Shown: one piece after another, positions 1 through 40,654 of the stretch
Numbering within the stretch: position 1 is the first letter of the stretch
Layout of the letters: each line of letters starts with the position of its first letter
Assembly: GCA_014377775.1 (NCBI GenBank)
Contig: JACMOW010000081.1
Span: forward strand, 1-40,654
Length of the DNA: 40,654 nt
DNA from: Pedobacter sp.
Lineage (GTDB): Bacteria; Bacteroidota; Bacteroidia; Sphingobacteriales; Sphingobacteriaceae
Direction of reading: 5' to 3'
Translations under genes and position numbers: made by a program
The notes under the pieces: model-generated
What the model saw: the letters and a program-made list of their open reading frames with translations, nothing else
Database searches by the model: none
Told to the model about the DNA's origin: nothing

Positions 1-109
1 TATCGTTAACTGTATAAATTTTTCCATTATAGATAATTAAATCTGCTTTTTGCTTGCTGCAACTGGTTAGCAGGAGCAGCAATACGAATACTAAGGAGAG
101 TTGTTTCAT
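1..109 (-). CDS. Amidohydrolase-like lipoprotein, N-terminal fragment (runs off window)
   Basis: Not in the ORF track because it is cut by the window edge. Reading the minus strand from ATG at 109 gives a hydrophobic leader (MKQLSLVFVLLLLLTSC) ending in a lipobox Cys at residue 17, followed by SKQKADLIIYNGKIYTVND. The ADLI-x-x-NGKIYT pattern is the usual first strand of the composite domain in metal-dependent amidohydrolases (YtcJ/imidazolonepropionase-like). I therefore infer a lipid-anchored amidohydrolase. Only 36 residues are visible, so neither the metal ligands nor the substrate class can be judged. It is transcribed away from mutL across a 201-bp divergent spacer. Confidence 0.7.
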   Translation of the reverse strand, partial: MKQLSLVFVLLLLLTSCSKQKADLIIYNGKIYTVND

Positions 110-143
110 GTTTTAAAGATAGAAAAAGGTTTGGAGTTTTCAT

Positions 144-222
144 GAACAAAGAATAATGAGCAAAGAGTAAAGACTAGGCGTTTAGCCCTGCTCTTTGTTC
201 CTTAATCTTTGCTCTTTGTTCC
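144..222. repeat. GAACAAAGA/GAGCAAAGA-type intergenic repeat with inverted arms
   Basis: Between the lipoprotein and mutL starts, words such as GAACAAAGA and GAGCAAAGAGTAAAG on the left are answered by CTGCTCTTTGTTCC and TTTGCTCTTTGTTCC on the right. This gives a degenerate inverted repeat with one extra right-hand copy. Related words recur at 2141-2200 and 37805-37855, always outside genes. No coding potential was seen. Confidence 0.6.
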
Positions 223-310
223 TCTTAAGTCATTAAGTATCAATTATGTAAAAACAGACTTAAGGATAAGGCTAATTTTCGCTAAATTAGCGACCTTACG
301 ATAAGCATAA

Positions 311-2134
311 ATGTCTGATATTATACAACTTTTACCCGATAGTGTGGCCAATCAAATTGCGGCCGGAGAGGTGGTGCAGCGACCTGCATCAGCGGTAAAG
401 GAATTGCTCGAAAATGCCATTGACGCAGGTGCGGATAAAATACAATTGATTATAAAAGATGCTGGAAAGGCATTAATCCAAGTGATAGATAATGGTTGCG
501 GTATGACCGTAACGGATGCAAGAATGTGTTTTGAGCGCCATGCAACTTCTAAAGTACGCAAGGCAGAAGATTTATTTGCCATTCGCACCATGGGTTTTAG
601 AGGTGAAGCAATGGCTTCTATTGCTGCCATTGCGCAGGTAGAGTTAAAAACCAAGCGCCATGAAGATGAAGTAGGTACTTTAATTCAGATTGAAGGCGCT
701 TCTTTTGTTAAGCAAGAGCCCGTGGGTACACCAAATGGGAGTAGTATTTCGATTAAAAATCTTTTTTATAATACACCAGCACGTAGAAATTTTTTAAAAA
801 GTAATCCTGCCGAAATGCGCCACATCATCGATGAATTTCAGCGTGTGGCCATGGCGAAACCTACTATTGCTTTTAGTTTACACCACGATGGGGTAGAGAT
901 TTATCGCTTGCCATCATCAGCTTTAAAGCAACGTATCATTCATTTATTTGGAAATAATTACAATGAACGTTTAATCCCTGTTGAAGAAGAAACCACCATC
1001 ATTAACCTGAAAGGATATATTGGAAAGCCTCAATTCGCAAAAAAAACGAGAGGGGAGCAATTTTTCTTTGTGAATGATCGCTTTATAAAGGATGCTTATT
1101 TAAATCATGCCGTAAACAAGGCTTATAAAGAATTATTGCCTGATGATAATTTTCCTCTGTATGTGTTATTTATCGACATTGACCCAGCAAAGATTGATGT
1201 AAATGTGCATCCAACTAAAACGGAGATTAAATATTTGGACGAAAAATCTATTTATGCAATCATCCATTCGGCAGTGAAAAGATCTTTGGGTAGATTTAAC
1301 ATTACACCAACGATCGATTTTAACCAAGAAACAGCGTTTAATGCGATGATAACACCTAAAGCACATGAAGATATTGTGCCGCCTAGTATTGCATTTAATC
1401 CCGATTTTAACCCATTCGGACAAATTAAGTCGACCACCAAGGAGCTTCCTTTTTTGAGAAATCATGGTAATGCGGGTACAAGTACACAAAATTGGGGCTC
1501 GCTGTATGAGGTTTCTCAACACAAATTGCCCGAACAATCTGCCTTACCTTTGATAGAAGCTTCCCAAAAACAATTTATGCAGGTACATAACTGTTACATT
1601 GTTTCACAGATTAAATCGGGTATAATGGTAATTGACCAGCAAGCGGCGCATGAAAGAATTTTATACGAACGGTTTTTACTTCATTTAGAGGATCGAAAGG
1701 GAGCATCGCAACAAAGTTTATTCCCACAAACGGTAACCTTGAGTCCGAATGATTATGAATTGGCAAAAAGTTTGCTAGAAGATATCAAGAGCTTAGGCTT
1801 TGAAGTGCGAGAATTTGGAAAAAATACCTTGGTAATTGAGGGGGTTCCGGTTGATTTGGGAAGTACAAATATCAATGAAATGCAATTATTTGAACAATTA
1901 ATAGAAGGGTATAAAAACTCACAGCAAGAATTAAAACTAGATAAGCGGGATTCGTTAGCCAGAAGCATGGCTAGAAACAGTGCAATTAAAGTAGGGACGT
2001 CGTTAAGTCAGCAAGAAATGAATACCTTAATTGAAGAACTTTTTGCTTGTAAAACACCTAACTTTAGCATCAATGGAAAGCCCGTGATACAAACCATTGC
2101 TCTGAGCGAAATAGCACAGAAGTTTGAGCGGTAG
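311..2134 (+). CDS. mutL: DNA mismatch repair protein MutL
   Basis: GHKL-type ATPase that links mismatch recognition by MutS to strand removal. The N-terminal ATPase domain (about residues 1-330) has the expected motifs: the ENAIDAGA helix, DNGCGM, HATSK and GFRGEAMASI. A variable linker (about 335-420) precedes the C-terminal dimerisation domain. The length of 607 aa is normal for the family. The endonuclease-type motif DQHA(X)2E(X)4E is present only in altered form (DQQAAHERILYE, about residue 442). The distal CPHGRP-type motif reads SINGKPV, so the usual metal-binding Cys and His residues are missing. The start at 311 fits the canonical IIQLLPDSVANQIAAGEVV beginning. A small palindrome (CGCTAAATTAGCG, 280-292) lies just upstream. 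The rhomboid genes follow after a repeat-bearing spacer. Confidence 0.97.
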   Translation: MSDIIQLLPDSVANQIAAGEVVQRPASAVKELLENAIDAGADKIQLIIKDAGKALIQVIDNGCGMTVTDARMCFERHATSKVRKAEDLFAIRTMGFRGEAMASIAAIAQVELKTKRHEDEVGTLIQIEGASFVKQEPVGTPNGSSISIKNLFYNTPARRNFLKSNPAEMRHIIDEFQRVAMAKPTIAFSLHHDGVEIYRLPSSALKQRIIHLFGNNYNERLIPVEEETTIINLKGYIGKPQFAKKTRGEQFFFVNDRFIKDAYLNHAVNKAYKELLPDDNFPLYVLFIDIDPAKIDVNVHPTKTEIKYLDEKSIYAIIHSAVKRSLGRFNITPTIDFNQETAFNAMITPKAHEDIVPPSIAFNPDFNPFGQIKSTTKELPFLRNHGNAGTSTQNWGSLYEVSQHKLPEQSALPLIEASQKQFMQVHNCYIVSQIKSGIMVIDQQAAHERILYERFLLHLEDRKGASQQSLFPQTVTLSPNDYELAKSLLEDIKSLGFEVREFGKNTLVIEGVPVDLGSTNINEMQLFEQLIEGYKNSQQELKLDKRDSLARSMARNSAIKVGTSLSQQEMNTLIEELFACKTPNFSINGKPVIQTIALSEIAQKFER

Positions 2135-2140
2135 GGGGCA

Positions 2141-2200
2141 GGATTAAAGATCAAGGAATAAAGATCAAGGAATAAAGATTAAGGAATAAGGATTAAAGGA
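2141..2200. repeat. 14-bp tandem repeat AAAGATCAAGGAAT
   Basis: Directly after the mutL stop, the unit AAAGATCAAGGAAT occurs twice exactly (2146-2159, 2160-2173), once with one change (AAAGATTAAGGAAT, 2174-2187), and then as a decayed fourth copy. It lies in the 132-bp spacer before the first rhomboid gene and is not translated. Confidence 0.8.
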
Positions 2201-2266
2201 GGCAGAAAAGTACGAAAGTAAACGTCTCCTTACCAATTAAACAACTAAAAAACTGATAAACAAAAC

Positions 2267-2953
2267 ATGAATAACATACCACCAGTTGTAAAGAATTTAT
2301 TGATTATTAACGTGCTTTTTTTTGCCGCCAAATGGCTTTTTGAGGCACAAGGAATTCCAATTACTCAATATTTAGCAGTATTTTATTTCGATTCTCCATT
2401 TTTTAAGATTTGGCAGCCTATAACTTACATGTTTATGCACGCAAATATGATGCATATTTTTTTCAATATGTTTGCCCTCTATTCATTTGGAGGGATTTTG
2501 GAGGCGCATTGGGGTGGAAAGAAGTTCATTAATTTTTACTTGATTACCGGTCTGGGTGCACTAGCGTTACAGTGGGCGGTTCAGGCTTTTGAAGTTTATC
2601 AGATTACGGGTTCGCCAGTGAACGATATTGCAACGCTGGAAGCGTTAGGTAACCAAACTATTTATTCGATTTATGCTGGCCCAATGGTGGGTGCTTCGGG
2701 TGCAATTTTTGGCTTATTGGTTGCTTTTGCCATGCTATACCCCAATATGGAGATGTACATTATGTTTATTCCAGTTCCTGTAAAAGCGAAGTATATTATA
2801 CCTGTTTATATTGTGATCGAATTATTTTTAGGAGTAGGTAAATTTTCAGGAGATTCTGTTGCCCACTTTGCCCACTTAGGCGGTGCTTTAATTGGCTTTA
2901 TTTTAGTTAAATTATGGCGAAACAACAACACATTTTACGATTATTATGAATAG
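2267..2953 (+). CDS. Rhomboid family intramembrane serine protease
   Basis: A 228-aa, six-helix membrane protein of the rhomboid/GlpG type, which cleaves transmembrane substrates within the bilayer. The hallmark HxxxN segment is present (HANMMHIFFNMF, about residues 60-71). The catalytic GxSG motif is GASG in VGASGAIFG at about residue 143, and the paired histidine lies in AHLGGALIG at about residue 202, so the Ser-His dyad is intact. A large L1 loop with hydrophobic patches follows helix 1. The gene overlaps the next rhomboid gene by 8 bp, which indicates one transcript with translational coupling. Substrates cannot be inferred. Confidence 0.93.
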   Translation: MNNIPPVVKNLLIINVLFFAAKWLFEAQGIPITQYLAVFYFDSPFFKIWQPITYMFMHANMMHIFFNMFALYSFGGILEAHWGGKKFINFYLITGLGALALQWAVQAFEVYQITGSPVNDIATLEALGNQTIYSIYAGPMVGASGAIFGLLVAFAMLYPNMEMYIMFIPVPVKAKYIIPVYIVIELFLGVGKFSGDSVAHFAHLGGALIGFILVKLWRNNNTFYDYYE

Positions 2954-3788
2954 GGGTATATTAGACGATTTGCGATTAAAATTTTTTAAGTCTGGCAGTC
3001 CAGCCATGCTGTATATAGGTATTAACGTAGTTATATTTTTAATAGGTGGTTTGATTGGGGTAATGCTCACATTATCTGGAAATAGGGGTTGGGTAGAGAC
3101 GCAAATTCAAGCGTATTTTGCATTTCCGGCTAACTTAAGCAGTTTACCTATTAAATTTTATACCGTCCTAACGTATCAATTTTTTCATGCCGATTTTTTT
3201 CATGTTTTATTTAATATGTTATGGCTGTATTGGATTGGTCAAATATTTTTAGAATTTCTAAAACCTCGTCAATTTCACTTTGTGTACCTTGGGGGAGGGA
3301 TTTTAGGGGCGCTTACTTTTTTACTATTATTTAATACCATCCCAGCATTTTCGGGTCAACAAGCTACTTTAATTGGTTCTTCGGCAAGTGTAATGGCTGT
3401 TTTAGCTGCAACAGCAACATTAGTTCCAGATTATAGCATAAGGCTAATGTTTATTGGGGAACTCAAATTAAAATATCTTATTTTAGCTTACGTGCTTTTG
3501 GATATCATCAGCTCTGCTGGAGACAATGCAGGAGGAAGTATAGCGCATTTGGGTGGCGCATTATTTGGCTTTATCTTTATTAAATCATTGCAAAATGGAA
3601 AAGATTGGAGTGCTTTTTTTGAAAGAAAACCGAAGTTGAGAGTGGTGAAAAATAAATCTCCAAAAAAGAGTGAATTTAAGATTAATCAAAAAGAGGTGGA
3701 TATGATTTTGGATAAAATTTCTAAATCAGGTTACGATCAATTAAGCAAAGAAGAAAAGGAAACTTTGTTTAAGGCAAGTAAGAATTAA
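2946..3788 (+). CDS. Rhomboid family intramembrane serine protease, second paralogue with C-terminal tail
   Basis: 280 aa, with a rhomboid membrane core and a soluble C-terminal extension of about 70 residues. The HxxxN segment is present (HADFFHVLFNMLW). The active-site region reads IGSSASVMA at about residue 145, so the serine is kept but the usual trailing glycine is alanine (GxSA). The catalytic histidine is in AHLGGALFG at about residue 200. The tail (EVDMILDKISKSGYDQLSKE) resembles, from memory, the short C-terminal domain seen in Bacteroidota rhomboids (DUF6576). The start codon lies inside the end of the first rhomboid gene, and the stop shares one base with the next start. The relaxed GxSx motif is common in paralogues, so activity is plausible but not certain. 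Confidence 0.92.
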   Translation: MNRGILDDLRLKFFKSGSPAMLYIGINVVIFLIGGLIGVMLTLSGNRGWVETQIQAYFAFPANLSSLPIKFYTVLTYQFFHADFFHVLFNMLWLYWIGQIFLEFLKPRQFHFVYLGGGILGALTFLLLFNTIPAFSGQQATLIGSSASVMAVLAATATLVPDYSIRLMFIGELKLKYLILAYVLLDIISSAGDNAGGSIAHLGGALFGFIFIKSLQNGKDWSAFFERKPKLRVVKNKSPKKSEFKINQKEVDMILDKISKSGYDQLSKEEKETLFKASKN

Positions 3789-4897
3789 TGAGAAATAAAA
3801 AGATAACATTTTTTGATAAATGTGTGTTCTTAATCGCTATTATAACGGCAATTGGAATGTTTATGGGTATTAGAGCTGGCGTGAGCGATCCTCGTGAGCA
3901 TATCATTATTGCGTTTTTCGGACTGGCGTATCCATTTTTTCTATTGGCTAATGTTTTGATTTTGGCTTATTGGACTTTAAGAGCAAAATGGTTAATTTCT
4001 GCATTAACGTTGGTTCTAATTTGTTATGGAGGTAACACTTTAATAGCAACATTCGGCTTTTTTGGTACTAAGGGTGAAACGCAAAAGGATGATAAAGCAC
4101 TGGTTAGAATGATGACCTATAATGTGCATAATTTTACACCTTATGGAGAAGAGATGACACTTCTAATGAAAGAAAAAATGCTTAGTGTGGTGATTGAGCA
4201 ACAGCCTGATGTAGTTTGCTTTCAAGAATTTTATACCCGAGAAAAGGGCCCTTATGATATAGTTGATAGTCTGAAAAAGTTACTTAATGTTAAATATTAC
4301 TATTTTGAACCCTCCAGTAAAAGTGAAAGAGAAGCCATTGGAATGGCAATTTTCTCTCGATTTCCAATTACAAATAAAGGGAGGATTACTTTTAGTGGTG
4401 TAACGGGAAATGAAAGCATCTATGTAGATTTAAAAGTTAAGCATAAGGTAGTTCGAATATATAATGTGCATTTGCAATCGATCTCCTTTATGAAAGAAGA
4501 TTATACCTACTTAGATCAGGTTACTAAAGAGATGGATCCAAAAATGAGTGCTTCGAAGCGGATCATAAGGATGTTGAAATATGCTTTTAAAAAGCGAAGT
4601 GAGCAAGTTGATCTGATGAAAGCACACATGCGAGCCTGCGAAACGCCTTATGTTGTTGCTGGCGACTTTAACGATACGCCAGCATCTTATGCGGTTAGGA
4701 AAATGACAGACTCACTAAATAACGCATTTATTAAAAAGGGGCAAGGATTTGGTAAAACTTACAATGGGAAGTTTCCAAATTTCCAGATCGATTATATAGC
4801 TACCACTAAAGATATTGAAGTGGTTAACTATCAGATTATTGAAGCGAAATTATCTGATCATTTTCCAGTACGAAGCGACCTTAAGTTAAAAAACTAA
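3788..4897 (+). CDS. Endonuclease/exonuclease/phosphatase (EEP) family protein, membrane-anchored
   Basis: 369 aa. Three hydrophobic segments lie in the first about 95 residues (near 12-30, 40-62 and 68-90), followed by a complete EEP hydrolase domain from about residue 108. The metal- and substrate-binding series is visible in order: TYNVHNF (Asn), CFQEFY (Glu), VHLQS (His), GDFNDTPAS (Asp/Asn) and the terminal SDHFPV (Asp-His). The family includes nucleases and phospho- or sphingomyelinase-like phosphodiesterases, so the substrate is open. With the catalytic domain after the third segment it should face the periplasm. It overlaps the upstream rhomboid stop by one base (TAATG), making a three-gene coupled unit. 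Confidence 0.9.
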   Translation: MRNKKITFFDKCVFLIAIITAIGMFMGIRAGVSDPREHIIIAFFGLAYPFFLLANVLILAYWTLRAKWLISALTLVLICYGGNTLIATFGFFGTKGETQKDDKALVRMMTYNVHNFTPYGEEMTLLMKEKMLSVVIEQQPDVVCFQEFYTREKGPYDIVDSLKKLLNVKYYYFEPSSKSEREAIGMAIFSRFPITNKGRITFSGVTGNESIYVDLKVKHKVVRIYNVHLQSISFMKEDYTYLDQVTKEMDPKMSASKRIIRMLKYAFKKRSEQVDLMKAHMRACETPYVVAGDFNDTPASYAVRKMTDSLNNAFIKKGQGFGKTYNGKFPNFQIDYIATTKDIEVVNYQIIEAKLSDHFPVRSDLKLKN

Positions 4898-4921
4898 TCA
4901 TCAAATTTTCCATATAAGTAT

Positions 4922-4929
4922 TAAATTTG
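4922..4929 (+). promoter_or_regulatory. Bacteroidota -7 box of cysS, 4 nt from the start codon
   Basis: TAAATTTG matches TAnnTTTG and is followed by only TACC before the cysS ATG. No clear -33 TTTG lies at the usual distance. If the box is used, the transcript would begin at or next to the start codon. Confidence 0.45.
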
Positions 4930-4933
4930 TACC

Positions 4934-6394
4934 ATGATACAAAAGCTGCAGTTATACAATACCATTTCACGTAAAAAGGAACAATTTGAGCCGCTAAATG
5001 CACCTCATGTAGGCATGTATGTGTGTGGCCCTACAGTTTATAGTGATGTGCATTTGGGTAATTGTAGAACATTTATTTCGTTCGACTTAATTTTTAGATA
5101 TTTAAAATTTAGTGGTTACAGGGTGCGCTATGTGCGTAATCTTACTGATGCTGGTCATTTAGAGGGCGACAGAGACGAGGGTGATGATAAATTTGCAAAA
5201 CGTGCAAAGTTGGAACAGCTTGAGCCAATGGAAATTGTACAAAAATATACCTTGGGCTTTCATGATGTGATGCGGGTGTTTAATACCTTGCCTCCTAGCA
5301 TTGAACCTACCGCAACCGGTCATATTATCGAGCAAATTGAAATGATAAAAACTATTATTGCGAATGGTTATGGCTATGAAGTGGATGGAACAATTTATTT
5401 TGATGTAGAGAAATATAGCAAGCAATATAATTATACGGTATTAACCAATCGTAATTTAGAAGATATGCTTGCCAATACCCGAGAATTGGGTGGACAAGAT
5501 GATAAGCATGGTAGATTGGACTTTGCCTTATGGATAAAGGCGAAACCCGAAACCTTGATGCAATGGGCATCTCCATGGGGCGCAGGATTTCCGGGATGGC
5601 ACATTGAGTGCTCGGCAATGAGCGCTAAATATTTAGGGCAGGAGTTTGATATCCATGGCGGGGGATTAGATTTAGCCGCTACGCATCATACCAATGAAAT
5701 TGCACAATCAGAAGCTTGTAGTCATATTCAGCCTGCTAAATACTGGATGCATACCAATATGTTAACCGTTAACGGCACACGGATGTCTAAATCTGCTGGA
5801 AATGGCTTTTTACCTGATGAATTGTTTACGGGCAATCATCCACTGCTAAAAAAAGGGTATAGCCCAATGACGGTTAAGTTTTTTATGCTGCAGGCACATT
5901 ACCGCAGTACGTTAGATTTTTCGAACGAGGCCTTAGAAGCTTCCGAAAAGGGTTTTAGGCGTTTAATGAATGCAATCAGTTTATTGCCAAAGCTGAGTAC
6001 TAGTGAGCAAAGCGATTTTCAAATAGAACCGATTCGTGTTAACTGCGTCAATGCCATGAATGATGATTTTAATAGCCCGATTGTTATTGCAGAATTGTTT
6101 GAGGCGGTTAGAATAATTAACATTGTTTACGACGGAACTGCTACAATTTCTTCAGAAGAATTGGATAAACTAAAAGCTTTAATGAGCGATTTTGTTGTCG
6201 ATGTTTTTGGTTTGAAAGATGAAGATAGCAGTAATGCCGAATTAAATGATGTATTAGCCATGGTAATCGAATTACGTAAGGAGGCAAAAGAGAATAAAGA
6301 TTACGCAACCTCTGATAAAATTCGCATCGGTTTACAGGAAATGGGGATACAACTAAAAGATAGTAAAGACGGAACTACTTGGAGTAAGGTATAA
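4934..6394 (+). CDS. cysS: Cysteine--tRNA ligase
   Basis: Class I aminoacyl-tRNA synthetase that charges tRNA-Cys. The HIGH-type signature appears as HLGN (about residue 40) right after the zinc-binding CGPTVYSDV. Other zinc-site elements are WHIECS (about 222) and the HHTNE segment. The KMSKS loop is RMSKSAGN (about 283). The DALR-type C-terminal helical domain follows, with ELRKEAKENKDYATSDKIR near the end. The length of 486 aa is typical. The start was chosen from the conserved LQLYNTISRKKEQFEP opening and the promoter box just upstream. The upstream EEP gene ends 36 bp before it. Confidence 0.98.
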   Translation: MIQKLQLYNTISRKKEQFEPLNAPHVGMYVCGPTVYSDVHLGNCRTFISFDLIFRYLKFSGYRVRYVRNLTDAGHLEGDRDEGDDKFAKRAKLEQLEPMEIVQKYTLGFHDVMRVFNTLPPSIEPTATGHIIEQIEMIKTIIANGYGYEVDGTIYFDVEKYSKQYNYTVLTNRNLEDMLANTRELGGQDDKHGRLDFALWIKAKPETLMQWASPWGAGFPGWHIECSAMSAKYLGQEFDIHGGGLDLAATHHTNEIAQSEACSHIQPAKYWMHTNMLTVNGTRMSKSAGNGFLPDELFTGNHPLLKKGYSPMTVKFFMLQAHYRSTLDFSNEALEASEKGFRRLMNAISLLPKLSTSEQSDFQIEPIRVNCVNAMNDDFNSPIVIAELFEAVRIINIVYDGTATISSEELDKLKALMSDFVVDVFGLKDEDSSNAELNDVLAMVIELRKEAKENKDYATSDKIRIGLQEMGIQLKDSKDGTTWSKV

Positions 6395-6431
6395 TTCATT
6401 TTTTAGCTATATTCGTTAACTATTTAAAACT

Positions 6432-7286
6432 ATGAAAAAAATCTTTTATACCCTATCTGCATTATTAATTTGTTTTTCTGCTTATGCTCAAAAATCAGAC
6501 GGAAGTGCAAAGTCTTTAGCCAATGCCGAAATGGCTTTCTCGGCCTACACATTAAAGAATGGAACAAATGCTGCGTTTACTACTTTTGCTGCACAAGATG
6601 GCATTGTGTTTAGACCAAATGCTGTGAATGCCCGAAAATTTTATGCTACAGCACCTGATATGAAAAATTTGTCGTGGGCGCCAAGTTATACACAAATGTC
6701 GAGAAGCAGGGATTGGGGATTTACCACAGGTGCCTATATGATAGATGGCGAGCAGAAAGCATACGGACAATATGTGTCGGTATGGCGAGGTAAAGGTGGT
6801 AATTGGGAACTCATTTTAGATATGAGTGCTGAAACGAATAAGCCATTGCAAAAAGTTGTACCTGTTGTAATTGAACCTAAGGATAAATTTACCCCTGTTT
6901 TTGCTAATGAAAAAGATCTGAAAACAAGTAGAGACATTATCTATACTACTGAAAAAACATTAAATACGACGTTAAAAACGTATGGAGCTAGTGCATTTTC
7001 TGGATTTTTAAGTGCCAATTCTCGTTTGTTATTTCCCGGAACAGAGCCAATTTTAGGTAAGGAAAATATTCAGGCCTTTAATAATCGGATGATTGATAAA
7101 ATAAACTTAAAAACTGTATCTGCCGATAAGGCATTGGGTGGCGACTTAGCTTACACTTATGGGATAGCAACTATCGATTATAAAACAGATTTACGCGAAA
7201 GCTTCAATTATTTATATATATGGGAACGTCAGGCCGATTTTAGTTGGAATATTTTAGTGCAAATTTATACTTTAGCAGAACGTTAA
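6432..7286 (+). CDS. Secreted NTF2-like (DUF4440/SnoaL-type) protein, putative
   Basis: 284 aa with a clear signal peptide (MKKIFYTLSALLICFSAYAQ, cleavage after about residue 19). Two similar halves can be seen. Each begins with a helix (SLANAEMAFSAYTLKNG; IIYTTEKTLNTTLKTYG), carries a line of the form F-R/L-F-P in an early strand (DGIVFRPNAV; SRLLFPGTEPI), and ends in a W-containing strand (VSVWRGKGGNWELIL; YIWERQADFSWNILV). That pattern fits two tandem NTF2-like domains of the DUF4440 kind. No catalytic function can be assigned. The gene ends with a good intrinsic terminator and appears monocistronic. Confidence 0.7.
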   Translation: MKKIFYTLSALLICFSAYAQKSDGSAKSLANAEMAFSAYTLKNGTNAAFTTFAAQDGIVFRPNAVNARKFYATAPDMKNLSWAPSYTQMSRSRDWGFTTGAYMIDGEQKAYGQYVSVWRGKGGNWELILDMSAETNKPLQKVVPVVIEPKDKFTPVFANEKDLKTSRDIIYTTEKTLNTTLKTYGASAFSGFLSANSRLLFPGTEPILGKENIQAFNNRMIDKINLKTVSADKALGGDLAYTYGIATIDYKTDLRESFNYLYIWERQADFSWNILVQIYTLAER

Positions 7287-7307
7287 ACCAAACCAAATAT
7301 AAACCTG

Positions 7308-7339
7308 AAGGATTTCGGCTTTGCTGAGATCCTTTTTTT
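7308..7339 (+). terminator. Rho-independent terminator after the NTF2-like gene
   Basis: A stem of AAGGATTTCGGC pairing with GCTGAGATCCTT (one G-U-type position and one mismatch) across a 3-nt loop is followed by a run of Ts (7333-7339). It lies 21 bp after the stop. Confidence 0.85.
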
Positions 7340-7419
7340 GTTCTATGTTGATAAGCTACCAGCATTGGATAAGATATAAATTCGAAATTATTTGCGTTAA
7401 TATTAAGTAGCATTATAAA

Positions 7420-8301
7420 ATGAACAAACTCATACTTTTATTTGCCATTTTTCAATTTGCTTTGAGCGGATTTGCTCAACATAAATTTGATGTTCAAGGT
7501 AAAGCGGGCTGCCGTGGCATTATGCCCGAAAATACCATTTCAGGCATGATTAAGGCCCTCGTGCTAGGTGCAACTACATTAGAAATGGATGCGGTAATTT
7601 CAAAAGATAAACAGGTAGTGTTATCTCAAGAGCCTTACTTTAATCATGAAATTAGCTTGTCGCCTGATGGGAAGCCAATAGCCTTTAAGGATGAAAAAAG
7701 GCATAATATCTTTAAAATGAATTATGAAGAGATTAAAAAGTATGATGTTGGAAGCAAACTTCATCCTCGATTTCCTGGTCAACAAAAGTTTAAGACTTAT
7801 AAGCCTTTGCTTGCAGAGGTGATAGACTCAGTTGAGAATTACGTTAAGCTATATGGATTGAGTAAACCAGATTATAGTATTGAAACAAAATTAATCCCAA
7901 AGGGGGATGGAGAATTTCAGCCCGATCCCGCTACCTATATAGAGTTGATTATTGAAATTGTAAAGAAAAGGAGGCTAGAAAAAAGAGTAATTATTCAATC
8001 TTTTGATGTGAGAACGCTCCAATATCTACATGGTAAATACCCAAAAATTAGAACTTCTCTACTAATAGACGAGAAGGAAGATTTTGAAAATAACATGAAA
8101 GAGTTGGGTTTTAATCCAACTATCTATAGTCCATACTCAGTTTTAGTAGGGAAAACATTGGTTGATAAGTGCCATGCTTTGGGAATTAAAATTATTCCGT
8201 GGACGATTAATTCAACAAAGGAAATTACTTATTTAATGAATTTAGGAGTAGATGGGATAATTACCGACTACCCAAATGTAATGGGACAGATAAGCAACTA
8301 A
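7420..8301 (+). CDS. Glycerophosphodiester phosphodiesterase family protein with altered catalytic site
   Basis: 293 aa, signal peptide (ends SGFAQ, about residue 20), then a GDPD TIM-barrel domain. Bacteroidota homologues usually begin GHRGCRG-x-x-PENT. Here the stretch reads GKAGCRGIMPENT, so the catalytic His of the HRG motif is Lys28 and its Arg is Ala29. The second catalytic His of the usual SHEP/HD motif is Gln70 (LSQEPY). The metal-coordinating elements remain: Glu37 in PENT, Glu55/Asp57 in TLEMD, and YSIETKL. The C-terminal barrel elements IIPWTIN and GVDGIITDYP are intact, so this is not a decaying pseudogene. A binding role or altered chemistry is more likely than normal GDPD activity. 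It converges on moxR with a 9-bp gap. Confidence 0.88.
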   Translation: MNKLILLFAIFQFALSGFAQHKFDVQGKAGCRGIMPENTISGMIKALVLGATTLEMDAVISKDKQVVLSQEPYFNHEISLSPDGKPIAFKDEKRHNIFKMNYEEIKKYDVGSKLHPRFPGQQKFKTYKPLLAEVIDSVENYVKLYGLSKPDYSIETKLIPKGDGEFQPDPATYIELIIEIVKKRRLEKRVIIQSFDVRTLQYLHGKYPKIRTSLLIDEKEDFENNMKELGFNPTIYSPYSVLVGKTLVDKCHALGIKIIPWTINSTKEITYLMNLGVDGIITDYPNVMGQISN

Positions 8302-8310
8302 TCGTCTTCT

Positions 8311-9273
8311 CTAAAACAAATCTTTAATAATCTGGGCTATCGATAAGCCTTCTGCCTCCGCTCTATAATTACGAACAATGCGATGGCGTAAAATGGCTTC
8401 GGCTATGGCTTGTACATCTTCAATATCTGGAGCGTATTTGCCCGAGATAGCGGCATGGCATTTAGCACCTAAGACTAAAAATTGAGAGGCCCGTGGTCCG
8501 GCGCCCCAGCTCACATAGTTATTGATGGCTGCTGATGACAAAGGGGTATTTGGGCGAGTTTTAGCAGCTAACTTAACCGCATATTCTAAAACGTGATCGG
8601 TAATGGGGATACTGCGGATCAATTTTTGAAAAAACTGTATTTCGCTGGCGTTAATTATTTTCTCAAGCGTAACTTCTCTATTGCTTGTTGTGTTTTTAAC
8701 AATGGTTAATTCATCTTCAAATGCAGGATAATCTAAGTAGATGTTAAACATAAAACGATCCAATTGCGCCTCAGGAAGGGGGTAGGTTCCTTCTTGTTCA
8801 ATTGGGTTTTGAGTAGCTAGAACAAAAAATGGCTGCGGTAAACTATGCGTTTGACCAGCTATCGTAACTGCTTTCTCTTGCATCGCTTCTAACAATGCTG
8901 CCTGGGTTTTTGGAGGGGTACGGTTAATTTCATCCGCTAAGATGATGTTAGAAAAAATGGGCCCTTTTATAAATTTAAGATGACGATCTTCTCCTAAAAT
9001 TTCGGCGCCAATAATATCACTTGGCATCAAATCAGGTGTAAATTGAATCCGGTTAAAAGAGAGGTCTAAAACGCTGGAAACGGTTTGTACCAATAAAGTT
9101 TTAGCCAAACCCGGTACGCCAACTAACAAGCAATGGCCATTGCTAAAAATGGCGACTAATACAGATTTTATCACCTCATCTTGACCAATAACTACCTTAT
9201 TAATTTCAGACTTGATTTTTAAGAAGGACTGATGCAAGGCATCGACAGCTTTTACCTCATTTTCAAACTGCAT
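8311..9273 (-). CDS. MoxR-family AAA+ ATPase
   Basis: 320 aa. The Walker A motif is GVPGLAKT (about residue 57) and Walker B is ILADEINR (about 117). Sensor/arginine-finger features follow, with ATQNPIEQEGTYPLPEAQLDRF as a family hallmark. MoxR ATPases act as chaperone-like factors, usually with DUF58 and von Willebrand factor A proteins encoded next door. Here the partner genes are not downstream, because the gene is followed directly by the convergent GDPD-like gene. Upstream it sits 5 bp from the surA-like stop, so it is probably co-transcribed with the periplasmic folding genes. Confidence 0.93.
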   Translation of the reverse strand: MQFENEVKAVDALHQSFLKIKSEINKVVIGQDEVIKSVLVAIFSNGHCLLVGVPGLAKTLLVQTVSSVLDLSFNRIQFTPDLMPSDIIGAEILGEDRHLKFIKGPIFSNIILADEINRTPPKTQAALLEAMQEKAVTIAGQTHSLPQPFFVLATQNPIEQEGTYPLPEAQLDRFMFNIYLDYPAFEDELTIVKNTTSNREVTLEKIINASEIQFFQKLIRSIPITDHVLEYAVKLAAKTRPNTPLSSAAINNYVSWGAGPRASQFLVLGAKCHAAISGKYAPDIEDVQAIAEAILRHRIVRNYRAEAEGLSIAQIIKDLF

Positions 9274-9278
9274 GAAAC

Positions 9279-10640
9279 TTATTTTTTTTCGTTTTTAAAC
9301 CAAAGTTTCAATTCGTTGCAAGTGGCAAATTCTTCATCAACTTTAATATAAGTGGTTTCTTTACGCTTCTCGAACCATTCGCTCACAACGCGATCTTCTT
9401 TTTCCTTTTGTGCACGCTCCTTAAATTTCGGGTAGTCTTGCGCTAAATTTCCTTTATGTGGGGGAATTTTAGATTTTAGAAAGAAAATTTTATAACCTTC
9501 TTTTGCCTGTTCTGGGGTTGAAAAAGCAACAGGTTTAGAAATTCCTCCAATTTTCATGGTGTCAATCACCACAAAAACACTTGGATCTAATTTTTCAACT
9601 GGTATAAATGTAGTTCTGGCCGTAACATTATCTGCATATAACATCATACCACCGTTGTATTGTGTTTCTTTATTATCAGAATAGGTTGATGCAGCAAACG
9701 CGAATGGCATTTTCTTTACTGTAATATCGTTATAAATACTATCTGCTTTTAATTTTAATCGGCTTAAGCTTTCTGGTGTGGTTTGTGGGCGTACTAAAAT
9801 GTGTCGGGCGTGTACCTGTTCTCCTCTACGTTCAATAACTTGCAAAAAATGATAACCAGCATCAGTTTCAAAAACTGGTGATATTTCCCCAGTTTTTAAT
9901 TTAAAAGCCCATTGTGTAAATTCCTTAAACATGGCAGTTCTGTCAAAAAAACCTAAATCGCCACCTTCTGAAGCAGAACCAGGGTCTTCTGAGTAGCTTT
10001 TTGCTAAAAATCCAAAATCTTCACCGCTTTTTACACGAAGCCTCATTGCTTCAAGCTTATCATAATATTTTTGTTTTTCAGCTTTGCTTAACTTCGGATA
10101 TAAGGCTATTTCTCCCACCTCCACTTCTGTGCTTATGTCTGGTAAACTATCTTTTTGATAAGTTTCGAAATATTTTTTCACCTCTAGTGGTGTAACACTA
10201 ACATTTTCAGTAATTTTTGATTGCATTTTGTTCGCAATTAAGCCCTCTTTTACATCGGGTCTCATCTCGTCCTTATACTGTAATACCGATTTGCGTAAAA
10301 ATTGCTCCAACTGTTCTTGTCCACCCATGCGTTGTATCTGGTAACGCATACGTTTATCCAATTCATCATCCACCTGATTTTCTTGCACAACAATAGAATC
10401 GATTTCGGCTTGTTGCTTTAATAGTTTTTGAATAAGCATTTGCTGCAAATACACGCATTTAATCCGTTCGTTGGCCGGATTACCTTGATTTAAATAAAAG
10501 CCATATTGTTGATTTAATTCAGATAATAAAATAATATTACTACCTACTACCGCAACTACTTTATCTATTGCTTGCTTTTGTGCTTGTACATTCATAAACA
10601 GACACAAAAATGCAGCTGCTATATATAAGGATTTCTTCAT
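9279..10640 (-). CDS. SurA-like periplasmic peptidylprolyl isomerase
   Basis: 453 aa with a signal peptide (ends MNVQAQ). An N-terminal SurA-type chaperone region (about 22-170: KVVAVVGSNIILLSELNQQY, then helical) is followed by two parvulin domains. The first, about 172-275, contains the diagnostic AKSYSEDPGSASEGGDLGFF. The second, about 277-390, begins with ARHILVRP and has ASTYSDNKETQYNGG. It probably assists outer-membrane protein folding. A -7 box (TAACTTTG) lies 26 nt upstream of the start. The downstream moxR gene begins 5 bp after the stop, and a smaller parvulin-less relative lies just upstream. I give no symbol because Bacteroidota have several SurA-like paralogues. Confidence 0.92.
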   Translation of the reverse strand: MKKSLYIAAAFLCLFMNVQAQKQAIDKVVAVVGSNIILLSELNQQYGFYLNQGNPANERIKCVYLQQMLIQKLLKQQAEIDSIVVQENQVDDELDKRMRYQIQRMGGQEQLEQFLRKSVLQYKDEMRPDVKEGLIANKMQSKITENVSVTPLEVKKYFETYQKDSLPDISTEVEVGEIALYPKLSKAEKQKYYDKLEAMRLRVKSGEDFGFLAKSYSEDPGSASEGGDLGFFDRTAMFKEFTQWAFKLKTGEISPVFETDAGYHFLQVIERRGEQVHARHILVRPQTTPESLSRLKLKADSIYNDITVKKMPFAFAASTYSDNKETQYNGGMMLYADNVTARTTFIPVEKLDPSVFVVIDTMKIGGISKPVAFSTPEQAKEGYKIFFLKSKIPPHKGNLAQDYPKFKERAQKEKEDRVVSEWFEKRKETTYIKVDEEFATCNELKLWFKNEKK

Positions 10641-10666
10641 TCTATGTATTCAATTGTAATTATTCG

Positions 10667-10674
10667 CAAAGTTA
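10667..10674 (-). promoter_or_regulatory. -7 box upstream of the surA-like gene
   Basis: The minus strand reads TAACTTTG, an exact TAnnTTTG match, in the 57-bp gap before the surA-like start. No convincing -33 TTTG is seen. It would allow expression separate from the upstream small gene. Confidence 0.45.
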
Positions 10675-10697
10675 ATATTATTCATGTAAGTATTTGC

Positions 10698-11297
10698 TTA
10701 TAGCTTCGCTAAATGCCTCAACTCTTCGTCATTAATCTTTACAGTATATTTTGTTCTCAGTAATTTAATCCAATCGTTTTCTAGGTTCTGCTGATAGTCT
10801 GCAATCACTTGTCCTCGTATTTCATCAAAACCTTTGTTGGCATAATTCGAAGCATTTGCATTATAAAACTCGCGGAGTTTGTTTTCATCATCCCATGCTT
10901 TACTCCAAACTTTTTTTTCAGAGATGTTAAACATTAAAACTCCCTCTCGATATTCATTCATAATAAATGCATATTCTATATCTTTTGGGGAGGTCTTTCT
11001 TTGTGCCTTTAAAGCATTTTCATACCCATTAATTTCTGTCTTATAGGCGGTATCGGCATCTAATCCCATTGATCTGGCATCGATAACCTTAAGTTTAAAG
11101 TTGATGTAAAGGTTTAAGTAGGTAGACAAATCAGCATAAGACACATTCGTAACACCGCGATGGTTTTTCTTATAAACCCACAGAAACTCTTTACTGCTTA
11201 TAGATTTCCCATTTACTAACGCTACATTTTGCGAAAAAGCAAGGAAATTTAAACAGCAGAATATAAAAATGCAACAGACTTTTCTCACAAAAGACAA
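10698..11297 (-). CDS. Small secreted SurA/PrsA-like protein lacking a parvulin domain
   Basis: 199 aa with a signal peptide (ends LAFSQ, about residue 23). The opening NVALVNGKSISSKEFLWVYKKN is the typical start of SurA/PrsA-type chaperone domains. The YINFKLKVIDARSMGLD helix and the closing FDEIRGQVIADYQQNLENDWIKLLRTKYTVKI match, from memory, the two ends of the large Bacteroidota peptidylprolyl isomerases. No HxLL...GGDLG parvulin core is present between them, so only the chaperone halves remain, joined around residue 95. It lies 57 bp upstream of the surA-like gene on the same strand. I infer a chaperone-only helper for envelope proteins. The frame is open throughout. Confidence 0.75.
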   Translation of the reverse strand: MSFVRKVCCIFIFCCLNFLAFSQNVALVNGKSISSKEFLWVYKKNHRGVTNVSYADLSTYLNLYINFKLKVIDARSMGLDADTAYKTEINGYENALKAQRKTSPKDIEYAFIMNEYREGVLMFNISEKKVWSKAWDDENKLREFYNANASNYANKGFDEIRGQVIADYQQNLENDWIKLLRTKYTVKINDEELRHLAKL

Positions 11298-11393
11298 CGG
11301 CTAACTATTTTAATGGATAAAAATAACAATTTAAGAAGCTATAATAAGATATTTAACTAATTTTAACAGAAATATTTTCTGCTAAATATAAAT

Positions 11394-11906
11394 ATGGTTA
11401 ACCAACTTACAAATAACGCCGAAGCCTTACGTTTATTTTTTACAGAGGATATTTATTTGGTTGCCAATGGGAATGAAATTACCATAAAGGAAGAATTAGC
11501 CCTAGAGCCACAAAAACCGAAGACCGTATTTAACTACCTTGGGAAAAATCAAAAAAACATTTTGATTTTAGTGAATGATAGCCAAAATGATGTGAGTACA
11601 GAACAGGGCAGAGAATTGTTGCGAAAATTAGTTAAAGCGATTAATTTAACTGCAAATGATTTTGCTTTGGTTAACTATTCGGATTATACATCAGAAAAAT
11701 ACAATGACTTACTCGCTTTCTTTAATTGCAAGTTAATGATAGCCTTTGGAGTAAACGCTGTTGATCTTAATGTACCAGCTCAGCCTTTACACCAGCTTAT
11801 TAATTACGAAGAAGCGACGCTATTGTTTGCCGAAAATCTGCATGATTTGGACACAGATCAAGCAAGTAAAAAAATATTATGGACAAGTTTGCAACAACTT
11901 AAATGA
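11394..11906 (+). CDS. Conserved protein of unknown function upstream of rdgB
   Basis: 170 aa, soluble, no signal peptide. Predicted features are an N-terminal strand/helix part, a hydrophobic strand NILILVND (about 56-63), a helix ELLRKLVKAINL, another strand MIAFGV, and a C-terminal helix SKKILWTSLQQL. No catalytic motif is visible. The order (hydrophobic strand with ND, helix, then a C-terminal K-x-LW-x-L helix) is loosely reminiscent of DNA polymerase III psi (HolD), but this is a weak manual resemblance. It overlaps rdgB by 4 bp (ATGA), so the two are translationally coupled. Confidence 0.75.
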   Translation: MVNQLTNNAEALRLFFTEDIYLVANGNEITIKEELALEPQKPKTVFNYLGKNQKNILILVNDSQNDVSTEQGRELLRKLVKAINLTANDFALVNYSDYTSEKYNDLLAFFNCKLMIAFGVNAVDLNVPAQPLHQLINYEEATLLFAENLHDLDTDQASKKILWTSLQQLK

Positions 11907-12484
11907 TGAACCAATTGGTTTTTGCATCAAGCAATATTCACAAAACAGCAGAAGTAAGTGCATTGTTATTACCCCATTATAAAGTACTCAATCTGGTCGA
12001 TATTGGCTGCCTAACAGATATTCCTGAAACAGGTGATAGCTTTGCCGAAAATGCAACCTTGAAAAGTACGTATGTAGCCGAAAATTTTAAGTTAGATTGC
12101 TTTGCAGACGATAGTGGATTAGAAGTTGAAGCGCTTAATAATGAACCAGGGATCTTTTCGGCACGCTACAGTGGTTCAAGAGGAGATGAACTTAATTTAA
12201 ACTATCTTTTAGCAAAGATGGAGGGAATAAGCAATCGTAAGGCTAGGTTTAAAACCGTAATTTCACTCCTGTTAGGTGGAAAAAATTATATTTTTGAAGG
12301 AGTTATTAATGGTGAACTGCGAACACAACCAATAGGCACAACAGGTTTTGGTTACGACCCTATTTTTCAGCCTGATGGCTACGCCGAAACATTTGCACAA
12401 ATGCCTATGGCACAAAAAAATAAAATTAGCCATAGAGCAATCGCATTACAAAAATTGATCGGCTTTTTAAAAGCTAGGAGTTAA
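11903..12484 (+). CDS. rdgB: RdgB/HAM1-type non-canonical purine NTP pyrophosphatase
   Basis: 193 aa. It removes dITP, XTP and similar deaminated purine nucleotides from the pool. Family signatures run in order: the N-terminal VFASSNIHKTAEV nucleotide-binding loop, FADDSGLEVEAL (metal-binding Asp), GIFSARYSG, TTGFGYDPIF and the closing KNKISHRAIAL. Length is normal. Two adjacent ATGs open the gene, and the first overlaps the upstream stop as ATGA. It ends 7 bp from the convergent ostA-like stop. Confidence 0.97.
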   Translation: MMNQLVFASSNIHKTAEVSALLLPHYKVLNLVDIGCLTDIPETGDSFAENATLKSTYVAENFKLDCFADDSGLEVEALNNEPGIFSARYSGSRGDELNLNYLLAKMEGISNRKARFKTVISLLLGGKNYIFEGVINGELRTQPIGTTGFGYDPIFQPDGYAETFAQMPMAQKNKISHRAIALQKLIGFLKARS

Positions 12485-12491
12485 TGATCCC

Positions 12492-14669
12492 TTAGTTTTT
12501 CTTGGTTGTGTCTGTTTTAAGTAAAGGTGCAATAGGCTTTGAAATAATTTTATTCGAGTCGAGCTTTACTGCTACCTTGTTACTATTATTGGTGTTTGGA
12601 ACTGGCTTCTTCTCTGTAGAGGTAATAACAGATTTCTTTACTGGTTTTTTTATATTGGTTTTTGGGACAACTTTTGGTTTAATAATGCTTTTTGTCGGCA
12701 GCCCTTTAATAATGTCGTTTTTGCTTTTGGGCCTTAATTCAGGTTTCCAGATAAATCCAGTAAGTAATGCCTCTTTTAATGTTTTGTCTGCAGGTAAAAA
12801 TGTTCCTTCTACTCCTTTAATTGTCTTCACACTAGAAATTGTTTTATCTTCAAAAATAATTTTTATCCTTGCACTAACGGTTTGGTTTTGCTGGTATTTT
12901 CCGTCTTCCTTTTTATCGTAATAAATACTTTCGGCATTCCCATCTACATACAAATGTCTGATCTCGCCATCATTAAAAAAGGCGGTAATAATTTTACCTT
13001 TTATCTGATTAAACTTAGTAGTGTCTGCTTCTTGATCTGCAATAAATCCATTTTGAAAAACCTGGGCACTGTTTATTTTCTTGCTCTTAAATTGTACATA
13101 AATGGTATCTCCAGTTTGTTGTGAACTGTCAGCCCATAATATCGGACTTTGATATAATCTTAGTGTAGAATCAGCTGCTGTAAAGAACAGGGAATCAGAT
13201 TTTGCCTGCAAATTGGTTTTGTACACACGAACATTATGGTAAGCCCTAATGGTTCGCGTTTTTACCGTATCGGCGGGATTAAAAGGAGTTGAATCTATTT
13301 TTTTTGGCGGTATAAGTGGTTTTGGTGCTGTTCCAGTACTTTTTTTAGGTGTAGTTTTAGCTACATCTGCTTTTGCATTGATTTTAGGAACAACGAGCTT
13401 TATAGAGTCTTTAACCAAACTATCTTTTTTTGGAACTATTTTTAAATTTAATTTCGTGCTATCTGTTAGTGCTTTCACCGAGTCGACGATCTGTTCTGAA
13501 CGACCTGCTAACTCTATTTTATTCTTTTCGTCTTTTTTCTTTTCTTTATCCTTTTTGCTTTGCTTTGCATTTACCTTTGGCTTGGCTACTGGTTTTTTGG
13601 GAGTTGGAGTTGTTGCAGTTTGAGTAGCTTTAAGGGCCTCTGTTTTCGATTTTTCTTCTTCAACACCAATTTCGTCATCTGCCAATACAGTGGGTTTTTG
13701 AATCAGCTTCAATGCTTTCTGTAACGATCGCTGCGCTTCAAGTATATCGGCGCCAAGCCATAAGGTATCGGCAGTAAGTTTCCCATCAACACGCACTGAG
13801 TCTGATGTGCCCATTCCTACATATGCGTGATCTTTAACTACAATCCGTTCTCCTTCTTTGAAATATTCGCCTAATTGTCCGCGCAGTACAAGTTTATCTT
13901 CCGAATCGTTAAAAATTATATTTTTAACTGCCTTGCCATATCCTTTTTTACCATCATAGTATAAGCTATCACCTTTCAAGGTTTTTGTGCCTTGTGTGTA
14001 AAGATTTTTCTTACCAAAAAATGCCTTTTCACTTTTGGTATTATACTCCCCGTTTTCGGTATAAAGATTATCATCTTTACCTTTTATGTTGGTTGGACCG
14101 TAAAAATAGGTCTGATTGGTAAAGGTGTTATAACGTAAAGTATCAGATTTAATGGTCACAGAATCGGTAACCACCACCACATTATATTTAAAATACGCAT
14201 CTTTTGTACTGGCCAAATAATAACCTTTTTTACTGGTTACGGTAGTGCCGTTTTTGTTCAGTATTTTTCCATTTTCAACATAGGTTCCAACGCGAGTAGC
14301 CATATTATAATCAAAAATGTTGGTGGTAAGTAAAGTAGAGGGATCAGACATCCGCACTTTATTAGTAAGATGTGCCATTTTTGAATTCCCATCATAATTG
14401 AGCAGATCAGAATAAATATTTATCGTGTCTTGATTAATATGCACATTTCCAAAAGCCTCAAAATAGTTTAATTCTTTCCATAAACGCGCACTATCGCAGG
14501 TTAATATTGCGCCATCATGCTCAAAAACAGGTTTTTTTACATGCGTAATTTTGGTAATATTATTAACTGTAGCGACTTCTGAGTCCCTAAGAATAATTTT
14601 TGTTCGCTGTTGAGCATACAATAAGCTGGGGAAGAGGATGAATAGGAAGAATAAGCGTAATTTTTGCAC
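12492..14669 (-). CDS. OstA-like (LptA/LptD N-terminal type) outer-membrane biogenesis protein
   Basis: 725 aa with a signal peptide (ends SLLYAQ). The N-terminal half is built of repeating short beta units such as LTCDSARLWKELNYFEAFGNVHI and KGDSLYYDGKKGYGKA, which is the beta-jellyroll pattern of OstA-like domains that bind or pass LPS. A low-complexity region rich in Lys, Pro, Thr and Ala follows (about 325-460), then a second set of beta units (TIRAYHNVRVYKTNLQAKSDSLFF) and a basic, Pro-rich tail. I infer a role in LPS transport or outer-membrane assembly. No ATG opens the signal peptide, so the start is GTG at 14669, which sits 4 nt after a -7 box. Plus-strand ORFs inside the gene are shadows of its biased composition. 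Confidence 0.9.
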   Translation of the reverse strand: MQKLRLFFLFILFPSLLYAQQRTKIILRDSEVATVNNITKITHVKKPVFEHDGAILTCDSARLWKELNYFEAFGNVHINQDTINIYSDLLNYDGNSKMAHLTNKVRMSDPSTLLTTNIFDYNMATRVGTYVENGKILNKNGTTVTSKKGYYLASTKDAYFKYNVVVVTDSVTIKSDTLRYNTFTNQTYFYGPTNIKGKDDNLYTENGEYNTKSEKAFFGKKNLYTQGTKTLKGDSLYYDGKKGYGKAVKNIIFNDSEDKLVLRGQLGEYFKEGERIVVKDHAYVGMGTSDSVRVDGKLTADTLWLGADILEAQRSLQKALKLIQKPTVLADDEIGVEEEKSKTEALKATQTATTPTPKKPVAKPKVNAKQSKKDKEKKKDEKNKIELAGRSEQIVDSVKALTDSTKLNLKIVPKKDSLVKDSIKLVVPKINAKADVAKTTPKKSTGTAPKPLIPPKKIDSTPFNPADTVKTRTIRAYHNVRVYKTNLQAKSDSLFFTAADSTLRLYQSPILWADSSQQTGDTIYVQFKSKKINSAQVFQNGFIADQEADTTKFNQIKGKIITAFFNDGEIRHLYVDGNAESIYYDKKEDGKYQQNQTVSARIKIIFEDKTISSVKTIKGVEGTFLPADKTLKEALLTGFIWKPELRPKSKNDIIKGLPTKSIIKPKVVPKTNIKKPVKKSVITSTEKKPVPNTNNSNKVAVKLDSNKIISKPIAPLLKTDTTKKN

Positions 14670-14673
14670 TTTA

Positions 14674-14681
14674 CAAAGTTA
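14674..14681 (-). promoter_or_regulatory. -7 box of the ostA-like gene
   Basis: The minus strand reads TAACTTTG followed by TAAA and the GTG start. It is an exact TAnnTTTG match within the 37-bp divergent spacer shared with tilS. Confidence 0.5.
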
Positions 14682-14694
14682 AGTTTAATTTTTT

Positions 14695-14702
14695 TATTTT
14701 TG
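14695..14702 (+). promoter_or_regulatory. -7 box of tilS
   Basis: TATTTTTG followed by AGCC and the tilS ATG. No TTTG lies at the usual -33 distance. Together with the box on the other strand it packs two divergent starts into 37 bp. Confidence 0.45.
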
Positions 14703-14706
14703 AGCC

Positions 14707-16035
14707 ATGTTACCCGTAGCTAGCTTTATAGATTATATCAAAAAAAATGCCCTTTTTACTCAAAAGGATAAAATGTTATTGGCCATAAGTGGAGGGAAAG
14801 ACTCGATACTTATGGCTCAGCTATTTAAACTCGCGGGTTTTAAATTTAGTATAGCGCATTGTAATTTTAATTTAAGAGGCGATGAATCACAACGAGATGA
14901 AGCTTTTGTGAAGTTATTTGCATCAACATTGGAAGTGCCTTTTTACAGCGCTCATTTCGATACAAAGGCTTATGCAAAAGAAAATCATTTATCTACTCAA
15001 ATGGCCGCAAGAGATTTACGTTACCAATGGTTTGAGGAAATACGGGCTAATCATGGCTATGATTTTATTGCATTGGCGCATCACCAAAACGATTCGATAG
15101 AAACCCTATTGCTTAATTTAACCAGAGGGACAGGAATTAGAGGATTGCATGGCATTTTACCCAAAAGGGGATATTTGGTTCGACCGTTATTGTTCCTGTC
15201 AAGACAACAAATTGATGAACTTATCGAAAAAAATCATATCGATTATGTAGAAGATAGTTCAAATCAAAGTGATTTGTATGCTCGAAATAGTATAAGGTTA
15301 AACGTAATTCCTGTTTTAAAGGAAATAAATTCCAACTTGGAAGAAACTTTTGCGCATAACATGATCCGCTTCGCCGAAACTGAAGCGGTGTTGCAAAAAT
15401 TTATGGCGCTAACGCGAGAAAGCTTATGTGAAAAAAGAAATGGAGATGTATACCTAAACATCGAAAAAATTAAATGCTTGGATCCACAAAAGCTGCTTTT
15501 TTTCGAACTGCTTAAGCCTTATTATTTTACATCAACAGTGGTTGATGAGATTTTAGCGTCTTTAAACAAACAAAGTGGGACTTCATTCTACAGCCATAGT
15601 TATAGGGCAACGGTTAACAGAACGGAAATTATCATCTCATCATTGGTGCTTTCAAATACTAATGCTGATGTTTTTTTTATGCATCCGCATGATGAATTTG
15701 TTTTAGTTGGATCGCAGAAATTGATGTGCTCGTATTCAGATTTTATTGCCATTGAAGCAAACCTAAACAAAGCATTTGTAGATGCCGACAAATTAATATT
15801 CCCACTAGTGATTCGTTTTAAACAAGATGGCGATAAATTTATGCCGTTGGGAATGAAGCAATATAAAAAGTTGAGTGATTTTTTAATTGCCAATAAGGTT
15901 CCTCTTCCACACAAATCAAAAATCCCACTTCTTATTAATGGCAATGGAGAAATTATTTGGGTTATTGGTTTTAGGCAAGACAATAGATACAAAGTAAATG
16001 CAACAACAAAAAAAGTTGCTATATTCGAAAGTTAA
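14707..16035 (+). CDS. tilS: tRNA(Ile)-lysidine synthase TilS
   Basis: 442 aa. It uses ATP to attach lysine to C34 of the CAU anticodon in tRNA-Ile2, which is essential for AUA decoding. The PP-loop motif is SGGKDS at about residue 28. CNFNLRGDES, the ALAHHQNDSIETLLLNLTRG block and RPLLFLSR are all characteristic of TilS. The C-terminal TilS_C domain is present (RFKQDGDKFMPLGMKQYKKLSDFLI, about residues 372-396). The start follows the -7 box by 4 nt. It is divergent from ostA-like and runs into the membrane protein gene with a 4-bp gap. Confidence 0.97.
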   Translation: MLPVASFIDYIKKNALFTQKDKMLLAISGGKDSILMAQLFKLAGFKFSIAHCNFNLRGDESQRDEAFVKLFASTLEVPFYSAHFDTKAYAKENHLSTQMAARDLRYQWFEEIRANHGYDFIALAHHQNDSIETLLLNLTRGTGIRGLHGILPKRGYLVRPLLFLSRQQIDELIEKNHIDYVEDSSNQSDLYARNSIRLNVIPVLKEINSNLEETFAHNMIRFAETEAVLQKFMALTRESLCEKRNGDVYLNIEKIKCLDPQKLLFFELLKPYYFTSTVVDEILASLNKQSGTSFYSHSYRATVNRTEIIISSLVLSNTNADVFFMHPHDEFVLVGSQKLMCSYSDFIAIEANLNKAFVDADKLIFPLVIRFKQDGDKFMPLGMKQYKKLSDFLIANKVPLPHKSKIPLLINGNGEIIWVIGFRQDNRYKVNATTKKVAIFES

Positions 16036-16039
16036 ATCA

Positions 16040-16528
16040 ATGATGGATCAGAAACATATCTATATCGAAAAACAATATATTGGCCGCGATTACATTCGTA
16101 TTAGTATTCGACTAATTATGGCGGCTTTTTGCTTTGCTGCCTATGTTTACGAACGCGACAGAGATAACACGGTGGATCTTTTTTTAGTGGTTGGTTTCGG
16201 GATCATCGCCGTTTCCATTGCGCTTTTATTTTTAATTCAGTACAAAATTCGTATCGAAAATAAGAGTGTGATTATTGATGGGCTATGGACAGCCAAGAAG
16301 GTAAAAATCGATTTAAATAGCATTGTAAAAGTAAGAAAGGATACTTATAGCAATTATTTATTTAATAATCCTGTATATAATCTTCATAAAAAAGGGAGCA
16401 TTCGTTTCTACTCATCGGGCAAAGACGCTGTTGTGTTAACAGATCGCGACGGTTTAGAATATTTTATCGGTACCCAACGCCCCAACGAAATGTATCTGGT
16501 AATTCAGGACGAGATGCAAGGACGATAG
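16040..16528 (+). CDS. Small two-helix membrane protein, PH-like
   Basis: The ORF track begins this frame at 15998 inside tilS. I prefer the ATG at 16040, 4 bp after the tilS stop, giving 162 aa (MMDQKHIYIEKQYIGRD). Two hydrophobic segments follow (SIRLIMAAFCFAAYVY; LFLVVGFGIIAVSIALLFLI) and then a soluble beta-rich part (YKIRIENKSVIIDGLWTAKKVKIDLNSIVKVRK, then GSIRFYSSGKDAVVLTDRDGLEYFIGTQRP). This resembles the two-helix plus bacterial PH-like layout. Function is unknown. Confidence 0.85.
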   Translation: MMDQKHIYIEKQYIGRDYIRISIRLIMAAFCFAAYVYERDRDNTVDLFLVVGFGIIAVSIALLFLIQYKIRIENKSVIIDGLWTAKKVKIDLNSIVKVRKDTYSNYLFNNPVYNLHKKGSIRFYSSGKDAVVLTDRDGLEYFIGTQRPNEMYLVIQDEMQGR

Positions 16529-16655
16529 AAAGAAGTGCAAAAAGGCCACGTATCATTTTTAATAACAAATAAAGGAAAAGAGCTATCAATATTATTACCA
16601 TCAGATAACACAAATTGAATAAGATATAGGTTAATTTGTAATTCGAAAGCTATTC

Positions 16656-17789
16656 ATGAAAATAGGAATTGTTTGTTACCCCACATTTGGTGGAAGCGGT
16701 GTTGTTGCCACAGAATTAGGTAAGGCTTTGGCCAATGAAGGTCACCAAGTCCATTTTATAACGTATAGTCAACCCGCACGACTAGATTTTTTCTCTGCGA
16801 ATTTATTTTATCACGAAGTTTCAGTAAGAGACTATCCGCTATTTGATTATGCACCTTACGAATCGGCTTTGGCAAGTAAGCTGGTTGATGTGGTTCGATT
16901 TGAGCAATTGGATATTTTACATGTTCATTACGCCATTCCTCATGCGTCAGCAGCCTTTATGGCCAAACAGATATTAGCTACGTATGGCATAAATATTCCT
17001 TTTGTAACTACATTACATGGTACCGATATTACCCTAGTTGGTAAAGACGCTACCTACAAACCTGTGGTAACTTTTTCGATTAATCAGAGCGATGGTGTGA
17101 CTACGGTATCTGAAGATTTAAAAGAAGACACTTATAAACATTTCGACATTCAGAAGGAGATTAAGGTTATCCCAAATTTCATCGATTTTAACCGATTTAG
17201 TTTACAGCCGAAAGATCATTTCAAAAAGGCAATTGCGCCAAATAATGAAAGAATTTTAATCCATACCTCGAATTTTAGAAAGGTAAAGAATACGCCAGAT
17301 GTGATAAGAACCTTTCAAAAGGTGCTAGGTAAAATTCCATCTAAATTATTAATGGTTGGCGATGGACCTGAGCGTACTGCAAATGAACAGCTTTGTAGAG
17401 AATTGAATATTTCTGAAGATGTAAGATTTTTAGGCAAACAAGATGCGATTGAAGAAATTTTATCGGTATCCGATTTGTTTTTGATGCCATCAGAATCGGA
17501 AAGTTTTGGTTTAGCGGCGCTTGAAGCTATGGCCTGCAAAGTACCTATTATTACAACAAATGCAGGGGGGTTGCCCGAGTTAAATATCGATGGCTATTGC
17601 GGTTATATGAGTAATGTAGGCGATGTAGAAGATATGGCCAAAAATGCAATTATGATTTTGGAAAATGACGACACGCTAAAAGAGTTTAAGGAACACGCTT
17701 ATTTACGAGCGCAAGATTTCGACCTTAAAAAGGTTTTACCCATGTACATTGAATATTATAATGAGGTATTGCAATTTAAATCTTACTGA
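16656..17789 (+). CDS. bshA: N-acetyl-alpha-D-glucosaminyl L-malate synthase BshA
   Basis: 377-aa GT4-family glycosyltransferase that joins UDP-GlcNAc to L-malate, the first step of bacillithiol synthesis. The N-terminal sequence KIGIVCYPTFGGSGVVATEL is diagnostic of BshA rather than general GT4 enzymes. THLGT-type recognition is present as TLHGTDITLVG, the GT-B hinge and donor site appear as IHTSNFRKVKN and LMVGDGPERT, and the E-x7-E signature is in SESESFGLAALEAMACKVPI. Neither bshB nor bshC is in the window, but ytxJ (about 21 kb away) belongs to the same thiol system. The gene overlaps the convergent lactonase gene by 14 bp. Confidence 0.96.
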   Translation: MKIGIVCYPTFGGSGVVATELGKALANEGHQVHFITYSQPARLDFFSANLFYHEVSVRDYPLFDYAPYESALASKLVDVVRFEQLDILHVHYAIPHASAAFMAKQILATYGINIPFVTTLHGTDITLVGKDATYKPVVTFSINQSDGVTTVSEDLKEDTYKHFDIQKEIKVIPNFIDFNRFSLQPKDHFKKAIAPNNERILIHTSNFRKVKNTPDVIRTFQKVLGKIPSKLLMVGDGPERTANEQLCRELNISEDVRFLGKQDAIEEILSVSDLFLMPSESESFGLAALEAMACKVPIITTNAGGLPELNIDGYCGYMSNVGDVEDMAKNAIMILENDDTLKEFKEHAYLRAQDFDLKKVLPMYIEYYNEVLQFKSY

Positions 17790-18879
17790 ATACCAAGCAA
17801 ACTGGGGTGCCAACATTAATCCTTTTTCCGCTATCGCTGAGTTTACCAGTTGTTTTATTGCGATTAAAAATAACAACATCATTCGTATATTGATGAGCAA
17901 CTAGTAAAAAATTACCACTCGGATCGATACTAAAATTTCGAGGTCCCTTACCTAGAGTGCTCATACTTTCAATAAACGTAAGCATACCATTGCTGCCAAT
18001 AGCAAATAAGTTTATTGTATTGGCGTCACCTCTATTGCTCTCGTATAAAAATTTGCCATCGGCTGATACATGAATATCGGCAGCATCTATTTTTCCAGTG
18101 AAATCTTTAGGTGTAGTTTCGATTTCTTGGATTTTAGTTAAGTCGCCATCGGCGTAAGTATAAGCTGTTATTTTTCCGTTAAACTCATGTGCGACGAAAG
18201 CAAATTTTCCATTTGGGCTAAATGCCAAATGCCTTGGGCCTGAGCCTGCATTGGTTTTGATTATATTTTTAAGAATCAATTCTCGGGCATGGGTTCTTGC
18301 GAAGCTATACGTGTAAATCTGATCCTCACCTAAATCTGTTGCGATCAGGTATTTTTTATCGGGCGTTAATTGTACCTGATGAACATGCGCACTCAATTGC
18401 CTTTTTGGATCGATACTTTTACCTATATGCTGTACCACCTGTGTAGGTGCTAAAAAAGCACCATTAGGTCCAGTATAAAAAACCGAAATACTTCCACCCG
18501 AGTAGTTGGCAACTAAAATTTGGTTTCCATTGCTGGTGATATAGCAAGGACTTGCACCTCCAGAAGGTTTTTTGTTTAAAAAGGTGAGTACTCCACTTTT
18601 ATGCGCTAAACTAAAGGCGCTTACTTCACTGTTTTGGCCAGCTTCATTTACGGTGTAAACGAATTTTTTATCTTTACTTAGTGTTAGATAGCTTGGACTA
18701 ACTGTTTTTGTAATGCTTTTTAAATTTGTTTCTGCAGTTAAACTATTATAATCGTAAATATAAATCCCCTCGCTATTACCTTTATTGGTATAGGTGCCAA
18801 TGAGCAGATTGTAGTTTTGTGCCTCAACTTGAAATGTTAAAATGAAGGAGAATAAAAGGAGAATAATTTTTTTAGGCAT
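17776..18879 (-). CDS. Secreted lactonase-family seven-bladed beta-propeller (6-phosphogluconolactonase-like)
   Basis: 367 aa with a signal peptide (ends QVEAQ). The LLIGTYTNKGNSEGIYIYDYN opening, AGSGPRHLAFSPNGKFAFVAHE (about residue 203) and GKGPRNFSIDPSGNFLLVAHQ (about 310) are the recurring blade motifs of the Pgl/YkgB lactonase family. Relatives hydrolyse 6-phosphogluconolactone or oxidise carboxymuconolactone-type substrates. The signal peptide makes a cytosolic pentose-phosphate role unlikely, so the substrate is open. It follows rluB by 13 bp on the same strand and its 3' end overlaps bshA by 14 bp. Confidence 0.9.
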   Translation of the reverse strand: MPKKIILLLFSFILTFQVEAQNYNLLIGTYTNKGNSEGIYIYDYNSLTAETNLKSITKTVSPSYLTLSKDKKFVYTVNEAGQNSEVSAFSLAHKSGVLTFLNKKPSGGASPCYITSNGNQILVANYSGGSISVFYTGPNGAFLAPTQVVQHIGKSIDPKRQLSAHVHQVQLTPDKKYLIATDLGEDQIYTYSFARTHARELILKNIIKTNAGSGPRHLAFSPNGKFAFVAHEFNGKITAYTYADGDLTKIQEIETTPKDFTGKIDAADIHVSADGKFLYESNRGDANTINLFAIGSNGMLTFIESMSTLGKGPRNFSIDPSGNFLLVAHQYTNDVVIFNRNKTTGKLSDSGKRINVGTPVCLVFSKI

Positions 18880-18892
18880 AATACATCATTCT

Positions 18893-20407
18893 TTATTTAA
18901 TCAAATGTTTAATCTGAATCAATTCATGTTCTTCCAGGAAACGCCATCTGCCTCGTGGTAAATCTTTTTTCGTCAGATTACCATATACTACTCGATCTAA
19001 TTTTACTACATCATAGCCTAAATGTTCGAAAATACGGCGAACAATCCGATTTTTTCCGCTATGTATTTGGATGCCAACTTCTTTTTTACTTGCTCCGGTA
19101 ACGTATGACACATTATCCGGCTTAATCAGCCCATCTTCAAGTTCTAAGCCAAATTGAATTTTATTGAAATCGCCCTGACTTAAATTCTTACTTAATTCTA
19201 CATGGTAAATTTTTGTAATGCCATTTTTAGGATGCGATAATTTATCGGCAAGTTCTCCATCATTAGTCATTAAAATTAATCCAGTTGTGTTCCTATCTAA
19301 TCTACCAACCGGATAAATACGTTCTCTGCTCGCTTTTTCTACCAACTGCATTACCGTTCTGCGTTCTTGTGGATCGTCTGTAGTAGTGATATAATCTTTA
19401 GGTTTGTTTAATAAAACGTAAATCTTCTTTTCGCGTTTTAATAATTCGCCATTGTAACGCACTTCATCTTTATAGGGATCTACCTTATGACCCAATTCGG
19501 TTACAGGAATATTATTTACAGAAACTACACCCGCTCCGATTAATTCATCCGCCTTGCGGCGAGAACATATACCAGAATTGGCGATGTATCGGTTTAAACG
19601 GATTAAACCATCATCTTTTGGTTCTGCAACTTTTCTACTTCTTATGGTTGGGGCAACACGTTCACCTCTATCATCTTTGCGTTTAAAATCGCCATCTTCA
19701 CGTTTACGATACGGGCGGCTATCAGTACTTCTTGATGAATTACCTTTCTTGTCCTCAAATTTTGTTTTATCGCCGTCTGTTATAAAATTATCTTTTTTAA
19801 CATAGCTACGTTTGCTTTCGGTAGATTCATCTCTTGAACTACCTTCTTTAAATGCTCTTGGCTTATAATTGGAATTTCCACTGTCTTTTTTTTCCCAAGG
19901 TTTAAAGCCACCTTTATTGTCGGCTCGAGGTTTAAAATCTCCATCTTTTGATGGCCTTGGCTTATAATCTCTTGATTCACCATCTCGATCTGAGCGTGGC
20001 TTGAAGTCTTTTCCAGAAGCGGGCCTTGGTGTGTATGATTTTGAATCGGATCTAGGTTTAAAGTCCCCATCTTTTGATAATCTTGGCTTATAATCTCTTG
20101 ATTCGCCTTCTCTATCTGAGCGTGGTTTAAAGTCTTTTCCACCTGATGGCCTTGATGTATATGATTTTGAATCGGATCTTGGCTTAAAATCTCCTTCTTT
20201 GGCAGCTCTTGGTCTGTAAGGAGCCTTATCGCCAGCTGCAAAGCCCGGTTTGCGTTTGTCTTTATCGTCTTTATCGGAACTACTTTTTCCGTCCTTATCA
20301 CTGTATCTTCCTTTGGGTTTATCGGTAACAGCAGGTCTTCGGCTTTTACTTTCTTCGCCCGATTTGGACTTGTCATCTCGACTGTTCCTATTGTTGTTCT
20401 TTATCAT
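18893..20407 (-). CDS. rluB: RsuA/RluB-family 23S rRNA pseudouridine synthase with long charged N-terminal extension
   Basis: 504 aa. The C-terminal about 245 residues form a normal enzyme: an S4 RNA-binding domain (IRLNRYIANSGICSRRKADELI, about 265-286) and the catalytic domain with GRLDRNTTGLILMTNDGELA, whose Asp is the nucleophile, plus KTYHVEL-like and GKNRIVRRIFEHLGYDVVKLDRV. The first about 260 residues are disordered, highly charged and rich in K, R, D, S and P, with tandem 42-residue repeats. Such RGG/KPR-like tails are common on Bacteroidota RNA-binding proteins and probably add RNA affinity. The symbol follows the family, since the exact target (RluB, RsuA or RluF) cannot be settled here. 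The promoter at 20441 is well formed. Confidence 0.9.
   Translation of the reverse strand: MIKNNNRNSRDDKSKSGEESKSRRPAVTDKPKGRYSDKDGKSSSDKDDKDKRKPGFAAGDKAPYRPRAAKEGDFKPRSDSKSYTSRPSGGKDFKPRSDREGESRDYKPRLSKDGDFKPRSDSKSYTPRPASGKDFKPRSDRDGESRDYKPRPSKDGDFKPRADNKGGFKPWEKKDSGNSNYKPRAFKEGSSRDESTESKRSYVKKDNFITDGDKTKFEDKKGNSSRSTDSRPYRKREDGDFKRKDDRGERVAPTIRSRKVAEPKDDGLIRLNRYIANSGICSRRKADELIGAGVVSVNNIPVTELGHKVDPYKDEVRYNGELLKREKKIYVLLNKPKDYITTTDDPQERRTVMQLVEKASRERIYPVGRLDRNTTGLILMTNDGELADKLSHPKNGITKIYHVELSKNLSQGDFNKIQFGLELEDGLIKPDNVSYVTGASKKEVGIQIHSGKNRIVRRIFEHLGYDVVKLDRVVYGNLTKKDLPRGRWRFLEEHELIQIKHLIK
19940..20191 (-). repeat. Two 126-bp tandem repeats in the rluB 5' region
   Basis: Residues 73-114 and 115-156 are near-identical 42-residue units (DFKPRSDSKSYT...KDFKPRSDR...DYKPR). 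A third, partial unit (DFKPRADNKGGFKP) follows. The DNA is similar enough that an alternative frame also stays open (track ORF 19780-20376). Confidence 0.85.
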
Positions 20408-20440
20408 GATAAGCTTTTACGCGCATAAAATATGCGGCTG

Positions 20441-20448
20441 CAAACTTA
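20441..20448 (-). promoter_or_regulatory. Promoter of the rluB-lactonase operon
   Basis: The minus strand carries TAAGTTTG (exact TAnnTTTG). A TTG element at 20469-20471 is separated from it by 20 bp, giving the full Bacteroidota -33/-7 arrangement. The leader to the rluB ATG is about 33 nt. Confidence 0.6.
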
Positions 20449-20550
20449 CAAAATTTTGGTGTTATTCGCAATTTATCATTTGCTAGTGGGTGTTCTATTT
20501 TGGAAATCGAGCATGGAGAATACAGAATAGGTTGTATGGTTAGCAATATG

Positions 20551-20573
20551 TCCATTTCCCATTTCCTATTTCC
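20551..20573. repeat. CCCATTTCC/CTATTTCC short repeat
   Basis: TCCATTTCCCATTTCCTATTTCC is a run of 7-8-bp NATTTCC units. The same family occurs at 24019-24043, over the end of fabV. Confidence 0.55.
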
Positions 20574-20644
20574 AATCCAAGTGTAAATAAAAACAGTATT
20601 TAAGACAGTTTAAACCTTGATTTTTGCATAAAAAAACCTAACTA

Positions 20645-20676
20645 TTTGATAATTAGATTAATATGTTGTAGCTTTG
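20645..20676 (+). promoter_or_regulatory. Promoter of the lytic transglycosylase gene
   Basis: TTTG (20645-20648) is separated by 20 bp from TAGCTTTG (20669-20676), a full match to the Bacteroidota consensus. The leader to the ATG at 20716 is about 35 nt. Confidence 0.65.
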
Positions 20677-20715
20677 CAGAACTAATTATAATTGTTCATT
20701 AAAAAAAGGAGGAAG

Positions 20716-21489
20716 ATGATAAAGAAACACCTCATTCCATTTGCTGTAATTATGGTATTACTGGCGATGGCAAAAGTGTTTGCTTACACACTACCAAATC
20801 AAAAAACAACGCTAAATAGTAACAATCTCAACGTTATAAAAGAACACATTGAAGAGCCAGAATTTACAATAGCTCAATTGGAATTTGCCAGCGAAACATT
20901 GCCTTTAGGCGATCATAAAGTAGCGGTTAAAATGAAGCGAATTTTAGCTTCTTATGGATATCAAAATTTACAAACCAATCGTTTACATCGAAGAGCGGCG
21001 GAGTGGTTCCCAGTAGTTGAACCTATTTTGGCAGCTTATGGTATCCCTAATGATTTTAAGTACATGCCCTTAGTCGAATCAGGTCTACAAAGCGGAACTT
21101 CGCCCAAAGGGGCTGCTGGATTTTGGCAGTTTATGCCTGGAACAGCACGTATGTATGGTTTAAAAGTCAAGGACGGCATCGATGAACGTAAAAATTTACG
21201 TAAATCTACCATTGCAGCTTGTAAGTACATGAAAGAGCTATATGGTATTTTTAAGAGTTGGACTTTAGTCGCGGCTGCTTATAATGTTGGCGATGTACAC
21301 ATGAAAAGGCAGATTAATAAGCAAAAACAAGACAATTATTTTAAGCTAAAGTTAAACCGCGAAACAGGAGGGTATGTTTATAAGTTAATTTCGATGAAAG
21401 AAATTCTTGAAAACCCTGTGCGCAATGGTTACGAAAGTCAACGTGCATTGATTGCTTTTACAGAAGCACCTTCCAAGTCTGTAGAATAA
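20716..21489 (+). CDS. Membrane-bound or secreted lytic transglycosylase (SLT/MltD-like)
   Basis: The ORF track starts at a TTG (20692). I use the ATG at 20716, which follows an AGGAGG Shine-Dalgarno (20707-20712) with a short 3-nt spacing, giving 257 aa. An N-terminal signal/anchor (HLIPFAVIMVLLAMAKVFAY) leads to a goose-type SLT domain. The catalytic Glu is in MPLVESGLQSGTSPKGAAGFWQFMPGTA, and NLRKSTIAACKYMKELY and AAAYNVGDVHMKR complete the family pattern. It cleaves peptidoglycan glycosidic bonds in the periplasm, for turnover or remodelling. No LysM domain is present. A strong terminator follows the stop. Confidence 0.92.
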   Translation: MIKKHLIPFAVIMVLLAMAKVFAYTLPNQKTTLNSNNLNVIKEHIEEPEFTIAQLEFASETLPLGDHKVAVKMKRILASYGYQNLQTNRLHRRAAEWFPVVEPILAAYGIPNDFKYMPLVESGLQSGTSPKGAAGFWQFMPGTARMYGLKVKDGIDERKNLRKSTIAACKYMKELYGIFKSWTLVAAAYNVGDVHMKRQINKQKQDNYFKLKLNRETGGYVYKLISMKEILENPVRNGYESQRALIAFTEAPSKSVE

Positions 21490-21493
21490 TCAC

Positions 21494-21546
21494 AAAACCG
21501 TCATCGGATGACAATTGGCATTATGTCGTCATCCGATGACGGTTTT
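21494..21546 (+). terminator. Strong bidirectional-looking intrinsic terminator
   Basis: A perfect 19-bp inverted repeat, AAAACCGTCATCGGATGAC / GTCATCCGATGACGGTTTT, flanks a 15-nt loop and continues into a T run (to 21548). It begins 5 bp after the transglycosylase stop. Confidence 0.9.
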
Positions 21547-21550
21547 TTAC

Positions 21551-21558
21551 TATTTTTG
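21551..21558 (+). promoter_or_regulatory. -7 box of the flavin reductase gene, abutting the terminator
   Basis: TATTTTTG follows the terminator T-run by only a couple of bases and precedes the ATG at 21564 by 5 nt. Any -33 contact would fall inside the terminator stem. Confidence 0.45.
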
Positions 21559-21563
21559 CAATT

Positions 21564-22616
21564 ATGTTTCTGCAAAAACTCCGAGTCATTTCTGTTACTA
21601 AACAACCAACTGAGGTAATTAAGATTCAGTTCGAAACGCTTAATGACGAAATATTAAGTTATCAAGCAGGACAATTTTTAACTTTAGTATTTCAGGTTAA
21701 CGGAAGGGAATTGCGTAGATCATACTCGTTTTGCAGTTCGCCAGATGTGGACGAGCCTATAGCTATAGCCGTTAAGTTGGTAGAGAATGGGGAGATATCC
21801 AGATTTATTCATCATCAATTACAAGAGGGAGATGTGGTTGAAATTGTTGAACCTAACGGACAATTTATTTATCAACTAAATACCAAACTAAAAAGAGCAA
21901 TATTTTTATTTGCTGCAGGTGTAGGAATCACTCCTTTATTGTCGATTCTAAAAACAGCATTGATTAAGGAAGATAATTCTAAAATCGTGCTTATTTACAG
22001 TAGCCGTAGTGCGGATAATACGCTCTTCGCTGATGAAATTGCAAATTTGGCAGCAGTCTATCCTAATCGTTTAACCGTTATTCACCTATATAGCAATGCT
22101 AAAAATTTATTACGGGCCAGACTGAATGGCACCTTAATTAACCAATTGGTAAGGAGTGAAATGGTGTTTGAAAGGGATGATGCGGTATTTTATACGTGCG
22201 GACCGGTTGATTATATGGATGTTTGCCGAATTACCTTACTTAGTTCGGGCATAAAACCGTTTCAGATTAAACGAGAAACTTTTGTTTTATTAGCCGATGA
22301 GGTTGATGAAGATGATGGAACTGAGAAAGTAGTAGATAAAAATACTTATTCGGTTATCTTGCATTTCAGAGGAGCAACACATCACTTGCAAGTTCCTTAT
22401 CCGAAACGGATTTTAGACGTTGCACTCGAAAATAAGATCAATTTGCCTTATAGTTGTAGCGGAGGCGTTTGTAGTACTTGCACTGCAACATGTACAAAAG
22501 GTAAGGTGAGAATGGATTATAACGAAGTGTTAACCGATGATGAAGTAGCTCGAGGACGAGTTTTGGTATGTACGGGGCACCCAACCGAAAATGGTACTAC
22601 TATTGTTTGGGAATAG
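21564..22616 (+). CDS. FAD/NAD(P)-binding oxidoreductase with C-terminal 2Fe-2S ferredoxin domain
   Basis: 350 aa. FNR-like FAD domain (about 1-105) with the FAD motif RRSYSFCSSPD. NAD(P) domain (about 106-235) with FAAGVGITPLLSILKTAL and FYTCGPVDYMD. Plant-type 2Fe-2S domain (about 260-350) with cysteines in LPYSCSGGVCSTCTATC and VLVCTGHP. This is the PaaE/HmpX-like class that passes electrons from NAD(P)H to an oxygenase or desaturase partner. No partner is adjacent, so the acceptor is unknown. The ars operon promoter lies inside and just after its 3' end. Confidence 0.93.
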   Translation: MFLQKLRVISVTKQPTEVIKIQFETLNDEILSYQAGQFLTLVFQVNGRELRRSYSFCSSPDVDEPIAIAVKLVENGEISRFIHHQLQEGDVVEIVEPNGQFIYQLNTKLKRAIFLFAAGVGITPLLSILKTALIKEDNSKIVLIYSSRSADNTLFADEIANLAAVYPNRLTVIHLYSNAKNLLRARLNGTLINQLVRSEMVFERDDAVFYTCGPVDYMDVCRITLLSSGIKPFQIKRETFVLLADEVDEDDGTEKVVDKNTYSVILHFRGATHHLQVPYPKRILDVALENKINLPYSCSGGVCSTCTATCTKGKVRMDYNEVLTDDEVARGRVLVCTGHPTENGTTIVWE

Positions 22617-22637
22617 TTTGATTTGTAAGTATCTTTA
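22606..22637 (+). promoter_or_regulatory. Promoter of arsR
   Basis: TTTG (22606-22609) and TATCTTTA (22630-22637, one mismatch to TAnnTTTG) are separated by 20 bp. The -33 element lies within the upstream reductase gene. Confidence 0.5.
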
Positions 22638-22640
22638 TCG

Positions 22641-22656
22641 TAATATTGCAATATTA
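22641..22656. promoter_or_regulatory. Candidate ArsR operator, 16-bp palindrome
   Basis: TAATATTGCAATATTA is a perfect palindrome 12 bp before the arsR start and 3 bp after the -7 box, the expected place for an autorepressor site overlapping the transcription start. A degenerate half-site (ATATACAATAT) follows. Confidence 0.6.
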
Positions 22657-22667
22657 AAATATACAAT

Positions 22668-23000
22668 ATGGGCGCGTCCAAAACACAGCATTTTACCGAT
22701 AAGCAAAATGAAATGGCATTATTAATGAAAGCATTAGGTCACCCTGCCAGAATAGCCATTATAGATTATCTGCTAAAAGTAAATACCTGCATTTGTGGCG
22801 ATATCGTAAACGAATTGCCTTTGGCACAGCCTACCGTGTCTCAGCATTTAAAAGAATTGAAAAACGCAGGGCTAATTAAGGGAAACATAGAAGGCAATGC
22901 TATTTGTTACTGCATTGATGAAAGTACGTTCTTAAAGTTCCAAAATTTTCTTTCAGAAGTGTTTGGTAAGATCCAAGTTCAAAAAAATAATTGTTGTTAA
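22668..23000 (+). CDS. arsR: ArsR-family metalloid-responsive transcriptional repressor
   Basis: 110 aa winged-helix regulator. ALGHPARIAIIDYLL, the sensor-helix stretch NTCICGDIVNELPL and the recognition helix QPTVSQHLKELKNAGLI fit the ArsR/SmtB family. Cysteines C-x-C in the sensor helix, C-Y-C in the wing region, and a C-terminal CC pair are available for As(III). It is followed by DUF6428 after 18 bp and then arsC, which supports an arsenic role. It probably represses its own operon through the palindrome upstream. Confidence 0.93.
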   Translation: MGASKTQHFTDKQNEMALLMKALGHPARIAIIDYLLKVNTCICGDIVNELPLAQPTVSQHLKELKNAGLIKGNIEGNAICYCIDESTFLKFQNFLSEVFGKIQVQKNNCC

Positions 23001-23018
23001 AATTAAATGTAAAAAGTA

Positions 23019-23486
23019 ATGAAACTATCAGAAGTTAAAAACATTTTAGACTCGGTTGAAGCTGTAAATTTTAAATTGCAAGATGGTACTCTTGTGCCTG
23101 AGCATTTTCATGTTACGGAGGTTGGGGTGGTAAGCAAAAATTTCATCGATTGTGGGGGAGTGGTTCGAAAAGAGTACAAAGCTAATTTTCAATTATGGGA
23201 TGCCAACGATTTTGAGCATCGTTTAAAACCCAGCAAATTATTAAATATCATTGCTCTTTCAGAAAAGATTTTAGGAATGGAAGATTTGGAAATTGAAGTA
23301 GAGTACCAAAGCAGTACCATTGGTAAATATGCATTGGATTTTGATGGGAGGGATTTTGTATTAATTAATATGCAAACGGCTTGTTTGGCCGTTGATGCTT
23401 GCGGAATTCCAGCAGAAAAGCAAAAAATTAAAATGGTGGAGTTGGCAACTGGTAATGCTTGCACCCCTGGCGGAGGTTGTTGCTAA
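23019..23486 (+). CDS. DUF6428-family protein in ars operon
   Basis: 155 aa, soluble, no signal peptide. I recognise it from memory as the DUF6428-type protein regularly found between arsR and arsC in Bacteroidota. It has the EHFHVTEVGVV segment (two His) and a Cys in VVSKNFIDCGG. The C-terminal half carries more cysteines, and the protein ends in GNACTPGGGCC, a likely thiol metalloid ligand. A role as an arsenite-binding or delivery factor is inference only. The stop is followed by a 91-bp gap holding an inverted repeat before arsC. Confidence 0.8.
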   Translation: MKLSEVKNILDSVEAVNFKLQDGTLVPEHFHVTEVGVVSKNFIDCGGVVRKEYKANFQLWDANDFEHRLKPSKLLNIIALSEKILGMEDLEIEVEYQSSTIGKYALDFDGRDFVLINMQTACLAVDACGIPAEKQKIKMVELATGNACTPGGGCC

Positions 23487-23496
23487 TTTAATAAAT

Positions 23497-23556
23497 ATGA
23501 AACCATCATGAGCTACCATTCACAAACTTAATGTATATCGCTCATGATAGCTTCAT
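23497..23556 (+). repeat. Imperfect inverted repeat between DUF6428 and arsC genes
   Basis: ATGAAACCATCATGAGC (23497-23513) and GCTCATGATAGCTTCAT (23540-23556) pair at 15 of 17 positions around a 26-nt loop. No T-run follows, so it is not a plain terminator. It could stabilise or attenuate the operon mRNA. Confidence 0.65.
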
Positions 23557-23583
23557 CACCGATAAAAAATAAATTATATGCTG

Positions 23584-23994
23584 ATGAAAAAAGTATTGGT
23601 ATTATGCACAGGTAATAGTTGTCGAAGTCAAATTGTAGAAGGATATTTAAGGAAGTTTACCCAAGGTAAGGCCGAAATTTATAGTGCAGGAATCGAAACT
23701 CATGGAGTTAATCCTCGCGCAATTGAAACCATGGCAGCAGATGGAATAGATATTTCCAGACATACTTCAAATCATATTGATGAGTATAAGGATATCGATT
23801 TTGATTATTTAATTACGGTTTGTGATCATGCAAGGGAAAGTTGTCCTTATTTTCCATCAAATGCGGTTAAATTCCACTATAATTTCCCCGATCCAGCAAA
23901 AGCTAAAGGAACGGAAGAAGAAATAACCGAGGAATTTAGAAAAGTAAGAGAATTGATTAAAAATTATTGTATCACCTTTGTAAAAGGTCTTTAA
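23584..23994 (+). CDS. arsC: Arsenate reductase, low-molecular-weight phosphatase type
   Basis: 136 aa from the ATG at 23584. The track start at 23578 adds Met-Leu and is also possible. The CX5R P-loop is CTGNSCRS near the N-terminus. The second and third redox cysteines appear in VCDHARESCPYF, the spacing seen in thioredoxin-coupled ArsC of the Staphylococcus/Bacillus type. FHYNFPDPAKAKGTEEE is also typical. It reduces As(V) to As(III) in the cytoplasm. The operon ends here, with no arsenite efflux pump. fabV converges 34 bp away. Confidence 0.93.
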   Translation: MKKVLVLCTGNSCRSQIVEGYLRKFTQGKAEIYSAGIETHGVNPRAIETMAADGIDISRHTSNHIDEYKDIDFDYLITVCDHARESCPYFPSNAVKFHYNFPDPAKAKGTEEEITEEFRKVRELIKNYCITFVKGL

Positions 23995-24018
23995 TCCTTT
24001 ATATCTCTAATCAACTCT

Positions 24019-24043
24019 CTATTTCCTATTACCCATTTCCTTC
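24019..24043. repeat. CCCATTTCC-type repeat overlapping the fabV 3' end
   Basis: TATTTCCTATTACCCATTTCCTTC-like sequence belongs to the same family as 20551-20573. On the minus strand it supplies the last codons (EGNG) and the stop of fabV. Confidence 0.5.
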
Positions 24044-25240
24044 TTTAGCCTCCACCAATCCAGGTACTTCGATCATCTCATTGGCATCAGCCTGATAATC
24101 TACGCCAGCAACAGCAAAGCCGAATAAGTTTAGAAAATCTGATTTATAGCCTGCTAAATCGCCAATTGTAGGTAAACTTTCTGTAGTCGATTCTTCCCAC
24201 AATGCAGCAACTCGCGCCTGTACATCATCGCGCATTTCCCAATCGTCTATTCTTATCCTGCCTTTTTCATCCAAAGGAACTGTATCACCACTGTAAAGCC
24301 TATTTTTAAACAAACGTTGGATTTGCTCGATACAGCCTTCATGAATTCCATCCTCTTTCATTATTTTATATAAAATAGAAATATACAAAGGAATAACAGG
24401 GATAGCAGAACTTGCTTGGGTAACCAATGCTTTATTTACGGAAACATAAGCTTTGCCATTTAAGTCAGCTAATTTATCGGTAATGGTAAATGCGGTTGCT
24501 TCTAAATGATCTTTAGCCATTCCGATGGTTCCTTTACGATAAACCGCTTCGGTAACCGCCGGGCCAATATAAGAATAGGCTACAGTAGTAAACCCATCGG
24601 CTAATAAATTTTCCGCTTTTAGGGCATCAATCCACATTTCCCAATCTTCGCCACCCATAACGGCAATTGTGTTTTCAGTTTCTTCTTCATTTGCTGGATC
24701 TATCGATACTTCGGATACAATTCCAGTATGAAAATCAACTGTTTTATTGGTGTATGAACCTCCAATAGGTTTTAAAACAGAGCGGTGCGTCATACCTGTG
24801 TTTGGGTTTGTCCTAACCGGAGAAGCTAAACTATAAATAACCAAGTCAATTTGCCCTAAATCCGCTTTAATTAATTCGATCGTTTGTTGTTTCACTTCGT
24901 TAGAAAATGCATCTCCATTGATGCTTTTTGCATATAAGCCGGTTTTTATGGCTTCAGTTTCGAAAGCTGCGGTATTATACCATCCTGGTGATGCCGTTTT
25001 GCCTTCTTTAGGTGGTTTTTCAAAATAAATGCCAATGGTGCCGGCATTTGAACCAAAAGCACTGGTAATTCTAGAGGCTAATCCGAAGCCAGTGGAGGCG
25101 CCAATAACCAAGACCTTTTTCGGACCATTAATAGGGCCTTTAGATTTTATATAATTAATTTGATTGATAACGTTTTGCTCACAACCCTTAGGATGTGCAG
25201 TTAGACATATAAATCCTCGCATTCTAGGTTCAATAATCAT
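24029..25240 (-). CDS. fabV: Enoyl-[acyl-carrier-protein] reductase FabV
   Basis: 403 aa. Reduces trans-2-enoyl-ACP/CoA with NADH in the last step of fatty-acid elongation. The N-terminal PRMRGFICLTAHPKGCE and the dinucleotide loop VIGASTGFGLASRI are diagnostic. The catalytic Tyr-x8-Lys is in YSYIGPAVTEAVYRKGTIG, and IPLYISILYKIMKEDG and MRDDVQ near the C-terminus match the family. FabV enzymes are typically triclosan-tolerant. The C-terminal residues are encoded by a short intergenic-type repeat. Only the polyketide operon 4 kb away is related chemically, and there is no operon partner. Confidence 0.96.
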   Translation of the reverse strand: MIIEPRMRGFICLTAHPKGCEQNVINQINYIKSKGPINGPKKVLVIGASTGFGLASRITSAFGSNAGTIGIYFEKPPKEGKTASPGWYNTAAFETEAIKTGLYAKSINGDAFSNEVKQQTIELIKADLGQIDLVIYSLASPVRTNPNTGMTHRSVLKPIGGSYTNKTVDFHTGIVSEVSIDPANEEETENTIAVMGGEDWEMWIDALKAENLLADGFTTVAYSYIGPAVTEAVYRKGTIGMAKDHLEATAFTITDKLADLNGKAYVSVNKALVTQASSAIPVIPLYISILYKIMKEDGIHEGCIEQIQRLFKNRLYSGDTVPLDEKGRIRIDDWEMRDDVQARVAALWEESTTESLPTIGDLAGYKSDFLNLFGFAVAGVDYQADANEMIEVPGLVEAKEGNG

Positions 25241-25467
25241 AATTTTTCAAGCTAATACTTAACTAAATAACGGTTTAAATTTTAAGCGTTTTGTTCCTCA
25301 AAACTATCCTTAATTTCTTTCCATTCCAAATATTTGGTTGATTTGTTGTACGAGTATTGGTTTATTATACAATAGATCACTTGCTTAACTTAATGGCTCA
25401 AATTTTTAATTGACTGTTAGCATAATTACTCAAGAAATAATGGTAAAATAGTTTAGCCTTTCTATAT

Positions 25468-25501
25468 CCACTTTGACAATCTTTAAAGATTGTCAAAGTG
25501 G
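25468..25501. repeat. Perfect 34-bp palindrome
   Basis: CCACTTTGACAATCTT followed directly by its reverse complement, centred on TTTAAA, without a mismatch or spacer. There is no T-run and it is about 230 bp from either gene. It looks like a dispersed REP-type palindrome rather than an operator or terminator. Confidence 0.85.
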
Positions 25502-25555
25502 TAAGTATGTACAAGAAACCTTTGAAAATCAGTAGCTTTTTTGCTTAAAATTAGT

Positions 25556-25563
25556 TATTTTTG
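25556..25563 (+). promoter_or_regulatory. -7 box of uvrA
   Basis: TATTTTTG lies 34 nt upstream of the uvrA ATG. No TTTG is present at the ideal -33 distance. Confidence 0.4.
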
Positions 25564-25597
25564 CAGGCTGTTTTTAAGACAGTGATCATTAAAATTT

Positions 25598-28444
25598 ATG
25601 GCTAAAAAGAATATCGATCTGGGCGAACAAAAAGATGTAGAGGTGTATGGTGCCAGGGTACACAACCTTAAAAATATCGATGTTAGTTTTCCTAGAAATA
25701 AACTTGTTGTAATTACAGGCTTAAGTGGTAGTGGAAAATCGTCGCTAGCTTTTGATACCATTTATGCCGAAGGTCAGCGCCGTTATATGGAAACTTTTAG
25801 TGCCTATTCTCGCCAATTCATGGGTGGGATGGAGCGCCCTGATGTAGATAAGGTTTCTGGTCTTAGTCCGGTAATTGCCATTGAGCAAAAAACAACCAGT
25901 AAAAATCCTCGTTCTACTGTGGGTACTATTACTGAAATTTACGATTTTATGCGCTTGCTTTATGCTCGTACTGCAGATGCCTTTTCTTACAATACAGGTG
26001 AGAAAATGGAACGCATGAGTGAAGATCAAATCTTAAAAAATATTTATAAAAAATTCGATTTGATGCCCGTAAATATTCTGGCTCCTGTAGTTAAAGGACG
26101 TAAAGGACATTACCGCGAGTTATTTGAGCAAATTCGGAAACAAGGCTTTGTAAAAGTTCGTGTGGATGGGGATATTAAAGATTTAACGGCTAAAATGCAG
26201 GTAGATCGTTATAAAATTCACGATATTGAAATTGTAGTAGATCGGTTAATTATCGACGAGAAGGATCATAAGCGCTTATTGGAAAGTATTCAAACTGCTA
26301 TGCGATTGGGTAAGGGTATTATTAAAATTAGTGACAAGGAAAATAATGTAGCGCATTTTAGCAAGTTTTTAATGTGCCCAACCACTGGTATTTCATACGA
26401 CGAGCCACAACCTAATAGCTTTTCTTTTAACTCGCCATATGGGGCTTGCGAACGTTGTGATGGACTAGGCTATATTTTTGTGGTGGACAAGGAATCGGTA
26501 ATGCCAAATATGAAATTGAGCATTTTGAATGGGGGTTTAGCACCAATGGGCGAATACCGCGACGTTTGGATGTTTCAAGTTTTAAAAGCATTGGCAAAGA
26601 AATATAACTTCTCACTTTCTATTCCGCTAGAAAAACTTGGCAATGAAAATATAGATATCATTTTAAATGGCACACATGAATTGTTAAGTGTAGCTGTTGA
26701 ATACAACAAATGGAATGTGCAAAACTATCAAATTACTTTTGATGGCATTATTAAGCTTTTAGAAGAACAGCAAGATAAAAGAAGTGATACAGCGAATGCG
26801 GATGACATGGATGCTTTCAGGAAGTTAAAAACTTGCCCTGAATGTAATGGCGCTCGTTTAAAGAAAGAAAGTCTAAATTTTAAAGTAGACGGGAAAAATA
26901 TTTTTGAGTTGGCCGAAATGGATATCACTGGTTTAAAAACTTGGTTTTCTACTGTAGAGGATCGATTAAGTGAGCGCCAAAACATCATTGCTAAAGAAAT
27001 TTTGAAAGAAATTAGAGCGCGAATTGGCTTTTTAACTGATGTAGGCTTAACTTATCTTTCTTTAGATCGAACAGCTCGAACACTTTCGGGCGGAGAAGCA
27101 CAACGCATTCGCTTGGCTACTCAGATTGGCTCTCAGTTAATGAATGTGATGTATATTTTAGATGAGCCCAGTATTGGCTTGCACCAAAGGGATAATGAGA
27201 GGTTGATTGGTGCACTAAAAAATCTGCGCGACTTAGGAAATACTGTTTTAGTGGTAGAACACGATAAAGAAATGATTTTAGAAGCCGATCATGTGATTGA
27301 TATTGGTCCGGCAGCAGGTGTACATGGTGGTGAAATCGTAGCTCAGGGTACGCCAGCCGAAATTTTAAAATCTGGAACCCTTACGGCTGCTTATTTAAAT
27401 GGGAAAAAGGGAATTGAAATTCCAAAAAGACGTAGAAGGGGAAATGGACATAAATTATCGATTATTAAAGCAACTGGACATAACCTAAAATCAGTTTCTG
27501 TCGATTTTCCTTTGGGGAAATTTATTGCCGTAACAGGAGTTTCTGGAAGTGGAAAATCGAGTTTGATTACCGAAACGTTATATCCAATTTTAAATCACCA
27601 CTTTTTTAGAGCGAAGAAACACCCTTTACCTTATGAGAGAATTAATGGTTTAAAGGAAATCGATAAGGTAATTGAGATCGATCAGGCGCCAATTGGGCGT
27701 ACACCTCGCTCTAATCCATCAACTTATACTGGAGTTTTTTCGGATATCCGTAATCTATTTGTTTTATTGCCAGAGGCGAAAATTCGTGGTTATAAGCCTG
27801 GTCGTTTCTCGTTTAATGTAAAAGGTGGTCGTTGTGAAACTTGCCAAGGTGCAGGGATGAAAGTAATCGAAATGAATTTCTTGCCCGATGTTTCGGTTCC
27901 ATGTGAGGAATGTGGAGGCAGGCGTTACAATCGTGAAACCTTAGAAGTTCGCTACCGCGGAAAATCAATTAGTGACGTATTAGACATGAGTATTGAAGAA
28001 GCTTGTGTTTTTTTTGAACAAATGCCAGCCATCTATCGGAAAATCAAAACGCTAAATGACGTAGGCTTGGGCTATATTAGATTAGGGCAATCGTCTACCA
28101 CTTTATCGGGTGGCGAAGCACAACGTGTTAAATTAGCAACAGAGCTTTCTAAAAAAGATACGGGAAAAACCTTTTACATTCTGGATGAACCGACAACAGG
28201 CTTGCATTTTGAAGACATTAACGTGCTTTTAGGAGTGTTAAACGAATTGGTAGAAAAAGGAAATACGGTACTGGTTATAGAGCATAACTTGGATGTAGTA
28301 AAGGTGGCCGACTGGGTAATTGATTTGGGAGAAGAAGGTGGTGCTGGTGGTGGAAGAATACTATTCGAAGGTACGCCAGAAGGCTTAATCCAAAATCCGA
28401 TTAGTTTAACAGGAAAGTTTTTGAAGAAGGAAATGACAAGCTAA
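25598..28444 (+). CDS. uvrA: UvrABC excision repair protein UvrA
   Basis: 948 aa, normal length. DNA-damage sensor ATPase of nucleotide excision repair. The first ABC half has Walker [10 protein letters not shown] (about residue 41) and signature [17 protein letters not shown]. The second half has GVSGSGKSS (about 646) and [15 protein letters not shown]. The C-terminal zinc finger is complete (CETCQGAG...[10 protein letters not shown]). The N-terminal zinc module reads CPTTGISY...CERCDGLG, with Thr at one usual Cys position. The stop codon interlocks with that of the convergent phosphopantetheinyl transferase gene. Confidence 0.98.
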
Positions 28445-28998
28445 ATTTTTAGGTTGCTTGGAAAAATAATGGCCAGGTATTTTCCGTGATGACTAACAGA
28501 GGCATCATAACTTTTTCCGCTTGTTTTGTTGATCAAGTTTGGAATTCCATTCCCATTTTTTTCTAAAAAATAGTTAGCAGATTGGGTGTTGAATGCTAAT
28601 ACATAATTATCATTATTGTTGAGATAACAAGTTTGGATTTTAGAAAGTGTATTGGCCTTTGGAGAAGCTATGGTATGAATGAAGTTTTCATTAATTACAC
28701 TTTTAGTCAGAAATATTTTATCTTCAAATTTTACAAAACCCATGTTTTTATCAGCCAGGAGCAGGTTTTTACAGCTAAACTTTAATGGACTGTTAAAACG
28801 TTGTAAACTCATTCTGTTAATGATTTTATAGGCGGCTTCTTTCATGCTCCATAACAACCAAATCATTTTTTCTGGAGCAATTGAGTCAACTACTTGTGCT
28901 TGCTCTTCGGCATTGAAAATTTTAGCAAAATAGCCAGCTCTTTTCCAATTACTTTCGACTTTTGCCCTATTTAAATCAACAATATCATTTCCCAGCAT
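28441..28998 (-). CDS. 4'-phosphopantetheinyl transferase superfamily protein
   Basis: 185 aa, last gene of the type III PKS operon. It carries the two metal and CoA motifs of the superfamily: GNDIVDL near the N-terminus and WSMKEAAYK (WxxKEA, about residue 50). It should transfer the phosphopantetheine arm of CoA to an ACP serine. It overlaps the ACP gene by 14 bp, which strongly suggests that the neighbouring ACP is its substrate. It is longer than housekeeping AcpS (about 120 aa) because of a C-terminal extension ending YDASVSHHGKYLAIIFPSNL, whose SHHG resembles the SHS motif of Sfp-type enzymes. Confidence 0.88.
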   Translation of the reverse strand: MLGNDIVDLNRAKVESNWKRAGYFAKIFNAEEQAQVVDSIAPEKMIWLLWSMKEAAYKIINRMSLQRFNSPLKFSCKNLLLADKNMGFVKFEDKIFLTKSVINENFIHTIASPKANTLSKIQTCYLNNNDNYVLAFNTQSANYFLEKNGNGIPNLINKTSGKSYDASVSHHGKYLAIIFPSNLKI

Positions 28999-29248
28999 TG
29001 GCGGCTAGTTTTTCATTAATGACCGCAATGGTTGCCTTTACTGTAATCATTTTTGCCATAGAATCATTATCTATTTCTATTCCAAATTTTTCTTCAATAT
29101 CCAATATAATATCTACCAAATTTGCAGAGTTGATCTTTAAGTCAATTAAAAAATCTGTGTTTTCGGAAATGGATGCTAATGCTGCCTTGTTTTCTGTATA
29201 AGGTGTTATGATTTCTTTTAAATCGTCAATTAAATTTTCGTTATTCAC
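28985..29248 (-). CDS. Acyl carrier protein (specialised, polyketide/lipid operon)
   Basis: 87 aa acidic four-helix protein. The phosphopantetheine site is Ser41 in LKINSANLVDIILDIEEKFG, where the classical DSLxxVE becomes NSANLVD. This variant is, from memory, seen in Bacteroidota secondary-metabolite ACPs (flexirubin and aryl-polyene type) rather than in primary FabD/FabF-dedicated ACP. It overlaps the ketosynthase gene by 8 bp and the transferase gene by 14 bp. I infer it carries the growing acyl chain for this operon. Confidence 0.9.
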   Translation of the reverse strand: MNNENLIDDLKEIITPYTENKAALASISENTDFLIDLKINSANLVDIILDIEEKFGIEIDNDSMAKMITVKATIAVINEKLAANAGK

Positions 29249-30527
29249 TGTTATATTTTTTTAAGATGATGCAAGCATTTACATCACCGAAGCCAAAATT
29301 TGCTTTTGCTAAGATAGTAATTGGGGTATGTATTAAGGTGGTTGGAATAGATTTTTTAGTAATTATTTTTTCAATTTCTGGATGAAGATCCTCACAATTA
29401 ATATTGGGAAAAATAAATCCTTCTTTTAATTGTAATACAGAAGCTACACATTCAATACTTCCAGTTGCGCTTAAGGAATGACCGATCATGCTTTTAATAG
29501 TATTGATAAACGGAAAATCTTTTCCAAATCTATTTAAAGCAATTGCCCAATTTTCTATTTCCATAGTATCTTTGGAAGTGGCTGTTAAATGCCCATTAAT
29601 CGCATCAATAGCTTCAGGTTTGATGCCAGCATTTGCCATTGCACGGGTTATACAACGCTGCACAGCAATGGGATTTGGTGCTGTCATTGAGCCCAACCCG
29701 AGTTGTCCGCCAGAATTAATATTTCCGCCTAAAACTTCGGCATAGATTTTTGCACCTCTTTTAATTGCGTTTTCTAGCGATTCTAGAATCAATGCTCCAG
29801 CACCAGCACTTGGCACAAAGCCACTAGCGGTTGCACTCATTGGTCTGCTGCCTTTTTCGGGATCAGAATTATGTTTGTAAGTGCATACCCGTATGGCATC
29901 AAATCCGCCCCAAATATAAGGGCCGCTATCGCTTGTGCTTCCGGCTAACATAATGGTTGCCTGACCATTTTTTATCCGTTCATAAGCCATTAAAACACTT
30001 TCTGTTCCGGTGGTGCAGGCAGAAGAATTTGTAGTAACCTGGTTTCCTAAGCCTAATTTGCCACTTAAGAACGCACTTATACCGCTTGCCATGGTCTGTA
30101 CAACAGTTCCGCTTCCAATTTTTCTAACTTGGCCCTGGTCAATCATTTCTGCACCCGCTTTAAATTTTTCAAGCCCGGAAGTTCCAGTGCCAAAGATAGT
30201 GCCGTTTTCCCAGTCTGGTTCATTGATAGGGATTTCGAGGCCTGCATCTTTCCAAGCATCTAAACCGGCAATTACACCATACACAATGCCAGAACTATTT
30301 AAATTTTTAAGTTCAAGTTCGGAAAAGTATTGCGAAATATGCGCTTGCGTTAATGCAGGTTCGCCAGAAATCTGACACGAAAAATTTAAGGCGGCTAATT
30401 GTTTATTGTACTTAATGCCTGATATTCCGTTTTTAATGGAATGTGTGAAATTGGCAAGATTAACTCCATTTGGTGCCACTACACCTAATCCTGTAATTAC
30501 TACACGATTACCCATGTTTGTTTTCAA
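29241..30527 (-). CDS. Beta-ketoacyl-[ACP] synthase (FabF/KAS II-like)
   Basis: 428 aa thiolase-fold condensing enzyme. VVITGLGVVAPNG opens the protein. The nucleophile is Cys in TNSSACTTGTESV (about residue 170). The two active-site histidines lie in INGHLTATSKDTMEIENW (about 313) and SMIGHSLSATGS (about 347), so the Cys-His-His triad is complete. The usual NAHGTST is NGHLTAT, marking it as divergent from housekeeping FabF. It overlaps the dehydratase gene by 20 bp upstream and the ACP gene by 8 bp downstream. Likely role: elongation of the acyl-ACP starter for the type III PKS. Confidence 0.93.
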   Translation of the reverse strand: MKTNMGNRVVITGLGVVAPNGVNLANFTHSIKNGISGIKYNKQLAALNFSCQISGEPALTQAHISQYFSELELKNLNSSGIVYGVIAGLDAWKDAGLEIPINEPDWENGTIFGTGTSGLEKFKAGAEMIDQGQVRKIGSGTVVQTMASGISAFLSGKLGLGNQVTTNSSACTTGTESVLMAYERIKNGQATIMLAGSTSDSGPYIWGGFDAIRVCTYKHNSDPEKGSRPMSATASGFVPSAGAGALILESLENAIKRGAKIYAEVLGGNINSGGQLGLGSMTAPNPIAVQRCITRAMANAGIKPEAIDAINGHLTATSKDTMEIENWAIALNRFGKDFPFINTIKSMIGHSLSATGSIECVASVLQLKEGFIFPNINCEDLHPEIEKIITKKSIPTTLIHTPITILAKANFGFGDVNACIILKKYNSE

Positions 30528-30945
30528 TTAACATACCCGCAATGATTCCTTTACATACAATTTCTCCCGCTTCATTTTCCATCCGCACACTACAATTTAG
30601 TTTATTAAACTTAAAGTAAACTTTTTCGCTTAAAACAGTCACTTTTTGGGCTGGGAATACCGGTTTTAAAAAATCAACCGCAGCAGAGGTCATCACAAAT
30701 GATAGGCCTGCACTGCCCTTCGCTAAATATATCGCCAAACAAGCCAATCCAATTTGTGCCATTGTTTCGGTAAGAATAACGCCTGGCGTTATTGGATAAT
30801 CTTTAAAATGACCTTTATAAAAGTCTAATTCTTTAACATAAGTAAAGGTTCCTTTTGCTCCATATTTGTCAACATGCAGTAATTCATCTACAAATAAAAA
30901 TGGTTTTGTATAAGGAAGATGCTTTAAAATTTCATTTTTATCCAT
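30508..30945 (-). CDS. FabZ-like 3-hydroxyacyl-ACP dehydratase (hotdog fold)
   Basis: The track ORF starts at 30990 inside the PKS gene. I prefer ATG at 30945 (MDKNEILKHLPYTKPFLFVDEL), 1 bp after the PKS stop, giving 145 aa, the usual FabZ size. The catalytic His is in YKGHFKDYPITPGVILTETMAQ, where the following Glu is also kept. Hotdog-fold family members dehydrate 3-hydroxyacyl-ACP. Some act as thioesterases, so chain release is an alternative. Its 3' end overlaps the ketosynthase gene by 20 bp. Confidence 0.88.
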   Translation of the reverse strand: MDKNEILKHLPYTKPFLFVDELLHVDKYGAKGTFTYVKELDFYKGHFKDYPITPGVILTETMAQIGLACLAIYLAKGSAGLSFVMTSAAVDFLKPVFPAQKVTVLSEKVYFKFNKLNCSVRMENEAGEIVCKGIIAGMLIENKHG

Positions 30946-30946
30946 A

Positions 30947-31999
30947 TTACCATTGTAATAAAATTCGTTGCGCAGAAAAGCCAGGGCCAAAACTTAACAT
31001 TAGGCCTCTTTCTCCAACTTTGGGGTTTGCGTCCAAAAACCTTTCCAAAACGTATAAAATGGTTACGCTTGACATGTTTCCATATAACCTTAAAACTTCC
31101 TTGGTATCATCAATATTTTTCCCTAATTCGGCAAATAGTGCTTCTACCATTTGAACAATTTTTTTTCCTCCTGGATGAAAAATTAAATGATCAATATCTT
31201 TAATTTCTAAATTATTTTTAGTTAAAAATGGATGAATGATGGCTGGAAAATTTGTCGCTATAGTTTCAGGAACATCAGGATCTAAAACCATCTGTAACCC
31301 TGTATTTCGCATTTTAAAACCCATCATGTGTGTAGCATCAAAAAAATGGTACATTTCTTCATCAATTATTTCTGGACCTAGATCATCATCATTCGAGCTC
31401 AGTAAAACACAGGCAACGCCATCTCCAAAAATAGCAGCGCTTACAATGTTTGCCATCGAATAATCGTTTAGTTGGAACGTTGCCGTTGGCGATTCTACAG
31501 CAATCACTGCTGCTCTTTTTCCGGGATTAGATTTTAAAAAGTTCTTGGCGTAAATCATTCCAGAAACACCAGCTGCACACCCCATTTCTGTAACGGGTAA
31601 CCTTACAATATCCTGTCTAAGTTTTAATTCGTTAATCAAGTATGCATCTAGCGATGGGATCATTACTCCAGTGCAACTTACAGTAATGATATAATCTAAT
31701 TCCTCTGGGTTCCAGTGTGCTTTTTCTAGCGCAGATTTTAAGCATTCTGCACCATATTTAATTCCTTCTTTTATATAAATGTCGTTTCTTTCTTCAAAAC
31801 TCAAGTTGCTAAAAACTTCTTCGGGAGATAAAAAGGAGTAACGCCGATCTACCGCAGCATTTTCGATAATTTTTATAACTTTTCGTACAAATCGTTCCTC
31901 TTGCCCCTTTAACCACAAATTAAAAAATGGAATAATCTCAGATGTAGATCTCGAATATTTTGGTAATACCTTGGTAACTGTTTTTATTCTTACACTCAT
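30947..31999 (-). CDS. Type III polyketide synthase (chalcone/stilbene synthase family)
   Basis: 350 aa, normal size. The Cys-His-Asn triad is complete: Cys in VTEMGCAAGVSGMIYAK (about residue 140), His in LIFHPGGKKIVQ (about 276), Asn in LYGNMSSVTILYVLERF (about 305). The terminal SFGPGFSAQRILL is also a family hallmark. Such enzymes extend an acyl starter with malonyl-CoA and cyclise it to resorcinols or pyrones. The position between a methyltransferase gene (sharing one base) and a dehydratase gene (1-bp gap) indicates a dedicated operon for a modified phenolic or pyrone lipid. The product cannot be read from sequence. Confidence 0.95.
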   Translation of the reverse strand: MSVRIKTVTKVLPKYSRSTSEIIPFFNLWLKGQEERFVRKVIKIIENAAVDRRYSFLSPEEVFSNLSFEERNDIYIKEGIKYGAECLKSALEKAHWNPEELDYIITVSCTGVMIPSLDAYLINELKLRQDIVRLPVTEMGCAAGVSGMIYAKNFLKSNPGKRAAVIAVESPTATFQLNDYSMANIVSAAIFGDGVACVLLSSNDDDLGPEIIDEEMYHFFDATHMMGFKMRNTGLQMVLDPDVPETIATNFPAIIHPFLTKNNLEIKDIDHLIFHPGGKKIVQMVEALFAELGKNIDDTKEVLRLYGNMSSVTILYVLERFLDANPKVGERGLMLSFGPGFSAQRILLQW

Positions 32000-32706
32000 T
32001 ATATGCTAATTATCCACTGGTAACGGAATGCCCACTTCCATTTTATGGAAAATGATTTTACTTCCAATGCAGTAGAGTAAGCCAGTAAGTCGGCTTTTTT
32101 AAATCCTCTAAGTATGGATATCAAACCATCTTCTCTAGACATATTATTAAGATTAAATGAAAAGCATAATGCTTTAAATAAGTAGTAGGCTAAAGCATTT
32201 CGATGTAAATCATTAATTATTATACCAACCTTTACCAGTGGCTTAATGTTTGATAAAAGGTGAATTATTTCTTTATCCTTAAAATGATGGAGCGTTAACG
32301 TACAAAGTAGAATGTCACACTCCGTAATTGTATTTTCAAATATATTTTTACATTCAAAGCTAATGTTGGGATAATTTATAGATAACTGTTTGGCATGTTG
32401 TATGGTGAAATTATTTGCATCAATGCCAACGAGCAAAAAATTTAGATCATTTTTTAGAGCATAATTTGCTAGAGCCCTTAACATATCTCCATTACCACAA
32501 CCAATATCTATGATACGTATTGGCATTTGTTTAGGTTTATTTTTAAGTAAAATCTTTATGCTGTCAATGGTTACTTTATTACCACCCAATAGCTGATTGA
32601 TTTTTGCAATTTTGTCTAAAGCATCCCTTAAAACTTCGCCTTCCATATCGAAGTCGTCCATAATTTCTGCCGCATTACTTCTATGTGTTGTATCTATCCA
32701 CCTCAT
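31999..32706 (-). CDS. Class I SAM-dependent methyltransferase
   Basis: 235 aa. The SAM-binding motif I is IDIGCGNGDM (about residue 70), with DANN acidic loop II and ILLCTLTLHHFKDKE as motif IV/post-IV, the UbiE/methyltransferase-11 pattern. It overlaps the flavoprotein gene by 26 bp and shares one base with the PKS start. By analogy with type III PKS operons of Streptomyces and Bacillus that pair the PKS with a methyltransferase, I infer C- or O-methylation of the polyketide lipid. Confidence 0.9.
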   Translation of the reverse strand: MRWIDTTHRSNAAEIMDDFDMEGEVLRDALDKIAKINQLLGGNKVTIDSIKILLKNKPKQMPIRIIDIGCGNGDMLRALANYALKNDLNFLLVGIDANNFTIQHAKQLSINYPNISFECKNIFENTITECDILLCTLTLHHFKDKEIIHLLSNIKPLVKVGIIINDLHRNALAYYLFKALCFSFNLNNMSREDGLISILRGFKKADLLAYSTALEVKSFSIKWKWAFRYQWIISI

Positions 32707-33829
32707 TTATAATTAGTTTTCCGTGTGTTTTTTCAATAATTTGATTCAGTAATGATGGAAATTTTGTTAATCCGGTGAGCATCACGTTTGAGAGTTTCTC
32801 TTTTCTTAATAATGCAGATAGGATACGGCCCATTTTTAACCTCGTTTTAAATTCTGAGTTCCAAAGTTTAGTATAGGTTTTTTCAAGTTCCGCCCTAGAA
32901 GTAATTTCTCTATTTTGAAATTTTATTAGTAATTGAGCAGCTATTTTTGCGCTATGAATAGCCATCGCCATGCCATTTCCACAAAGTGGATGGATAAGTC
33001 CGGCGGTATCTCCAACCATTAATATATGATTTTCTATGGTTGGTTTTTCGCCAAAAAATAACTGACTAATTACCAAAGGTTCTTCAAATAGCGGTGTATA
33101 TTCTTCGAAAATTTTTTTTAAGTGCCTATTTTGATATAGTACATGCTCTTGATAAGTTTTAATATCTTTATATTTTTTAAATGAATTATAATCTGCTAAA
33201 TAGCAAATATTTACCTTATCGTTTTCTACTTTAGAAACGCCACAATATCCACCTCTAAAATTATGTACAGCCACTAAATTTTTCGAGAAATTACCACTAT
33301 AATGTGCCTTAACAGCTAAAAAAGGTGATTTCTTTTGGATAAATGCTCTGTTTAATTTAACATCAATGGCCGAACGTTTTCCGTAAGCACCAATAACTTG
33401 CTTCGCAATAAATTCTTTGCCCGATAATAGCGTCACAGTAAATTTATCATTGTTAAATTCAATATTTGTTACTGTATCTTTTATAATGCTAACGCCACGA
33501 TTAATTAAATGTTGATAGAGGAAATAATCTAACTCATATCTACTAATTCCGAAACCACCAAGCGGTAATTTGGCTGTTATGCTTTTCCCAGTAACAGTTG
33601 TGAATTGCATTTGGTTAATTAAACTTGGCTTTAATAATTCGATATTAAGATCGAGCGACTTCAAGTAAGGCAAAACCTCATTTGAAATATATTCGCCACA
33701 AACTTTATGACTAGGAAATTCATTTTTCTCAATTAAAGTAACTTTTAGTCCGGCTTTCTGTAAATGAAGCGCAACCGTTAAGCCAGCAAGACCACCTCCA
33801 ATTATTAAAATTTCTAACTCATCTTGCAT
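32681..33829 (-). CDS. FAD-dependent oxidoreductase (geranylgeranyl reductase/PHBH-like monooxygenase family)
   Basis: 382 aa, first gene of the operon. GxGxxG in EILIIGGGLAGLTVALHL (about residues 5-22), Glu at the end of strand 2 (VTLIEKNEFPSHKVCGEYIS), and the second FAD motif MVGDTAGLIHPLCGNGMAMAIHSA (about 276). KVCGE after strand 2 is typical of the geranylgeranyl reductase-like branch that includes monooxygenases and halogenase relatives. In SrsABC of Streptomyces griseus a flavoprotein hydroxylates the phenolic lipid to a quinol. A similar ring hydroxylation is inferred here. Promoter evidence is weak (a TACTTTTA-like box). Confidence 0.88.
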   Translation of the reverse strand: MQDELEILIIGGGLAGLTVALHLQKAGLKVTLIEKNEFPSHKVCGEYISNEVLPYLKSLDLNIELLKPSLINQMQFTTVTGKSITAKLPLGGFGISRYELDYFLYQHLINRGVSIIKDTVTNIEFNNDKFTVTLLSGKEFIAKQVIGAYGKRSAIDVKLNRAFIQKKSPFLAVKAHYSGNFSKNLVAVHNFRGGYCGVSKVENDKVNICYLADYNSFKKYKDIKTYQEHVLYQNRHLKKIFEEYTPLFEEPLVISQLFFGEKPTIENHILMVGDTAGLIHPLCGNGMAMAIHSAKIAAQLLIKFQNREITSRAELEKTYTKLWNSEFKTRLKMGRILSALLRKEKLSNVMLTGLTKFPSLLNQIIEKTHGKLIINEVDRYNT

Positions 33830-33906
33830 ATCTTAAAAGTACAATATTTTTATGCATTCAATGCAGGTTAATTCATTCGTATCACAAATTTATTAACTTC
33901 GTGTAA

Positions 33907-35364
33907 ATGAATAATTTATTAACAGCAGAACAAATGCGTGATCAAAGAATTTCATCCATCTATTTAATGGAAAAGGCTGCCCATGCATTTGTTGATGTTT
34001 TTAGGGAATTATACCACGATCGTAGCCAGTCTATTTCTATTTTATGTGGACAAGGGAATAACGGGGGCGATGGTTTAGCAATTGCTCGATTGCTATATAT
34101 TAACGGATTCGAAAATATTTCGGTGTACTTGGTTAATTTTGGCACTAATGAAAGTCCAGATCGTACTAAAAATGTAAAGCGGTTAGCAGAAGAGCAGATT
34201 ATTCCCATTTTCATTACAGCGCCTAGTCAGTTCGAAAATATAGAAACGGATTTAATTATTGATGCAGTTTTGGGTTCGGGTTTAAATAAACCATTTACTG
34301 GTAAATATGCAGCATTGGCCAACAAAGTGAATAGTTTAGGTAAAAGGATAATTGCTGTTGATGTGCCTACGGGTTTCCCAAGTGAGGGGGCGATAGTTAA
34401 GAACTATAAGGGCATTAGAGCCGATTTGGTGATTTGTTTCCAACGCCCTAAACTCAATTTTTTCTTTCCAGAATCGGTTGTAGCCTTAAATCAGTTTAAG
34501 GTGGTAGATATCGGATTGGAAGAGAATTTTATATTGGCTCAACCGAGCGATTGGAAACTAATTACGAAGCCTACAATTAAAACTAGAAAGAATTTTACGC
34601 ATAAAGGAATCTATGGGCATGCTTTAATTGTTGCAGGAAATAGTACTACCATGGGTGCTGCTTTGTTAGCTGGCCGAGCTTGCCTACATACTGGGGCAGG
34701 TTTAACTACGCTTTGTCTTCCACAAAGTGGACTAATAGCGCTTAATGCTACTTTACCAGAGGTGATGGCTTTGCCAAGAAATGAACAGTTATCAGCTAAG
34801 GATTTTGCAAAATTTACAGCAATTGCCATCGGTCCGGGTTTAGGATTAGAAGTAGAAAACGAAGTGATTTTAGCCCAGTTAATTGTTTTAAAAAAACCTT
34901 TTGTAATTGATGCAGATTCGCTAACAATTTTAAGTAAGCGAAGAGACTTATTGGATAAATTGCCTGAGCAGACTATTTTAACACCGCATTTAAAAGAATT
35001 TGACCGTATTTTTGGTAAGCACCAAACATGGTGGGAGAGGGTAGCAACAGCAATTAAGCAAGCGAAGGCAAGAAGGTTAATCATTGTGCTAAAGAATCAA
35101 TATACGTTTGTTTGTTTGCCAAATGGGGAAGTTCATATTAATCAAACAGGTAATTCAGGTATGGCCTCTGGTGGTATGGGCGATGTTTTAACTGGAATAA
35201 TTGTTGGTTTTTTGGCGCAATCGTATTCACCGGCCGATGCTGCAAAGCTAGCGGTTTACCTACATGGTAAAGCGGGTGATGAGTTGACAAAGAAAAGATC
35301 TATAGTAAGTGCATCACAAGTTGCCGATAGAATTCCAAAAGCAATTAAGAAAATGGTAGATTAA
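33907..35364 (+). CDS. nnr: Bifunctional NAD(P)HX epimerase/ADP-dependent NAD(P)HX dehydratase
   Basis: 485 aa fusion. The N-terminal YjeF_N epimerase domain (about 1-210) has CGQGNNGGDGLAIARLL and VDVPTGFPSEG. The C-terminal YjeF_C/CARKD dehydratase domain (about 220-485) has AIAIGPGLG, ILTPHLKEFDRIFG and NSGMASGGMGDVLTGIIVGF. It repairs hydrated NADH and NADPH. The start follows a TAACTTCG box (one mismatch) by 5 nt. It is divergent from the polyketide operon, and its stop interlocks (TTAA) with that of the convergent anti-sigma gene. Confidence 0.95.
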   Translation: MNNLLTAEQMRDQRISSIYLMEKAAHAFVDVFRELYHDRSQSISILCGQGNNGGDGLAIARLLYINGFENISVYLVNFGTNESPDRTKNVKRLAEEQIIPIFITAPSQFENIETDLIIDAVLGSGLNKPFTGKYAALANKVNSLGKRIIAVDVPTGFPSEGAIVKNYKGIRADLVICFQRPKLNFFFPESVVALNQFKVVDIGLEENFILAQPSDWKLITKPTIKTRKNFTHKGIYGHALIVAGNSTTMGAALLAGRACLHTGAGLTTLCLPQSGLIALNATLPEVMALPRNEQLSAKDFAKFTAIAIGPGLGLEVENEVILAQLIVLKKPFVIDADSLTILSKRRDLLDKLPEQTILTPHLKEFDRIFGKHQTWWERVATAIKQAKARRLIIVLKNQYTFVCLPNGEVHINQTGNSGMASGGMGDVLTGIIVGFLAQSYSPADAAKLAVYLHGKAGDELTKKRSIVSASQVADRIPKAIKKMVD

Positions 35365-36194
35365 ATGGCACCCATTACCACCATTTTTTCCATGGTTGGG
35401 TTTGCACTTCCACCAGTTGGCTCAACTGTTACAGCAAAAGCTTGTGCTTTTTGGATAGTATCCATTTGCTTAACGGCTTCTTTTGCATTTTCATTACTTC
35501 CAAAAACACCTAAACTAACTGGTTTTCCATCAACCAGTGCCCATAACTGATATTCGTGCGATTGGTCTGTTTTGGGTAGACTCATTGCAGCATAGTTGAT
35601 CAATATGTTTTTATTGTTTTTGTTCCAATATACCAACATCTTAGATTTAGGCGAATTTTGTACGCCCGCAAGTTTAACGGTCGTCCATTCGTCTGTTTCG
35701 GTCATGGCTATTCTATTTTCCATTCCTGCATTCTCAAATTTTAATTGAGAAGCTGTACTAGCAAATTTCTCTTTATCTGTGCTCAAACTAGCAATTTGGA
35801 AATTTGCATCTTTAAGTTCTTTGTGAGCAGAGAACAAAGCACCCAAGCTAATTGCCAATAAAATACTGCAGGCCACTAAAGCATAACGTAATTTAGTTAC
35901 TTTACCATCGTTTATAGTATCGTATAGAGGAACGGTTTTCGGTTCAGCTATAATTTGTTGTGTATTTTTGAAACCCAACTTATCGAATAATTGTGATTCG
36001 AGCTTAGCTGGTGGTACAATTGAATTGTGTTGTGCATAATTTTCCATAGCAAGCTCAATCGCTAAAACCTCTGCTTGTATTTCAGAATATTTATTAGCCA
36101 TTTCCTCTACTTCATTGCTTTCGGGTACAGATAACTGCCCTAAAACGTAAAGTTCAAGTATGCCTGATTCGATATATTCTTTTACTTTTTCCAC
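35361..36194 (-). CDS. Anti-sigma factor, RskA-like
   Basis: 277 aa. The N-terminal cytoplasmic anti-sigma domain (YIESGILELYVLGQLSVPESNEVEEMA) is followed by a single membrane helix (YALVACSILLAISLGALFSA, about 103-122), a coiled coil, and the periplasmic RskA domain (SKMLVYWNKNNKNILINYAAMSLPKTDQSHEYQLWALVDGKP). There is no zinc-binding HxxxCxxC motif, as usual for RskA. It follows the ECF sigma gene by 1 bp and should sequester that sigma factor at the membrane. The signal sensed is unknown. Confidence 0.92.
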   Translation of the reverse strand: MEKVKEYIESGILELYVLGQLSVPESNEVEEMANKYSEIQAEVLAIELAMENYAQHNSIVPPAKLESQLFDKLGFKNTQQIIAEPKTVPLYDTINDGKVTKLRYALVACSILLAISLGALFSAHKELKDANFQIASLSTDKEKFASTASQLKFENAGMENRIAMTETDEWTTVKLAGVQNSPKSKMLVYWNKNNKNILINYAAMSLPKTDQSHEYQLWALVDGKPVSLGVFGSNENAKEAVKQMDTIQKAQAFAVTVEPTGGSANPTMEKMVVMGAI

Positions 36195-36195
36195 C

Positions 36196-36747
36196 TCAAT
36201 TAAAATTTTTCCTTAACTCTAAAATTGCCATTCGAACACGGGTTTTTACTGTACCCAATGGTAAATTTAATTCTTCTGCAGCCTCAACTTGTGTATATCC
36301 TTTAAAATAAACCATATCTAACACGTTTTTAAATTCGGGTTTTAGCTTTGTTACCAATTCTTTTAAACCTAAAGTGTCTGCATTAAAAGTAACCTTCCTT
36401 TGTTCGTCTATAAAATCTACGTTATTTTCTATGTCTTGGTTTTTGTTTGAGTTCTTAAAGTCTTTAGATCTTAATTTATCGATGGATAAATTACGAGCAA
36501 CATTCATCATCCAAGTAAATAAACGCCCTTTTGAAGGGTCATAGCTCGATGCAGAATTCCAAATTTTTACAAAAGTTTCTTGCAAAAGATCTTCTGCAAC
36601 TTCTGTATGAATAACAATTCTCGAGATTACACCTAGCAAAGCACCTGAGTACATATCGTACAATGCTTTGATAGCAATGGATTCTTGCCTTTTTAGTGCA
36701 TTAACCAATTCTTCTTCTGAAAGTGATATTTTTTTTGTTGGTGCCAA
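36196..36747 (-). CDS. ECF-type RNA polymerase sigma factor (SigK-like)
   Basis: 183 aa. Region 2 (ALYDMYSGALLGVISRIV...AEDLLQETFVKIWNSASSYDPSKGRLFTWMMNVARNLSIDKLR) and region 4 (LKPEFKNVLDMVYFKGYTQVEAAEELNLPLGTVKTRVRMAILELRK) are both complete, with no region 3. Pairing with an RskA-like anti-sigma 1 bp downstream fits the SigK/RskA family. The 164-bp upstream spacer shows no obvious TAnnTTTG box, so expression may depend on another promoter type or on itself. Confidence 0.95.
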   Translation of the reverse strand: MAPTKKISLSEEELVNALKRQESIAIKALYDMYSGALLGVISRIVIHTEVAEDLLQETFVKIWNSASSYDPSKGRLFTWMMNVARNLSIDKLRSKDFKNSNKNQDIENNVDFIDEQRKVTFNADTLGLKELVTKLKPEFKNVLDMVYFKGYTQVEAAEELNLPLGTVKTRVRMAILELRKNFN

Positions 36748-36911
36748 GGGTGCTAATATACAATCAAATTATGAGAAAAGAACTGTCCATAATTAAAATA
36801 ATTGTTAAAAATATAGTGCATAAATATTTTAATTATGATACGCTCCATCTGATTGCTAAGAACAAATTTAAGGACAGATGAAATGCTTAAAAAAAAATAA
36901 TGCCATTAGCT

Positions 36912-37784
36912 CTAAAAATCAAATAAATGCTTTTCTGCATGGTAAGATGAACGCACTAATGGGCCACTTTCTACATATCTTAATCCTTTTGCTAAGCCTA
37001 TTTCCTTATATTTTGCAAACTGGTCTGGATGTATCCAATCTACCACAGGGTGATGGTTTTTTGTTGGTTGTAAATATTGACCTAAAGTTAAGATATGTAC
37101 GCCATTCGCTACTAAATCATCCATTGCTTCTAAAATATCTTCTTCCGTTTCGCCTAAACCCAGCATAATACCTGTCTTAGTTCTCAAACCAAATTCCGAA
37201 ATTATTTTTAATGCAGCTAAACTACGATCATATTTAGCTTGTATACGCACTTGTTTAGTTAGGCGCTTAACGGTTTCTACGTTATGCGACATCACCTCTG
37301 GACGCTCTTCCAGTACGCGATATAAATTATCCCATTGCCCTCTAAAATCTGGTATTAAGGTTTCTAAAGTAGTTTCTGGGCTTTCTCTTCGGATGGCCTG
37401 TAAGGTTTCAGCCCAAATTATGGAACCACCATCTTTTAAATCATCCCGATCTACGGAGGTAATTACACAATGTTTTACCTTCATTAGCTTTACAGAATTA
37501 GCCACGCGATTGGGCTCATCTATATCAACTGCCAAAGGGCGGCCAGTTGCAACGGCACAAAATGAGCAAGACCGTGTACAGATATTGCCTAAGATCATGA
37601 AAGTAGCCGTACCTGCTCCCCAGCATTCTCCCATATTCGGACAATTGCCACTCTCGCAAATGGTATGTAGTTTATGGGTGTCAACCAAACTGCGAACCAG
37701 TGCATATTCTTTTCCAACAGGTAGTTTTACTCTTAGCCAATCGGGTTTACGAGGTTTCTCTGTAACTACAGGTAGTTCAATCAT
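36912..37784 (-). CDS. lipA: Lipoyl synthase
   Basis: 290 aa radical-SAM enzyme that inserts two sulfurs into protein-bound octanoyl groups. The auxiliary-cluster motif is [13 protein letters not shown] (about residues 38-50). The radical-SAM CxxxCxxC is CTRSCSFC (about 68). [15 protein letters not shown] and the C-terminal [10 protein letters not shown], with the Ser that ligates the auxiliary cluster, are present. Length is typical. lipB is not adjacent. The start lies 4 nt after a good -7 box. Confidence 0.97.
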
Positions 37785-37788
37785 GCTA

Positions 37789-37820
37789 CAAAGTTACGGA
37801 ATAGGATTGAAGAGAACAAA
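37789..37820 (-). promoter_or_regulatory. Promoter of lipA
   Basis: On the minus strand TTTG (37817-37820) and TAACTTTG (37789-37796) are separated by 20 bp, a full consensus match. The box is followed by TAGC and the ATG, so the mRNA would be leaderless or nearly so. The -33 element lies inside an AGAACAAAGATAAAGG-type repeat. Confidence 0.65.
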
Positions 37821-37855
37821 GATAAAGGAGCAAGGAGCAAAGATTGTTCTTTGCA
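37805..37855. repeat. GAACAAAGATAAAGGAGCAAGGAGCAAAGA-type repeat
   Basis: GATTGAAGAGAACAAAG, ATAAAGGAGCAAGGAGCAAAG and GTTCTTTGC form a degenerate cluster of the same word family as 144-222 and 2141-2200, in the 128-bp spacer between lipA and the OsmC-family gene. Confidence 0.6.
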
Positions 37856-37888
37856 CACTTATCCAGCACTTAATACTAAAAAAATTAC

Positions 37889-37896
37889 TAATTTTG
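37889..37896 (+). promoter_or_regulatory. -7 box of the OsmC-family gene
   Basis: TAATTTTG, exact TAnnTTTG, 16 nt before the ATG. No -33 TTTG was found at the right distance. Confidence 0.45.
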
Positions 37897-37912
37897 ACTC
37901 AAATTTTACAAT

Positions 37913-38323
37913 ATGGCTACTTCAAAAATTACGTATACAGGTGAATTAAGAACCGCTTCTATCCATTTAAAATCGGGCACAGAAATTATAACCGATGCGC
38001 CAGTAGATAATCAAGGTAAAGGTGAAGCATTTTCGCCAACAGATTTATTGGCTACCGCTTTAGGTAATTGTATGCTAACTATAGTAGGTATTGCGGCTAA
38101 AACACACGGCTTTAACATTGATGGTACAACTGCCGAGATCACTAAAATTATGGGCGAAAATCCTCGGCGTGTGACAGAAATTGTGGTAAATCTTCAATTT
38201 CCAGCAAATAATTATAGCAATAAAGAGAAAGAAATTATTGAGCGTTCAGCAAGAACCTGTCCGGTAGCGTATAGTTTGCATCCCGATATTAAGCAAGAAA
38301 TAACGTTTGGTTACTTTTTTTAA
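37913..38323 (+). CDS. OsmC/Ohr-family peroxiredoxin-like protein
   Basis: 136 aa. The two redox cysteines are in ALGNCMLTIVGIAAKTHG (about residue 51) and ERSARTCPVAYSL (about 117), the spacing of the OsmC/YhfA group. The family reduces organic hydroperoxides with Cys-Cys chemistry in the cytosol. YhfA-like members are less well characterised, so the substrate is open. It seems monocistronic, facing the minus-strand ytxJ unit across 35 bp with no clear terminator. Confidence 0.92.
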   Translation: MATSKITYTGELRTASIHLKSGTEIITDAPVDNQGKGEAFSPTDLLATALGNCMLTIVGIAAKTHGFNIDGTTAEITKIMGENPRRVTEIVVNLQFPANNYSNKEKEIIERSARTCPVAYSLHPDIKQEITFGYFF

Positions 38324-38358
38324 TATTAATTAGTTAGCCAATTATCAAGACTGGGAGT

Positions 38359-38694
38359 TTATGCTTTTTTCATCATCTCAACAACTTCCTCTGCAGAGAT
38401 GTCACCATGCGAAGAATCGAGAACACATTCGCCATTTTTAATGACTAAAAGTTGAGGAGACTCATGGTGCACCTGAAACAATTCTGCAATTTCTGCAGAT
38501 ATGCTTCGATAACTGATCAAATCTAAGAAGTATAGGTTAATTTCCTTAGGTAACAAATCCCAGTCCATTTCGAAACGTCTTTTTGCCATCATACTTACAG
38601 AACAACGCGTACTGTGTTTAAAAATTACACTGTAATTCTCATCATTTTTAATCGTATTTAGCTGCGCTAAATCGGTAAGGCTAATCCATTGCAT
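38359..38694 (-). CDS. ytxJ: Bacillithiol system redox-active protein YtxJ
   Basis: 111 aa thioredoxin-fold monothiol protein. The active-site segment is FKHSTRCSVSMMAKRRF (Cys near residue 31), the TxCS-type pattern of YtxJ bacilliredoxins. SPQLLVIKNGECVLDSSHGDIS, with cis-Pro after Ser, completes the fold. It is thought to remove bacillithiol from S-bacillithiolated proteins. bshA in this window supports bacillithiol production by this organism. The gene begins 2 bp after a small lipoprotein gene on the same strand. Confidence 0.92.
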   Translation of the reverse strand: MQWISLTDLAQLNTIKNDENYSVIFKHSTRCSVSMMAKRRFEMDWDLLPKEINLYFLDLISYRSISAEIAELFQVHHESPQLLVIKNGECVLDSSHGDISAEEVVEMMKKA

Positions 38695-38696
38695 TT

Positions 38697-38819
38697 TTAA
38701 GGTCTCTTTCTTTTCCCCTCTGGGTAAGTACTATAGGCGGGACAAAGACGAGATGAACAAGATTCTAATACAACAATTGCGCAAAACACAACTAATAATA
38801 GAATGGCAATTTTTTTCAT
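38697..38819 (-). CDS. 40-aa lipoprotein, not in the ORF track
   Basis: Reading from ATG at 38819 gives MKKIAILLLVVFCAIVVLESCSSRLCPAYSTYPEGKRKRP (quoted here in two parts: MKKIAILLLVVFCAIVVLES and CSSRLCPAYSTYPEGKRKRP) then TAA. It has a charged start, a hydrophobic core, a lipobox-like LESC with Cys21, and a 20-residue mature tail ending in a basic KRKRP. The CPAY segment resembles small Bacteroidota lipoproteins I have seen from memory. The stop is 2 bp from the ytxJ start, so the two are probably co-transcribed. Function unknown. Coding signal rests on the leader and lipobox structure and the tight spacing. Confidence 0.75.
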   Translation of the reverse strand: MKKIAILLLVVFCAIVVLESCSSRLCPAYSTYPEGKRKRP

Positions 38820-38874
38820 CTTTATGTTTTTTAAAGCCCTAAAGTACTAATTTTTATGAATAACAAATAATTCT

Positions 38875-39366
38875 TTAAATTGTTGAAGCGAAAAATGCCA
38901 TTTTTAGGGCAGTTATTGCTGCCTCATCACCTTTATTCCCATGCTTTCCACCTGCTCTGTCTAAGGCTTGCTCTTCAGTATTGGTGGTAAGTACACCAAA
39001 AATAACTGGTTTACTATATTTTATGCCAACATTGGTAATGCCATTTGCAACCGCATCGCAGATAAAATCGAAGTGTTTCGTATCGCCCTGTATTATACAA
39101 CCCAAGCAAATTACCGCATCGATATTATTTTGGTGATTTAATAAAATTTCGGCGGCAGTAGTAAGTTCAAAACTACCTGGAACAGCTTTAGTGATGATGT
39201 TCTTTTCTTTTAAACCGTGCTTTAGTAAAGTTTTTAATGCACCTTCATACAAAGCTCCTGTAATTTTTGCATTCCATTCTGCAACCAAAATTGCAATCTT
39301 AAAGTTGCTACCATCTGGAATGATGGTATGGGAAAAGTCGGAAAGATTTTTTAAATGTGAGGCCAT
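38875..39366 (-). CDS. ribH: 6,7-dimethyl-8-ribityllumazine synthase
   Basis: 163 aa, normal for the lumazine synthase that makes the riboflavin precursor in a large capsid-like oligomer. KIAILVAEWNAKITGALYEGAL (substrate loop), VPGSFELTTAAEILL, CLGCIIQGDTKHFDFICDAV and FGVLTTNTEEQALDRAGGKHGNKG (with the catalytic His in DTKHFDF) match the family along its length. A -7 box lies 10 nt upstream of the start. No FMN riboswitch is present. In many Bacteroidota ribH follows a TPR membrane protein gene and neighbours recF, as here. Confidence 0.97.
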   Translation of the reverse strand: MASHLKNLSDFSHTIIPDGSNFKIAILVAEWNAKITGALYEGALKTLLKHGLKEKNIITKAVPGSFELTTAAEILLNHQNNIDAVICLGCIIQGDTKHFDFICDAVANGITNVGIKYSKPVIFGVLTTNTEEQALDRAGGKHGNKGDEAAITALKMAFFASTI

Positions 39367-39376
39367 GGTATAAAGA

Positions 39377-39384
39377 CAAAGTTA
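39377..39384 (-). promoter_or_regulatory. -7 box of ribH
   Basis: The minus strand reads TAACTTTG in the 37-bp gap after the TPR gene, 10 nt before the ribH ATG. No -33 TTTG is seen, so ribH may also be read through from the TPR gene. Confidence 0.45.
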
Positions 39385-39403
39385 TAAATGGTGACCTTAA
39401 CTT

Positions 39404-40072
39404 TTATTTTATTTGAGCTTGCGCACGAGCAATGTACTCATCAATCATCGTGGCTTCTTGACTTTCAGGGAATTGACTTTTTATTTTAGAATAAGTTTCT
39501 CCTGCAGCCTTAAAATCTTTAAGATTTTCTTGTACTAAGCCCAATTTTTTAAGAAACATAGGCGAAGTAAATTTATTACTTGCCTTATCAGCCGCTTTTT
39601 GATAATATGTTGCCGCTTGTTTATAATCTTTTAATTCGCTGTATGCATCGCCTAATAAGCCCAATGCCAATGGATCTCCTACCGGACTTCCAGTTGCAGT
39701 ATATTTTCCTAAAGCTTCAGTTGCTTTTTTATATTCACCTTTACGCAGATAAATACCACCTAAATATAGATTAGCTAAGTTTGCTGATTTGGTATTGTCA
39801 TATTCTTCGGCAATTTTTGCTAAACCAGGGTAACCTCCTTCGCCATCAATTGCTTTGTTGGCTAAAGAATCAACACCTACATATTGTTCTGATTTAAACA
39901 TTTGAGCGGCAGCTTCATCAGCGCGCCCGGGTAAATAAGAAGCGAAATAATAAAGTGCAATTGCACCTAAAGCAACTATAGCAGCTGCTATAAAAAGCAA
40001 ACTTTTGCCATTCTCTTCATAAAAAGAATTATTTTTCACAGGTGTTGTTACTGTTTTATGTGTTGTAGACAT
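39404..40072 (-). CDS. Membrane-anchored tetratricopeptide-repeat protein
   Basis: 222 aa. One N-terminal transmembrane helix (SLLFIAAAIVALGAIALYYFASYL, about residues 25-48) leads to several TPR units (LANLYLGGIYLRKGEYKKATEAL; ALGLLGDAYSELKDYKQAATYYQKAA; FLKKLGLVQENLKDFKAAGETYSKI). The layout is like YfgM/Tol-Pal-associated TPR proteins that assist envelope protein complexes, but a specific partner cannot be named. It is divergent from recF across 202 bp and 37 bp upstream of ribH. Confidence 0.9.
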   Translation of the reverse strand: MSTTHKTVTTPVKNNSFYEENGKSLLFIAAAIVALGAIALYYFASYLPGRADEAAAQMFKSEQYVGVDSLANKAIDGEGGYPGLAKIAEEYDNTKSANLANLYLGGIYLRKGEYKKATEALGKYTATGSPVGDPLALGLLGDAYSELKDYKQAATYYQKAADKASNKFTSPMFLKKLGLVQENLKDFKAAGETYSKIKSQFPESQEATMIDEYIARAQAQIK

Positions 40073-40256
40073 GTATTTTAATCTATTTGTTTTTAATTAT
40101 TTTCAGTTGTTAGATTGAGCTTTACGTATTAAAATAGTTATATTTTTTTCCTTATTATTATTTTAATAGGGGTGGTTTAAAAATTGAGAATGCAAAAATA
40201 CGTTTTTCATCGGAAGTATCAACCTCTTTTTTAACTATTTCGAATATATAAAAACT

Positions 40257-40264
40257 TATCTTTG
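40257..40264 (+). promoter_or_regulatory. -7 box of recF
   Basis: TATCTTTG, exact TAnnTTTG, 10 nt before the recF ATG. No TTTG is seen at -33. Confidence 0.5.
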
Positions 40265-40274
40265 CAAACAAATT

Positions 40275-40654
40275 ATGTGGTTAAAGAATATTACGCTTTT
40301 GAACTTTAAAAATTACGCTACTGCCGAACTCAGCTTTTCAAAAACAGTAAATGTTTTTGTTGGAAATAATGGAGCAGGCAAAACCAATTTGTTGGATGCT
40401 ATTCATTATTTATGTCTCTGTAAAGGATATTTTAATCCGATAGATAGCCATCAAATTAAAAGTAATGAAGACCTTTTTTTAGTTCAAGGTGATTTTGACC
40501 GCGAGGAAAAGAACGAGAAAATTACCTGTGGGTTAAAACGCAATCAAAAAAAGCAATTCAAGAGAAATAAGAAAGAATACGATAAATTAGCCCATCATAT
40601 TGGTCTTTTCCCTTTGGTGATGATTTCTCCATACGATGTAAACATTATTATGGA
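40275..40654 (+). CDS. recF: DNA replication and repair protein RecF, N-terminal part (runs off window)
   Basis: 126 codons visible from ATG at 40275: MWLKNITLLNFKNYATAELS, then Walker A VFVGNNGAGKTNLLDAIHYL (P-loop near residue 35) and FPLVMISPYDVNII. The opening L-x-L-x-NFKNY and the P-loop context are diagnostic of RecF, the SMC-like ATPase that helps load RecA at gaps. It is cut by the right edge. The TPR-ribH-recF neighbourhood is common in Bacteroidota, from memory. Confidence 0.95.
   Translation, partial: MWLKNITLLNFKNYATAELSFSKTVNVFVGNNGAGKTNLLDAIHYLCLCKGYFNPIDSHQIKSNEDLFLVQGDFDREEKNEKITCGLKRNQKKQFKRNKKEYDKLAHHIGLFPLVMISPYDVNIIM

Follow-up and report, generated by a model that had tools for sequence, protein, structure and literature searches.

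The GDPD enzymes ttGDPD, GlpQ and S. aureus LpgD have in common with the protein studied here a TIM barrel and the motif order HR..EN..ExD..H (PMC4926365; PMC10404611). Characterised GDPDs bind their metal through the two acidic residues of ExD and a Glu further along the chain (PMC4926365), and for ttGDPD, work cited in PMC4926365 reports that mutation of any one of the three metal ligands gives an inactive protein. In LpgD, both half-reactions need the second His. The H93A mutant, in which this His is mutated, is deficient, and so is the mutant lacking both; significant activity remained in H51A (PMC10404611). The two histidines and the metal trio are essential or important in these enzymes, whereas the Pedobacter clade described below never has the full set. 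Pseudoenzymes are already known as a kind, and animals have an inactive relative in the PI-PLC barrel family, which is distantly related to GDPD. This protein, PRIP, is described in PMC4064000 and PMC6726632 as having roles in binding and regulation. PRIP, a multidomain cytosolic protein of animals, serves as an analogy only. In our literature search, no paper dealt with a GDPD pseudoenzyme from bacteria or with the present Pedobacter gene; as a sign that none exists, this is weak.

The window is the whole 40,654-nucleotide stretch of Pedobacter sp. DNA analysed here. At 7420..8301 on the plus strand, it contains an exact open reading frame of 293 codons from ATG to TAA. We propose its 293-residue product to be a GDPD-fold pseudoenzyme, considering the reading frame, the Pfam match, the match to PDB entry 3ch0 and the AlphaFold2 model together. 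The PF03009 (GDPD) profile matches the product with E=1.1e-28 and 101.4 bits against a cut-off of 23.6, which places it in the family, and its top solved relative is 3ch0 (E=4.4e-77). The model has a mean pLDDT of 95.8 (79 aligned sequences used) and aligns to 3ch0 with TM scores of 0.88/0.94 and an rmsd of 1.1 Å. The predicted structure is a TIM barrel with the canonical GDPD fold. The fold search also lists the beta-1,3(4)-glucanase 7wwc at rank 35 with 19% identity, which raised the idea of a glycoside hydrolase; the literature search gave no description of the 7wwc active site, and the idea was dropped. Residues 1-20 (MNKLILLFAIFQFALSGFAQ; 7420..7479, plus strand), which end in FAQ, were read by eye as a likely Sec signal peptide. 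This region is hydrophobic, has no lipobox Cys and contains a helix at residues 2-17 in the model. The protein is probably exported, with a periplasmic location.

We then inspected the active site. The first catalytic His and the phosphate-binding Arg (HR) are replaced by Lys28-Ala29 (7501..7506, plus strand; codons AAA and GCG), and the second catalytic His (HD/HE in GDPD enzymes) is replaced by Gln70 (7627..7629, plus strand; codon CAA). The codons bear out the sequence-only reading, which had seen GKAG in place of GHRG and a Gln at the SHEP histidine (SQEP). The metal trio is complete by alignment. Specifically, codons 55-57 (7582..7590, plus strand) encode Glu-Met-Asp, an intact ExD pair with GAA for Glu55 and GAT for Asp57, and codons 155-157 (7882..7890, plus strand) encode Glu-Thr-Lys, comprising the third ligand Glu155 (GAA) and Lys157 (AAA). 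The same reading had listed Glu37, Glu55 and Asp57 as intact metal ligands. The latter two are intact in the window protein, but Glu37 had to be rejected, since the alignment assigns it to the PENT motif and, with the ligands as defined in PMC4926365, gives Glu155 as the third. Judged from its residues, the window protein is very unlikely to cleave glycerophosphodiesters by the known route, as both histidines and the Arg are gone. It may still bind metal, since it and the 50 orthologues with Lys28-Ala29 nearly all retain Glu55, Asp57, Glu155 and Lys157.

Canonical GDPDs provide the comparison. The Cytophaga hutchinsonii GDPD 3ch0, the nearest solved relative, is 45% identical over the fold alignment and has the insertion and the PENT, WTxN and TDYP motifs of the window protein, but it has HRG, EFD, SHD and the later Glu/Lys, as opposed to KAG and SQE in the window protein. 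The secreted GDPDs of the SHEPFFNHEI type, found class-wide in Bacteroidia (e.g. L201-L203 and L208), are 51-56% identical and share the motif order, but keep HR, ExD and His in all cases; they likely represent the ancestral type. We counted H28, R29, E55, D57, H70, E155 and K157 as the full catalytic set. All seven residues are present in 40/40 other GDPDs read from the same bacterial family, including 12 paralogues from Pedobacter that all read HR/EDE/H/K, and in 19/19 class-wide relatives for which each of these sites was checked. The majority of Pedobacter genomes also have a GDPD paralogue with 43-50% identity. Stop codons in the match tables had hinted at decay of this canonical paralogue; seven of eight genomes checked have it open, and the idea was dropped. 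The canonical paralogue of one genome (L234 of G032) looks frameshifted.

The genus sample comprises 101 Pedobacter genomes, and residues were counted in 109 distinct orthologous proteins. An orthologue with 54-84% identity is found in 100 of the 101 genomes, and the one genome without a clear orthologue is 81% complete and has a weak match only. The nearest orthologue, from Pedobacter insulae DSM 18684, is 84% identical and likewise has Lys-Ala and Gln. None of the 109 orthologues has the full set of seven residues, and 24 residue combinations are seen. The changes noticed in the window protein belong to an orthologous group, a check that the sequence-only reading had proposed: position 70 is Q in 86, H in 21 and A in 2; position 28 is K in 50, H in 23, N in 22, Q in 13 and D in 1; position 29 is A in 50, R in 48, Q in 10 and M in 1. 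The ExD pair, intact in the window protein as had been noted, is gone in about half of the orthologues. Position 55 is E in 58, the rest having N, G, K, V, D, I, T, L and others, and position 57 is D in 62, N in 28, E in 13, G in 5 and S in 1. Position 155 is E in 108/109 and position 157 is K in 97/109.

The residues change in company. K28/A29 is paired with E55 and D57 in 50/50 orthologues and with E155 in 49, Lys55 accompanies Asn28 and Glu57 in 10/10, and Asn57 is found only alongside a lost Glu55 (28/28). As related sequences share the changes, these combination counts do not equal independent events. The combinations look charge-balanced. His70 is the sole missing catalytic residue in six orthologues. 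A subgroup of five (L146, L072, L068, L077 and L089) keeps both histidines and an acidic trio (HQ..DxD..H, with DDE as the trio), with Arg29 and Lys157 gone, and might retain some activity. The two most diverged orthologues (L101 and L128, of genomes G046 and G169) have Lys55 and Ala70, share a stem of 0.86 and lie outside the conserved locus.

The orthologues form one clade (SH-aLRT 100) with a stem of 0.61 changes per column. On a tree made without the seven catalytic columns, the minimum number of changes within the clade is 16 at site 55, 10 at site 28, 9 at site 57, 4 each at sites 29 and 157, 2 at site 70 and 1 at site 155, compared with a median of 1 for the other columns that are invariant in canonical GDPDs (Mann-Whitney p=0.008). 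The Lys28-Ala29 pair requires a minimum of 2 changes. These counts fit an already inactive ancestor as well as parallel losses. The protein is strongly conserved in the clade, with a mean identity of 74%, and the catalytic residues are not conserved alongside. Pairwise dN/dS of close orthologues is 0.019-0.057 (NG86; dS is saturated in some pairs, among them the window pair with dS 2.7), and no internal stop codons occur among the orthologues listed. Among the positions that are fixed in the clade but differ between canonical GDPDs are P72, F74, N75, S79, N96, R117, F166, D217, E218, K245 and Y271. The loops that follow the barrel strands are enriched in such positions (Fisher p=0.024; 0.007 without the insertion), a modest signal given that the loop limits were drawn manually on the DSSP string and that the clade is of more recent origin than the GDPDs it is compared with.

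Catalytic residues are lost in every orthologue (0/109 with the full set), the gene is under strong purifying selection and retained genus-wide (100/101 genomes), and its locus is conserved. We put at about two in three the probability that this is a Pedobacter-specific GDPD pseudoenzyme, which would have kept the barrel and pocket rim for ligand binding or partner contact and dropped cleavage. A copy of a canonical GDPD of Bacteroidia would have settled between DUF4440 and moxR in the Pedobacter ancestor and taken up a role independent of phosphodiester cleavage. From then on, different lineages would repeatedly have replaced catalytic histidines, metal ligands and the Arg/Lys that contact phosphate, each in its own way, with constraint persisting on the barrel, on Glu155 as the third acidic residue and on the positions newly fixed around the mouth of the barrel. 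In the window lineage, Lys28, which stands in for His28 beside Glu55, Asp57 and Glu155, probably provides the positive charge of the metal. The lysine amine may replace the metal in two lineages, and the acidic cluster may have been dismantled in others. The retained function could be to bind a ligand in the old pocket, e.g. a phospholipid head group or a glycerophosphodiester, or to contact a protein in the periplasm, and we infer that GDPD activity is absent in the clade. More specific is the proposal of a binding or regulatory barrel throughout the genus, in which a lysine (28 in one lineage, 55 in another) substitutes for the metal and several lineages dismantled the active site independently, or else of a new chemistry in the Lys28 lineage; we regard this version as rather unlikely.

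The sequence-only reading had suggested a pseudoenzyme or a new activity as opposed to decay. The outcome that it had named as a refutation, an isolated mutation or sequencing error, is not borne out by the orthologues. Selection and the incomplete active sites support this pair of possibilities, and the loss of Glu55 and Asp57 in about half of the orthologues favours the pseudoenzyme over the new activity. A new enzyme would perform other chemistry using Lys28 together with Glu55, Asp57 and Glu155, or using other conserved residues such as E71, D217 and E218. The pairing of K28/A29 with the acidic residues, the strong purifying selection and the residues newly fixed where the barrel opens speak for such an enzyme. 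However, orthologues at the same locus have I, V, T, N, G, K or L at position 55 and N, E, G or S at position 57, and a pocket whose chemistry varies in this way speaks against a single new activity common to all. Such an activity would need to be confined to the KA lineage or to rely on other residues. We consider a new enzyme unlikely. Equally hard to favour is a residual or altered phosphodiesterase, in which some members would bind metal and slowly cleave a special diester, the place of the histidines being taken by water or by groups of the substrate. The metal trio of the window protein, the six orthologues missing His70 only, the five with both histidines and an acidic trio, and the significant activity of LpgD H51A (PMC10404611) agree with this idea, but LpgD needs its second His in both half-reactions, its double mutant is deficient (PMC10404611), and the metal ligands are also gone in many orthologues.

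Another conceivable role, known from heteromers of pseudoenzymes with enzymes, is that of a partner that regulates the canonical paralogue. Such a paralogue is present in most genomes of the genus, and the 12 that were read have the complete set; yet four near-complete genomes (G005, G048, G083 and G087) show the pseudoenzyme as their sole close match, and the genome of the window, 88% complete, also has no close paralogue. Even though other GDPDs under the search threshold could fill the partner role, this explanation is improbable. Sequencing error, isolated mutation and pseudogene decay can be dismissed with near certainty: the changes are common to dozens of independently sequenced species, K28/A29 occurring in 49 other orthologues in all and K/A/Q in P. 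insulae, the frame is open in all orthologues listed, and dN/dS of 0.02-0.06 indicates a selected protein.

As a pseudoenzyme clade that extends over a genus, with an active site incomplete in every member examined, this group would also bear on annotation. Annotation of a GDPD as an enzyme relies on a profile match and nothing else, and the window protein easily passes the cut-off, so each Pedobacter genome probably has about one protein wrongly labelled as a GDPD enzyme. The clade is a natural experiment, with one gene at one locus in some hundred species and two dozen dismantled versions of the active site under strong selection. It allows one to test what a pseudoenzyme must retain of its pocket, and what role a secreted GDPD barrel has when it does not cleave.

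The gene order at the locus is genus-wide: mutL, two rhomboid-like genes, cysS, DUF4440, the GDPD-like gene and, on the minus strand, moxR and a surA-like gene. In the window, sequence and synteny identify cysS (4934..6394, plus strand), a MoxR-type ATPase gene (8311..9273, minus strand) and a SurA/PpiC-type prolyl isomerase gene (9279..10640, minus strand) as conserved context. The upstream neighbour (6432..7286, plus strand) encodes a secreted DUF4440 (NTF2-like) protein (Pfam PF14534, E=5.9e-11). DUF4440 is directly upstream on the same strand in 84/84 loci showing both genes, and within 500 bases in 82 of them, with outer gaps exceeding 500 bases in 40/80 and 28/69 loci. In P. insulae, a mere few bases separate the two genes. 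This adjacency is suggestive of joint use, but not proof of it, because DUF4440 is widespread (130/151 genomes; 20/25 genera sampled). As strong evidence for a joint-function operon, the arrangement is weakened by the greater age of DUF4440, and further by a genus of the same family (g21; L235) that has cysS, DUF4440, moxR and surA at this locus with the GDPD-like gene absent. It is also weakened by a terminator-like hairpin with a T run between the two genes in the window (7307..7335, plus strand), found by consensus scan only. The locus in g21 suggests that the GDPD-like gene was gained at this place in the lineage of Pedobacter, unless g21 has lost it.

Some loci depart from this order. In two other Pedobacter species, an M28-type-like peptidase gene lies between cysS and DUF4440 (L170:6100-7095 and L172:5826-6833); the corresponding gap in the window (6394-6432) has no such gene. 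In genome G169, DUF4440 is about 26 kb from the orthologue. At another locus (L058:5554-6624), which reaches a contig end, a transposase-like reading frame, IS110-like by eye, lies directly upstream of the GDPD-like gene and occupies the place expected for DUF4440.

Follow-up and report, generated by a model that had tools for sequence, protein, structure and literature searches.

A 40-residue lipoprotein gene upstream of ytxJ in Pedobacter belongs to a family of small CPAY lipoproteins in the class Bacteroidia

Results

Analysis of a 40,654-nucleotide stretch of Pedobacter sp. DNA (contig JACMOW010000081.1; hereafter the window) revealed a gene for a 40-aa lipoprotein on the minus strand (38697..38819, stop codon included). 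Its translation, its conservation and pN/pS within the genus, and its relatives in Bacteroidia leave almost no doubt that the gene is real, and the same holds for the family of small lipoproteins to which it belongs, here called the CPAY family. This family is apparently undescribed in Pfam, NCBIfam, PDB, and the literature searched. The gene lies immediately upstream of ytxJ in the window, but this link is a matter of local gene order in the genus and not of family function.

The gene and its product

Read on the minus strand from 38819 to 38697, the frame starts with ATG and translates to MKKIAILLLVVFCAIVVLESCSSRLCPAYSTYPEGKRKRP, that is, MKKIAILLLVVFCAIVVLESC followed by SSRLCPAYSTYPEGKRKRP. 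The translation confirmed the charged N-terminus, hydrophobic leader, L-E-S-C lipobox, and basic tail described in the first-pass annotation, and the general features of a lipoprotein (N-terminal basic residues, a hydrophobic stretch, and a lipobox Cys) appear as MKK-...-LESC here and with [SA]C at the lipobox family-wide. The signal peptide and lipobox are predicted to span residues 1–21 (38757..38819, minus strand), ending in L-E-S-C with Cys21 as the putative lipidation site, from reading the sequence and from the single helix that AlphaFold2 placed at residues 2–23 (pLDDT about 90 for residues 1–20). The predicted mature lipopeptide, C-SSRLCPAYSTYPEGKRKRP (38700..38759, minus strand), comprises 20 residues counting the lipidated Cys and showed no confident fold over residues 21–40 (AlphaFold2 pLDDT about 60, then 52). 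Within it lies C-P-A-Y at residues 26–29 (38733..38744, minus strand), the conserved element of the family according to four alignments (A1–A4) and residue counts.

Conservation and selection within the genus

Protein searches placed the frame directly upstream of ytxJ on the same contig in all 37 genus genomes searched, the window genome included (E 2e-22 to 1e-12), and the conservation of frame and lipobox beside ytxJ, named in the first-pass annotation as the test of its proposal, was thus found in relatives. Among 39 distinct genus sequences, pS was 0.74 and pN 0.12 (ratio 0.17), with 5242, 2247, and 13190 differences at codon positions 1, 2, and 3, respectively, and between the window gene and its nearest relative, 17 changes were synonymous and 2 non-synonymous. 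The small gene is under strong purifying selection in the genus, and the proposal that a small lipoprotein gene had been overlooked here was borne out. A chance open frame that happens to resemble a lipoprotein might be suspected with only 40 codons, under the usual ORF cut-offs, but these conservation and selection data refute it, leaving it a negligible probability. The genus has its own variant of the motif, with four spacer residues between the two Cys and without the H and E of the family consensus.

The stop codon lies at 38699–38697 and the ytxJ ATG at 38694, so that the 2-bp gap reported earlier is exact in the window; it does not hold generally, since the gap ranges from -1 to 102 bp across the genus, and it is therefore not a conserved coupling signal.

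Promoter-like elements

The small gene probably has its own promoter, located between ribH and the small gene. A putative Bacteroidetes-type -7 box, TACTTTAG (38839..38846, minus strand), stands 19 nt before the ATG, and a candidate -33 element, TTTG (38864..38867, minus strand), was read 17 nt upstream of this box. Most of the 39 genus sequences carry like boxes, TANNTTAG or TANNTTTG, about 18–33 nt 5' of the ATG, and these resemble the Bacteroidetes -7 element TAnnTTTG. In the genus, ytxJ is very likely co-transcribed with the small gene. In a genus sub-group (L019, L026, L028, L040, and L042), no -7 box of the common kind was found close to the ATG; these sequences instead share a GATCGCTTCATTACCATT-like stretch 5' of the ATG, which may reflect a longer leader. 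An Rfam scan of the region found no RNA family.

The CPAY family across Bacteroidia

A profile built from 11 genus sequences also matched members of further families within the class, and related lipoproteins of 35–50 aa were found throughout Bacteroidia, with a lipobox Cys, usually five residues, and then C-P-A-Y (consensus SSCKSHE[KR]CPAYGK; more fully, MKK-(hydrophobic)-SSC-K-[ST]-H-E-[KR]-C-P-A-Y-G-K-tail). Among the loci from the genus-profile search, 26 of 30 had a short frame in which the lipobox is accompanied by a second Cys, this one in C-x-A-Y/F; of the remaining four, at least L083 (genome G086) also has a copy, seen as L178. With a broader profile, strong matches were obtained in 16 of 19 Sphingobacteriaceae and in at least 129 other genomes (396 genomes in all), and a search across the phylum at E 1e-5 gave matches in 9 of 148 genomes, all of them in Bacteroidia.

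The spacer between the two Cys was five residues long in 70 of 78 sequences (3–9 allowed), and the mature part had exactly two Cys, one being the lipidation site, in 74 of 77 sequences; the sequences for these counts were gathered by a CPAY-like filter, and 27 of the loci by a DNA pattern built on the consensus, and the invariance of C, A, and Y is thus partly imposed by the collection. In weaker families, profile matches showed CPDF, CPAH, CPKF, and CPNY variants as well as tandem pairs. The basic KRKRP end stressed earlier stands as a genus trait, a basic tail being present throughout the genus, but the wider family instead conserves C-P-A-Y, and its unconserved tails are mostly neutral to basic.

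Tandem pairs of CPAY-like small lipoproteins were observed at L191:5956-6211, L221:5944-6228, L232:1293-1620, L244:1492-1842, and L231:1462-2048. L232 and L244 each include a longer copy whose Lys-rich tail ends in ...DLFGNKR or ...SNLFPKKMR, which suggests a second subfamily.

In several families carrying ytxJ, no convincing copy of the small gene was found, and it is therefore not essential to all Bacteroidia. Sequence searches of Pfam, NCBIfam, and PDB returned no family other than signal-peptide matches, and a PDB profile search gave only signal peptides and a chance match to ribosomal L32, with no solved structure. Our literature search found no paper on the CPAY motif or on small lipoproteins of Bacteroidetes that had escaped annotation, and for Ribo-seq it yielded only a methods review.

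Gene neighbourhood and relation to ytxJ

In the window, the small gene is flanked downstream by ytxJ, encoding a BrxC-like monothiol bacilliredoxin (38359..38694, minus strand; PF11009 E 1.9e-35, TIGR04019 E 2.9e-36), and upstream by ribH, encoding 6,7-dimethyl-8-ribityllumazine synthase (38875..39366, minus strand; PF00885 E 1.1e-53). A TPR protein gene also lies upstream on this strand in the window. In genus relatives, ribH lies upstream on the same strand at 28–192 bp. The window YtxJ has STRCSVS and that of a relative (L211) STRCSIS, in contrast to the TCPIS active site given in the literature for B. subtilis BrxC.

Gene order was then counted at 59 related loci from families other than that of the window. 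A divergent uracil-DNA glycosylase gene (ung) was present in 45 of these loci, and the opposite-strand order in related loci is GWxTD protein, BamA-like POTRA protein, and uracil-DNA glycosylase, followed by the small gene. After the small gene, ytxJ occurred in 20 loci, a convergent osmC-like gene in 40 (in the window at 37913..38323, plus strand; PF02566 E 4.4e-15), same-strand lipB in 37, and same-strand lipA, encoding lipoyl synthase, in 35 (in the window at 36912..37784, minus strand; Radical_SAM and LIAS_N). The lipB assignment is putative, from its position before lipA and sequence reading, with no Pfam match. The small gene was retained where ytxJ, osmC, or ung was missing, and without ytxJ it still sits between ung and osmC. 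The ancestral site is between the divergent uracil-DNA glycosylase gene and the convergent osmC, before lipB-lipA; where other families have ung, the window's genus has ribH and the TPR gene. The BamA-like protein at L207:3477-5207 (576 aa, POTRA-containing, opposite strand), whose gene lies beside ung in many Bacteroidia, is possibly a BamA paralogue.

Across 377 genomes outside Sphingobacteriaceae, 84 had both a strong-match small gene and ytxJ, 45 had the small gene without ytxJ, 162 had ytxJ only, and 86 had neither, giving an odds ratio of 0.99 (Fisher p = 1), with a strong-match cut-off that misses weaker true copies of the small gene. Where both positions were listed, the two genes were adjacent in 19 of 39 genomes and apart in 20. 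Since 45 clear carriers have no ytxJ, the small gene does not need it. The earlier proposal of coupling to ytxJ therefore survives within the genus, where adjacency holds in all 37 genomes searched and co-transcription is very probable, but does not extend to the class. A special tie to bacillithiol redox was left unsupported by these strong carriers without ytxJ and by the ung-osmC site kept in its absence.

Discussion

Possible function of the lipopeptide

The Bacteroidetes surface-export signal is K-(D/E)2 (PMC5080379), or an equivalent acidic run, after the lipid Cys, in the region +2 to +6. None of 77 family sequences, collected with the CPAY-like filter, had two acidic residues at +2 to +6, each having at most one there, and the absence of this signal suggests that the lipopeptide faces the periplasm in the outer membrane. 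Once signal peptidase II had cleaved the precursor and Cys21 had been acylated, the resulting lipopeptide, about 20 residues long, would sit in the periplasmic leaflet of this membrane. Because it appears unfolded and carries the conserved C-P-A-Y beside its anchor, we infer a docking element: the peptide may serve as a small cofactor for a larger envelope partner, into which C-P-A-Y would insert at the membrane surface; the peptide's single free Cys would be buried or held in a mixed disulfide with the partner. In the genus, the downstream ytxJ would be read from the same promoter. We put this forward as the best explanation but only tentatively, at somewhat less than an even chance.

As a general partner, we considered the syntenic BamA-like POTRA protein (576 aa), whose gene lies near ung in 27 of the 59 loci, and rejected it. 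Its gene was not found in the Sphingobacteriaceae tested, the window's genome among them, and most of these keep the small gene; many other genomes have the BamA-like gene but no convincing small-gene copy.

The main rival to the docking model is a redox function shared with osmC and ytxJ, in which the free Cys of CPAY would be redox-active or sacrificial in oxidative or thiol stress, and the envelope peptide would form one unit with a bacilliredoxin and a peroxide reductase. The conserved free Cys, the convergent osmC in 40 of 59 loci, and the ytxJ gene 0–13 bp downstream in many of them are consistent with such a role. However, osmC lies on the opposite strand and so cannot share a transcript with the small gene, YtxJ is a cytoplasmic protein whereas the lipopeptide would be outside the cytoplasm, either gene can be lost or relocated while the small gene stays, and the odds ratio shows no co-occurrence with ytxJ, so that we consider this role unlikely. 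The short distance to ytxJ, 2 bp here and 0–13 bp in many relatives, could also suggest a leader ORF whose translation, rather than product, matters, ytxJ translation being controlled by coupling. As a sole function this is largely refuted and very improbable, given the 45 strong-match genomes that keep the small gene without ytxJ, the variable gap within the genus, and selection that acts on the peptide, lipobox and CPAY included.

A structural, self-associating lipoprotein of the entericidin or Lpp type, whose disulfide dimers tune outer-membrane stiffness, peptidoglycan contact, or vesiculation while the basic tail touches peptidoglycan or LPS, seems about as doubtful as the redox role. The small size, the single free Cys, and the tails, mostly neutral to basic in the family and basic throughout the genus, would suit it, but no Pfam entericidin or Lpp match was found, and a variable tail alongside a conserved C-P-A-Y suggests specific contact over bulk structure.

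A large proportion of Bacteroidia carry this gene family, which is strongly selected in the genus, yet it has no name or function in the libraries and papers searched, probably having been overlooked because its products are only 35–50 residues long. Should the lipopeptide serve an outer-membrane machine as a cofactor, an aspect of how the Bacteroidota envelope is built that small size alone has kept from notice would come into view. The peptide's single free conserved Cys makes disulfide cross-linking a direct route to trapping the partner.

Comparison with known small lipoproteins

YtxJ/BrxC, the neighbour in the genus, is a separate cytoplasmic protein with no class-wide co-occurrence. Entericidin and colicin-lysis lipoproteins resemble the CPAY family in size, lipobox, and short mature peptide, but to our knowledge lack C-P-A-Y, and a Pfam search with 29 family members gave only one weak match to these families (Lysis_col, E 0.077). 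The BamK and PG1828 lipoproteins of Bacteroidota (NCBIfam) also gave weak matches, and identity with either was rejected, as scores were 14–19 bits against cut-offs of 120 and 50 and the matches were essentially confined to the signal peptide and lipobox region (first 22–30 profile positions). BamK is a peptidyl-prolyl isomerase (PMC12578637), and its NCBIfam model has 199 positions.

The closest parallel is found in E. coli and other Proteobacteria with LptM (formerly YifL; PF13627, LptM_cons). In E. coli, this lipoprotein, about 6 kDa in size, docks in LptDE (PMC10567701). Both are very small outer-membrane lipoproteins, the location being predicted for the CPAY family, and both have a conserved short segment with Pro-x-Tyr after the lipidated Cys, followed by a variable tail. 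In LptM the arrangement is C-x3-G-P-L-Y, whereas the CPAY family usually has five spacer residues before C-P-A-Y, and we know of no second conserved Cys in LptM. At E 0.1, PF13627 matched none of 29 family members, and it gave nothing over the cut-off in 41 genomes searched; membership was rejected on this test, and the likeness between the two is one of logic. It is conceivable, though rather improbable, that the CPAY lipopeptide takes the place of LptM in Bacteroidia: anchored by its lipid, it would act as a cofactor that occupies the gate of a barrel machine in the outer membrane (LptD, BamA, or a T9SS part), and its free Cys would guide the disulfides of the partner.
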